DNA of 37,963 bases, taken from the IMG/VR virus record IMGVR_UViG_3300023174_000354, positions 1 through 37,963 of that record, one strand, 5' to 3'. Made by a program: the position numbers and the translations under genes. Under the pieces are notes generated by a model. The model did not search any database. It was given only the letters and a program-made list of their open reading frames with translations, and had not been told where the DNA came from. Each line of letters begins with the position of its first letter. Positions within the stretch are counted from its first letter, which is position 1. Source of the DNA: a virus. Of the stretch, positions 1 to 37,963 are shown one piece after another.

Positions 1-153
1 ATGGCGTTCTACTCGCCGACTGTGCGAGAGATCGCCAAGGCGATGTCGATCAGGAGCCCAAACGGCGTGGTGGTCCACCTCGAGGCCTTGGAGAAGAAGG
101 GCTGGATCAGGCGCCGGCCGAATTCCACCCGCGGCATTGAGGTAATGCCATGA
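1..153 (+). CDS. LexA-like winged-helix DNA-binding protein, probably 5' truncated
   Basis: The 50 visible residues match the second half of the LexA N-terminal winged helix: YSPTVREIAKAM, then RSPNGVVVHLEALEKKGWI, then the wing RGIEV. LexA normally has about 20 residues before YSPTVREI (helix 1), so the gene most likely begins upstream of the window and the ATG at base 1 is probably an internal codon. The C-terminal self-cleaving peptidase domain of LexA is absent, because the stop comes directly after the wing. I infer a small stand-alone operator-binding regulator that cannot be inactivated by RecA-type autocleavage. It overlaps the next gene by ATGA. A second, diverged LexA-like domain lies at 36783-37025. 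Confidence 0.75.
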   Translation: MAFYSPTVREIAKAMSIRSPNGVVVHLEALEKKGWIRRRPNSTRGIEVMP

Positions 154-311
154 CGATTGAGCAGTTTGTGTGCATCGCGATTGGATGCGTGATGCAGGGT
201 GCGACTTTTGTACTGGGTGTTCTGGTTGGAATCTCGATGAGAAAGGATTCACATCGTGAAGCGCAAGTACAAGGACTCGGAGGCTCCCAGCAGGTGGGAC
301 GAAAGCTGTAG
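150..311 (+). CDS. Small single-helix membrane peptide (copy 1)
   Basis: A 53-residue product starts with ATG overlapping the upstream TGA. Residues about 5-28 form one hydrophobic helix, followed by a basic patch (MRKDSHRE), as expected for an inner-membrane peptide with its tail in the cytoplasm. It resembles the peptide at 37210-37476: both have ATF..G..VGI..RKD..H at the same place. Both follow a LexA-like gene in the same orientation, directly here and with one gene between at the right end. The GAAAGGA inside the RKD codons (241-247) doubles as a possible ribosome binding site for the overlapping downstream frame. Function unknown; a membrane effector or a regulator is possible. Confidence 0.6.
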   Translation: MTIEQFVCIAIGCVMQGATFVLGVLVGISMRKDSHREAQVQGLGGSQQVGRKL

Positions 312-426
312 CAGGAACTCCCTGAGGCCATCGCCGTGGGTACGGCGTAGGATCAAGGAATTGGGGCTCAGTGGCACTCTGGTGAAGCACTGGGTGCCAC
401 CAGCCGTACGAGTGATGGTCAGGTGA
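256..426 (+). CDS. Small basic protein overlapping the membrane peptide
   Basis: A GTG-initiated frame of 56 residues, very rich in Arg and Lys (starts MKRKYKDSEAP, ends PAVRVMVR). It begins inside the preceding membrane-peptide gene in another frame, 8 nt after GAAAGGA (241-247). The same geometry, GAAAGGA then 8 nt then a start codon inside a related membrane-peptide gene, drives the beta clamp at 37310. That parallel is the main support. I recognise no family. It could be a remnant of a clamp-like gene that once followed copy 1, although the visible residues do not resemble the clamp. Confidence 0.35.
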   Translation: MKRKYKDSEAPSRWDESCSRNSLRPSPWVRRRIKELGLSGTLVKHWVPPAVRVMVR

Positions 427-460
427 CTAAGTCGCTTGACTCGGCTGCGATGCTGCGTGC

Positions 461-802
461 ATGGGACGCATGAGCAAGCAAAAAGGCAAACGCGGCGAGC
501 GTGAGGCAGCAGCCGAGCTGGGGACGCTTCTTGGATGCAATGCCAGGCGTGGCGTGCAGTATCAGGGAAGCACAGACTCGCCAGACGTTGTGCTTGAAGG
601 CGTCGGCATTCACGTTGAATGCAAACGCACCGAGACGCTCAACGCCTACAAGGCACTTGAGCAGGCCACGCATGACGCAGGGCTGAAGGTGCCGATCGTA
701 TGGCACAGACGCAACGGAAAGCCAAGCCTCGTGATCGTGGAGACTGCGAGGCTCGTTGAGTTGGCCACTGAGATAGCACGTACTACGGTGAGGGTGCAGT
801 GA
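461..802 (+). CDS. PD-(D/E)XK nuclease, Holliday-junction-resolvase-like
   Basis: 113 residues with the compact PD-(D/E)XK layout: an early Glu in KGKRGEREAAAEL, an Asp in STDSPDVVL, and ECK (E-x-K) about 14 residues later in GIHVECKRTE. This spacing is typical of phage resolvase-like and VRR-type nucleases of about 100-130 residues. It probably cuts branched or damaged DNA during replication and packaging. ATG 461 and ATG 470 are both possible starts, and neither has a strong Shine-Dalgarno. A 16-codon frame (423-473) ends at ATGA over the second ATG, which could couple translation. The downstream methyltransferase starts at GTGA over this stop. The fold assignment is good; the exact substrate is inferred. 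Confidence 0.65.
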   Translation: MGRMSKQKGKRGEREAAAELGTLLGCNARRGVQYQGSTDSPDVVLEGVGIHVECKRTETLNAYKALEQATHDAGLKVPIVWHRRNGKPSLVIVETARLVELATEIARTTVRVQ

Positions 803-1332
803 GTAACGCCAGCCTATACAGCTTCCTGCAGTCGTACTGCCTGTCGCACGACGTGCGGCACTACCTCGAGATCGGAACGCGAGAAGGCGACAGCTTGCGT
901 GTCGTGGTTGACAACTCAAGCGAGACGCTTGAATCAATCTGGTGCGCTGACTTGTGGGGTACAGACTACGGCGGCTCTGGGCGCGGCAGCCACTGGCACG
1001 TTGAGAAGATGCTTGACCTGCTTGGGTATGAGGGCCGTCGAGTATTTCTCAACGGCAACAGCCGCGACACGATTCCGGCGTTGATGCCCGAGAAGGCCGA
1101 GGCATTCGACCTGGTGCTTGTAGACGGCGATCACTCATACGAAGGCGGCATGGCGGATCTTGAAAACACGTGGCCGCTCGTAAAGCAAGGCGGTTGCGTT
1201 GTGTTCCATGACATTACGCATCCGGCACACCCAGACCTTCTGGCGTGCTTTGATGCGTTCTGCATCAAGCACAGCTGCCCGCACGAAATCATTACTGCCG
1301 ATTACGGCCTAGGTATTGCGTGGAAAAAATGA
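799..1332 (+). CDS. Class I SAM-dependent methyltransferase (Methyltransf_24-like)
   Basis: 177 residues starting at GTG that overlaps the previous TGA. Residues about 23-28 (YLEIGTREG) form the glycine-rich SAM-binding motif I. DLVLVDGDHSYEGGMADL in the second half is the VDG.H.Y hallmark of the Methyltransf_24 group, many of which act on sugars or small molecules. GGCVVFHDI follows as the next strand. No DNA-recognition domain is present. The gene sits directly before a glycosyltransferase with an ATGA overlap, so I infer that it methylates a sugar added by that enzyme. The target (virion or cell-surface glycan) cannot be read from the sequence. Confidence 0.75.
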   Translation: MSNASLYSFLQSYCLSHDVRHYLEIGTREGDSLRVVVDNSSETLESIWCADLWGTDYGGSGRGSHWHVEKMLDLLGYEGRRVFLNGNSRDTIPALMPEKAEAFDLVLVDGDHSYEGGMADLENTWPLVKQGGCVVFHDITHPAHPDLLACFDAFCIKHSCPHEIITADYGLGIAWKK

Positions 1333-2246
1333 ACATTCCAGAGAAGCTTATCTCGCCGCTCCCAGAGTTTGCCGAGTCGTTTGTGGCCATGCACGACATC
1401 GGCCAGCGTCGTTGGGAGGCGTCAAGCGTTGCGTTCGTCGGCCTCGCCCGCAACTGTGCGCCGTGGCTGCAGTCCAACCTTGCTCGGCTTGAGGTGCTGG
1501 CGAGCAGCTGCAGGCAGTGGAAGCTGCACATCGTGACGAACGACAACGACGACGAGACGCCTGACGTGCTCGAGGAGTTCTCGGCAAGGCACAGCCAGGC
1601 GACGTTCTCGGACAGCCGACTCGGGAGGCAGCAATACACGTCAGAGTTCGCTGGCCGGCGGACAGAGGCGCTCGCCGAGTACCGCACTGCGTGCCAGTCG
1701 TGGGTGCTCAAGCACGCACTGACATCCGACCTGGTCGTCGTCATCGACTTTGACTCGTGGGGCGGATGGAGCCACGACGGCGTGCTCCACGGCGTTGGTG
1801 CCCTAGCGTCGATGTCGAATGCGAGCGGCATGGCCAGCGTGTCTCTGGCTCAGTATCCGCAACTCGGCCTGGGCGATGATCAGAAGCCTGTCGTGAGGCC
1901 CGGCTGGGTTCACTATGACGCATGGGCTCTCAGGCTCAACAGCTACCGTGACGACTACACGGCAGGCGAGGGCGGCTGGAAGCACCAGTGGATACCTCCT
2001 GTCGGATCTCCGTGCGTGCCGGTCTGCTCGGCCTTCGGCGGGATGGCGATCTACAGAACGCAGGCGTACCTCGCTGGCATCTACAGCGGCGAGGACTGCG
2101 AGCACGTCCCCTTCTGCCGGACAATGGCCGAGGAGACTGGCGGGAGGATGTACCTCAATCCGTCGATGCGTACGGTCATGTCATGGATGGAGCCTGATGA
2201 TGGCGGGAAACACAGCGACGATCTGCATGCAGACGTTCCGTGCTGA
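1329..2246 (+). CDS. GT-A-like glycosyltransferase
   Basis: 305 residues. The N-terminal strand ASSVAFVGLARNC and the later LHIVTNDNDDETPDVLEEF look like the nucleotide-sugar half of a GT-A fold. DFD at residues 140-142 (VVVIDFDSWGG) is the DxD-type metal/nucleotide-binding motif. The pattern resembles CAP59-like and family-2-like transferases, so the exact class is open. I prefer ATG 1329, which overlaps the upstream TGA as ATGA; GTG 1320 in the same frame would add three residues. It probably transfers a sugar onto phage structural protein or host surface polymer. A second IDFDS-type enzyme lies beside the capsid gene at 15336. Confidence 0.65.
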   Translation: MNIPEKLISPLPEFAESFVAMHDIGQRRWEASSVAFVGLARNCAPWLQSNLARLEVLASSCRQWKLHIVTNDNDDETPDVLEEFSARHSQATFSDSRLGRQQYTSEFAGRRTEALAEYRTACQSWVLKHALTSDLVVVIDFDSWGGWSHDGVLHGVGALASMSNASGMASVSLAQYPQLGLGDDQKPVVRPGWVHYDAWALRLNSYRDDYTAGEGGWKHQWIPPVGSPCVPVCSAFGGMAIYRTQAYLAGIYSGEDCEHVPFCRTMAEETGGRMYLNPSMRTVMSWMEPDDGGKHSDDLHADVPC

Positions 2247-2550
2247 TTGGTGCAAGCACTTGCCAATTGCCACGCTCTGCGAGCGGTACACGATCACCAA
2301 GGATCAGGTGGTCCGGCTGCGTGCCGTCTGGACGCTGCCACTCAGGAACGACAGGCGACTCCGAGCCAAGCCGCCAAGGTATTCAGATCCGACGCCGGAC
2401 GAGATCGCCGAGCGTTGTGCGGCGGTGCAGAAAACTTGGGACGCCGACACTGAGGAGCGGCGGCGTGTAGGCAAGACGCAGCACTTCTTCCTGCCGGTTG
2501 TCGAGGTTCCGCCTGGCCTCAGCATCTACGACGAAGGAGATCACTGCTAG
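2197..2550 (+). CDS. Small possible helix-turn-helix protein
   Basis: 117 residues. The part WCKHLPIATLCERYTITKD followed by QVVRLRAVWTLPLR reads like two helices separated by a turn, as in small phage regulators. The C-terminal half is charged, ending VEVPPGLSIYDEGDHC. Possible starts are ATG 2197, ATG 2200 and ATG 2227. I chose 2197 because GGAG (2189-2192) lies just upstream, but that makes a 50-base overlap with the glycosyltransferase. The domain itself begins near 2227. No precise family is recognised. Confidence 0.5.
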   Translation: MMAGNTATICMQTFRADWCKHLPIATLCERYTITKDQVVRLRAVWTLPLRNDRRLRAKPPRYSDPTPDEIAERCAAVQKTWDADTEERRRVGKTQHFFLPVVEVPPGLSIYDEGDHC

Positions 2551-2594
2551 GACGCATCCTGTGCGTGGACAATCAGAGCTCACGGAGATCGTGC

Positions 2595-2972
2595 ATGCCT
2601 GTTTCCGACGCACCACTCGCCGCAGCCTCTGCGTTCAGCGACATCGGACAGCAGGTGTCTGCATTCCTTGCCGTGGCAAAAGTCAAGGCGGCCGGCGGCA
2701 TCACGTGGCAGGAGTTTGGCTCGCTCATGGTGGCACTGATGCGACTCGGAGTCAGCACGCTTGACAGCGTCAACACGCTCACAGGCCCGCAGAAAAAGGT
2801 GCTGGTGCTTGAGGCTGTGGCCGTGCTGTTCGACTTGCTCGCCGGACGATGCGTTCCGGTCGTCACCTATCCAGCCTTCGTGGCCGTTCGGCCAGCACTG
2901 CGTGCGCTGATCCTTGCGATTGCGTCTGGTGCTATTGAAGCTCTCATCCCGCTCGTGAGGTCAACCACGTGA
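2595..2972 (+). CDS. Hydrophobic/amphipathic protein of the envelope island
   Basis: 125 residues if translation begins at ATG 2595, which has GGAG (2584-2587) seven bases upstream; GTG 2565 in frame is a weaker alternative. The product has two long hydrophobic stretches, about 61-77 (VLVLEAVAVLFDLLAG) and about 92-115 (ALRALILAIASGAIEALIPL), and no Cys or catalytic motif. It is the first of six consecutive membrane or secreted products and overlaps the next start by GTGA. A holin-like or membrane-scaffold role is possible by position only. I recognise no family. Confidence 0.5.
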   Translation: MPVSDAPLAAASAFSDIGQQVSAFLAVAKVKAAGGITWQEFGSLMVALMRLGVSTLDSVNTLTGPQKKVLVLEAVAVLFDLLAGRCVPVVTYPAFVAVRPALRALILAIASGAIEALIPLVRSTT

Positions 2973-3526
2973 TCACAGCACTCCTCGTGGCGTTTGCCGT
3001 GTACGCTCTCGCCGGCCAGCAGATCACCGAAAGCATCAAGGCGTGGTATTCCACAGCCAAGATGCCCACGATCGACGGCAAGCACGTCGCTGTGCTCGCC
3101 CTGGTCGTCGCTGCTGCCATCTCGTTCATGCCTCGCAGCTCGAGCACGCCGAAGCCTGAGCCGGCTCCTGTACCGCCGGATGCGTTCAGCCTGCGTGGCA
3201 AGTTTGTCGGCCCGTCTGCCGCAGAAGATGCAGCGACTATGTCTGCTCTGTGCGGTGAGCTCGCCGACTGCATTGAGTGGGACGGCTCGCATGACCAGCG
3301 GCTGAAGACTGGTGTGGCGTTTGACGACCTGCGGATCGCCGCTCGCGAGATGCGGTGCAAAGGCGAGAGCATCGGTGCTCGCCAGCCACAGGTGAGGGAC
3401 GCCGTCCATCGGTTCCTTGACGACGCCGTGGGCTCGTCTGGCGGTCCTGTGACGCCCGAGAGCCGGGCGGCTTGGGTCTCAGCACTCCGTGACCTGTCGA
3501 GGGCCGCCGCCGATGTCACGCGCTAA
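2969..3526 (+). CDS. Two-helix membrane protein with soluble C-terminal domain
   Basis: 185 residues from a GTG that overlaps the upstream stop. Two membrane segments are visible, residues about 1-17 (MITALLVAFAVYALAG) and about 38-54 (GKHVAVLALVVAAAISF). A Ser/Pro linker follows (SSSTPKPEPAPVPP), then a soluble helical domain of about 115 residues with two Cys (SALCGELADCIEW). Two helices near the N terminus and a position before a membrane-anchored peptidase would suit a holin- or spanin-like lysis role, but the large C-terminal domain is unusual for a holin. No family recognised. Confidence 0.5.
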   Translation: MITALLVAFAVYALAGQQITESIKAWYSTAKMPTIDGKHVAVLALVVAAAISFMPRSSSTPKPEPAPVPPDAFSLRGKFVGPSAAEDAATMSALCGELADCIEWDGSHDQRLKTGVAFDDLRIAAREMRCKGESIGARQPQVRDAVHRFLDDAVGSSGGPVTPESRAAWVSALRDLSRAAADVTR

Positions 3527-4589
3527 CCGCTGGAGCGTTTCTGCAGTCGCCTTTGTGATCGTCATGGCGATCCTTGGCGCGCTCGTTGAGCGTGCCACGC
3601 GCCGCACGGCGGACGCTATTGATGCCAGGTTCGGCTACACGCCAGACCCGGCAGGGACTGCGAGGTTTCTAGCCGAGCTCGACCAGCCGCTCTTCTCTGA
3701 CGCGGCCAAAGACGTGATCAAGAACGCCAAGCAAAAGGACACATTCCTCTACCGATTTGCCGACCGTGCTCACCGCCAGGTCTACGGCAAGCCATTCGGC
3801 CCGTGGAAACAGGGCATAGGCGACTGCGTAAGCTTTGGGTGGTCGATGGGGAGCTACGTCGGGCAGTGTGTGGATTTTGCGGAAGGCGAATTGCCAGAGC
3901 CTCCGAAGCTCGTTGCCACCGAGGCAATCTACTCAGGCTCGAGGACGGCAGGGCGTTTGCCTCCAGTCAGCCAGGCAGGCTACTCGGACGGATCTTACGG
4001 CGGAGCAGCTGCTCGTTGGGTCGCCGGCAAGTGCAAAGACCCGAGCGTCGGCGGCATCCTGTTTCGCCAGCAGTACCCAGGTGTTGATCTCACGACCTAC
4101 AGTCCCACTAGGGCGAAGGAGTGGGGCAACGTACTTTGCGGTGGCGGGCAGGCCGGGATCTCGCTTGCCAAGCTGGCCAACAAGAACACGGCCAAGAACG
4201 TGGCACTTGTGCGGAACTTTGACGAGGCGGCGGCAAGTTTGGAAAGCGGATTTTGTGTGCCTGTGTGCAGCGGCGTTGGCTTTTCCTCGCAACGCGATGC
4301 CGATGGGTTTGCTGCCCGGTCTGGCTCGTGGGCTCATTGCATGTGCTTCATCGCCGTGAGGTACGCCAAGAACGAAGGAAAGCGTGACGGTCTTTTGTGT
4401 ATGAACTCGTGGGCGGTATGGAACTCCGGCCCAAAGTGGCCGGCGGACCAGCCTGACGGATCGTTCTGGGTGAGCCGCGAGACCGTTGACGCGATGCTAT
4501 CTGGAAACGACTCGTTCTCAATCAGCGGCATCAACTTTCGCTACCGCGACCTCGACCACGGCAACTGGCTCACGCCATCACCCAACTAG
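3513..4589 (+). CDS. Membrane-anchored papain-like (C1A-type) cysteine peptidase
   Basis: 358 residues. Residues 8-25 form an N-terminal hydrophobic anchor or signal-anchor. The catalytic set of a papain fold can be placed in order: oxyanion Gln100 and Cys105 in KQGIGDCVSFGW, His275 in GSWAHCMCF, and Asn298 in LLCMNSWAVWNSG, the NSW motif of C1 peptidases. Many extra Cys suggest disulfides outside the cytoplasm. I chose ATG 3513 with GAGGG (3499-3503) upstream and a 14-base overlap with the preceding gene. Its neighbours are membrane proteins and it occupies the place where endolysins often lie, so it may attack envelope protein during lysis. A virion-associated or entry role is also possible. 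No peptidoglycan-hydrolase motif is present. Confidence 0.7.
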   Translation: MSRANRWSVSAVAFVIVMAILGALVERATRRTADAIDARFGYTPDPAGTARFLAELDQPLFSDAAKDVIKNAKQKDTFLYRFADRAHRQVYGKPFGPWKQGIGDCVSFGWSMGSYVGQCVDFAEGELPEPPKLVATEAIYSGSRTAGRLPPVSQAGYSDGSYGGAAARWVAGKCKDPSVGGILFRQQYPGVDLTTYSPTRAKEWGNVLCGGGQAGISLAKLANKNTAKNVALVRNFDEAAASLESGFCVPVCSGVGFSSQRDADGFAARSGSWAHCMCFIAVRYAKNEGKRDGLLCMNSWAVWNSGPKWPADQPDGSFWVSRETVDAMLSGNDSFSISGINFRYRDLDHGNWLTPSPN

Positions 4590-4598
4590 GAGACACGC

Positions 4599-4826
4599 AT
4601 GGGTCTGCTTCTCTGGCTCGTATTCGGTGCGATCGTCGGCGGCGCCGCCAAATGGATTCTGCCGGGCAAGTGTCCTGACGGCTGGGTGCCGACCATCGGC
4701 CTCGGCATCATCGGCTCGCTCGCTGGCGGCCTGCCGTTTGGCAACGCTCCTGCCGGGCTGATCGGTAGCGTGATCGGTGCCTGCGTTGTCATGTTCCTCT
4801 ACTCGCTATGGAGCGACGACCGATGA
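4599..4826 (+). CDS. GlsB/YeaQ/YmgE-family small membrane protein
   Basis: 75 residues, almost wholly hydrophobic. GAIVGGAAKWILPG near the start, GLGIIGSLAGG in the middle and LIGSVIGACVVMFLY at the end match the glycine-rich helices of the transglycosylase-associated (GlsB/YeaQ/YmgE) family, which is usually a cellular stress membrane protein of about 80 residues. ATG 4599 follows AGGAGA with good spacing. In a phage lysis-like cluster it may act as a small pore or holin-like protein, or alter envelope stress. That role is inference from position; the family match is by motif. Confidence 0.75.
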   Translation: MGLLLWLVFGAIVGGAAKWILPGKCPDGWVPTIGLGIIGSLAGGLPFGNAPAGLIGSVIGACVVMFLYSLWSDDR

Positions 4827-5083
4827 CCCAGAAGGAAATTCAATCCGCCGTCGTCGTCGGCCTGGTGGCCGTGCTGATCACCTGGTGGGCAGCGACATCC
4901 GACTACTCGCCGGTGAAGCCCGAGCCACAGCGGCCCGTCCTGCGACTGATTCAGCGTCTCGCACGCCTCGGCCTGTGGGCAATGATGTTTGCGGAGCAGC
5001 CGCCGTCAGATCAGGCGTACGTCGTCCATGCTCGCGTGGACGCTGACGGCCACAGAATCGTCAACCACGGGCAAGGGTGGTGA
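4823..5083 (+). CDS. Small single-pass membrane protein
   Basis: 86 residues from ATG 4823, which overlaps the upstream stop as ATGA. Residues about 8-24 (AVVVGLVAVLITWWAA) form one membrane helix, followed by a basic amphipathic part (LRLIQRLARLGLWAMMF) and a polar tail rich in His and Asp. It sits between the GlsB-like protein and a secreted zinc-ribbon protein, so it is part of the same envelope cassette. A role as an accessory lysis protein is possible. No family recognised. Confidence 0.5.
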   Translation: MTQKEIQSAVVVGLVAVLITWWAATSDYSPVKPEPQRPVLRLIQRLARLGLWAMMFAEQPPSDQAYVVHARVDADGHRIVNHGQGW

Positions 5084-5086
5084 ACA

Positions 5087-5344
5087 ATGTGGCAATACAT
5101 CCTCTCCGTTCTCGCCGCTCTGTCAGCAGATCCGGCACAGATCGACCGTGAGGCTCCTAAAGCCTCGGCGGCAGTATCGGCTGCATACGCCACCACGGCA
5201 CCTGAGAAGGCTCCAGAGCCCACGCCAGAGCCTCCCAAGCCAAAGCCTGCCGTGTGCAAGGACTGCGGCGGCAAGGGCTATATCGTCCATGGTGATGGCC
5301 ACAGAACGACATGCCCAACATGCGGCGTGAAAAGTGGATCTTGA
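5087..5344 (+). CDS. Secreted or lipid-free zinc-ribbon protein, DnaJ-type CxxCxGxG
   Basis: 85 residues. A hydrophobic start (MWQYILSVLAALSADPA) resembles a short signal peptide. A Pro/Glu/Lys linker (PEPTPEPPKPKPAV) follows, then CKDCGGKGYIV and TTCPTCG, the CxxCxGxG...CxxC pattern of the DnaJ central zinc domain. The ribbon could hold zinc or act in thiol chemistry outside the cytoplasm. The linker length would let the ribbon reach across an envelope layer from a membrane anchor. A spanin-like role is speculation. It overlaps the next gene by 11 bases. Confidence 0.55.
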   Translation: MWQYILSVLAALSADPAQIDREAPKASAAVSAAYATTAPEKAPEPTPEPPKPKPAVCKDCGGKGYIVHGDGHRTTCPTCGVKSGS

Positions 5345-5693
5345 AAAGCTCATCAATGCTGTGCAACTCATGCTGCGGGCTGCGTCACATCGACGGCCCG
5401 TAGCGTCTGCACGCACGGTGGCAGAGATCACGATGCTGGCTGCAAGGCACTGCCCTCTGGCATCCTTGAGAAGTGCGGGAGCAGACGAGGCTCAGTCAAA
5501 GCTGGTGCTCGAGCACTGGGAGCAGATCGTCTACTCGCGATATGCCTTCCGAAAGGCACGACGTTTCAAAAGCCTTACAGCACGGAACGCGACGGCTCAG
5601 GCTGTCCGCTTGATCGTGATGGTAGTTTCGTCGCTGGTGAGCAAGGGCAAAGTTGACATTGAGGCGCTGCACCAAAAGTGCGGATGGGAGTAG
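5334..5693 (+). CDS. Hypothetical basic helical protein
   Basis: 119 residues from GTG 5334, within the last codons of the zinc-ribbon gene. It is helical and basic, with repeated Ala/Arg/Leu (SHRRPVASARTVAEITML; FRKARRFKSLTARNATAQAV) and a moderately hydrophobic stretch (RLIVMVVSSLVSKG) near the C terminus. No motif is recognised. It is the last gene before the tail-fibre block and could be an adaptor or a small virion protein. Confidence 0.45.
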   Translation: MDLEKLINAVQLMLRAASHRRPVASARTVAEITMLAARHCPLASLRSAGADEAQSKLVLEHWEQIVYSRYAFRKARRFKSLTARNATAQAVRLIVMVVSSLVSKGKVDIEALHQKCGWE

Positions 5694-5695
5694 TG

Positions 5696-6019
5696 ATGGC
5701 GACATACACGCAGCTTCCAGGCACGATGCACCTTTCCTTCAAGCGGGCCAACGACTTTGCTGCCGTTGTAGATTTCGACGGCATGACGCTAACGGGCTAC
5801 ACCGTATCGGCAGTGATGGTGAGCCTGGTGAGCGGGACTACCGTGCAGGCTATGACAGCGAGTGTCACAGATGCGGCTCTAGGCAAGTGCAATGTGTCGC
5901 TGACAGACACGCAGACAGCCGCCCTAGCCGCCGGCACCTACGGTTGGCAGCTTGACTGGGTAGCACCTGGGAGCGTGCAAAGGACGGCTCTCGGCGGAAC
6001 CGTGGAGGTAGCCCCGTGA
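5696..6019 (+). CDS. Small beta-rich tail/fibre accessory protein
   Basis: 107 residues from ATG 5696, with GGGAG (5686-5690) just upstream. The sequence is beta-strand rich and Thr/Ser/Ala/Val rich: LSFKRANDFAAVVDFDG, then alternating polar strands, ending GTYGWQLDWVAPG and LGGTVEV. The pattern resembles small phage proteins found beside fibres, often with an Ig-like or BppU-like fold. GTGA overlap with the next gene puts it in the fibre operon. Probably a virion protein. Confidence 0.5.
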   Translation: MATYTQLPGTMHLSFKRANDFAAVVDFDGMTLTGYTVSAVMVSLVSGTTVQAMTASVTDAALGKCNVSLTDTQTAALAAGTYGWQLDWVAPGSVQRTALGGTVEVAP

Positions 6020-6288
6020 GTATTTCGGCCAGCGTCACAGCGCAGCCAATCACTGCATCTGTCTCTGGTGGCGAAATCTCTGCCAGCGTCAGCAGCACCG
6101 TTGTCACGGCTTCTGCGTCTGGCGGTGTTGGGCCGCAGGGGCCATCTGGAACAGCAGGAGGGCCGCTATCCGATTTGTCAGATGCACAGATTGCTTCGCT
6201 GACTGACGGCGACGTGCTGCGGTACTCAAGCAGCAAATGGCGAAACTACCCAGAGACGAACATCACTTTTGACGCAGGAAACTTCTGA
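6016..6288 (+). CDS. Short tail-fibre protein with collagen-like motif
   Basis: 90 residues from GTG 6016, with GGAGGT (6004-6009) at good spacing. The N-terminal half repeats the ITASVSGGEISASVSSTVVT pattern, giving alternating beta strands. GVGPQGPSGTAGGP is a short collagen-like turn. The C-terminal part, LSDLSDAQIASLTDGDVLRY followed by SSSKWRNYPE, is a common cap or trimerisation segment in phage fibres. I infer a trimeric fibre component or connector between baseplate and the larger fibre that follows. Confidence 0.55.
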   Translation: MSISASVTAQPITASVSGGEISASVSSTVVTASASGGVGPQGPSGTAGGPLSDLSDAQIASLTDGDVLRYSSSKWRNYPETNITFDAGNF

Positions 6289-7718
6289 TGGCAAATACAG
6301 TACGGATCAAGCGTAGGGCGCTCGGCGGCGCATCAGGCGCACCAAACACGCTGGCGCAAAGTGAGCTTGCCTATTCAGAAGTTGATCAGATTCTTTACAT
6401 CGGCCAAGGCACGGGCGGATCTGCCACCGTTGTTTCTATTGGCGGGCCTGGTGCATATGCAACCAAGGCATCTCCTGCCCTGACAGGAACGCCAACGGCA
6501 CCAACGGCTGCGAGTGGCACCAACAGCACGCAGATTGCCACAACTGCCTTTGTCACAACGGCAGTTTCATCGGTTGACGTTTCCGGCCTGCTTGGTGCGT
6601 ACCTCAAAAGTGCTGATGCGGCATCTACCTACCTGACGATTTCCAACGCGAGCAGCACCTACCTCACGCAGTCTTCTGCCAGCAGCACCTACGCTCCAAA
6701 AGCATCGCCAGCACTCACAGGCACGCCGACAGCGCCGACAGCAGCAGGCGGCACCAATTCAACACAGATTGCGACGACGGCCTTTGTAGCCTCGGCTGTG
6801 TCGTCTCTTGTGGCCTCCGCTCCAGCTGCCTTGGACACGCTCAACGAGCTTGCAGCGGCCTTGGGCAACGATGCTTCGTTCTCAACGACGATTGCCACAA
6901 GCCTGGGCGGTAAAGCCGCAAAGGCAAGCAACCTGTCTGACCTTGCTGATGCAGCTGCCGCACGCACGAACCTCGGCCTTGGCACGATGGCAACGCAGGC
7001 GGCCAATAACGTTGCGATCACTGGCGGCTCAATCGACGGCATCACCATTGATTGCGGAGAGTTTGACGTAGGCACCATCACGATTAGCGCGCAGCCTTCA
7101 AACCAGACGGCAAGCAGCGGAGCGGCCACGTTCTCTGTCACGGCATCTGTCTCGCCTGCTGGCTCGCTGTCTTACCAGTGGCAGCGTCAGGCTCTTGGCA
7201 CTGGCTCTTATGCCAACGTCTCTGGTGCAACAAGTGCAACGCTGTCGCTCACTGGCCTCACTAATGGCTCTAACAACGCAGACAACTACCGCGTGCTAAT
7301 TTCCGCAAGCGGTGCCGTGACTGTCACAAGCAACGCGGCGGCGCTGACTGTCGCTGCTGGCTCGCTGCTGACGATTGCCAGAAACAATGGCACCAGCACC
7401 TTCACCGGCTCGGGAACCACTGCCAGTCCGTTCACGCGGGCAACGGGCGTCAATCACGATGAAGCCGACGGCCTTAGTCGTTATTCGTGGACAGCAAGTG
7501 GCACGGCTACTGTCACTGTGAGGTATGACTTCTCTGATGACGACGGTGCAGACGATCCGTCATACATCAGGAAGAACGGCAGCAATGTTCACACAGTGAA
7601 CACAGGTATAAACATTACCCGCACTGTGTCCGTTGTTTCTGGCGACGTTATCACGATTGGCGTGCAGCAAACAAACGGCAGCCAATACTTCTCGAACGTG
7701 AGCGTGTCCGCTGCATGA
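6288..7718 (+). CDS. Tail fibre protein with repeats and Ig-like domain
   Basis: 476 residues. The N terminus (RIKRRALGG, then LAQSELAYSEVDQILYIGQG) looks like the capping domain of Mtd-type fibres. Two copies of a fibre repeat follow, SPALTGTPTAPTAA.GTNSTQIATTAFV, at residues about 63-90 and 140-167. NLSDLADAAAARTNLGLGTM is another common fibre motif. An Ig-like beta domain sits at about 262-355 (ISAQPSNQTASSGAATFSV, SYQWQRQ). The C-terminal 120 residues are Thr/Ser rich and may bind the receptor. The start overlaps the upstream TGA as TGATG. The architecture is strongly that of a siphophage side or tip fibre. Confidence 0.8.
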   Translation: MANTVRIKRRALGGASGAPNTLAQSELAYSEVDQILYIGQGTGGSATVVSIGGPGAYATKASPALTGTPTAPTAASGTNSTQIATTAFVTTAVSSVDVSGLLGAYLKSADAASTYLTISNASSTYLTQSSASSTYAPKASPALTGTPTAPTAAGGTNSTQIATTAFVASAVSSLVASAPAALDTLNELAAALGNDASFSTTIATSLGGKAAKASNLSDLADAAAARTNLGLGTMATQAANNVAITGGSIDGITIDCGEFDVGTITISAQPSNQTASSGAATFSVTASVSPAGSLSYQWQRQALGTGSYANVSGATSATLSLTGLTNGSNNADNYRVLISASGAVTVTSNAAALTVAAGSLLTIARNNGTSTFTGSGTTASPFTRATGVNHDEADGLSRYSWTASGTATVTVRYDFSDDDGADDPSYIRKNGSNVHTVNTGINITRTVSVVSGDVITIGVQQTNGSQYFSNVSVSAA

Positions 7719-7909
7719 TCACACTAAAGCACAGGCGAACTACGGCAGTGAAGCTTGCAGCAGCCAACCCAGTGCTTGCCGCTGGTGAGTTTGGCATTGA
7801 GTCAGACACAGGCCGCATGAAGATTGGCGACGGCACCACTGCTTGGAATCAACTGCCATACTCTCAGTCGCCCGCCACAAACCTCTACCTTTGGGCCAAC
7901 TTCCGATAG
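7715..7909 (+). CDS. Stand-alone Mtd N-terminal-like fibre cap
   Basis: 64 residues from ATG 7715 (ATGA overlap). It consists almost entirely of one motif: VLAAGEFGIESDTGRMKIGD with GTTAWNQLPY, the beta-prism cap of major-tropism-determinant-like fibres and of phage hyaluronidase-like tail proteins. Normally this cap is the N terminus of a longer fibre. Here it is a separate short gene, so it may plug or trimerise with neighbouring fibre proteins, or be a leftover of a fibre exchange. No reverse transcriptase or variable repeat is seen, so this is not a diversity-generating retroelement. Confidence 0.65.
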   Translation: MITLKHRRTTAVKLAAANPVLAAGEFGIESDTGRMKIGDGTTAWNQLPYSQSPATNLYLWANFR

Positions 7910-7918
7910 GGAAACATC

Positions 7919-8302
7919 ATGGCATCTAATCCAGTCTTTGCCGTCACGCCTCGCATTGGCGCGGTATCTGTTGCCACTGCAGACAGCAGCTACACGGCAC
8001 CTACAAACGTCGGCAACCTGATCACTGGCGCAAGCACTGGCACCCGCATTGCAGAAATCGTGGTGAAGTGTGCGGCAACCTCTGCGGCGGCTATCGTCAG
8101 GATCTTTCTCTATGACGGCACAAGTTATTGGCTCTTTGATGAAGTGACGGTTGCGGCTGCGACTGGATCAAGCACCGTGCAGCAGACTCGCGTATCAACG
8201 AGCTACAACAACCTGATTCTGCCGTCTGCGTCGTGGTCTATTCGCGTTACGACCAGCGTGGCACAGGCGACTCACGTTACCGCCTTTGGGGCCGATCTGT
8301 GA
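7919..8302 (+). CDS. Small beta-rich virion surface protein
   Basis: 127 residues from ATG 7919, after AGGGAAACATC. The composition (Ala, Thr, Ser, Val, very few charges) and alternating strands (VFAVTPRIGAVSVATADSSY; VRIFLYDGTSYWLFDEVTV) resemble head-decoration or fibre-associated beta sandwiches of aquatic phages. It lies between two fibre genes and ends in GTGA shared with the Gly-rich adhesin. A virion surface role is likely; the exact place is unknown. Confidence 0.5.
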   Translation: MASNPVFAVTPRIGAVSVATADSSYTAPTNVGNLITGASTGTRIAEIVVKCAATSAAAIVRIFLYDGTSYWLFDEVTVAAATGSSTVQQTRVSTSYNNLILPSASWSIRVTTSVAQATHVTAFGADL

Positions 8303-9171
8303 ACCAAGGCATCTATGGTCTAAGCGGCACCAGCGTCACGCCCGTACAGGGGCCGTTTAGTGGCACTGCCGATGCAAGGAAGCTGCTGGCCTTGCAGGCT
8401 CTTGTAGTTGGCGGTGGTGGCGGTGGTAATACCCGTGCAGCTGCAGCCCCTGGCGGCGGCGGTGGCGGTGGTGGCGTTGTATCGCAGACGCTCGGCATAA
8501 CGCTTCTAAATCCTTACACAGTCACGGTTGGAGGCGGTGGGTCTTCCGCTGCTGGTGCTGGATCTTACTCGCAGTTTGACAGCATTTTCGCTTTAGGAGG
8601 CGGTGCAGGAAGCGGAAACACAACCCTCACCGCTGCCTCTTATGGTGCGTCTGGAGGCGGATCGCACACCACTACTCGCATCGTCTCAGTAATCACTGCA
8701 CAGGGTTTTTCGGGTGGTGTTGCTTCTGCGTCAGTGGCGGCAGGCGGTGGCGGTGGCGCTGCTGCGATTGGTGGAGATGGAGTCGCAGGCACGGCATCTG
8801 GCTCTGGTGGTGCAGGCAGGCTGTCAAGCATTTCTGGTGCAGCCACTTCTTACGGTGGCGGTGGCGGTGGTGGTGCGTACTCAACAGGCGTGTCTGGCAA
8901 TGCAGCAGCTGGGGCTGGAGGTGCAGGCGGCGGTGGTGCTGGCGCTTCCGCTCAAGGATCAACAGCAACGGCAGGCACAGCAAACACTGGCGGTGGCGGT
9001 GGTGGTGGTGGCACTGGTGCAAACGGTGGCAGTGGCGTTGTGATCCTGCGCTGGAATGCCTCGCAGGCTATTGCAACGCTCTCTGCTGGACTGACTGGAA
9101 GGCTCACAACGGTTGGCACTGACTCTGTGCTTACGATCACGGCTGGCACTGGCACGGTCACTTGGAGCTAG
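8299..9171 (+). CDS. Glycine-rich receptor-binding tail adhesin
   Basis: 290 residues from a GTG overlapping the preceding stop. The centre, residues about 38-255, has many runs of 4-8 glycines (VVGGGGGGN, PGGGGGGGGVV, YGGGGGGGAY, NTGGGGGGGGTG), as in polyglycine-II adhesins such as T-even gp38 and similar tip proteins. GGSGVVILRW closes the Gly-rich part, a common ending in aquatic phages. The loops between glycine runs vary in length and sequence and are the likely receptor contacts. The DNA is repetitive (GGTGGC units), so copy-number change by slippage is plausible. Confidence 0.7.
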   Translation: MNQGIYGLSGTSVTPVQGPFSGTADARKLLALQALVVGGGGGGNTRAAAAPGGGGGGGGVVSQTLGITLLNPYTVTVGGGGSSAAGAGSYSQFDSIFALGGGAGSGNTTLTAASYGASGGGSHTTTRIVSVITAQGFSGGVASASVAAGGGGGAAAIGGDGVAGTASGSGGAGRLSSISGAATSYGGGGGGGAYSTGVSGNAAAGAGGAGGGGAGASAQGSTATAGTANTGGGGGGGGTGANGGSGVVILRWNASQAIATLSAGLTGRLTTVGTDSVLTITAGTGTVTWS

Positions 9172-9173
9172 GC

Positions 9174-9440
9174 ATGGCGCATTACGCATTCGTTGACGAC
9201 CAGAACGTGGTGACAGAGGTAATCGTTGGCAACGACGAGACTACTGGCGATTGGGAGACGCACTATGCAGCCATACGAGGCCAGAGGTGCCTGAGAACCA
9301 GCTACAACGCCAAGATACGCGGCAACTACGCTGGCATTGGCTACACCTACAGCGACGAGCTAGACGCATTCCTGCCGCCTTGCCCTGGTGATGGCTGGAC
9401 GCTGGACACTGCAACCTACACATGGCGCGAGGCAACCTAA
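9174..9440 (+). CDS. Aquatic-phage conserved small protein (RGNYAGIGYTY type)
   Basis: 88 residues from ATG 9174, two bases after the adhesin stop. It begins MAHYAFVDDQNVVTEVIVG and carries RTSYNAKIRGNYAGIGYTYS, then DAFLPPCPGDGWTLD and a Trp near the end. This set of motifs is widespread in cyanophages and other aquatic phages, usually near tail-fibre genes, and probably belongs to a virion or fibre-accessory protein. It supports an aquatic origin of the phage. The molecular role is unknown. Confidence 0.65.
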   Translation: MAHYAFVDDQNVVTEVIVGNDETTGDWETHYAAIRGQRCLRTSYNAKIRGNYAGIGYTYSDELDAFLPPCPGDGWTLDTATYTWREAT

Positions 9441-9763
9441 TGCCGCAGCGGATGCCAGCCTATGTGCCACCGCGCGTGCGTGAGCATCGCACCAAGCGTG
9501 ACGACACGGCACGGCCCAACGCACACCAGCGAGGCTACTGCTCCAAGGCGTGGGCAAGGATCAGGCAGGCCGTGCTGATACGCGATGCTTGGCAATGTCA
9601 GGAGTGCGGGCGAGTCTGTGCAGACAAGCGTGAGGCTCACGTTGACCACATCACACCAAAGGCGCAAGGCGGGCTTGATACCCTAGAGAACTGCCGCACG
9701 CTGTGCATCAGATGCCACGGCAGGAAGACGGTGATGGAGCAGCGGCGGCACGCTGGCGGATAG
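9440..9763 (+). CDS. HNH endonuclease next to the terminase
   Basis: 107 residues from ATG 9440, which shares its A with the upstream TAA. The HNH core is clear: CQECGRVC, then HVDHITPKAQGGLDTLENCR with the catalytic DH, then LCIRCHGRK supplying two zinc Cys. RDAWQCQ is the usual lead-in. HNH proteins beside the small terminase gene are common in HK97-like phages, where they help cut DNA at packaging sites. Its place just before terS and terL supports the same role. A free-standing homing nuclease is less likely because of the tight operon fit. Confidence 0.85.
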   Translation: MPQRMPAYVPPRVREHRTKRDDTARPNAHQRGYCSKAWARIRQAVLIRDAWQCQECGRVCADKREAHVDHITPKAQGGLDTLENCRTLCIRCHGRKTVMEQRRHAGG

Positions 9764-9855
9764 GGGTGGGTCGGATCATACAGGGTCAAAAAACAATAAA
9801 CCCCGGTTGTGTGCTGGGGGTACGCGGGGCCGTAATTGGAAGTTGAGGTAAGGCC
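9764..9855. other. Intergenic region before terminase; candidate packaging site
   Basis: This 92-base gap is one of the few spaces in the late operon. It contains AAAAAACAATAAA, then GC-rich repeats (CCCCGG, CTGGGGG, GCGGGG), and GAGGTAAGG just before the terS GTG. Gaps between the HNH gene and terS often hold the cos site in related phages. I see no decisive palindrome, so this is only a location guess. Confidence 0.25.
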
Positions 9856-10314
9856 GTGGGTAAGGGCCGCAAACCAACGCCTAGGGCAATCCTTAACCTG
9901 CGCGGCTCGCGCGTTAGAGGGCCGCACAAGGGCGGATTAGAGGCGCCCGCTGGCATCCCAGCCGCTCCCGCATGGCTGTGCGATATGGCCCGCAAAGAGT
10001 GGCAGCGGATCGTGCCAATGCTGGAGGCATCAAAGGTTATGTCTCCGCGCCACCAGCAGACGTTGGCGGCGTACTGCGATGCCTTGGCAGACATGGTACA
10101 AGCCGATACGGAACTGCGCGAGCAGGGCAGGACTGTCACAGACGATAAGGGCAGGCAGTCCAATCACCCGGCGTGGAACAGGAAGCGTGACGCACGGAAC
10201 CAGATGCTGAAGTTTGCGTCCGAGTTCGGTCTGACGGCATCTGCACTGGCGAGGGTCTCATCTGTTGACCAAGGCCCGCAAGAAGACGACGAAGACGCCC
10301 GCATGTTCGCCTGA
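9856..10314 (+). CDS. terS: Terminase small subunit, P27/HK97 type
   Basis: 152 residues from GTG 9856 preceded by GAGGTAAGG. The start GKGRKPTPRAILNLRGS and AARPEWxRI-like AWLCDMARKEWQRIVPML match the P27-family small terminase. LAAYCDALADM, SNHPAWNRKRDARNQ and EFGLTASALARV are further hallmarks in the usual order. It binds the packaging site and recruits the large subunit. The gene overlaps terL by 50 bases. Length is typical for the family. Confidence 0.85.
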   Translation: MGKGRKPTPRAILNLRGSRVRGPHKGGLEAPAGIPAAPAWLCDMARKEWQRIVPMLEASKVMSPRHQQTLAAYCDALADMVQADTELREQGRTVTDDKGRQSNHPAWNRKRDARNQMLKFASEFGLTASALARVSSVDQGPQEDDEDARMFA

Positions 10315-11827
10315 CTCGCAGGCTGCACAGGATGCTGTGCGGTTCTTTGAGAAGCACCTGACTCACAGCAAGGGTGAGCTAGGCGGCAAGGCGTTCCTGC
10401 TCGAGCCGTGGCAGAAGGACTACATCGGCAAGCTGTTCGGCACAATGAACGGCGACGTGCGTCAGTACCGCACAAGCCTGCTGGCGATCCCTCGCAAGAA
10501 CGGAAAGAGCACGCTGTGTGCTGGGATTGCGCTGAAGCTGATGTTCGATGGTGAGCCGGGTGCCGAGATCTACTCGTGCGCTGCCGATCGTGACCAGGCC
10601 CGGCTCGTGTTCGAGATGGCGAAGGTCTGCGTCGAGGCGTCTCCTCAGTTGCGGAGCAGGCTGCGAGTCTTTCGGAACTCAATCGTCCGAGAGGACACGC
10701 ACACGACGTACAAGGCTCTGTCCGCCGAGGCGTTCACTAAGCACGGCCTCAACGCTCACGGCATCATCTTCGACGAGCTGCACGCCCAGCCTGACCGGGA
10801 ACTCTGGGACGTGATGACCACGAGCACGGGAGCCAGGCGGCAGCCGCTGTGCGTGGCGATCACGACGGCAGGCTACGACCGCAAGAGCATCTGCTGGGAA
10901 ATCTGGCGTTATGCCGTAGCCGTGCGGGACGGTGCGATCAAAGACCCGACGTTCCTACCGGCGATCTACGCTGCTGATCCCGCAGACGATTGGACTGCCG
11001 AGGCTACGTGGCGGAAAGCGAATCCAAACCTCGGCGTGTCGGTGAAGCTCGACGACCTGCGTGTCAGGTGCAAGCGGGCACAGGACATGCCGACTGAGGA
11101 GAACACCTTCAAGCGGCTCCACCTCAACATGTGGACCGAGCAGGATACTCGCTTCCTGCAGATGGCTCACTGGGCTCAGGGCGACAAGCCATGCCCTGTC
11201 ATGCTCGACGGGCGGGAGTGCTTCGCCGGCCTCGACCTCGCAACCACGTACGACACAACCTGCTTCTGCATGCTGTTTCAGCTTGACGACGGAACCTTCT
11301 GGGCCGAGCCTCACTTCTGGATTCCAGAGGAGAACATGCGGGACCGGGTGAAGCGGGACCGCGTGCCGTACGACCAGTGGGCAAAGGAAGGCAAGCTGCA
11401 CCTCACGCCGGGCAACGTGACCGACTTTGACCAGGTGCGTGCCGACATCGTCGCTCTGTCGAAGAAATACAACATCCGGCAGGTGGCAATTGACCGCTGG
11501 AACGCCACGCAGCTGTCAACGCAACTGCAAGGCGACGGCATAAACGTACTAGGCTTTGGGCAGGGCTACGGCTCCATGAGTGCACCGACAAAGGCACTTG
11601 AGGCTGCCGTGGTTGGTGGCAAGCTGCTGCACGGCGGGCATCCGGTGCTGGCGTGGCAGGCGTCGAACGTGGCAGTGCAGAGCGACCACGCCGGGAACAT
11701 CAAGCCAAGCAAGGCAAAGAGCAGCGAGCGGATTGACGGCATCGTCGCCCTGGTCATGGCACTCGGCATCCACGCGACATCGACCGCACCGGCACCAGAA
11801 CAATCTTGGGACATCACCGTCTTATGA
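10265..11827 (+). CDS. terL: Terminase large subunit (ATPase/nuclease)
   Basis: 520 residues. The Walker A region is AIPRKNGKST (about 74-83) and Walker B is GIIFDELH (about 166-173), followed by the coupling region MTTSTGARRQP. The RNase-H-like nuclease half carries Asp in FAGLDLATTYD, Asp in QVAIDRWNATQL and the late Asp in ERIDGIVALVMALG. This is the HK97-type motor that pumps DNA into proheads and cuts it. The frame starts at TTG 10265 inside terS; GTG 10336 is the only other plausible start before the conserved ATPase start, so an unusual start codon is likely. It overlaps the portal gene by ATGA. Confidence 0.92.
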   Translation: MTKARKKTTKTPACSPDSQAAQDAVRFFEKHLTHSKGELGGKAFLLEPWQKDYIGKLFGTMNGDVRQYRTSLLAIPRKNGKSTLCAGIALKLMFDGEPGAEIYSCAADRDQARLVFEMAKVCVEASPQLRSRLRVFRNSIVREDTHTTYKALSAEAFTKHGLNAHGIIFDELHAQPDRELWDVMTTSTGARRQPLCVAITTAGYDRKSICWEIWRYAVAVRDGAIKDPTFLPAIYAADPADDWTAEATWRKANPNLGVSVKLDDLRVRCKRAQDMPTEENTFKRLHLNMWTEQDTRFLQMAHWAQGDKPCPVMLDGRECFAGLDLATTYDTTCFCMLFQLDDGTFWAEPHFWIPEENMRDRVKRDRVPYDQWAKEGKLHLTPGNVTDFDQVRADIVALSKKYNIRQVAIDRWNATQLSTQLQGDGINVLGFGQGYGSMSAPTKALEAAVVGGKLLHGGHPVLAWQASNVAVQSDHAGNIKPSKAKSSERIDGIVALVMALGIHATSTAPAPEQSWDITVL

Positions 11828-13104
11828 GTGAAAATGCCGTCCACGACTGGAAGATGATCGACCTCCGTGGAGTCGATTGGACCGAGAGCTCCAACCGGAC
11901 GCCGTCCGGCATCCGCGTCACGGCTGACAACTCCATGGCGTGCTCGGCCTACACGGCCTGCATCCGGGTCATCTCGGACGCCGTGAGCTCGCTGCCGCTG
12001 CACGTCTACGAGCGGCTGGCCAATGGCGGCAAGTCGAAGGCCCCGACGCATCCCGTGTATCGGCTCCTGCACGCACAGCCCAACCCGTGGCAGACGGCGC
12101 AGGAGTTCCGCGATTGGATGACCGGCATGTACCTGCACTACGGTGCGTCGTACGCAGAGATCCGCCCTGGTGCTCGAGGTGCCGTGTCGGAACTGTGGCC
12201 GCTGCATTCGTCTCGCATGGAGGCAGAGCGGCTTGAGGATGGCCGGCTGCGGTACAAGTACCGCGAGCCGAGCGGCAAGGTCACCTACTACTCTCAGGAT
12301 CAGATCTTCGCTCTGCGGTTTACAACCGAGGACGGGATCAAGGCGCTGCCGACCTACAAAATTTTTCAGAACGCTATTGGGCTGGCTCAGGCTCTTGAGG
12401 CTCACGGGTCTACCTACTTCGGCAACGGTGCCAGGCCCGGCATCGTGCTTGAGTCAGACAACCCGATCCCGCCCGAGGCGTCTGAGCGTCTGCGTGAGCA
12501 GTGGGAGCGGATGCACCGTGGCCCAGATCGTGCGTTCCGCACTGCCGTCCTGCCAAATGGCGTGAAGGCTCACGAGCTGTCCGGCAGCAACGAGGCGGCT
12601 CAGTTCCTTGAGACTCGGCAGTATCAGGTGATTGAGATCTGCCGTGCGTTCCGCGTGCCTCCGCACATGATCCAAGACCTGACGCGAAGCACGTACAGCA
12701 ACATTGAAGTGCAGGGTACTGAGTTCGTTCAGCACTGCCTGCTGCCGCACCTCAAGCGTTGGGAAGCTGCGATCTCGCGAGACCTGATCGTGGACGACGA
12801 GACGTACTTTGCCGAGCACAGCGTTAGCGGCCTGCTCCGTGGTGATCACGCGAGTCGATCTGCCTACTACGTGTCGGCTCTGCAGAACGGCTGGATGAGC
12901 ATCAACGAGATCCGCGAGCTCGAGAACCTCAACCCGATCGGGCCAGAAGGCGACAAGCACTTCGTTCAGTTGAACATGACGACGCTTGACAAGGTTGGCC
13001 AGGAGCCTGCAGCAGAGCAGATGCCAGCCGAGCCTGTGGCCGGCACGCAGGAAGACAACACAGAGGACATGACAACCGCTCAGGAGGTGCCAAGTGGAAA
13101 TTGA
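11824..13104 (+). CDS. Portal protein, HK97 family
   Basis: 426 residues from ATG 11824. Hallmarks in order: AYTACIRVISDAVSSLPLHV at residues about 39-58, HPVYRLLHAQPNPWQT, FRDWMTGMYLHYGASYAEI, then AFRVPPHMIQDLTRSTYSNI in the second half, and EIRELENLNPIGPEGD near the end. These are typical of HK97/phi-C31-type portals. The dodecamer forms the DNA gate at the capsid vertex. The tail after residue about 395 is acidic and low-complexity (TQEDNTEDM). It follows terL and precedes the protease, the standard order. Confidence 0.92.
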   Translation: MSENAVHDWKMIDLRGVDWTESSNRTPSGIRVTADNSMACSAYTACIRVISDAVSSLPLHVYERLANGGKSKAPTHPVYRLLHAQPNPWQTAQEFRDWMTGMYLHYGASYAEIRPGARGAVSELWPLHSSRMEAERLEDGRLRYKYREPSGKVTYYSQDQIFALRFTTEDGIKALPTYKIFQNAIGLAQALEAHGSTYFGNGARPGIVLESDNPIPPEASERLREQWERMHRGPDRAFRTAVLPNGVKAHELSGSNEAAQFLETRQYQVIEICRAFRVPPHMIQDLTRSTYSNIEVQGTEFVQHCLLPHLKRWEAAISRDLIVDDETYFAEHSVSGLLRGDHASRSAYYVSALQNGWMSINEIRELENLNPIGPEGDKHFVQLNMTTLDKVGQEPAAEQMPAEPVAGTQEDNTEDMTTAQEVPSGN

Positions 13105-13729
13105 ACGCCGTGACTTTGCGTTTGAGGACGACAACGAGCTGATCGTGGAAAGCCGGGCCGATGGCCGTGCAGCCATCGTCGGATACGCCGCCGTCTACAA
13201 CCGTCTGTCGCTTGATCTCGGCGGCTTCCGCGAGGAGATCCTGCCTGGAGCCTTCGACAAGATCCTGACCCGCCAGAGAGGCAAGCAGGACGTTGTGGCA
13301 CTATTCAACCACGACAGCAACATTGTGCTGGGCCGCACGTCGAGCGGGACGCTGGAACTGTCCAGTGACGAGAAGGGGCTGCGGTACGTTGTGACGCCAC
13401 CCGTGAGCCGTGCCGACGTGATGGAGCTCATATCTCGGCGCGACGTGCGCGGCTCGTCCTTTGCGTTCACCGTGGACAAGGGCGGCGAAGGCTTCCGCCA
13501 GGGCGAGGACGGCAACGCCGTCAGGCAGATCCGCGAGGTGTCTGGCCTTTACGATGTCGGGCCTGTTCTAGTCCCTGCCTATCCCAGCACATCCGCTGCC
13601 GTGGCCATGCGGTCATATGAGGCGTGGTTGCAGTCGCAGCAGACCGTAGAGATTCCTGCTGAGATCGCCAAGCGTTCGCTGGTGCGTGACGCAGCTGCTG
13701 CGTGGACACTGAGGCTGCGAAATGTCTGA
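13094..13729 (+). CDS. Prohead maturation serine protease (U35 / HK97 gp4 type)
   Basis: 211 residues from GTG 13094, preceded by AGGAGGTG. GRAAIVGYAAVYNRLS and EILPGAFDKIL are the usual entry motifs; FNHDSNIVLGRTSSGTL carries the catalytic His; DVRGSSFAFTV holds the catalytic Ser; DVGPVLVPAYPSTSAAV is the conserved late strand. It cleaves the N-terminal scaffold domain of the capsid protein during assembly. It overlaps the portal by 11 bases and the zinc-finger peptide by 8 bases. Confidence 0.9.
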   Translation: MEIERRDFAFEDDNELIVESRADGRAAIVGYAAVYNRLSLDLGGFREEILPGAFDKILTRQRGKQDVVALFNHDSNIVLGRTSSGTLELSSDEKGLRYVVTPPVSRADVMELISRRDVRGSSFAFTVDKGGEGFRQGEDGNAVRQIREVSGLYDVGPVLVPAYPSTSAAVAMRSYEAWLQSQQTVEIPAEIAKRSLVRDAAAAWTLRLRNV

Positions 13730-13892
13730 CGTTCGGTGCCAGTGTGGTGAGCGTCTGCGTTGCCGATCCAGCCGGCCTGTCGGCAATGAGAGGCAGCAGT
13801 ATCTGCGCTGCCCGAGGTGTGGCGCTCGCGGCGTTGCGTTTGTGAAAACAACACATTCCGAGGTGCGGTTCTGCAAGGGGCCACGCCCCTAA
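13722..13892 (+). CDS. Small zinc-finger protein, Ogr/Delta- or Com-like
   Basis: 56 residues from ATG 13722, inside the last codons of the protease gene. Four Cys in two pairs, VRCQCGERL and LRCPRCGARG, with further Cys near both ends. The layout C-x-C, then SR, then QQYLRCPRCG, then VAFVKTTHSE resembles the Ogr/Delta late-gene activators of P2-like phages and Mu Com, which are zinc-binding. It is too short to be more than one finger. Role may be control of late transcription or translation; this is inferred from pattern only. Confidence 0.55.
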   Translation: MSDVRCQCGERLRCRSSRPVGNERQQYLRCPRCGARGVAFVKTTHSEVRFCKGPRP

Positions 13893-13940
13893 TGCGACGG
13901 TGAACTCCACGGCAATTCCGCCGCAGGAGATTTACCGCAC

Positions 13941-15254
13941 ATGGACAATCTGAAGAAGCTCCAAGACGAAGCCGTCACCCTGGCCAACCGTATCGACGCC
14001 GTCCGTGCTGTCGAGTCGGAAGATGCCGACAAGATCGCCGAGCGTGACCTTGAGCTTGAGCAGCTGAACAAGCGGGCTGGCGATCTCGCCAAGAAGATCG
14101 ACTTCGAGAAGTCGGTTGCCGAGTCGGCGAAGAACCTCCGGTCGGTGGTCGAGCGTTGTGCTCCGGCTCCCGAGGTGACTGAGGAGCGGGCTGTCGAAGT
14201 GCAGGCCGTGTCGCACAGCGGCAAGCTCCGTGCGTTTGAAAAGCACGAGGATGCCTACAAGGTCGGCATGTGGCTGCGGGCCAAGAGCGGCGACACCCAC
14301 GCAAAGCGGTGGTGTGCTGACCACGGCGTCGAGGCTCGTGCTCTCGGCGGTGCCAGCGGCAGCGGTTCGTACTTCGTGCCAGACGTGTTGTCGTCCACCG
14401 TGCTCCGCCTGGTTGACCAGTATTCCGCCTTCGCGGCGAATGCGACCAACCTGCAGATGCCGTCCGACGTGGTGCTCTTCCCGAAGCGTACCGGCGGGAC
14501 GACCGGCTACTGGATCTCGGAAAACTCCGCGATCACTGCGAGCGACCCGAGCGCGTCGCAGGTGAGCGTCACTGCCAAGAAGGTTGGCGGGGCCGTGGTG
14601 CTCTCAAGCGAGCTCCTGCAAGACTCCATCGTGTCGATCTCTGACTGGATCGCTGCGGAACTGGCTCTGACGCTGTCCAACGCGATTGAGACGGCGGCGT
14701 GGGCCGGCAACCCGAGCAACGCTCCTGCTGTGGCTGGTCTTGTGACCACCTACACGGGCGGCCTGCTGGCGGCTTCCAAGGCCACCTACGCAGCCTCGCT
14801 TGTGACGGCTGCCGGTGACACTCCAGACGAGGTTACCAAGGCCAACTTGCTGGAAATGATGGCTAAGATCCCCCAGCACAGCCGTCAGGGTGCGAAGTGG
14901 TACTGCTCGCCGTACTTCTTCGCCACCTGTATGCAGGCTCTGGATCTCAACCAGGGCGGATCGGTTGGCCTGTCGGCTGGCATGGGCCTGACGTTCCTTG
15001 GCTCGCCTGTTGTGCTTACGGATCAGCTGCCATCGTCTGCTGACTCCACTGGCGCTGTGATGGCTCTGTATGGCAACCTTGCCAACTCGTCCATCTACGG
15101 TAGCCGCCGTGATCTGGAAATCCAGAGCAGCGATCAGGTCAACTTCCTTTCGGATCAAACCGTGATCCGCGCTACTGCTCGCGTTGGCATTAGCCATCAC
15201 ACGCTCGGCAGCGACACGGTCGCTGGCCCTGTGATCGCCCTGGTTGGTGCGTGA
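13941..15254 (+). CDS. Major capsid protein, HK97 gp5 fold
   Basis: 437 residues from ATG 13941, preceded by AGGAGA. Residues 1 to about 70 are an alpha-helical coiled-coil scaffold (delta) domain (MDNLKKLQDEAVTLANRID; LEQLNKRAGDLAKKIDFEK). A low-complexity GGASGSGSYFVP near 135-145 marks the likely protease cleavage and the start of the mature shell protein. The HK97-fold motifs follow: GTTGYWISENSAITASDPS, VGGAVVLSSELLQDS, and late PVVLTDQLPS with ALYGNLANSSIYGSRRDLEI. It is followed by a strong hairpin, which would raise its share of transcripts. Confidence 0.92.
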   Translation: MDNLKKLQDEAVTLANRIDAVRAVESEDADKIAERDLELEQLNKRAGDLAKKIDFEKSVAESAKNLRSVVERCAPAPEVTEERAVEVQAVSHSGKLRAFEKHEDAYKVGMWLRAKSGDTHAKRWCADHGVEARALGGASGSGSYFVPDVLSSTVLRLVDQYSAFAANATNLQMPSDVVLFPKRTGGTTGYWISENSAITASDPSASQVSVTAKKVGGAVVLSSELLQDSIVSISDWIAAELALTLSNAIETAAWAGNPSNAPAVAGLVTTYTGGLLAASKATYAASLVTAAGDTPDEVTKANLLEMMAKIPQHSRQGAKWYCSPYFFATCMQALDLNQGGSVGLSAGMGLTFLGSPVVLTDQLPSSADSTGAVMALYGNLANSSIYGSRRDLEIQSSDQVNFLSDQTVIRATARVGISHHTLGSDTVAGPVIALVGA

Positions 15255-15283
15255 GCCTAAAGGCTTGACGCGTCTGCAATCTT

Positions 15284-15318
15284 GAGGGGGCGGCATCCAG
15301 TTCGGTTGCCGCCCCCTC
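15284..15318 (+). terminator. Strong hairpin after the capsid gene
   Basis: Perfect 12-bp stem GAGGGGGCGGCA (15284-15295) with TGCCGCCCCCTC (15307-15318) around an 11-base loop. Only a short T-rich tract follows (CTGATTTAAG), so it may terminate partially or protect the 3' end of capsid mRNA. Confidence 0.8.
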
Positions 15319-15335
15319 TCTGATTTAAGGCAACA

Positions 15336-16070
15336 ATGCTTGTAAAGATTGGCGATACGGAAGCAGAGATCCGCGTAGAAGCAATCCTTTCTGCTCCGCG
15401 TTTTGGGGCAATGTCCAACTTCTTTGCTTGGGCGCAGGCTCTGACTCCGCTTGGTATTAGGCCAACCATCCAGCAGGGTGCCTTCTGGTCGCAGGGGCTA
15501 ACTCGCTGCATGGAAACATTCATCGACAAGGCAGAGTACCTGCTCTGTATTGACTTTGATTCATTCTTCACGCGTGAAGACGTTGAGCACCTTTTTGCCA
15601 TGGCGCTTAGTTTTCAGTGCGATGCGTTGACGGGCCTGCAGGTAAAGCGTGAAGACGGCAGGCCCATGCTGACACTGCTTGGCACGCTAGACAATCCGCC
15701 AGAGTCAGGCACAACCACTCTTCCTGCCTCATGGTTTGCAGAGCCTGTGCAGGAAGTAGACACGGCTCATTTTGGCCTGACGATCATCAGCACGGCCGCG
15801 CTCAAGCGTGCCGCCAAGCCTTGGTTTCTTGAGACTCCCAGCCCAGACGGCACTTATGGCGAGGGTAGGCGAGATTCAGATATTCACTTCTGGGCCAACT
15901 GGCGCGCCTCTGGCAATCGCGTCTATGTGACTCCGCGCGTCTGCGTGGGGCATGGAGAGTACATGGTTAGCTGGCCTGGGCGTGAGCTTGGCAAGCCAGT
16001 CTTTCAGTACGCCACAGATTTCAACGAAAAGCACAGAAGGCCAGAAACTGCATGGAGCGTGCCGCAATGA
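15336..16070 (+). CDS. GT-A-like glycosyltransferase beside the capsid gene
   Basis: 244 residues. The DxD motif is DFD at residues 73-75 (YLLCIDFDSFF), after an N-terminal half typical of sugar-nucleotide binding (SAPRFGAMSNFFAWAQAL). GEGRRDSDIHFWANW near residue 170-186 and GHGEYM later supply further acidic and His residues. It lies between the capsid and the connector genes, in the same direction, and ends in ATGA shared with the next gene, so it is expressed with structural proteins. I infer glycosylation of the capsid or tail. The upstream enzyme at 1329 has the same IDFDS element. Confidence 0.65.
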   Translation: MLVKIGDTEAEIRVEAILSAPRFGAMSNFFAWAQALTPLGIRPTIQQGAFWSQGLTRCMETFIDKAEYLLCIDFDSFFTREDVEHLFAMALSFQCDALTGLQVKREDGRPMLTLLGTLDNPPESGTTTLPASWFAEPVQEVDTAHFGLTIISTAALKRAAKPWFLETPSPDGTYGEGRRDSDIHFWANWRASGNRVYVTPRVCVGHGEYMVSWPGRELGKPVFQYATDFNEKHRRPETAWSVPQ

Positions 16071-16267
16071 AGAGAATGAAGCTACTGCGCCCGTACTCAA
16101 GCTACCGTGCTGGGCAGATTGTTGATGTGCCAGGCGGGCTTGCCGCTGACTGGATTGCCCGAAAGATCGCAGTTGAAGACAAGCAGGCGCCGCTGATTGA
16201 AACAGCATCGGTAGAGCGGCCAGTTGAGACTGCAGACGCAACGCCACGCAGGAGGCGCAGACCGTGA
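16067..16267 (+). CDS. Small head-region protein
   Basis: 66 residues from ATG 16067 (ATGA overlap with the glycosyltransferase). KLLRPYSSYRAGQIVDVPGG then LAADWIARKIAV resembles small beta-barrel proteins often seen between the capsid and the connector of siphophages. The tail is basic (TPRRRRRP). Function unknown; it may bind DNA or join head parts. It overlaps the connector start by GTGA. Confidence 0.55.
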   Translation: MKRMKLLRPYSSYRAGQIVDVPGGLAADWIARKIAVEDKQAPLIETASVERPVETADATPRRRRRP

Positions 16268-16854
16268 AGTATCGCAGCCTTACACGCACAACGCCGCCTG
16301 TGGTTGAGCCTGTGAGCGTAACGGAAGCCAAGGCCCACCTGCGCGTAGATGGTGATGAAGACAACTTCTACATTGCCTCGCTTTTGTCGGCCGCGCGTGA
16401 GTGGGTGGAAATCTACCTAGACCGCACGCTGATCCAGACTCAATGGACGATTAAGCTGGACAGGTTCCCGATTGGCGACATTGAGTTACCGCGCCCGCCA
16501 ATGCGTGCAATGCCTGTTTCTGTGACGTTTACCAGCGAGTCTGGCGCGTCTTCAGTGCTGGCATCCAACCTGTACCGCACAGACAGTGCATCAACGCCAG
16601 GCGTAATCAGGCCGCTGCGTGAAGCGGATTGGCCTAGCTACATGGACGATGCCAACTCCATTACTGTCACTTGGTGGGCTGGCTTTGGCGAGGATGGCAG
16701 AAGCGTGCCTGCGGCGATAAAGCACGCAATCCTGATGCTTGTTGGCTTCTGGTATGAGCACAGATCCGCAGTCAACGTTGGCAGCATCAGCAAGCCAATG
16801 GAGTTTGCGGTTGACTCGCTCCTGTCTTCGCAGAAGTGGGGCGGCTACCAGTGA
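16264..16854 (+). CDS. Head-tail connector, HK97 gp6-like
   Basis: 196 residues from GTG 16264. VSVTEAKAHLRVDGDEDNFY then IASLLSAAREWVEIYLDRTL is the entry signature of the gp6-like head-tail connector family, and AAIKHAILMLVGFWYEHR with a late SLLSSQKWGGYQ closes it. It forms the adaptor ring under the portal. Middle strands IELPRPPMRAMPVSVTF also fit. It overlaps the next gene by GTGA, in the standard order of HK97-like neck genes. Confidence 0.85.
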   Translation: MKYRSLTRTTPPVVEPVSVTEAKAHLRVDGDEDNFYIASLLSAAREWVEIYLDRTLIQTQWTIKLDRFPIGDIELPRPPMRAMPVSVTFTSESGASSVLASNLYRTDSASTPGVIRPLREADWPSYMDDANSITVTWWAGFGEDGRSVPAAIKHAILMLVGFWYEHRSAVNVGSISKPMEFAVDSLLSSQKWGGYQ

Positions 16855-17165
16855 ACGCAGGAAGCCTACGCGAGCGAGTCACGGTGCAGATTGCCAGCGG
16901 CTCAACCAACACGCTTGGCGAAACCGTGCTGGCTTGGTCTGACTCGTCTGCCGTATGGGCCAGCGTGGAAGGCGTGAGCGCACGCGAGGCTCTGCTATCA
17001 GGCCAGCAGGACACGACCATAACGCACAAGGTGCGGCTGCGGTATCTGCCTGGACTAACACAGCAGATGCGGTTTGCGTGGCGCGGCAGAACGCTTGAAA
17101 TCGTAAGCCTGCTAGAGCATGGCAACCGCAGTGAGCATGAAGCGATCTGCGAGGAAAGGCAGTGA
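16851..17165 (+). CDS. Head closure protein (head-tail joining)
   Basis: 104 residues from GTG 16851. GSLRERVTVQIASGSTNTLG at the start, then VWASVEGVSAREALLSGQQD and HKVRLRYLPGLTQQMRFAWR then RTLEIVSLLE match the SPP1 gp16-like head closure family, which is about 105-115 residues. It seals the connector after packaging. The next gene starts on TGATG at its stop. Confidence 0.85.
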   Translation: MNAGSLRERVTVQIASGSTNTLGETVLAWSDSSAVWASVEGVSAREALLSGQQDTTITHKVRLRYLPGLTQQMRFAWRGRTLEIVSLLEHGNRSEHEAICEERQ

Positions 17166-17875
17166 TGGCAAAGCAGAAATCATCAACGCAGACAGTCGAT
17201 ATGTACTTCCCGGATATGACAGAGCTGCGCGCGGAACTAAAGAAACTGCCTGAAAATCTTGCGGCAAAACATCTTCAGGCGGCGCTGCGTAGGGCAGTGC
17301 AGCCAGGGCTTTCTGCGTTGCGCAGAAACACGCCAAAGGGGCCAACTGGCAACCTGCGCAAGTCAATCAAAACAAAGTCAAAGTCTTACCCGAAAAACGG
17401 CACAGCCGTTGCGATGGTGGGCTACTCATGGGGCGGAGACAAGAGCGGATACCACCAAGGTTTTATTGAGTTTGGAACGAAAGAGCGAAAGACAAAGAGC
17501 CGCTACGCGTCAACATTCCGCAGCAAAACGCCGCAGCGCGCTGGTGGTTTCCAGATCATCAATGCCAAGCGAGGCCGCAACGCTGGAAAGATGGTGACAA
17601 ACCCAAAGGCACCAAAGGCCTTCTTCAAGTCTGCAAAGGCTGGCGAAACGGTAAGCCTTGGAAAGATGCCGATTGGTGGCCGCACTGGCGTTGCACCAGT
17701 CAAGACGGCTTTCGCGCAGGCAAGGCCTGAGATGGAATCTGAGCTGAGAATGCAGCTTGCTGCGAGGATTGAAAAAGCATGGATGGAACTGGCAGGCAGA
17801 ACAAAGAGAGGCTTGCAGACAACCTACAACGCATACCGCGAAAAGAAGATCCTAGACAGGCTTTTTGGGGGCTGA
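17165..17875 (+). CDS. Neck/tail completion protein, HK97 gp10-like
   Basis: 236 residues from ATG 17165 (GTG 17162 in frame would add one codon). LRAELKKLPENLAAKHLQAA then LRRAVQPGLSALRRNTPKGP then TGNLRKSI is the typical entry of the HK97 gp10-like family, with HQGFIEFGTKERKTKSRY in the middle. It is longer than many members because of a basic insert (NAKRGRNAGKMVTNPKAPK) before PKAFFKSA. It belongs to the neck-tail joint. Confidence 0.75.
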   Translation: MAKQKSSTQTVDMYFPDMTELRAELKKLPENLAAKHLQAALRRAVQPGLSALRRNTPKGPTGNLRKSIKTKSKSYPKNGTAVAMVGYSWGGDKSGYHQGFIEFGTKERKTKSRYASTFRSKTPQRAGGFQIINAKRGRNAGKMVTNPKAPKAFFKSAKAGETVSLGKMPIGGRTGVAPVKTAFAQARPEMESELRMQLAARIEKAWMELAGRTKRGLQTTYNAYREKKILDRLFGG

Positions 17876-17876
17876 A

Positions 17877-18287
17877 ATGAAATCACCAGAAGCCGTTGTG
17901 CGTGCCGCGCTTGTCGCCTCTGCTTCCGTCTCCGCGATTGTCGGGAGCCGCATTTTCCCGATTCTTGCCCCACAGACTGCGGCCTTGCCTCTCATCATCT
18001 GGCGGCGCAGCGGCATTGAGCGGCAGCACTCGCTGTCAGGCCCGATTGGCACGCCAACTGTGAGCCTTGAAATGCAGTTGCTGGCAACTACCTACGAGCA
18101 GGCAAGAGAACTTGCAGACAAAGTGCGTGCGGTTCTGGATGGGTACGGTGGGACTCTGAACAATACAGAAGTGAAGCACGTCTACCTTGATCAAGAGGCA
18201 GACGACTTTGTACAGCTTGCGGGAGGTGATTTGCCGCCCGTCTACCAAGTAACGCAGACTTACCAAATCATCTGGCAGGAGACTTAA
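17877..18287 (+). CDS. Tail terminator/completion protein (DUF3168-like)
   Basis: 136 residues from ATG 17877. VVRAALVASASVSAIVGSRI then FPILAPQTAALPLIIWRRSG is the DUF3168 entry, and YEQARELADKVRAVLDGYGG follows. Members cap the tail and join it to the head. The gene lies after the gp10-like gene and before the tail tube genes, the expected place. Length fits the family. Confidence 0.8.
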   Translation: MKSPEAVVRAALVASASVSAIVGSRIFPILAPQTAALPLIIWRRSGIERQHSLSGPIGTPTVSLEMQLLATTYEQARELADKVRAVLDGYGGTLNNTEVKHVYLDQEADDFVQLAGGDLPPVYQVTQTYQIIWQET

Positions 18288-18290
18288 TCA

Positions 18291-18671
18291 ATGGCTGTTA
18301 CGCCGCACGATGGATCAGGCACAACGTTTAGCTTTGCTGGCACTTCGTACACCGTCACCAACATCGTCTACAACCTCGCCGATCCTGCCACCGACGATAC
18401 CATTGACGTTTCCCACCTTGGCCTGACAACTGGCAACGCCATTCTCACGCAGAGCAGGCCGCTTTCTGGCTCCGCTACTGACACGGGGCGAGAGGTTGTG
18501 ATTGAGTATCTTGGCGTAACCGTCATTGCCGACGCTTCAACTGGCACCATCTCCATCAATGTTGGCGGCGCTTCGCTTTTGTCCAAGGCCGCAACCGTTG
18601 CTTCTTCTAGCGTCACGTTGGCAACCAACGACGTTGTAAAGGGTACGGCGACGTTTAAGGTGGCTCGATAG
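18291..18671 (+). CDS. Tail tube-like protein 1
   Basis: 126 residues. Beta-rich, Ser/Thr/Ala rich, with GTTFSFAGTSYTVTNIVYNL at the start, a central DTIDVSHLGLTTGNAILTQS, and ending VVKGTATFKVAR. The position before the G/GT chaperone and tape measure and the small all-beta composition point to a major tail (tube) protein. The next gene encodes a similar-sized all-beta protein, so it is unclear which one makes the tube and which is a partner or decoration. Confidence 0.6.
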   Translation: MAVTPHDGSGTTFSFAGTSYTVTNIVYNLADPATDDTIDVSHLGLTTGNAILTQSRPLSGSATDTGREVVIEYLGVTVIADASTGTISINVGGASLLSKAATVASSSVTLATNDVVKGTATFKVAR

Positions 18672-18673
18672 CC

Positions 18674-18690
18674 TGACGGGGGAACCGTCA
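18674..18690 (+). promoter_or_regulatory. Hairpin over the start of the second tail protein
   Basis: TGACGG (18674-18679) pairs with CCGTCA (18685-18690) around GGGAA. The loop holds the GGGGGA-type ribosome binding site and the last A is the first base of ATG 18690, so folding would hide the start site. It could tune the ratio of the two tail proteins. Confidence 0.4.
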
Positions 18691-19010
18691 TGGCTACTTA
18701 CTGTTCTGGCGTAACCGTCACTTGGAACTCAGCAACGCTTGGCGAGGTTGTTGAACTCAAGGTGATCAACGGCGGCTCATTGCCGCTTGGGCGCGACAGC
18801 ACCTATTCAGTTGACGCAGGCAGTATAGAGATAGCGTGCCTATCTACTGCAGCCATTGGCCCTGCCCAGCGCGGCGTAAAAGCATCGCTGGATATTACGG
18901 GTGGCGGAATGAACTTCACTGCAAAGGCCGTTTGCCAAACGCTGCAGATGGTAGGCAAGGTGAACGATGTTGCGCGTTATACCGCAAGCTTTAAAATCAT
19001 GAAGGAGTAG
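18690..19010 (+). CDS. Tail tube-like protein 2
   Basis: 106 residues from ATG 18690. Beta-rich: VTVTWNSATLGEVVELKV, LGRDSTYSVDAGSIEIACL, VKASLDITGGGMNFTAKAVC, and the end RYTASFKIMKE. The last strand ends like that of the preceding protein (TATFKVAR), so the two may be distant paralogues. It lies directly before the tail assembly chaperone, where the major tail protein often sits. Its start is inside a hairpin (18674-18690). I cannot tell whether this or its neighbour is the tube subunit. Confidence 0.55.
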   Translation: MATYCSGVTVTWNSATLGEVVELKVINGGSLPLGRDSTYSVDAGSIEIACLSTAAIGPAQRGVKASLDITGGGMNFTAKAVCQTLQMVGKVNDVARYTASFKIMKE

Positions 19011-19012
19011 AT

Positions 19013-19357
19013 GTGGCACTAACAGCGGCGCAGATTCTTGAGGCGGATGACCTTGGGCTGAAGAAGGTAAAGGTCAAAGAGTGGGGCGGAGACGTTTTTG
19101 TACGCATTATGAGCGTAGGCGAGAGAGACGCTTACGAGCGCATGTGGATCGGCAAGCGAGACAGCGGAGTAGAGAACTTCCGCACAGAGTACCTGGCCCG
19201 CGTGCTGTGTGATGAAAAGGGCGTGCTGCTGTTCACTGGGGAGCAGGTTGCTGGCCTTGCAAAGAAATCTGGCGCCGTCATGGGGCGGCTGTTTGATGAG
19301 GCAATCAAACACAACAACATGAGCGAGGAGGATGTAGAGCAGCTGGGAAAAGGCTGA
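19013..19357 (+). CDS. Tail assembly chaperone, short form (gpG-like)
   Basis: 114 residues from GTG 19013, preceded by AAGGAG six bases upstream. The pattern VKVKEWGGDVFVRIMSVGER with a helical second half is typical of the G product of lambda/HK97-like tails, which holds the tape measure during assembly and is absent from the virion. Directly at its 3' end lies GGGAAAA in the correct phase for -1 slippage, giving a longer GT product. The short form ends at TGA 19355-19357. Confidence 0.8.
   Translation: MALTAAQILEADDLGLKKVKVKEWGGDVFVRIMSVGERDAYERMWIGKRDSGVENFRTEYLARVLCDEKGVLLFTGEQVAGLAKKSGAVMGRLFDEAIKHNNMSEEDVEQLGKG
19345..19351 (+). promoter_or_regulatory. -1 ribosomal frameshift slippery heptamer
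   Basis: G GGA AAA: the zero-frame codons are GGA (19346-19348) and AAA (19349-19351), and slipping back one base gives GGG and AAA. This is the exact X-XXY-YYZ phase used in phage tail chaperone genes, two codons before the TGA of the short form. Confidence 0.85.
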
Positions 19358-19662
19358 GTGTCTCGCCAACCAGACGCTTTATGTTTGCGTTGGCGGGGCA
19401 TCTGGGAATGACTGTGCGTGAATTGTCTCGCACGATGGATTCCGCAGAGCTTGCTGAGTGGATGGCGTATGCCCGCTACTACCAGGCACTTCCTGATTCT
19501 TGGCGGCAAACTGGTCTGCTTGTGAGCGCGATGCTGGCACCTCACTGCTCAAAAGGCAAGGCGCCTGCTGCTTCTGATTTCAACCCGATTGAGAAACCGC
19601 CGCAGCATACAGACCAGATGCTAGAGCAACTGATGCAACTCAAGAAAGCACTTGAAGGCTAA
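19351..19662 (+). CDS. Tail assembly chaperone, T extension made by -1 frameshift
   Basis: After slippage at GGGAAAA the ribosome reads AGG CTG AGT and then an open frame to TAA 19660-19662, giving a fused G-T chaperone of about 216 residues. The extension carries RRFMFALAGHLGMTVREL followed by LAEWMAYARYYQALPDSW, the sequence type of the lambda T domain. ATG 19381 in this frame could serve as a separate start, but no Shine-Dalgarno is seen and the slippery site explains the arrangement better. It binds the tape measure and recruits tail tube protein. Confidence 0.8.
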   Translation, partial: RLSVSPTRRFMFALAGHLGMTVRELSRTMDSAELAEWMAYARYYQALPDSWRQTGLLVSAMLAPHCSKGKAPAASDFNPIEKPPQHTDQMLEQLMQLKKALEG

Positions 19663-19665
19663 GTT

Positions 19666-21510
19666 ATGGCAACCGTAATTGGCGTGGGAATGCAGATGAC
19701 GGCTAACGCCGCAGGCATGACCACTGGCCTGTCGGAAGCTGACCGCGCCCTTCAAGCACTGCAAAAGGTTGTTGACCAGAGCCAGCAGAGTCTGAAGCGT
19801 TTTGCTGGCGAGGCTTCTGGCGTTTCTGCTGCACAGCAGAAACTATCCACAGATTCTGAGTTTCTGGCTTCTGCATTCCGCACGGGCCAGATCAATGCGC
19901 AGCAGTTTGCAGAGCAGATGCAGCTGCTTGCGCAAGAGTCTGCCGCATCGGCGGCTGCATTTGCAGAGGGGGCCAGGGTCACTGCTGCAAACAAAACCGT
20001 TGATGAGCAGCGAGCGGCGCAGCTTGAGAGGTTGAGCGAGCTGCTTGAGATGGGTGCGATTTCGCAGGAAACGTTCTCGCGCGCGACTGAGAAAGCGCTA
20101 GGCGTAAGCGATGATCTTGCCGCTCTTGAGCGAGAGCGGCAGGCTGTGCTGTCTGAAGGTGCAAGCCTGACGGCATCAGTAGCCACATCAGAAGAGAAGC
20201 GTGCCGCAGAACTTGCCAGAATACAAACGCTGCTTGAGGCTGGCGCGATCACAGAGCAGACGGCTGCTAGGGCCAGAGCAGACGTAAGCGGAGAGTCAGA
20301 CAGGCTGGCGGAAGCAGAGCGGCAGGTTGCATCGGCAAGGGCAGACGCGGCAAGGATCACAGCCGCAAATATGACTCCGATGGAGTTGTATGACCGCGAA
20401 GTACAGCAGCTGACCGCACACCTCACTGCTGGCCGCATCACGCAGGAAACGTTTGACCGTGCCGTATCCAAGGCGACGGCCACCTTTGTCAAAGCTGAGT
20501 CTGCTGCAAAGGGCTATGACAAAAGCGTAGATGGAGTGGGGCTGAAGTTTAATGAACTCTCTGGCATCCTGTCTGCCATCCCTGGGCCAATCGGCAACTT
20601 TGCTGGCAGGCTCTCTGGCCTTGCTAGTGCAGGCGAGGGGCTGTCACGCGTGTTCTCTGGTGGGTTGTCGCAGGGCATTGCGGGGATTGGCACTTCTCTA
20701 TCAAGCGTTGTAAATCCAGCAACGCTGGCTGCTGCTGGACTCGCTGCTATCGGCGCTGCTGCGTCTGCGGTTGTCTCTGGCCTGTCTTCGCTAGAGGCAG
20801 AAACGGAGAGGCTGCAGAATGCCGCCGACAAGCTTGGCGTTTCGTTTGGGTTCATTGAGACGCTTGAGCAAGCGGCCACCATGTCTGGCGTTGCGTTTGA
20901 GACGGTCAATGGCGCAATGACCAAGTTGCTCAAAACGCTTGCTGGCGCAGATGAAGAAAGCAAGGCAGCGACTGCTGCACTTGATCGCCTTGGCGTAAGC
21001 CTGGCGGACCTTGAAGGAATGAACAGCGAAGAGCAGCTGAAGCTAATTGGCGAGCGACTGCAGGGCATTGAAGATCCAGCAAAGCGTGCAGCTGCCGCCA
21101 CTGCAATTTTTGGGAAGAGCGGCGCCGAGTTGCTGCCGTTCTTTCAAAATCTAGGAATAGCAGAGCAGACGCTTAACCGATTCAATGCCCGTCTTTCGGA
21201 GGTTGACGCTGGCCGCGTGCTGGCACTTGGTGACTCGTTTGACGCTGTCAGAGCTTCACTGTCTGGCGTAAGCAATGAACTGCTCACGCCTTTCATTGGC
21301 ATCACTCAAAGCCTTAGCGATGGGCTTGCGTCTGCCATAGCTACCTTTGGCCGCAACATCGGCTCTGTGCTGGACATATTCGCACCTCTCACCAGCGCCG
21401 TTGGCCTGGCGGGCAATCTGTTCCTGCAGTTCGGTGCAACCCTAGGCAATATCATGGCACAGTGCTTGAGCCGTTTGCGGCTGCGGGGCGGCTTGTTAGC
21501 AGTGTCATAG
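19666..21510 (+). CDS. Tape measure protein, N-terminal part (frame broken near 21460)
   Basis: 614 codons. Begins GVGMQMTANAAGMTTGLSEA, a usual tape measure start, then long alpha-helical stretches. Four units of the type L.xL...G.I..ETF.R...A lie at residues 65-89, 117-144, 180-207 and 243-270 (for example RLSELLEMGAISQETFSRAT). A hydrophobic Gly/Ala part at about 300-380 (GLAAIGAAASAVVSGLSSL) may be membrane-active at DNA entry. The tape-like sequence runs to about residue 598 (GNLFLQFGATLGNIM); the last residues (RLRLRGGLLAVS) look like out-of-frame translation. The natural continuation is in the -1 frame from about 21459. Confidence 0.8.
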   Translation: MATVIGVGMQMTANAAGMTTGLSEADRALQALQKVVDQSQQSLKRFAGEASGVSAAQQKLSTDSEFLASAFRTGQINAQQFAEQMQLLAQESAASAAAFAEGARVTAANKTVDEQRAAQLERLSELLEMGAISQETFSRATEKALGVSDDLAALERERQAVLSEGASLTASVATSEEKRAAELARIQTLLEAGAITEQTAARARADVSGESDRLAEAERQVASARADAARITAANMTPMELYDREVQQLTAHLTAGRITQETFDRAVSKATATFVKAESAAKGYDKSVDGVGLKFNELSGILSAIPGPIGNFAGRLSGLASAGEGLSRVFSGGLSQGIAGIGTSLSSVVNPATLAAAGLAAIGAAASAVVSGLSSLEAETERLQNAADKLGVSFGFIETLEQAATMSGVAFETVNGAMTKLLKTLAGADEESKAATAALDRLGVSLADLEGMNSEEQLKLIGERLQGIEDPAKRAAAATAIFGKSGAELLPFFQNLGIAEQTLNRFNARLSEVDAGRVLALGDSFDAVRASLSGVSNELLTPFIGITQSLSDGLASAIATFGRNIGSVLDIFAPLTSAVGLAGNLFLQFGATLGNIMAQCLSRLRLRGGLLAVS

Positions 21511-23618
21511 ACGCTATCAGTCAGGCAACAACCAGCGTTGCAGGCCGCATCAATGACGCGGTGGTAGGCTTCCGCGAGTTTTTCAAGTTTGAGGGGCTTG
21601 CGGCTGCATTCCGCGATACGTTGGCACAGATCGGCGACGTAGTATCGCGGGTTGCTGCGATAGCGCAGGCTGCGTTTGCCAAGCTGGCGGAAGTGATCGG
21701 CGACACGCTTGGCCGCGCTGCTGCTGTTGTCGGCCAAGCAGTGTCCAAGTTCTTGGAGTTCTCTGGAGTTGGCGACGTTGTGACGGCTTTCGCTGGCACC
21801 GTCTCCACTGCATTCACCTACCTCTGGGACACAATCAAGGGCATTGTTGGTAGCGTTGGTGGGTTCATTGAAAAGGTGCTGCAGTTTGCAGAGGAATGGC
21901 TAGGGATCGTCCCAGAGATTGAGCAGCCAGTTGTTGCTGCCATTGAGCTAACTGGTGGCGATGCAATTGCCGAGCTTGTGGCCGAAAGCAAGACGCTCAA
22001 GACAACGCTTGAGAGCATCACAAAGAACGTTGGTGATGCAATCAGCGAATCTGCCAAGTTTGGGCAGGCAGGCTTTGATGCCGCGCTGAAGTATCAGAAC
22101 TCTATCAATGCTCTGAAGGATCAGCTTGAGCGCGGCCTGTTTAACGAAGAGACATTCCGCAGAGAGGCAGAAAAGGCTGGCGTTGCCTTCAAGGAAGAGC
22201 TTGCCAAGATTGAAGAAGGCGCGAAGCTTGAAGTGCAAATCAACTCTGAAGCAGCAAAAACGCTGGATGGAATACAGGGCCAGATCGACAAGGCGATTGA
22301 TGGTGCAAGCAAGTTCGGCCAGGCTGGCTTTGACGCGGCGCTAAAGTTCCAAGACAAGCTGAAAGACCTTGGCGCGCAGTTTGATGATGGCCGCATAAAT
22401 GCCGCTACGCTTGCTGATGAGGTAGCGAAAGCAACGGGCGAGTATGACAAGCAGGTAGAGGGACTGAAGAAAATACAGGATCTGCAGAACAAAACGCTTG
22501 AAGACGAGAAGGCGCGCGTCAAGGAGTTGCTTAAGGAATCTGACGCGCGCACCAAGCTTGAGCAAGACATTAGCGCTGTGCTCAACGAGCAGCGGCGGAC
22601 ACAGGAAGAGATTCAAAAGCAACGCGAGGCTGGCAGCATCGCTGCTGCTGATGAGGCCGTTGCTCGCCTCGCGCAGCTTGACCAGCTGCAGGCAAAGCTT
22701 GAAGACCAGCAGCAGGCCGTTGAGCAAGGTTTCGGCGATGGCTTTGCCAAGGCTTTTGATGCAACGAACAAAGGCATTGACAATCTAATTCTCAAGGCAG
22801 AGCAGTTTGGCAACGTTGGTGCGCTTGCTGCCGAGGCTCTTGGGCAAGGCATCCAGCGTGCTCAAGAGCAGGCGATAGACGGCATTCTGACCAAGGAAAC
22901 CTATGACCGCGAGGTAGCGCGCCAGCAGGATCTGTTCAACCAGCGTATTGCCGCTGCACAGCGTGTAGAAGACTATCTGAATCAGGGACTGAGCCAGCGA
23001 CAGCGTGCAGAGCTTGAAGGTGTTGCCGCACTAGAGAAGCGGAAGAAGGAAGCTGCCATAAACGTGCAGGCCCTAGAGGCAAGCATACAGACAGAGCAGT
23101 TGGCTATTGAGCAGGCACGCGAAGATGGGCGGCTAAAAGACGCAAAGGCTGGGGTTGAGCGGCTGAAGCAGCTTGAATACGCCAAGAAGGTAGAGCAGGG
23201 CATTGTTGATGGGCGGCTCCAAGTGGGAGTGCAGCAGCAGCAATTCCAGAATCAGTACGCCGCGCAGCAGGAAGAAATCTACTCGATCCAGCAGCAGCGG
23301 CAGCAGGCAGCAGCACAGGAGCAGGCAAGGCTTTCCGAGCTTCGCAGGCAGGCAGAAGAAGCGGAATACAACAGGCAGGTTGCCCGCATAACGGAACTCA
23401 ACACGCTTGGCTCTCGCACGGTACAGACGGCAGACGTTCGCACGCAGGAAGGCGCTGCCCTGGTGCTTGGGCTTGCAGCCAATGCGCAAGACCCTGCCCT
23501 GATTGAGTCGCGTCTACAGACAAAGGCGCTGAACGCTATCGCGATCAGCACAGCAAAGACAGCCGCCAACTACCTTGGGCAAACGGTTGCCATTGTCGGT
23601 AGCGCACAACTAGGGTGA
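21462..23618 (+). CDS. Tape measure protein, C-terminal part
   Basis: 718 codons in the frame one base back from the N-terminal part. It starts VLEPFAAAGRLVSSVIDAIS, which continues the amphipathic tape pattern. Two copies of KFGQAGFDAALK(Y/F)Q occur, each followed by an L...G.(I/F)..ET-type unit, and a third related unit is AIDGILTKETYDREVARQ. From about residue 490 it is a Gln-rich coiled coil (QQQRQQAAAQEQARLSELRR). Joined, the protein would be about 1317 residues; at 1.5 angstrom per residue that predicts a tail near 200 nm. No start signal precedes 21462, so it is not an independent gene. Confidence 0.75.
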   Translation: MLEPFAAAGRLVSSVIDAISQATTSVAGRINDAVVGFREFFKFEGLAAAFRDTLAQIGDVVSRVAAIAQAAFAKLAEVIGDTLGRAAAVVGQAVSKFLEFSGVGDVVTAFAGTVSTAFTYLWDTIKGIVGSVGGFIEKVLQFAEEWLGIVPEIEQPVVAAIELTGGDAIAELVAESKTLKTTLESITKNVGDAISESAKFGQAGFDAALKYQNSINALKDQLERGLFNEETFRREAEKAGVAFKEELAKIEEGAKLEVQINSEAAKTLDGIQGQIDKAIDGASKFGQAGFDAALKFQDKLKDLGAQFDDGRINAATLADEVAKATGEYDKQVEGLKKIQDLQNKTLEDEKARVKELLKESDARTKLEQDISAVLNEQRRTQEEIQKQREAGSIAAADEAVARLAQLDQLQAKLEDQQQAVEQGFGDGFAKAFDATNKGIDNLILKAEQFGNVGALAAEALGQGIQRAQEQAIDGILTKETYDREVARQQDLFNQRIAAAQRVEDYLNQGLSQRQRAELEGVAALEKRKKEAAINVQALEASIQTEQLAIEQAREDGRLKDAKAGVERLKQLEYAKKVEQGIVDGRLQVGVQQQQFQNQYAAQQEEIYSIQQQRQQAAAQEQARLSELRRQAEEAEYNRQVARITELNTLGSRTVQTADVRTQEGAALVLGLAANAQDPALIESRLQTKALNAIAISTAKTAANYLGQTVAIVGSAQLG

Positions 23619-23621
23619 TCC

Positions 23622-24512
23622 ATGCCTGGAACAATCGTTAGCGCCATTGAGCTTGCCCGCACCTTTGAGAATGAGGTGAAGGTTGGCGGCGTTGCAAGGC
23701 GTCGCTGGGCCTGCAACCTATCCGACAACACGCTGACAGCTGGCGGGCCACCTGACATAAACAACATTCTTTCTCCAACGTGCGGCTCAACGTGGGGCGC
23801 TGCCCATCCAGTGCACACGGCCCTAGGTCTGCAAAAGATCACCGTAAATGAGCGGTTTGAGGATGACCCGTACAAGCTTGAGGTAATTGCAGAGTACGGC
23901 CTAGTGGTGCCTTCAGACGTAGACGCTCCAACGTCACGTCCTGCCGTTTGGTCTTTTGAGTCGCAGCCAGGGCAGGTGCCTGCACTCTACTACTACGATG
24001 GCACGACGCAGAAACCGCTAACGAACAGCGCCTACGACTACTTTCCGGGCCTGATGACCGACGAAAGCCTGGTCAGAATCAAGGTACAGAAGAACTTCCA
24101 GAACGTGCCAAACGACTGGCTTGCCGCACAGAACTACGTCAACAACGCTGCCTTCCTTGGTTGCCCTACGCATACGGTCAAGGTGGCTGGCGTTGAAGTC
24201 TCGTTTGTCGCGGAAGAATACAACAACTCGCTCAAGCAGTTCTACTCGGCAACGGCATCACTTGTGTACCGCCAGTCTTCGCACAATCTTCTTCTTCCAG
24301 ACGTTGGCTACAACTTTCTGAGTGGTAACGAGAAACGCCGTGCAATGGTGTTTGACTTCCAAAACTCTGAATGGGTGGCAACGTCAAACCCTGTCGGCCT
24401 AGACGGCAGCGGAGCGCAGACGCTTGGCGCTCCGGCTATCCTCAATCGAAGGGTTTGCCCAGAAACTAATTTTGCCAATCTGTTTGGCACTCCGCCAAAC
24501 GGCACTGTATGA
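23622..24512 (+). CDS. Tail-tip structural protein, hypothetical
   Basis: 296 residues from ATG 23622, after GGGTGATCC. Beta-rich with several Trp and Tyr (RRRWACNLSDNTL; VPALYYYDGTTQKPL; QFYSATASLVYRQSSHN), and no motif I can name. It follows the tape measure, where distal tail (baseplate hub or tip) proteins are encoded. The three products 23622-25832 are of similar style and likely form the tail tip. It overlaps the next gene by ATGA. Confidence 0.55.
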   Translation: MPGTIVSAIELARTFENEVKVGGVARRRWACNLSDNTLTAGGPPDINNILSPTCGSTWGAAHPVHTALGLQKITVNERFEDDPYKLEVIAEYGLVVPSDVDAPTSRPAVWSFESQPGQVPALYYYDGTTQKPLTNSAYDYFPGLMTDESLVRIKVQKNFQNVPNDWLAAQNYVNNAAFLGCPTHTVKVAGVEVSFVAEEYNNSLKQFYSATASLVYRQSSHNLLLPDVGYNFLSGNEKRRAMVFDFQNSEWVATSNPVGLDGSGAQTLGAPAILNRRVCPETNFANLFGTPPNGTV

Positions 24513-25138
24513 GCAAGCCACAAGAGCCAACGCAGTTCACGCGAGAGAGCGCCGAGCGTATTGGGCGTGTCGTGCGCGCTGCTGAATTGGCTGCGCCGCA
24601 AGCTAGGCCGCTCACGTTTGACCGCGTGGAGGTTTTGAAGAATTCAAAACTCTTTCGGGTCTGCACGTTCACTGGTGCGTGGGCTATTGGGTCTGAAAAG
24701 ACGGTCACGTTAAGAAATGTGACGAGCACGCCTAATACATTGAGTGCTATAAACTTATTCTTTCCAGTGTTTTCCGCCCCTCCTGCGGCATTGAACTGCG
24801 CGGTGGCAAAAGATGGCGGTCAGTGGTATCTGATAGACATTCCACTTGAAGAAGCCACAGCAGTTTTTGTCCGCTCCACGCAATCAATTACTTACATCAC
24901 AGGTACGAGCGCTGGAACGACAATAGCAGGTGTTGAGACTCGAAACTACGTCACTGACGTTGCCATATCAGCATCTTTGAACACATCCAGTTGCACAATC
25001 ACAGTCGGGAAGACTTTGACAACTGCTGCTGCAACATTTGTGACCGGAACAGCCACGGCAGTTTTCGCGAGCGGTACAGCGACCACTTCTGTAATCGCTG
25101 GGACGTACACGGCTACATACTTAAAGGCGTGGAGGTAG
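24509..25138 (+). CDS. Tail-tip protein, Thr/Ser-rich beta structure
   Basis: 209 residues from ATG 24509. The N-terminal part is helical (ESAERIGRVVRAAELAAPQA), the rest is beta-rich with Thr/Ser/Ala repeats (ATFVTGTATAVFASGTATTS). The helical start may anchor the protein to the baseplate and the beta part may form a surface domain. The gene is less GC-rich than the late operon, which could mean more recent acquisition of receptor-facing modules. No family recognised. Confidence 0.5.
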   Translation: MSKPQEPTQFTRESAERIGRVVRAAELAAPQARPLTFDRVEVLKNSKLFRVCTFTGAWAIGSEKTVTLRNVTSTPNTLSAINLFFPVFSAPPAALNCAVAKDGGQWYLIDIPLEEATAVFVRSTQSITYITGTSAGTTIAGVETRNYVTDVAISASLNTSSCTITVGKTLTTAAATFVTGTATAVFASGTATTSVIAGTYTATYLKAWR

Positions 25139-25139
25139 C

Positions 25140-25832
25140 ATGCCGTGCTGCTGTTCTGGTGCTCCTGCATGCCCAGGCGAAAACTTTCTGTGCCAGGCTC
25201 CTGGATGCAGACCTAGATTTGTAACCGTCAGTATCGTTGCAAACTTTCAACAGGACGTTGTGCAGTACGGTGCTAGCTATCTTCGGTTTCCAGCTGTCAC
25301 GTTTGCTGGCACTATAACTCTTGACAATACGCGAACACTGTTTCCGTTCCAAACGCCACGAACTGATGAGTATGTCGGCCGTTTCTTTGGCGCTGACGCG
25401 GCTGTAATCAACGCTTCAGAAACACGCATTGTGTTTTATCCAGGGCAGCAGCGTGCGATCTTTAGCGTTTTTCGGAAAATTGATTCAACGAGTCTTCTGG
25501 CAAATGATACTTGCGCTAACAGGACAGGGATTGCAAACTTCAGAGATGTTACGGCAACGTCTACTGACTCCGCTGCTGAGGATCAATACATCAACTACAT
25601 CGCTTTTCCATTCTTTGGTAATACGCTAGGGTTCTCTGGAACTGGCTACTGCTATGGAACAGGATCAAACACGGAAACAGAAATGTATCAGGGCACATTT
25701 GATCTTTCTGCGTTGTCGAAGACTTGCGCAGAGAGAGGCGCCACAGGAGCCGAAATTCTTGCATCTGTCGTGAAGCGATCTGAGGCGGCAAGAAACAACG
25801 TTACTTGGACGTTCATTGATTCCTACAACTAA
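25140..25832 (+). CDS. Tail-tip protein with Cys-rich start
   Basis: 230 residues from ATG 25140 with GGAGG just upstream. The first 25 residues hold seven Cys (MPCCCSGAPACPGENFLCQA, then PGC), which may bind metal or form disulfides; the rest is beta-rich (LRFPAVTFAGTITLDNTRTL; FDLSALSKTCAERGATGAE). It follows the 24509 protein with only one base between. GC is lower than average here too. Probably the last virion gene of the tail block. No known family recognised. Confidence 0.5.
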   Translation: MPCCCSGAPACPGENFLCQAPGCRPRFVTVSIVANFQQDVVQYGASYLRFPAVTFAGTITLDNTRTLFPFQTPRTDEYVGRFFGADAAVINASETRIVFYPGQQRAIFSVFRKIDSTSLLANDTCANRTGIANFRDVTATSTDSAAEDQYINYIAFPFFGNTLGFSGTGYCYGTGSNTETEMYQGTFDLSALSKTCAERGATGAEILASVVKRSEAARNNVTWTFIDSYN

Positions 25833-25841
25833 GAGCCTGAC

Positions 25842-26207
25842 ATGGCTTCATGCAAGTTTCTTGACGGTTCTTCGTTCTGTTCAGTATGCGGGCGGTTTGC
25901 GAAACACACGCACGCCCTGCGTGCATGCGATGGAGTTAGGCAGGCTGCTGCATCTGGGCCTGGCACTGAGCTATCAAGGCTGTTGAAACGGTTTGGCATT
26001 GAGCCAACACCAACGTGCGCCTGCCGAGCCAAGGCCGCACAAATGGACGACTGGGGATGCGATGAGTGCGACAAGCCCGATCGCATCGCAGAGGTAGTTG
26101 CCGTCATGCGGGCTGAGGCCGAGGCGCGCGGCCTGCCGTTCATTGATGCCGCTGGCAGGCTTCTGGTCAGGCGTGCAATCCAAAACGCCCGCAAGGCATC
26201 CGCTTGA
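25842..26207 (+). CDS. Cys-rich GPGTEL protein, putative zinc-binding
   Basis: 121 residues from ATG 25842. CKFLDGSSFCSVCGRFAK at the start supplies three Cys; SGPGTELSRLLKRFGIEPTP then TCACRAKAAQMDDWGCDEC is a motif set I know from Planctomycetota and their phages; the last third is helical (AEARGLPFIDAAGRLLVRRA). Two Cys pairs suggest zinc binding. It stands at the end of the late block and supports the host assignment. Function unknown. Confidence 0.55.
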   Translation: MASCKFLDGSSFCSVCGRFAKHTHALRACDGVRQAAASGPGTELSRLLKRFGIEPTPTCACRAKAAQMDDWGCDECDKPDRIAEVVAVMRAEAEARGLPFIDAAGRLLVRRAIQNARKASA

Positions 26208-26228
26208 CAGTCCTGCCACGCTGGCGGC

Positions 26229-26417
26229 ATGGGACGCGCCAAAGCACAGCCGAAGCCAGAGGCAGTGATCCTGCCGCCTGATCTTGATGACGAAGACGAG
26301 CAGGCTGGCGGCGGCATCCCAGACGATGACGGGTGGATACACCTGCGCGAAAAGCCAAAGGAGGGAGCCGATGGTGAAGAAAAGCCAAAGCGGAAGCCTC
26401 GTCGCAGCCGTGATTGA
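26229..26417 (+). CDS. Small acidic/basic hypothetical protein
   Basis: 62 residues with a charged, likely disordered sequence: acidic middle (PPDLDDEDEQAGGGIPDDDG) and basic end (EKPKRKPRRSRD). No clear Shine-Dalgarno lies before ATG 26229, and the next gene overlaps its last 47 bases. A short charged peptide could bind DNA or protein. Support is only the open frame and codon texture, so the gene is uncertain. Confidence 0.35.
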   Translation: MGRAKAQPKPEAVILPPDLDDEDEQAGGGIPDDDGWIHLREKPKEGADGEEKPKRKPRRSRD

Positions 26418-26634
26418 GTCGCTGCCGTCTCGAGTGCACGGCAACACTCCGTGGTACGAGCGTGTCGCGCCCGAGCACCAGGCCGAGCTCGAGGAGCTCA
26501 GGGCCGCGTGGAAGTCCGGTGAGCTCAAGGTGCCAAGGAACACTGCGGCCCGCTTTATCTCTGCCCAGCTGCGTAAGCGTGGCATTGCAACAGTCGGAAC
26601 TCAAGGAGTCAACGAATGGCTCGCAAAGGCCTGA
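26371..26634 (+). CDS. Small helical protein, possible DNA-binding
   Basis: 87 residues from ATG 26371, with a strong AGGAGG five bases before the start region. LVAAVIESLPSRVHGNTPWY then ERVAPEHQAELEELRAAWKS then ARFISAQLRKRGIATVGTQG contain three helices, and the last could be a recognition helix. It precedes the metallophosphoesterase and overlaps it by 19 bases, so they are likely translated together. No precise family; a regulator or adaptor is possible. Confidence 0.55.
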   Translation: MVKKSQSGSLVAAVIESLPSRVHGNTPWYERVAPEHQAELEELRAAWKSGELKVPRNTAARFISAQLRKRGIATVGTQGVNEWLAKA

Positions 26635-27800
26635 TTGCCGAGGTGGCCGATCAAGTCGCAGCCGCTTGCATCTCCCAGGCTGCCGGCGTGAGGGCCGACG
26701 CGGAGCAAGTCACGCAGTCCAAGTCAGGCGACGTGCTTGAGGCTCGCTCAACCTCAAGGCGAATCAAGACTGTCGAGGATCTGCTGCGGCACATTGAGGC
26801 CGACATGAGCCGCTTTGAGATCGCTGCCAGCGAAGCCACGAAGTGGGAGTGCGGAAACGGGGACGGCGGCAGCATTGAACTGCATCGCGTGTTTGTCAGG
26901 CTAAAGCCGAAAGGCGGGCCGACCGCCCGCGAGATCGTGCAAGCGATGATTGACGCTGCCCGCAAGGACATCCGAAAGCCTTTGACCAAGTCTGTCAAAG
27001 CAGCGAAACGTGACGCACCGTGGCAGGTGCTCGTTATTGCCGATCCACACTTCGGGAAATACGCATGGGGCAAGACGACCGGCGGCGATGACTACGACCT
27101 TGACATCGCTGCCCGCCTGGTTGCTGACACAGGAACGCAGTTGCTTGCCACCGGAAACGCACACAAGCCGGCACGACGCACCATTGCCTTCGTCGGCGAC
27201 TTGTTCCACTACGATCGACCGGACGGCAGTACCACAAGTGGTACACCGCTAGAGCGTGACGGCAGGCTGCAGAAGATGATCGCGGTCGGATGCGACTCGC
27301 TGCTGTCAATCGTCCAGCAATCCGCCGAGACGGTGCCGACCGACGTGGTGATCGTCAACGGCAACCACGACGAGGTGCTGTCGTGGACGTTCCAGCGGAT
27401 CATGCAGGAGCGTTTTCGCGGCTCAAAGTCCGTGTCTGTCAAGCCAGACTTTACGGGGAGGCAGTACCTCACGCATGGGCGGAACCTCCTCGGCTTTGCT
27501 CACGGCCACAGAGCAAAACGAAAGCTACCGCAGATCATGGCGCTGGAGGCTTCAAGTCAGTGGAGCGAGTGTCCGTATCGCGAGTGGCACACAGGACACT
27601 TCCACTCGCAGGCTGCTGAGTGGCAGCGACCGATTGAGACGCTTGACGGCGTGATCGTCAGGACCGCACCTGCTCTCTGTCCGCCAGACGACTGGCATAG
27701 CGTCAACGGATTCATCGGCTCTCGGCAAGCGATGGAGACGTTTCTCTACGACCCGGCTGGCGGCCTGTCGTCGATGCACGTCGCAGGCGTGAAAGCTTGA
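26616..27800 (+). CDS. Calcineurin-like metallophosphoesterase
   Basis: 394 residues from ATG 26616 with AAGGAGTCAACGA upstream. The five metal-binding blocks of the family are present in order: IADPHFG (D143, H145), VGDLFHYD (D195), NGNHDE (N250, H251), HGH (296-298) and TGHFH (327-330). The N-terminal 130 residues are helical (KTVEDLLRHIEADMSRFEIA) and may bind DNA or partners. Phage members often act as nucleases or phosphatases on DNA ends, in the style of SbcD/Mre11, but a partner ATPase is not seen. It probably degrades or repairs DNA during infection. Confidence 0.8.
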   Translation: MARKGLIAEVADQVAAACISQAAGVRADAEQVTQSKSGDVLEARSTSRRIKTVEDLLRHIEADMSRFEIAASEATKWECGNGDGGSIELHRVFVRLKPKGGPTAREIVQAMIDAARKDIRKPLTKSVKAAKRDAPWQVLVIADPHFGKYAWGKTTGGDDYDLDIAARLVADTGTQLLATGNAHKPARRTIAFVGDLFHYDRPDGSTTSGTPLERDGRLQKMIAVGCDSLLSIVQQSAETVPTDVVIVNGNHDEVLSWTFQRIMQERFRGSKSVSVKPDFTGRQYLTHGRNLLGFAHGHRAKRKLPQIMALEASSQWSECPYREWHTGHFHSQAAEWQRPIETLDGVIVRTAPALCPPDDWHSVNGFIGSRQAMETFLYDPAGGLSSMHVAGVKA

Positions 27801-27803
27801 CGT

Positions 27804-28442
27804 ATGCCATACGACCTATCTGACGACTACCTCGCCGAGGCACGCCAGCGAGCGTACCGCTATCAGGGCCAGTGGACTGGCACTGCAGGCTCGCTCGCGG
27901 CAGACGTGGTACGACTTCTCATCGAAAGGAAACGCATGCAAGGCACGATCACGAACCTCGAGGAAACCAACTCGCAGCTGCGGTCAGCAGTGGAGGACAG
28001 GCTGGCCGGCGGCTGCTGCGACGGCGGCAAGTGCCAGCCGATCGAAGAAGCATGGGAACGCTGGAAGGTGAAGGCTCAGGCCAGTGCCGACGCCTATGCC
28101 GAGAGGATCACTGGCGACAGCCTGCTGACGGCTTCCGACATCCGGCCAGGCTCGCGTGAGTTTCTAGACGTGCTCGACGAGCTCAAGCAGCTGCACCTAC
28201 GAAAGACGATGGACTACGGCGTAGACGAGGACGCACTTTCCAACATCCGCAGCAGCGCCGATGTCGTGAACATGCCAGCCTGGGCGGGCTGCATCCTGCG
28301 GATCTCAGACAAGATGCACCGGCTGAAGGCGTTCTTTCGCCGAGGTCGTTGCGAGTTCGACGGCGTGGAGGACACGCTCAAGGACATCGCCTGCTATGCG
28401 GCGATCGCCCTGGTGCTGCACCGGGAAGAGCTTGAGCAATGA
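27804..28442 (+). CDS. Nmad1/DUF1599-like protein, possible nucleotide-modification or pyrophosphatase
   Basis: 212 residues. The C-terminal half LKQLHLRKTMDYGVDEDALS then CILRISDKMHRLKAFFRRGR then GVEDTLKDIACYAAIAL matches the DUF1599 (nucleotide-modification-associated domain 1) helical fold, related to MazG-type NTP pyrophosphohydrolases (E..D.xxD-like acidic pairs). The N-terminal half is helical with a Cys cluster (LAGGCCDGGKCQP). It may act on modified or waste nucleotides in phage replication. It is the last rightward gene before the integrase, and a shared hairpin follows. Confidence 0.6.
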   Translation: MPYDLSDDYLAEARQRAYRYQGQWTGTAGSLAADVVRLLIERKRMQGTITNLEETNSQLRSAVEDRLAGGCCDGGKCQPIEEAWERWKVKAQASADAYAERITGDSLLTASDIRPGSREFLDVLDELKQLHLRKTMDYGVDEDALSNIRSSADVVNMPAWAGCILRISDKMHRLKAFFRRGRCEFDGVEDTLKDIACYAAIALVLHREELEQ

Positions 28443-28450
28443 GCCGGAGC

Positions 28451-28499
28451 GGCAGGAGCGGCGCGCGGTGTTTCTCCCTTTCCACCGCGCGCCCCTGCC
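28451..28499. terminator. Bidirectional hairpin between converging genes
   Basis: GCGCGCGGTG pairs with CACCGCGCGC around a T/C-rich loop, extended outward by GGCAGG with CCTGCC. It lies in the 60-base gap between the Nmad1-like gene and the integrase, which face each other, so it can stop transcription from both sides. Confidence 0.7.
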
Positions 28500-28502
28500 G
28501 TC

Positions 28503-29423
28503 TCACGCCTCGGGCTTTTCCGGCGGCTTGTCAATGGGCGGCAGGTAGTCCAGGTTGGATTCTCGCCCGGTGATCTCCTCGTCGTAGTAGTGGGTCTCGG
28601 CCATCTCCTCGCTGCTGTGGCCCAGCTGCTTCTTTGCCGAGATCCCAGCCCGCTTCAGGTAGCTTGCCGTGCTTTTCCTGATGGAGTGGAACGGCTTGTA
28701 ATCCACGCCTGCCGTCCGGCAAAGAACTCTCAGGCTGGGGTAGATGGACAACGGCTCACGATCATCCAGCCAGGGCCACACACGCTCGCCTGGAGCCCCT
28801 TTGTGGTTTGCCAGCATCTTGGCTAGGTCTGGCGTGATCGGCCGTGTAATCGTCTCCCTGTGGCCTTTGCGGGTGGCCGCCAAGAACGTCAGCGTGTGGC
28901 GCTCAAAGTCCACCTCGGACCAGCGGAGCTCGAGCACGGCACCGATCCTCTCGCCAGTCTGGAACATCGCCTGCAGCTTGGTCGTCCAATACCAAGCGGC
29001 CGGCTTGCCGCAGATCTCGCCCTTCCGATGTCGAGCCGCCTCCACCAGCTTGGCGAGCTCGTCGGCCTTGTACGCCTTTGGCACCGGCTTTGGGACTCTT
29101 GGCCTGGCGTAGTCTGGGAAATCAATCAGATCGCCGTTGGATTTCTTCCAGCGTTTCTTTGCCAGCCAATTCCACAAAGTGCGGATCTGGGCGGAATCTT
29201 TCGCCAGCGAAGCCGGGCCGACCACTTTCCACTTGCTGTGCTTGGTGGTGCGTCTCCAGCGGATGAACTTGGCAACGGTGAGATCATCAAGGTCATCCAC
29301 TGCCGGCTCACGCCCGAGAAAGTCTCGGAACCGTGCCAGCGTCGCCAAATACATCAGCACAGTCCTGTCGCAGATGTCCTTCTGTGGTGCAAATCGCTCA
29401 ATCAGCAGCTCTCGCAGTTCCAT
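28503..29423 (-). CDS. int: Tyrosine recombinase / integrase
   Basis: 306 residues read leftward. N-terminal SAM-like DNA-binding half (LIERFAPQKDICDRTVLMYL; TLARFRDFLGREPAVDDLDD). Catalytic set: R159 in FQTGERIGAVLELRW, K186 in AATRKGHRE, H246 and R249 in FHSIRKSTASYL, H269 in QLGHSSEE, and Tyr at 279 or 280 in ETHYYDE. It is the only leftward gene and is divergent from a small HTH protein. It would integrate the phage genome and, with a directionality factor, excise it. Its length is short for an arm-binding integrase, so recognition may be simple. The attachment site is unknown; phage genes lie on both sides. Confidence 0.92.
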   Translation of the reverse strand: MELRELLIERFAPQKDICDRTVLMYLATLARFRDFLGREPAVDDLDDLTVAKFIRWRRTTKHSKWKVVGPASLAKDSAQIRTLWNWLAKKRWKKSNGDLIDFPDYARPRVPKPVPKAYKADELAKLVEAARHRKGEICGKPAAWYWTTKLQAMFQTGERIGAVLELRWSEVDFERHTLTFLAATRKGHRETITRPITPDLAKMLANHKGAPGERVWPWLDDREPLSIYPSLRVLCRTAGVDYKPFHSIRKSTASYLKRAGISAKKQLGHSSEEMAETHYYDEEITGRESNLDYLPPIDKPPEKPEA

Positions 29424-29455
29424 TTTCTCGTCTCCTCTTTTGGTGTTTGGAGGCG

Positions 29456-29484
29456 ATTGTAGCGAGTAGTGTACAGATGTTCAA
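29456..29484 (-). promoter_or_regulatory. Integrase promoter, with operator in the spacer
   Basis: On the minus strand TTGAAC, 17 bases, TACAAT: nearly ideal sigma70-type promoter directed into the integrase (plus-strand GTTCAA 29479-29484 and ATTGTA 29456-29461). The spacer contains one AGTGTACAG repeat. Confidence 0.7.
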
Positions 29485-29557
29485 ACTTGACCCCATCCGC
29501 TAAAACAATCGCCCCGTTTCGGGACGATTGATAGTGTACAGCGTTTCTAGTGAACAG
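29468..29557 (+). repeat. Three AGTGWACAG repeats in the int/HTH control region
   Basis: AGTGTACAG occurs at 29468-29476 and 29533-29541 and AGTGAACAG at 29549-29557. The first sits inside the leftward integrase promoter, and the other two are upstream of the rightward promoter. They are likely operators for the adjacent HTH protein or another repressor; recombinase-arm or excisionase sites are an alternative. Confidence 0.55.
29506..29530. promoter_or_regulatory. Inverted repeat between the divergent promoters
   Basis: CAATCG and CGATTG at the ends and CCCG with CGGG inside, around TTT, with one mismatch pair. It could be a terminator-like hairpin or a second protein binding site between the integrase promoter and the HTH gene. 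Confidence 0.4.
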
Positions 29558-29622
29558 ACCTAGAGAAGATTCGGAAGCGATGATCGTGCTGTGGAATACG
29601 GACCAAGGTTGTCCGAGTAGGT

Positions 29623-29650
29623 TTGACACTTGAGACGCTAGCTATACATT
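29623..29650 (+). promoter_or_regulatory. Rightward promoter for the HTH gene
   Basis: TTGACA (29623-29628), 16 bases, TACATT (29645-29650). The start codon at 29657 follows at once, so the message would have almost no leader. Other hexamer pairings in this stretch are possible. Confidence 0.5.
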
Positions 29651-29656
29651 GACAGG

Positions 29657-29920
29657 ATGATAGCCGTGGCATCGCCAGACAAAGAGTGGATCACAGTCGC
29701 CGAAGCGGTGAAGCTGTGCGGCTGCACGGAGGGCTACATTCGGCGGCTGCTGATCGCCGAGGACAGCCGCCTCACGGGCTGGAAGGCTGGCGAGCGGGCC
29801 TGGCTGGTCAAGCGGGCCGACGTTCTGGCGCTCAAGGCCAGCATGTCCACTCGATCTGTCGGCAGGCGGGACGAGCGACCGGCGGCACCAAAGCCTAGCC
29901 GGAAACGGAAACCCCAATAA
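29657..29920 (+). CDS. Small HTH protein, excisionase or regulator-like
   Basis: 87 residues. EWITVAEAVKLCGCTEGYIR then RLLIAEDSRLTGWKAGERAW is a MerR/excisionase-type winged helix (HTH_17-like) of about 50 residues. The tail is basic (KPSRKRKPQ), good for DNA contact. It is divergent from the integrase, sharing a 233-base control region with promoters and AGTGTACAG repeats, so it is the best candidate for the recombination directionality factor or for the int repressor. Length is typical for phage Xis-like proteins. Confidence 0.65.
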   Translation: MIAVASPDKEWITVAEAVKLCGCTEGYIRRLLIAEDSRLTGWKAGERAWLVKRADVLALKASMSTRSVGRRDERPAAPKPSRKRKPQ

Positions 29921-29963
29921 ATCTCGGGGAAAACCGCACCTAAAAAATCTTTTTTAAGACCTC

Positions 29964-29991
29964 TTGCGTAAAGTAACGATAACGATACAAT
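29964..29991 (+). promoter_or_regulatory. Early promoter with dyad operator 1 in the spacer
   Basis: TTGCGT, 16 bases, TACAAT. The spacer and -10 edge contain GTAACGATAACGATAC (29973-29988), a dyad of form GTRACG-N4-CGRYAC. An A6/T6 tract (AAAAAATCTTTTTT) just upstream may act as an UP element or a terminator of the HTH gene. Confidence 0.55.
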
Positions 29992-30042
29992 CAGGCCATG
30001 CGAGCAATTGAGACTCGCATGACACGAACCGGAGACGAAACC

Positions 30043-30267
30043 ATGCACGCCGAACGAATCAACGCCAGCCGCAAGTACGCAGCAGCTCTCCGGGTGGTGA
30101 AGACTGCCGAACTTGGTGTGAGCCTCGCCGCCTGGCAAGCCGCAGATGCCGCCCTTGCGGACGCTCGCACCGCCCTTGTTGCTGCTGAAATCAAGTGGCC
30201 GACGAAGGCTGAAACGAGCCGCGAGCGTCGGGCAATCGAGATGAGCAATCGCGGGCTGCGAAAGTGA
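30043..30267 (+). CDS. Small helical early protein 1
   Basis: 74 residues from ATG 30043 with GGAGA (30032-30036) at 6 bases. All-helical, Ala-rich (KYAAALRVVKTAELGVSLAA; ALADARTALVAAEI), ending in a basic patch (SRERRAIEMSNRGLRK). It follows an operator-bearing promoter and is closed by a perfect 11-bp hairpin, so it is a single-gene early transcript. Likely a small regulator or host-takeover protein. No family recognised. Confidence 0.5.
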   Translation: MHAERINASRKYAAALRVVKTAELGVSLAAWQAADAALADARTALVAAEIKWPTKAETSRERRAIEMSNRGLRK

Positions 30268-30280
30268 GCACGCACACAAC

Positions 30281-30306
30281 CCAGCACGGCAATCTTGCCG
30301 TGCTGG
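30281..30306 (+). terminator. Perfect 11-bp hairpin after early gene 1
   Basis: CCAGCACGGCA (30281-30291), ATCT, TGCCGTGCTGG (30296-30306). No U tract follows, so it may be a partial terminator, an RNA-stability element or a pause site. Confidence 0.65.
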
Positions 30307-30356
30307 CAACCTCAAATTTAATCAAGCGATGCACTACCGCAACTGAAAGGAAAGAC

Positions 30357-30539
30357 ATGGCAAAGACTGCAAAAAAGAGTGTTTTGACTGACGAGGAAAG
30401 AAAAGCGATTTTGGCAGGGGCGCATGCCCTTGAGCAAAAAGCAGACAGCATTTCTCGGATCGGATTTGGCGGCAAAGGCCCAATAATGAACTGCATTTGG
30501 GCAGCCAAAAGATTGCGGTCGCTGGCAAGAAAACTCTGA
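30357..30539 (+). CDS. Small basic early protein 2
   Basis: 60 residues from ATG 30357, with AAAGGAAAG upstream. Basic and helical: LTDEERKAILAGAHALEQKA then KGPIMNCIWAAKRLRSLARK. The frame is open further upstream, but the only good ribosome site is before 30357. Probably a small DNA- or protein-binding early product. No family recognised. Confidence 0.45.
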   Translation: MAKTAKKSVLTDEERKAILAGAHALEQKADSISRIGFGGKGPIMNCIWAAKRLRSLARKL

Positions 30540-30631
30540 TACGTCATCGGAAGACTTTGCTGCATGCGTTGGCTTGAATTGCTTCGCCGACATTCACACA
30601 CAGGATTCTCTCGGCCAAGGAGGGCCACGCG

Positions 30632-30775
30632 ATGAAACGCCGCATCAACACGCTGATCCAGTCGCTTGTGCTGGTCCGCTTCGGCCAGGAGCTCGGCACT
30701 GATTCCGACATTGCTCAAGCGGTAGCCAGCGGGATAGATCTGCTGGTTTCAACGCTCTCGCGTTTTCTTGGTTGA
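30632..30775 (+). CDS. Small early protein 3
   Basis: 47 residues with a perfect AAGGAGG (30618-30624) seven bases before ATG 30632. Sequence KRRINTLIQSLVLVRFGQEL then DIAQAVASGIDLLVSTLSRF is amphipathic and helical. Its stop TGA (30773-30775) lies within the -35 of the next promoter. The strong ribosome site and codon texture make it likely real despite its size. Confidence 0.55.
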   Translation: MKRRINTLIQSLVLVRFGQELGTDSDIAQAVASGIDLLVSTLSRFLG

Positions 30776-30799
30776 CAGAAGTAACGCTATCGGTACGCT
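30772..30799 (+). promoter_or_regulatory. Early promoter with dyad operator 2 in the spacer
   Basis: TTGACA (30772-30777), 16 bases, TACGCT (30794-30799). The spacer holds GTAACGCTATCGGTAC (30781-30796), the same dyad form as site 1. A repressor here would block the -35/-10 region directly. Confidence 0.55.
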
Positions 30800-30810
30800 C
30801 TCACCGCAAA

Positions 30811-30826
30811 GTGACGCTAGCGGCAC
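30811..30826 (+). promoter_or_regulatory. Dyad operator 3
   Basis: GTGACGCTAGCGGCAC, exactly 30 bases (about three helical turns) after operator 2, so one protein could bind both on the same face. It is not within an obvious promoter but lies between the promoters at 30772 and 30861. Confidence 0.5.
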
Positions 30827-30860
30827 CCAAAACATGGAACTAGAAACCCTGTCTAGTAGA

Positions 30861-30888
30861 TTGACTGATATATGAACGGGCGTACACT
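30861..30888 (+). promoter_or_regulatory. Early promoter for the 30917 gene
   Basis: TTGACT (30861-30866), 16 bases, TACACT (30883-30888). It is followed by GAAGGAGA and ATG 30917, giving a short leader. Operator 3 lies about 35 bases upstream. Confidence 0.6.
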
Positions 30889-30916
30889 GCGCCCTACACA
30901 CGAAGGAGAAAACCAC

Positions 30917-31165
30917 ATGGCCCATGAAAACGAATACGCCGGTGCGATCGCTGGCATGGCAGAGACCTACGGCTCACGCCGAGCAGCCGACACGTTCGCC
31001 GTTGGCGACTACGTCAGCTTCCGGCTGAAGGACTGGTCGCCTCGGTCTTACGAGGACGGCCGAGTCACAGACCACCACAACGGCAAGCTGCTGGTGGAGA
31101 CCGCCGGAGACATCGTCGAGGTCGATCCCAGGCCGTGGCCGGTGGGGAATGTCCTGCCTTTTTGA
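30917..31165 (+). CDS. Small early protein with SH3/KOW-like barrel
   Basis: 82 residues from ATG 30917, after AAGGAGA. AADTFAVGDYVSFRLKDWSP then DGRVTDHHNGKLLVETAGDI then VEVDPRPWPVG reads as a small beta barrel of the SH3/KOW kind, which often contacts nucleic acid or ribosomes. It is the first gene of the main rightward early transcript. Function unknown. Confidence 0.5.
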   Translation: MAHENEYAGAIAGMAETYGSRRAADTFAVGDYVSFRLKDWSPRSYEDGRVTDHHNGKLLVETAGDIVEVDPRPWPVGNVLPF

Positions 31166-31457
31166 ACGCCTAGCACGTGCGAAACGCAAAATACCCCTAG
31201 GGGGGGGGGGGGGGGCGTTCTGGCGAGGGGATTGAACGGTAGTGGACAGCTGAATATCAAACTCCCCCAGTCAGTGGTCACTCGCAGTGACTACGTCAGG
31301 GTGAGGGAGTCAATACGCAGAAAGGACCGCAGGCCAGAGGATCTAGCCAGCGGAAGGAGCCGGTGGAACCGGAGCAGCAGGGACGCAGTTGACCACCCGG
31401 TGAGCATGACGCAGAGCCGGGATTTTTACACGGAAGAAACGAAAGGACACGCAGCAA
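31166..31457. other. Gene-poor gap with poly-G tract
   Basis: 292 bases with no convincing gene. A weak frame from TTG 31232 runs into the next gene and has no ribosome site. A 16-base G run is at 31200-31215. Downstream are AGTCAGTGG and CAGTGACT, a partly inverted pair, and GAAAGGACACGCAGCAA, the leader of the next gene. It may hold a promoter or operator, but I find no confident one. Confidence 0.5.
31200..31215 (+). repeat. Poly-G tract of 16 bases after CCCCTA
   Basis: Sixteen consecutive G. Such a tract changes length easily by slippage, and also easily by sequencing error. It lies 34 bases after the stop of the 30917 gene and is not in a coding frame. The preceding CCCC can pair with part of the run. 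Confidence 0.7.
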
Positions 31458-31913
31458 ATGAGCATGGAAGACTTTATCCCGCCGGGGTTCGTGCCACTGG
31501 CGAATTGGGACAGCAGAAATAGACGCCACAACGACGGTCACTCCGTTGCGTGGAAGACGCTGAGTGATGCCGTTAAGAACGCCGAAATCCCAGGGTTCAA
31601 GCTAAGTAACGGCCGGTGGTACGTGCATGAGCAAGTGTCCAACGAGTACCTGGCTAAGTCACTGCCGCAGGCCACGGAGGGAACCGTGACACAAGACGAT
31701 GGCGGAATGCATAAGAGGCACGTTGAGAGCGTGTGCGAATCGCTTGCCGATATCAGCAGCGACTTGGGCAGCACGATTCACAGGATCCTCTTGGTGCTTG
31801 AGCGGCTGACCGCTGCCGTCGAGAGCATTGCCACGCAGCCGAAGCGTGACCCGCTCGAAGAGTTTGCCAAGGACAACGAATTCCACGACACGCTGAGCCG
31901 CCCGGCTCACTAA
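31458..31913 (+). CDS. Early hypothetical protein
   Basis: 151 residues from ATG 31458, after GAAAGGACACGCAGCAA. IPPGFVPLANWDSRNRRHND at the start, then WKTLSDAVKNAEIPGFKLSN and RWYVHEQVSNEYLAKSLPQA resemble a small adaptor or HTH-like fold, followed by a helical second half (SVCESLADISSDLGSTIHRI then LVLERLTAAVESIATQ). It is followed by the RecT-like gene with a nearly identical leader. Possibly an accessory protein for recombination. No family recognised. Confidence 0.5.
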   Translation: MSMEDFIPPGFVPLANWDSRNRRHNDGHSVAWKTLSDAVKNAEIPGFKLSNGRWYVHEQVSNEYLAKSLPQATEGTVTQDDGGMHKRHVESVCESLADISSDLGSTIHRILLVLERLTAAVESIATQPKRDPLEEFAKDNEFHDTLSRPAH

Positions 31914-31939
31914 CAACACCCTCACGAAAGGACGCAGCA

Positions 31940-32764
31940 ATGAGCACGGAAATTAGCACAACACGGGCCAGCACAGGGCTGGCACTTCAATCATTCGACG
32001 ACGCCTTCCGCTTCTCCAAGATGGTGGCTGGCAGTGAGTTCGCCCCGAAGGATTTCAAGGGGAAGCCAGAGTCGTGCATGCTGGCGATCCAGCACGGCAG
32101 CGAAGTCGGGCTCTCGCCGATGCAGAGCCTGCAGAGCATCGCCGTGATCAACGGCAGGCCGACCATCTGGGGAGACGCTGCTCTCGCTCTGGTGCAGTCC
32201 TCGCCTGTCTGCGAGTACGTCAAGGAATACGTCGAGGGCCAGGGCGACAACCTGACCGCCGTCTGCGAGGCAAAGCGGCGAGGCTACCCAGCACCGACCG
32301 TCAGCCGGTTCTCGATGGCCGACGCCAAGCGGGCCGGGCTCGCCGGCAAGGCTGGGCCTTGGTCGCAGTACCCGGAACGCATGCTCGCCCTGCGTGCTCG
32401 AGGCTTTGCCCTGCGTAACGCATTCGCTGACGCTCTGCGGGGCTTGATCACAGCTGAGGAGGCGCAGGACTACCAAGTGAACAGCGTGGCAGAGACGCCA
32501 CGCCAGCCCGTCGAAATCCGGCCCAAGTTTGACGGCGTGATCCCGCTCAAGACTCCCGCGCCAGCGGCTCCAGAGTTCAGCCCGGTTGAAAAGGCCCGGC
32601 TGGCCGTAAGTCGTGCGCAGACGCTTGAGCGTTGCGACGCACTGCGAAAGCAGGTGGCCGAGCGACTCGCAGACGGCACGTTCAGCCAGGCGGAGCACGA
32701 CGAGCTCGTGGGCCTGCTCGTGACGAAGGCGGAAATCCTCATTGGCAGCGAGGTGCCCGCATGA
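31940..32764 (+). CDS. RecT-like single-strand annealing protein
   Basis: 274 residues from ATG 31940 with GAAAGGACGCAGCA upstream. The RecT/Bet-type pattern is visible: FRFSKMVAGSEFAPKDFKGK, then CMLAIQHGSEVGLSPMQSLQ then SIAVINGRPTIWGDAALALV, and PERMLALRARGFALRNAFAD then ALRGLITAEEAQDYQ. Such proteins anneal complementary single strands in phage recombination and replication. The C-terminal 60 residues (FSPVEKARLAVSRAQTLERC) may be a partner tail. No exonuclease of RecE or Exo type is recognised next to it, although nearby nucleases might serve. The superfamily call is by motif only. Confidence 0.65.
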   Translation: MSTEISTTRASTGLALQSFDDAFRFSKMVAGSEFAPKDFKGKPESCMLAIQHGSEVGLSPMQSLQSIAVINGRPTIWGDAALALVQSSPVCEYVKEYVEGQGDNLTAVCEAKRRGYPAPTVSRFSMADAKRAGLAGKAGPWSQYPERMLALRARGFALRNAFADALRGLITAEEAQDYQVNSVAETPRQPVEIRPKFDGVIPLKTPAPAAPEFSPVEKARLAVSRAQTLERCDALRKQVAERLADGTFSQAEHDELVGLLVTKAEILIGSEVPA

Positions 32765-33150
32765 GGCAGCGAATCAACGAGGGCGGGCCGCCGAGCACGT
32801 TTGAGTGGAACCAATGGGAAGCCAAGCAGGAACCGCTGCCAGGCTCGGATCGCCTGCGAATGAAGCTGCCTACCGGCAAGCCAGCACCTATTCCAGAAGC
32901 AACGCCAGAGCAGATCTCTGGCACGGCAACCCGGCTCTACAAGGCTCTGAGGCTCTGCGTTGAGGCACTTGACCGTGAGCCGTGGGACGGACGCTGGGGC
33001 AACAGGCTGATGCAGGCACACACCTACGGACGGCAAACGCTCGAGGACGCAGCGACATTCACACAACCAGAGGAACAGCCAGGCACGCCATTGCCGGAAG
33101 ACGCTGACGGTTCCGGCGTCATTGGTCGCCAAGCAGACGGTGGCGAGTAA
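32761..33150 (+). CDS. Hypothetical protein of the recombination cluster
   Basis: 129 residues from ATG 32761, which overlaps the RecT-like stop as ATGA. GPPSTFEWNQWEAKQEPLPG then DRLRMKLPTGKP look extended, then TATRLYKALRLCVEALDREP then WDGRWGNRLMQAHTYGRQTL is helical and could bind a partner. The tail is acidic. The overlap suggests it works with the annealing protein. No family recognised. Confidence 0.45.
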   Translation: MRQRINEGGPPSTFEWNQWEAKQEPLPGSDRLRMKLPTGKPAPIPEATPEQISGTATRLYKALRLCVEALDREPWDGRWGNRLMQAHTYGRQTLEDAATFTQPEEQPGTPLPEDADGSGVIGRQADGGE

Positions 33151-33235
33151 CTCCCGCAGCTGCGGCTCTTGCCATTCTCCGAGAGTGACGCAGTCGCGCC
33201 CGGCGTAACCGGGCAAACACACGAAAGGATGCGTG

Positions 33236-33694
33236 ATGGGAAGAAGAAGAAAGAACGCACTGCCATCCGTGAGAGTTACAGATCATGGCGGTCGCATGTA
33301 CGCACGAGTGCGTGTTGACGGAACGACTCATCACCTTGGAAGGGTTCACGGTGGGTGCCTTTCTCAAGAGCAAATTGCCGTTGCTGATGCGATCTGCTCT
33401 GGCGGCATCCCGTGGTCCGTCTACGTCATCAGCGATGGGCATGGGAACTTTAAGATTGGCATTGCACAGGATGCCGCACATCGTCTTAGCCAGCTTCAGA
33501 CAGGGAATGCCTCGCTGCTTTCCATTGTCTACATCCGCCTTTTTTCAAGTGAGTCAGCAGCGCGGTCATGCGAATCGCACTGCCACGCATCGTTGCAGTC
33601 GTGCGCTATTCACGGAGAGTGGTTTCGCTGCTCCGAGTGGGCAGCACGAGACGCTGTGACTGGCTTTGCTGTCGAGCAGGAGGCAGTGGCATGA
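33236..33694 (+). CDS. GIY-YIG (MUG113/T5orf172-like) nuclease with arm-like N terminus
   Basis: 152 residues from ATG 33236 with GAAAGGA six bases before. Residues about 60-135 contain YVISDGHGNFKIGIAQDAAH then RLSQLQTGNASLLSIVYIRL and a later CESHCHASLQ and GEWFRC, matching GIY-YIG nucleases of the MUG113/T5orf172 group, which often lack the full catalytic Tyr pair. The N-terminal 50 residues (RRRKNALPSVRVTDHGGRMY then ARVRVDGTTHHLGRVHGG) resemble the arm DNA-binding domain of phage integrases. This pairing of an arm-like domain with GIY-YIG is unusual. It probably cuts DNA at bound sites. Confidence 0.6.
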   Translation: MGRRRKNALPSVRVTDHGGRMYARVRVDGTTHHLGRVHGGCLSQEQIAVADAICSGGIPWSVYVISDGHGNFKIGIAQDAAHRLSQLQTGNASLLSIVYIRLFSSESAARSCESHCHASLQSCAIHGEWFRCSEWAARDAVTGFAVEQEAVA

Positions 33695-34020
33695 ACCGGC
33701 CCCACTACATCACGCCACCAGCCGACGAGGCACTGCCGCTCTTCGCATCCGCGCGGCGCAGCGATCCGGCAACGTCGCACGCTGCGGCGAAGACTGCACC
33801 AGTGGCTGAACACCAGAGGCTCATCCTTGACGCACTTGCCATCGGCCCGGCTGGGGCTAGCGGCATCGCTGCTCGATGCGGACTGCTCGGGCATCAAGTT
33901 AATAAGCGACTCGCGGAGCTTGCACGCACTGGCAGGATTGTTGAGACGGGACGAGTGGTCACAAGTGCGAGCGGACGTGGAGAGAGGGAATGGCAAATCA
34001 ACTCAAGGAGGATCGCATGA
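33691..34020 (+). CDS. Winged-helix DNA-binding protein
   Basis: 109 residues from ATG 33691 (ATGA overlap). PLFASARRSDPATSHAAAKT is a phrase common to phage regulators, followed by a winged helix: LILDALAIGPAGASGIAARC then GLLGHQVNKRLAELARTGRI, and a wing VVTSASGRGEREW. It overlaps the methyltransferase gene start and is probably translated with it. A regulator or recruitment factor is likely. Confidence 0.6.
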   Translation: MNRPHYITPPADEALPLFASARRSDPATSHAAAKTAPVAEHQRLILDALAIGPAGASGIAARCGLLGHQVNKRLAELARTGRIVETGRVVTSASGRGEREWQINSRRIA

Positions 34021-35393
34021 CGCAGGTACGGGATGACATCAAGATTGATTCCGAGTTTGCCGCACTTATTCCACCGCTTTCTGCGGAAGAGCGCAAGCAG
34101 CTCGAAGACAACATTGTTGAACACGGAGGCGCTAGAGATCCGCTTGTTGTTTGGGTTCACGAGACGTGGACGCCGGAAGGCTGTGAGGAGCCTTTGAATT
34201 ACGACGACGGCGAGACGGAACAGCTAGAGGACGGCAGCGGCGGAAGCTACACCGTCTGGGACGGCGACGATGGCGACACATACTTTAAAGAAGATTGGCC
34301 ATGCACGCTGCTCGACGGCCACAACCGCTACGAGATTTGCACGCGTCTAGACCTTCCGTTCGACATTGAAGAAATGCGGTTCAGTGACCGCAGCCACGCC
34401 GAAGAGTGGATTATCCGCAATCAGTTCGGGCGGCGCAACTTGTCGGCGTACGTCAGGACGCAGTTGGCGCTCAGACTTGAGGAAAACATCGCGGCGAGGG
34501 CAAAGGCTAATCAAGTTCGCAAACCAGGCGATTCTGTTTGTCAGATTTCTGACAAACAGAAGATCGACACAAAAAAAGAAGTTGCCAAGGCCGCCAGCGT
34601 GTCGCACGACACCGTTGCGAAGGTCAAAAAAATCGACGCCGCCGAGAAGGCTGGGAAGGTTGACGCTGAGACTGTTGCCAAGCTTCGCACAGGCGAGGTC
34701 TCGATCAATCGCGTGGTGCGTGACCTCAAGGAACAGGAAACGGCAGCCAAGCGCGAGGAACAGAAGGTCGTCGCTATCGCCAAGCGGAAGGACGTTGACG
34801 GCCTTTACCTCGGCGACTTCCGCAAGATCGGCGAAAAGATTCCCGACGCATCGGTTGATCTGATCTTCACTGACCCACCGTACGACCGGAAGGCAATCGA
34901 GTTGTACGACGGCCTTGGCGAATTCGCCGCCAGAGTGCTTCGGCCTGGCGGAAGCCTGATTGCTTACATCGGGCAGATTCAACTTCCTGACGCCGTCGCC
35001 GATCTGTCAAAGCATCTCCGCTACTGGTGGACATGCTCTTGCTACCACAGCGGGCCGTCGCTCCTGAGGATGAACGAGTATGGCATCGTGAACGGCTGGA
35101 AGCCAATGCTGTGGTTTGTGAAGGAGACTCGCGGGGACAAGACGACGTTTATCAATGACGTAGCAACCGGAAGCCGTGAGAAGTCTCACCACGAATGGCA
35201 GCAATCCGAGGCAGAGGCTCGGTACTTCATTGAGTTACTTACCGATCAAGACGGTTTTGTAGTGGACCCGTTTTGCGGAGGTGGCACGACCCCCGTCGCC
35301 TGCGTCAAGGCTGGCCGCAAGTGGGCCGCGTTTGAGGTTGACGAAGCAAACATTTCACGCGCCAGCGAGCGCATCAAGGAAGTGCAGCAATGA
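34017..35393 (+). CDS. ParB-domain / DNA methyltransferase fusion
   Basis: 458 residues from ATG 34017 with AAGGAGG upstream. Residues about 10-160 are a ParB/sulfiredoxin-like domain: EHGGARDPLVVW, CTLLDGHNRYEICTRLDLPF, and EEWIIRNQFGRRNLSAYVRT. Residues 180-240 hold an HTH (TKKEVAKAASVSHDTVAKVK). The methyltransferase part has motif IV DPPY (286-289) before motif I DPFCGGGTT (417-425), the beta-class order of N4/N6 enzymes. Phages use such proteins to methylate their DNA, for host-restriction evasion or control. A 26-base-plus hairpin lies at 34532-34561 in the linker. ATGA links it to the next gene. Confidence 0.8.
   Translation: MTQVRDDIKIDSEFAALIPPLSAEERKQLEDNIVEHGGARDPLVVWVHETWTPEGCEEPLNYDDGETEQLEDGSGGSYTVWDGDDGDTYFKEDWPCTLLDGHNRYEICTRLDLPFDIEEMRFSDRSHAEEWIIRNQFGRRNLSAYVRTQLALRLEENIAARAKANQVRKPGDSVCQISDKQKIDTKKEVAKAASVSHDTVAKVKKIDAAEKAGKVDAETVAKLRTGEVSINRVVRDLKEQETAAKREEQKVVAIAKRKDVDGLYLGDFRKIGEKIPDASVDLIFTDPPYDRKAIELYDGLGEFAARVLRPGGSLIAYIGQIQLPDAVADLSKHLRYWWTCSCYHSGPSLLRMNEYGIVNGWKPMLWFVKETRGDKTTFINDVATGSREKSHHEWQQSEAEARYFIELLTDQDGFVVDPFCGGGTTPVACVKAGRKWAAFEVDEANISRASERIKEVQQ
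34532..34561 (+). repeat. Perfect inverted repeat inside the methyltransferase gene
   Basis: TTCTGTTTGTCAG (34532-34544) and CTGACAAACAGAA (34549-34561) form a 13-bp stem with a four-base ATTT loop. It codes for the linker between the ParB and HTH parts. Its perfect symmetry is not needed for coding. Confidence 0.75.
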
Positions 35394-35965
35394 CAAGAGA
35401 CAGGCTTTTCGGAAGCGACGTGCCCCTTCAGGCTTGGTGCAGAGAAAAGGGAAGAACAGGCGAGCTGCCAGCGTATTCAGAAGAGTGTGGGCTTGTTCAG
35501 ACGGACGTTGATGCCTTCTGGCACAGATACAAGACGTGCGTAGACAGCCTTGGTACACGCGATCTTCAAGTATTCAACGAGATCGAGTGGAAGACTCGCT
35601 GCGGAAATCTAACTGCGAGCCAAGAAGACACGTACAGAAAAAAGCACGCGATGATCATGCCTTTCCTTAAGTGGCACGGTCAGGAATTGGTGAACTTTGG
35701 GGTTACTGTCGTTCGCATCAGCGGCACAACGCCAGATGATTCTGAATGGATCAAGTGGGGTCGCTTTATTCGTGGCAAGCAGACAGGCATGGATTGGAAA
35801 GACATCACTGTTGAGCAGCTTTTGAAGCTCATGCGTTTTGATATGCACCCGGACACATTCAACGAGCGACCTTTTCGGCGACATCACAAAACCAAGAAGT
35901 TCAAACTCGTCGAGAAGTCTCCGCTTGGGTTTGACGTTGAGCGTGAGTTTATTCACAGAAGTTAG
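35390..35965 (+). CDS. Hypothetical protein between methyltransferase and initiator
   Basis: 191 residues from ATG 35390 (ATGA overlap). A mixed alpha/beta protein with many aromatic residues: DVDAFWHRYKTCVDSLGTRD, FNEIEWKTRCGNLTASQEDT, MDWKDITVEQLLKLMRFDM, and a basic end (RRHHKTKKFKLVEK). It looks less GC-rich than neighbours, which could mean later acquisition. Direct coupling to the methyltransferase may mark a partner or target-specificity role. No family recognised. Confidence 0.5.
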   Translation: MTRDRLFGSDVPLQAWCREKGRTGELPAYSEECGLVQTDVDAFWHRYKTCVDSLGTRDLQVFNEIEWKTRCGNLTASQEDTYRKKHAMIMPFLKWHGQELVNFGVTVVRISGTTPDDSEWIKWGRFIRGKQTGMDWKDITVEQLLKLMRFDMHPDTFNERPFRRHHKTKKFKLVEKSPLGFDVEREFIHRS

Positions 35966-35976
35966 GAGTGCCACGG

Positions 35977-36786
35977 ATGGCCGGTGACTGGCTCAAAATG
36001 CGACACGACCTAGCAGACGACCCTGCTGTCATTCGTCTGGCGACTCTGTGCGGGCTGGAGGAGGACGCCGTCATTGGCAAGCTCTTCCGGCTCTGGTCGT
36101 GGGCCGACCGCCACAGCAAAGACGGCCAGGTCGAAGGGGTCGATCTGGCGTGGGTAGATCGTTTGGCTCGGCGTGACGGGTACGGTGCCGCCCTTGTCAG
36201 GGTGGGCTGGCTTGTCGAAACAGGCGAGGGGCTGAGTTTCCCGCGTTTCGACAGGCATTGCAGCGACACCGCAAAGGCCCGTGCGCTCGGGAAAAATAGG
36301 GCTGAAACGTACCGTAACGCTCCGAGCGTTACAGGTTCGGCGCAGCCCGTAACGCTAACACCGTTACCAGAGAAGAGAAGAGAAGAACTTCCTCCTCTAC
36401 CGCGTGAGGGATTCGACAAGACGGCATGGCAGACGCTCCGCAAAGCCTGGAACGCAGGCAAGGGAAAACCGTGGAAACCAGTCAACCCGCATCCGAAGGC
36501 AGTCGAGCGTCTTTCCGAGCCGGGATGGCTGGAGAACGCATTGCAGGCGGTTGAGCGGCTTGGCCGGTGCAAGTTCTTCCGTACCGCCGTGTCGCTTGGG
36601 CAGTTCTGCGGGCCTGAGTTCGTGACGCTGTGCAACGGCGGCGAATACGACGACCGCAACGACGACCGGAAGAGCCGTGACTTCGCCGACGCCGCACCTC
36701 CACCGAAGGAGTGGACCGGAGAAGCAGCCGAGGCGCTTGAACGTACCCGTAGAAAACTAGCAGCCAGCAAGGAGGCACTCGCATGA
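35977..36786 (+). CDS. Replication initiator protein, lambda O-like organisation
   Basis: 269 residues from ATG 35977, with GGAG eight bases before (GTG 35968 in frame is weaker). The N-terminal 105 residues, DWLKMRHDLADDPAVIRLAT, FRLWSWADRHSKDGQVEG and RLARRDGYGAALVRVGWLVE, form the winged helix seen in phage replication initiators. A loose linker (residues 110-140, RNAPSVTGSAQPVTLTPLPE) follows, then a C-terminal helical domain (FDKTAWQTLRKAWNAGKGKP; AVERLGRCKFFRTAVSLGQF) that may load the helicase. The linker-coding DNA holds GTAACG dyads and a purine tract, like the origin in the lambda O gene. It overlaps the LexA-like gene by ATGA. Confidence 0.65.
   Translation: MAGDWLKMRHDLADDPAVIRLATLCGLEEDAVIGKLFRLWSWADRHSKDGQVEGVDLAWVDRLARRDGYGAALVRVGWLVETGEGLSFPRFDRHCSDTAKARALGKNRAETYRNAPSVTGSAQPVTLTPLPEKRREELPPLPREGFDKTAWQTLRKAWNAGKGKPWKPVNPHPKAVERLSEPGWLENALQAVERLGRCKFFRTAVSLGQFCGPEFVTLCNGGEYDDRNDDRKSRDFADAAPPPKEWTGEAAEALERTRRKLAASKEALA
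36314..36387 (+). other. Candidate replication origin inside the initiator gene
   Basis: Two 19-base dyads, GTAACGCTCCGAGCGTTAC (36314-36332, perfect) and GTAACGCTAACACCGTTAC (36349-36367), 35 bases apart, are followed by the purine run AGAGAAGAGAAGAGAAGAA (36369-36387). This is the arrangement of iterons plus an unwinding region. The shared half-site GTAACG also occurs in the early promoter operators. Confidence 0.5.
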
Positions 36787-37025
36787 CAGAAACGACAACA
36801 GAACGCCAGCCGCTTACGCCCCGTCAGACGGACGTGAAAAACTGGATCAGCGGCTACATCGACACGCACGGCTTCTCGCCGACGATTCGCGAGATCCAGC
36901 ACGCCTACGGCTGGAAGACGCCTAACGCTGCCAAGTGCCACTTGGAACCGCTTCGCAAGAAAGGCCATGTGACGTGGCAGGAAGGCTGCTCGCGGACTAT
37001 TCGCGTGATCGGGGGTGACGCATGA
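36783..37025 (+). CDS. LexA-like winged-helix protein, domain only (copy 2)
   Basis: 80 residues from ATG 36783 (ATGA overlap). PLTPRQTDVKNWISGYIDTH, then GFSPTIREIQHAYGWKTPNA then AKCHLEPLRKKGHVTWQ and a wing SRTIRVIGGD give the full LexA DNA-binding domain and nothing else; the self-cleaving part is missing. In copy 1 (1-153) the equivalent turn is YSPTVREIAKAM. It lies just before a small protein and the second membrane peptide. It may occupy SOS boxes or phage operators without being cleaved on damage. Confidence 0.75.
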   Translation: MTETTTERQPLTPRQTDVKNWISGYIDTHGFSPTIREIQHAYGWKTPNAAKCHLEPLRKKGHVTWQEGCSRTIRVIGGDA

Positions 37026-37213
37026 GCGGTGAGTTTGAATACCTCGGCGCGCCGCTTGACGTTGTGCAAGCCCTGATGGATCGCGCGTGGGACGACAACG
37101 TTGACGACGACACGCGGCAGCTGCTCGAGCTCGGAGCGAAGACGCTTGAGCACACGCTGGACAGGTGCATCAAGCTGGCGTCTGTCATCGAAAAGACGGA
37201 GGCCGGGCTGTGA
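37022..37213 (+). CDS. Small acidic helical protein
   Basis: 63 residues from ATG 37022 (ATGA overlap). PLDVVQALMDRAWDDNVDDD then TRQLLELGAKTLEHTLDRCI is helical and acidic, and may mediate protein contact. It sits between the LexA-like domain and the membrane peptide. No family recognised. Tight overlaps with both neighbours support that it is expressed. Confidence 0.5.
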   Translation: MSGEFEYLGAPLDVVQALMDRAWDDNVDDDTRQLLELGAKTLEHTLDRCIKLASVIEKTEAGL

Positions 37214-37476
37214 ACGACATCGCCCTCATCTTCGTCGGCTCAATACTCCACGCCGCGACGTTCGCGGCTGGCATTTCGGTTGGTATACGTCTCAGAAAGG
37301 ACACGAGACATGGCGACAACAACGAAGGAACGAAAGACCAGACCTGGTGGCATACGCCTATCAGCACCGGCGTTGAAAGAGGCGTTGGCTGCGGTAGCCA
37401 GTGCCGTACCGACAAAAAGCCCACGCCCCATTCTGCAGAACGTGCTCCTTTCGGGCGGAGTTCTGTCTGGGAGTGA
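37210..37476 (+). CDS. Small single-helix membrane peptide (copy 2)
   Basis: Starts at GTG 37210 overlapping the previous TGA. Residues about 3-26 are one membrane helix (NDIALIFVGSILHAATFAAG), followed by VGIRLRKDTRHGDN. It resembles copy 1 at 150-311, with ATF..G..VGI..RKD..H kept. The frame stays open to 37476 and overlaps the clamp gene (from 37310) by 167 bases in another frame. The tail after about residue 33 is low-complexity and may simply follow from clamp coding constraint. The GAAAGGA that serves the clamp lies in the RKD codons. Confidence 0.55.
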   Translation: MNDIALIFVGSILHAATFAAGISVGIRLRKDTRHGDNNEGTKDQTWWHTPISTGVERGVGCGSQCRTDKKPTPHSAERAPFGRSSVWE

Positions 37477-37963
37477 CCTTGAGATCCGCATTGACGTTGA
37501 AGTGGAGGCCGACCCGTCTCTGACTGTGCTGCTGCCACGCGACCGGCTGCAGGCGATCCTCGGATCTGTGACGGCTGACGAGATCACGCTGACGCCTGAC
37601 GGCACCTCGTGCGTCATCTCGGCTGGCCGTGGCACGTGGACGCTGCCGACCGAGGATGCCGCCGAGTATCCGACGTGGGAGCCCGTGGCGCTCAAGCCGA
37701 TCACGCGGATGCCAGCCGACCAGTTCGTGCGGGCTGTCCGTGGCGTCGTGTTTGCCACCGACAACGAGTCCAGCCGGTACGCTCTCGGTGCGGTGCTCAT
37801 TGAGGTGGCCGGCGACGTTGTCACGCTCGTGGCAACTGACGGCAGGCGGCTCGCGTCTGTCACCTGCGAGCACGACCAGGCCGTGGACGACTCGCAGACG
37901 CTGGTGCCAGCACGGGCGATGGAAATCATTGCAAGGCTCGCGGATCACGCTGGTGACGCTGGC
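37310..37963 (+). CDS. dnaN: DNA polymerase III beta sliding clamp (3' truncated by window end)
   Basis: 218 codons are visible, ending at the window edge in frame. ALKEALAAVASAVPTKSPRP then ILQNVLLSGG is the clamp domain 1 entry. YALGAVLIEVAGDVVTLVAT then DGRRLASVTCEH carries the clamp hallmark ATDGRRLA of domain 2, preceded by VRGVVFATDNESSRYALG. A full clamp is about 370 residues, so domain 3 lies beyond the window. ATG 37310 has GAAAGGA (37295-37301) eight bases upstream, inside the membrane-peptide gene. The ring would tether DNA polymerase on phage DNA. The style resembles planctomycete clamps. Confidence 0.9.
   Translation, partial: MATTTKERKTRPGGIRLSAPALKEALAAVASAVPTKSPRPILQNVLLSGGVLSGSDLEIRIDVEVEADPSLTVLLPRDRLQAILGSVTADEITLTPDGTSCVISAGRGTWTLPTEDAAEYPTWEPVALKPITRMPADQFVRAVRGVVFATDNESSRYALGAVLIEVAGDVVTLVATDGRRLASVTCEHDQAVDDSQTLVPARAMEIIARLADHAGDAG

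Follow-up and report, generated by a model that had tools for sequence, protein, structure and literature searches.

An array of half-sites and an (AGAGA)n purine run inside a phage initiator gene as a probable replication origin

Introduction

Mapped phage origins are few outside the well-studied models, and an origin that resides inside the gene of its own initiator is already a familiar kind, known from phage lambda and from the RepA_N plasmids. In lambda, the inverted repeats that are bound by the initiator are situated in the part of gene O that codes for the inter-domain region, and an easily melted tract with purines nearly all on one strand adjoins them (PMC5043065). This asymmetry has been documented for the lambda origin, and the accumulation of purines on one strand at origins such as that of lambda was termed "paradoxical" in a review on strand opening (PMC5043065). 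It has further been demonstrated that in-frame deletions in the AT-rich half of the lambda origin leave an O protein that still complements in trans (PMC6022878). Similarly, in RepA_N initiators such as Rep of plasmid pSK41, the origin occupies the centre of rep, where it codes for the linker that connects the DNA-binding winged-helix domain with the C-terminal host-factor domain, and this central, ori-encoded part of Rep is dispensable (PMC5703833).

The locus described here follows the same plan, with the easily melted tract on the same side of the repeats as in lambda, but it differs from both systems in its parts. Where lambda has four iterons of 18 bases and the A-rich tract AAAAGAAAAAAGAAAAGA, the present phage has two dyads of 19 bases, which represent four half-sites, and members of its family carry an (AGAGA)n run beside half-sites that stand 11-14 bases apart and are variable in their letters; in a scan of PHROG profiles, the initiator showed no relationship to lambda O, as no O-like PHROG matched. 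The RepA_N origins contain AT-rich Rep boxes instead of the GT..AC half-sites of this family, to which they are not linked by any Pfam sequence match.

Results

The window, i.e. the whole stretch of 37,963 bases that was analysed, is an IMG/VR virus record (IMGVR_UViG_3300023174_000354) that codes for an integrase, a RecT-like protein, an exonuclease, head, portal and terminase. Since structural genes are present together with the integrase, the RecT-like protein and the exonuclease, the phage is probably temperate. The relevant features are the following:

35977..36786, plus strand, replication initiator gene, 269 amino acids (PHROG 2509, E 3e-44; AlphaFold2 pLDDT 81)
36314..36332, no strand assigned, dyad 1, GTAACGCTCCGAGCGTTAC, half-sites GTAACG / CGTTAC 14 bases start to start, exact match
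36349..36367, no strand assigned, dyad 2, GTAACGCTAACACCGTTAC, half-sites GTAACG / CGTTAC, exact match
36368..36368, plus strand, junction C between the last half-site and AGAG
36369..36387, plus strand, (AGAGA)n purine run AGAGAAGAGAAGAGAAGAA, 19 bases, proposed DNA unwinding element, longest purine run of the gene
36783..37025, plus strand, next gene, early operon, 80 amino acids, LexA-type DNA-binding domain only (PF01726, E 2.7e-19)
37310..37963, plus strand, sliding clamp (DnaN-like), truncated at the record end, replication neighbourhood (PF00712, phrog_947)

The initiator belongs to an early region and is followed shortly downstream by a phage-encoded sliding clamp. No helicase loader gene adjoining the initiator was identified within the record, which stops 1.2 kb downstream. 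Upstream, at 33990-35393, a ParB-like N-terminal half is fused to a DNA methylase in a single ORF.

The initiator protein matches two profiles that are both named "replication initiation protein", PHROG 2509 (residues 1-137) and PHROG 9474 (E 9e-27), and no further PHROG at E ≤0.1 in the profile scan, the O-like PHROGs included. Neither a Pfam scan at E 0.1, which included the RepA_N domain, nor a sequence search against solved structures returned a match. In the AlphaFold2 model, a confident N-terminal fold extends to about residue 95, residues 115-141 are disordered (pLDDT <50) and the C-terminal domain is helical. A winged-helix nature of the N-terminal domain is plausible from this model, which solved structures match weakly: the best Z score with VIA-align was 5.1, level with unrelated winged helices and not above background, the RepA_N structures 5kbj, 4pql and 4pt7 gave 4.7-5.0 over 82 residues, which is within the chance range, and Foldseek found nothing at E 0.001.

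In the initial annotation, two 19-base GTAACG-N7-CGTTAC dyads, 35 bases apart and followed by a 19-base purine run, were placed in DNA that codes for a loose linker of the initiator. All of these elements are found exactly where they had been located, and they code for residues 113-137, so that the term loose linker is appropriate. The first half-site of dyad 2 lies 21 bases, i.e. two helical turns, past the last half-site of dyad 1. Both dyads are the sole exact matches to the motif in the whole record; the remaining eight matches each contain three mismatches, and the total of ten compares with a chance mean of 8.9. Additional diverged dyads elsewhere in the record were hence discarded as candidates, their number being at chance level only. 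The annotation had also remarked that two dyads are fewer than the four iterons of lambda and that other sites may therefore have diverged; this part did not hold, as the two dyads amount to four half-sites and thereby come near the usual number in the family (a mean of 2.7 besides the last one), which makes additional diverged sites unnecessary.

There is no second copy of the purine run in the record, in which both matches to AGAGAAGAGAAGAG with up to two mismatches fall within the run itself. For ease of melting, the 25-mer starting at 36364 ranks at the 99.4th percentile in the record and at the 99.7th in the gene. Since the GC skew is above zero in nearly every 2-kb window, the long genes are mostly on the plus strand and the record, which is linear, may be incomplete, the position of an origin cannot be read from the skew.

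Among ten near relatives, this phage included, none of the 24 half-site bases varies and only one of the 20 bases of the run and its preceding C does so, compared to 25 of 44 in the remaining linker. This conservation is at the level of the DNA: where the amino acid is invariant, the third codon base varies in 1 of 14 codons inside the element and in 43 of 94 elsewhere (Fisher p 0.007). The possibility, raised with the annotation, that relatives encode the same linker residues without keeping the dyads was not borne out in these ten sequences. In distant relatives, the layout is retained with a different half-site sequence. Taken together, layout and DNA-level conservation among the relatives strongly support the lambda-like plan that had been proposed, namely an origin in the DNA coding for the initiator linker.

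Searching viral contigs at the protein level yielded 43 loci, among which the half-site occurs as GTTAC, CGGAC, GTGAC, GCCAC or GCAAC, and nearly every locus repeats its own version several times, as a rule with copies in either direction; TCTAC is another version seen in relatives. The letters change as a set, which is also evident from a swap test on the 90 bases upstream: 20 dereplicated homologues contained on average 2.8 copies of their own half-site vs. 0.19 of another locus's, and for 73 loci that were chosen by the run alone the values were 1.77 and 0.31, with none of 10,000 permutations reaching the observed total in either set. The half-site was identical in all 30 protein pairs with more than 90% identity, and it differed in 7% of the pairs at 80-90%, in 56% at 70-80% and in 80% at 40-50% identity, a pattern that is expected if site and protein change together.

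The geometry, by contrast, stays. Over the dereplicated loci, adjacent half-sites that point the same way have a spacing of 11-12 bases in 177 of about 190 cases, and those that stand head to head have one of 14 bases in 100 of about 119. The arrays seen most often are -25 +11 0 and -36 -25 +11 0; the latter occurs with GTTAC, CGGAC and GTGAC, and its -25 +11 0 portion also with GCCAC and GCAAC. The array of this phage, -49 +35 -14 0, consists of two dyads with facing half-sites 21 bases apart and is common to six dereplicated loci. All these spacings are compatible with sites that lie along the same side of the double helix. As a side observation, initiator residues 31, 51, 55 and 56 (36067-36069 and 36127-36144) vary most with the half-site type and are candidates for determining DNA specificity; since the sequences are related, this ranking (51, 55, 31, 56) was kept out of the evidence.

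Wherever a homologue covers the linker, no purine run in its gene is longer than the one that starts directly after the last half-site position. As sets selected by the run favour it, its frequency can be measured only in sets selected by protein. In such a blind sample of 78 usable initiator genes, chosen by an N-terminal protein motif alone with the linker ignored, 74 genes have their longest purine run in the linker region, and in 64 genes the longest run begins with AGAG; its median length is 24 bases vs. 13 after synonymous-codon shuffling. When the genes from all searches were pooled, part of them chosen by the run, 133 of 146 dereplicated genes showed the typical run start, which is preceded by ACC in 101 and mostly by CCT or ACT in the others. 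Here as in the other comparisons, relatedness among the sequences means that the counts are not independent. Of the 13 exceptions, most retain the half-sites with an interrupted or shifted run, and one (L227) apparently has neither.

The run is also among the easiest-melting 1% of the 25-mers of its gene in 125 of 132 cases, compared to the 85th percentile as the control median. Over the 20 bases past the run, A+T is 0.52 vs. 0.43 in the gene; many members have an AT-rich stretch there, and the exception is the subfamily of this phage, which has pyrimidines (CTTCCTCCTC). In the present phage, a pyrimidine tract, CTTCCTCCTCT, which codes for PPLP and is conserved in the subfamily, directly follows the run at 36388-36398.

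The codon phase of the run is 0 in 86, 2 in 44 and 1 in 3 of the 133 genes, such that ACC|AGAGAAGAG is translated in three ways, as TREEK, LPEKRR and QRREEK. Arginine is encoded by AGA in 338 of 344 cases inside the run and in 188 of 2656 outside, and in an E. coli Rac-type prophage the purines persist as (AGAGGA)n though the peptide is EEEEEE. From the three phases, the AGA usage and the EEEEEE case, we conclude that selection acts on the DNA.

Discussion

From our point of view, the element is very probably the replication origin of this presumably temperate phage, located inside the gene of its own initiator, a reading for which conservation at the DNA level, the change of the half-sites as a set, the fixed geometry and the low melting stability speak. 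The N-terminal domain would bind to all four half-sites from the same side of the helix (spacings of 14, 21 and 14 bases), and the strain of this complex could lead to melting of the adjoining, purine/pyrimidine-asymmetric (AGAGA)n tract. The C-terminal domain might then recruit the replicative helicase or its loader to the opened strand. The linker tolerates almost any residues, and therefore its coding DNA is free to be an origin.

The same features have to be weighed against other functions. An autoregulatory operator, at which the initiator binds within its own gene and blocks transcription without the locus being an origin, would fit the position of the sites, and the helical phasing of the half-sites is equally typical of a repressor. 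We nevertheless regard this as quite improbable, since it leaves unexplained why a conserved, easily melted purine run abuts the last half-site, since a location 340 bases inside a gene is rare for operators and since the element is found in gene families named as replication initiators. A similarly small probability is assigned to a hairpin in the mRNA or in single-stranded DNA that regulates translation or serves as a priming site, with the half-sites not being bound as double-stranded DNA. Nine of ten tested segments indeed fold better than their shuffles (z -3.7 to -6.7), and of the 107 arrays with three or more half-sites, 105 contain both orientations; as symmetric half-sites necessarily fold, such a hairpin keeps some probability. 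Against it, pairing in the spacers is only slightly above chance, 0.44 vs. 0.36 ± 0.03, with the excess at the base adjoining the half-site, one of the ten segments folds no better than its shuffles, the spacing of 11-12 bases between half-sites of the same orientation persists where these are unpaired, and some unrelated initiators, two of them in the spacing analysis, carry repeats of one orientation at 11-12 bases.

Even less credit can be given to selection on the protein, with the DNA repeats as a by-product of RN/VT residues that recur and of a charged linker of the EKRRE kind. Conservation does extend to the peptide, as permutations of EKRRE arise from every frame of (AGAGA)n, but neither the preference for AGA inside the run nor the EEEEEE peptide of the Rac-type prophage would be expected; furthermore, the half-site set changes while the layout persists, and ACC|AGAG is preserved whether it is read as TREE, LPEK or QRR. 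It is just as hard to see the purine run as a recombination joint for swapping initiator domains between phages. The run is common to unrelated initiators, and an N-terminal domain with its repeats has apparently been exchanged against the same C-terminal domain in YdaU of the K-12 and 442/2 Rac prophages, yet geometry, half-site set changes and the fixed junction would be left without explanation, and facilitated swapping might rather be a side benefit of an origin.

The YdaU pair (L322:120-977 from K-12 Rac and L166:1228-2016 from the 442/2 Rac record) deserves a closer description. The ydaU gene of the 442/2 Rac record carries the same half-sites and a purine run. In the K-12 gene, whose product is a DUF1376-type protein, (AGAGA)n is missing; this gene contains the repeats TGTTCAAACA and a tract rich in both purines and A+T. 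The C-terminal domain is common to both proteins, the N-terminal domains are unrelated, and each gene has its own repeats. Binding domain and binding sites have apparently been exchanged as one cassette. The Rac prophage has an active origin, named oriJ (PMC3945230). As the N-terminal half of K-12 YdaU is different, oriJ provides no direct evidence for this initiator family, and the Rac ydaU of record MN652886 was for the same difference rejected as a stand-in for the K-12 gene. Among described phages, Salmonella phage epsilon15, Xanthomonas phage CP2 and Pseudomonas phage phiPSA1 share the N-terminal family, the kind of half-site array and (AGAGA)n with the present phage, but their half-sites differ (CGGAC in epsilon15 and phiPSA1), as do their C-terminal domains; their annotations mark no origin at the corresponding stretch.

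The purine run is not confined to the family. When viral contigs were scanned with the 18-base run, at least 120 loci were found, of which at least 63 among the matches listed belong to the same initiator family by their start motif. For 41 other listed loci, the leading named PHROG families were mostly replication initiation, primosomal, O-like or DnaD-like, and the Pfam families included DUF1376, Lin1244_N and Phage_rep_org_N. In 12 of 27 unrelated loci, an upstream 6-mer is repeated beyond chance (p < 0.05, uncorrected), often in steps of 10-12 bases. A nucleotide search of phage records gave no match. Across the genomes of 84,980 species of bacteria and archaea (257 Gb), the 20-mer ACCAGAGAAGAGAAGAGAAG is present at only 64 places, about 50 of them in genes of the same initiator family and nearly all of these with repeated half-sites upstream; at least one upstream half-site copy exists at 56 of the 64. 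Judged by record title, the hosts include Pseudomonas, Enterobacteriaceae, Burkholderiales, Planctomycetes, Verrucomicrobia including Akkermansia and one Oscillospiraceae, and hence represent at least four phyla.

One could speculate that the (AGAGA)n tract after ACC serves otherwise unrelated phage initiators across phyla as a portable element for unwinding or helicase loading, which is read by a conserved partner such as the host helicase, a loader or a single-strand binding protein, while the initiator and the adjoining half-sites shift their specificity in step. We consider this wider reading a real possibility, albeit one that falls somewhat short of probable. If correct, the DNA word ACC(AGAGA)n would be a general marker of phage origins. 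In the open-access literature, we found no description of a portable purine module with exchangeable half-sites and no paper that prints the peptide EKRREEKRRE, and none of the papers containing GAGAAGAGAAGAGAAG concerns phages. Should the origin reading be true, origins in the phages and prophages of Proteobacteria, Planctomycetes, Verrucomicrobia and Firmicutes could be located without experiment from a short sequence word together with a rule for the half-sites. The family would further offer a natural series of initiators in which DNA specificity has changed at constant architecture, and a way to test why lambda-like origins hold all purines on one strand.

Some occurrences stand apart. 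Outside initiator genes, AGAGA runs were seen on the minus strand at L075:60-130, where TTGCTTAGCAT repeats precede the run, and at L098:819-836, in both cases beside a terminase-like gene. The Planctomycetes TBK1r chromosome (G001) carries the initiator twice, as L265 and L291, at a distance of 44 kb; the match scores of these copies are equal and their half-site arrays identical, and they perhaps belong to neighbouring prophages.
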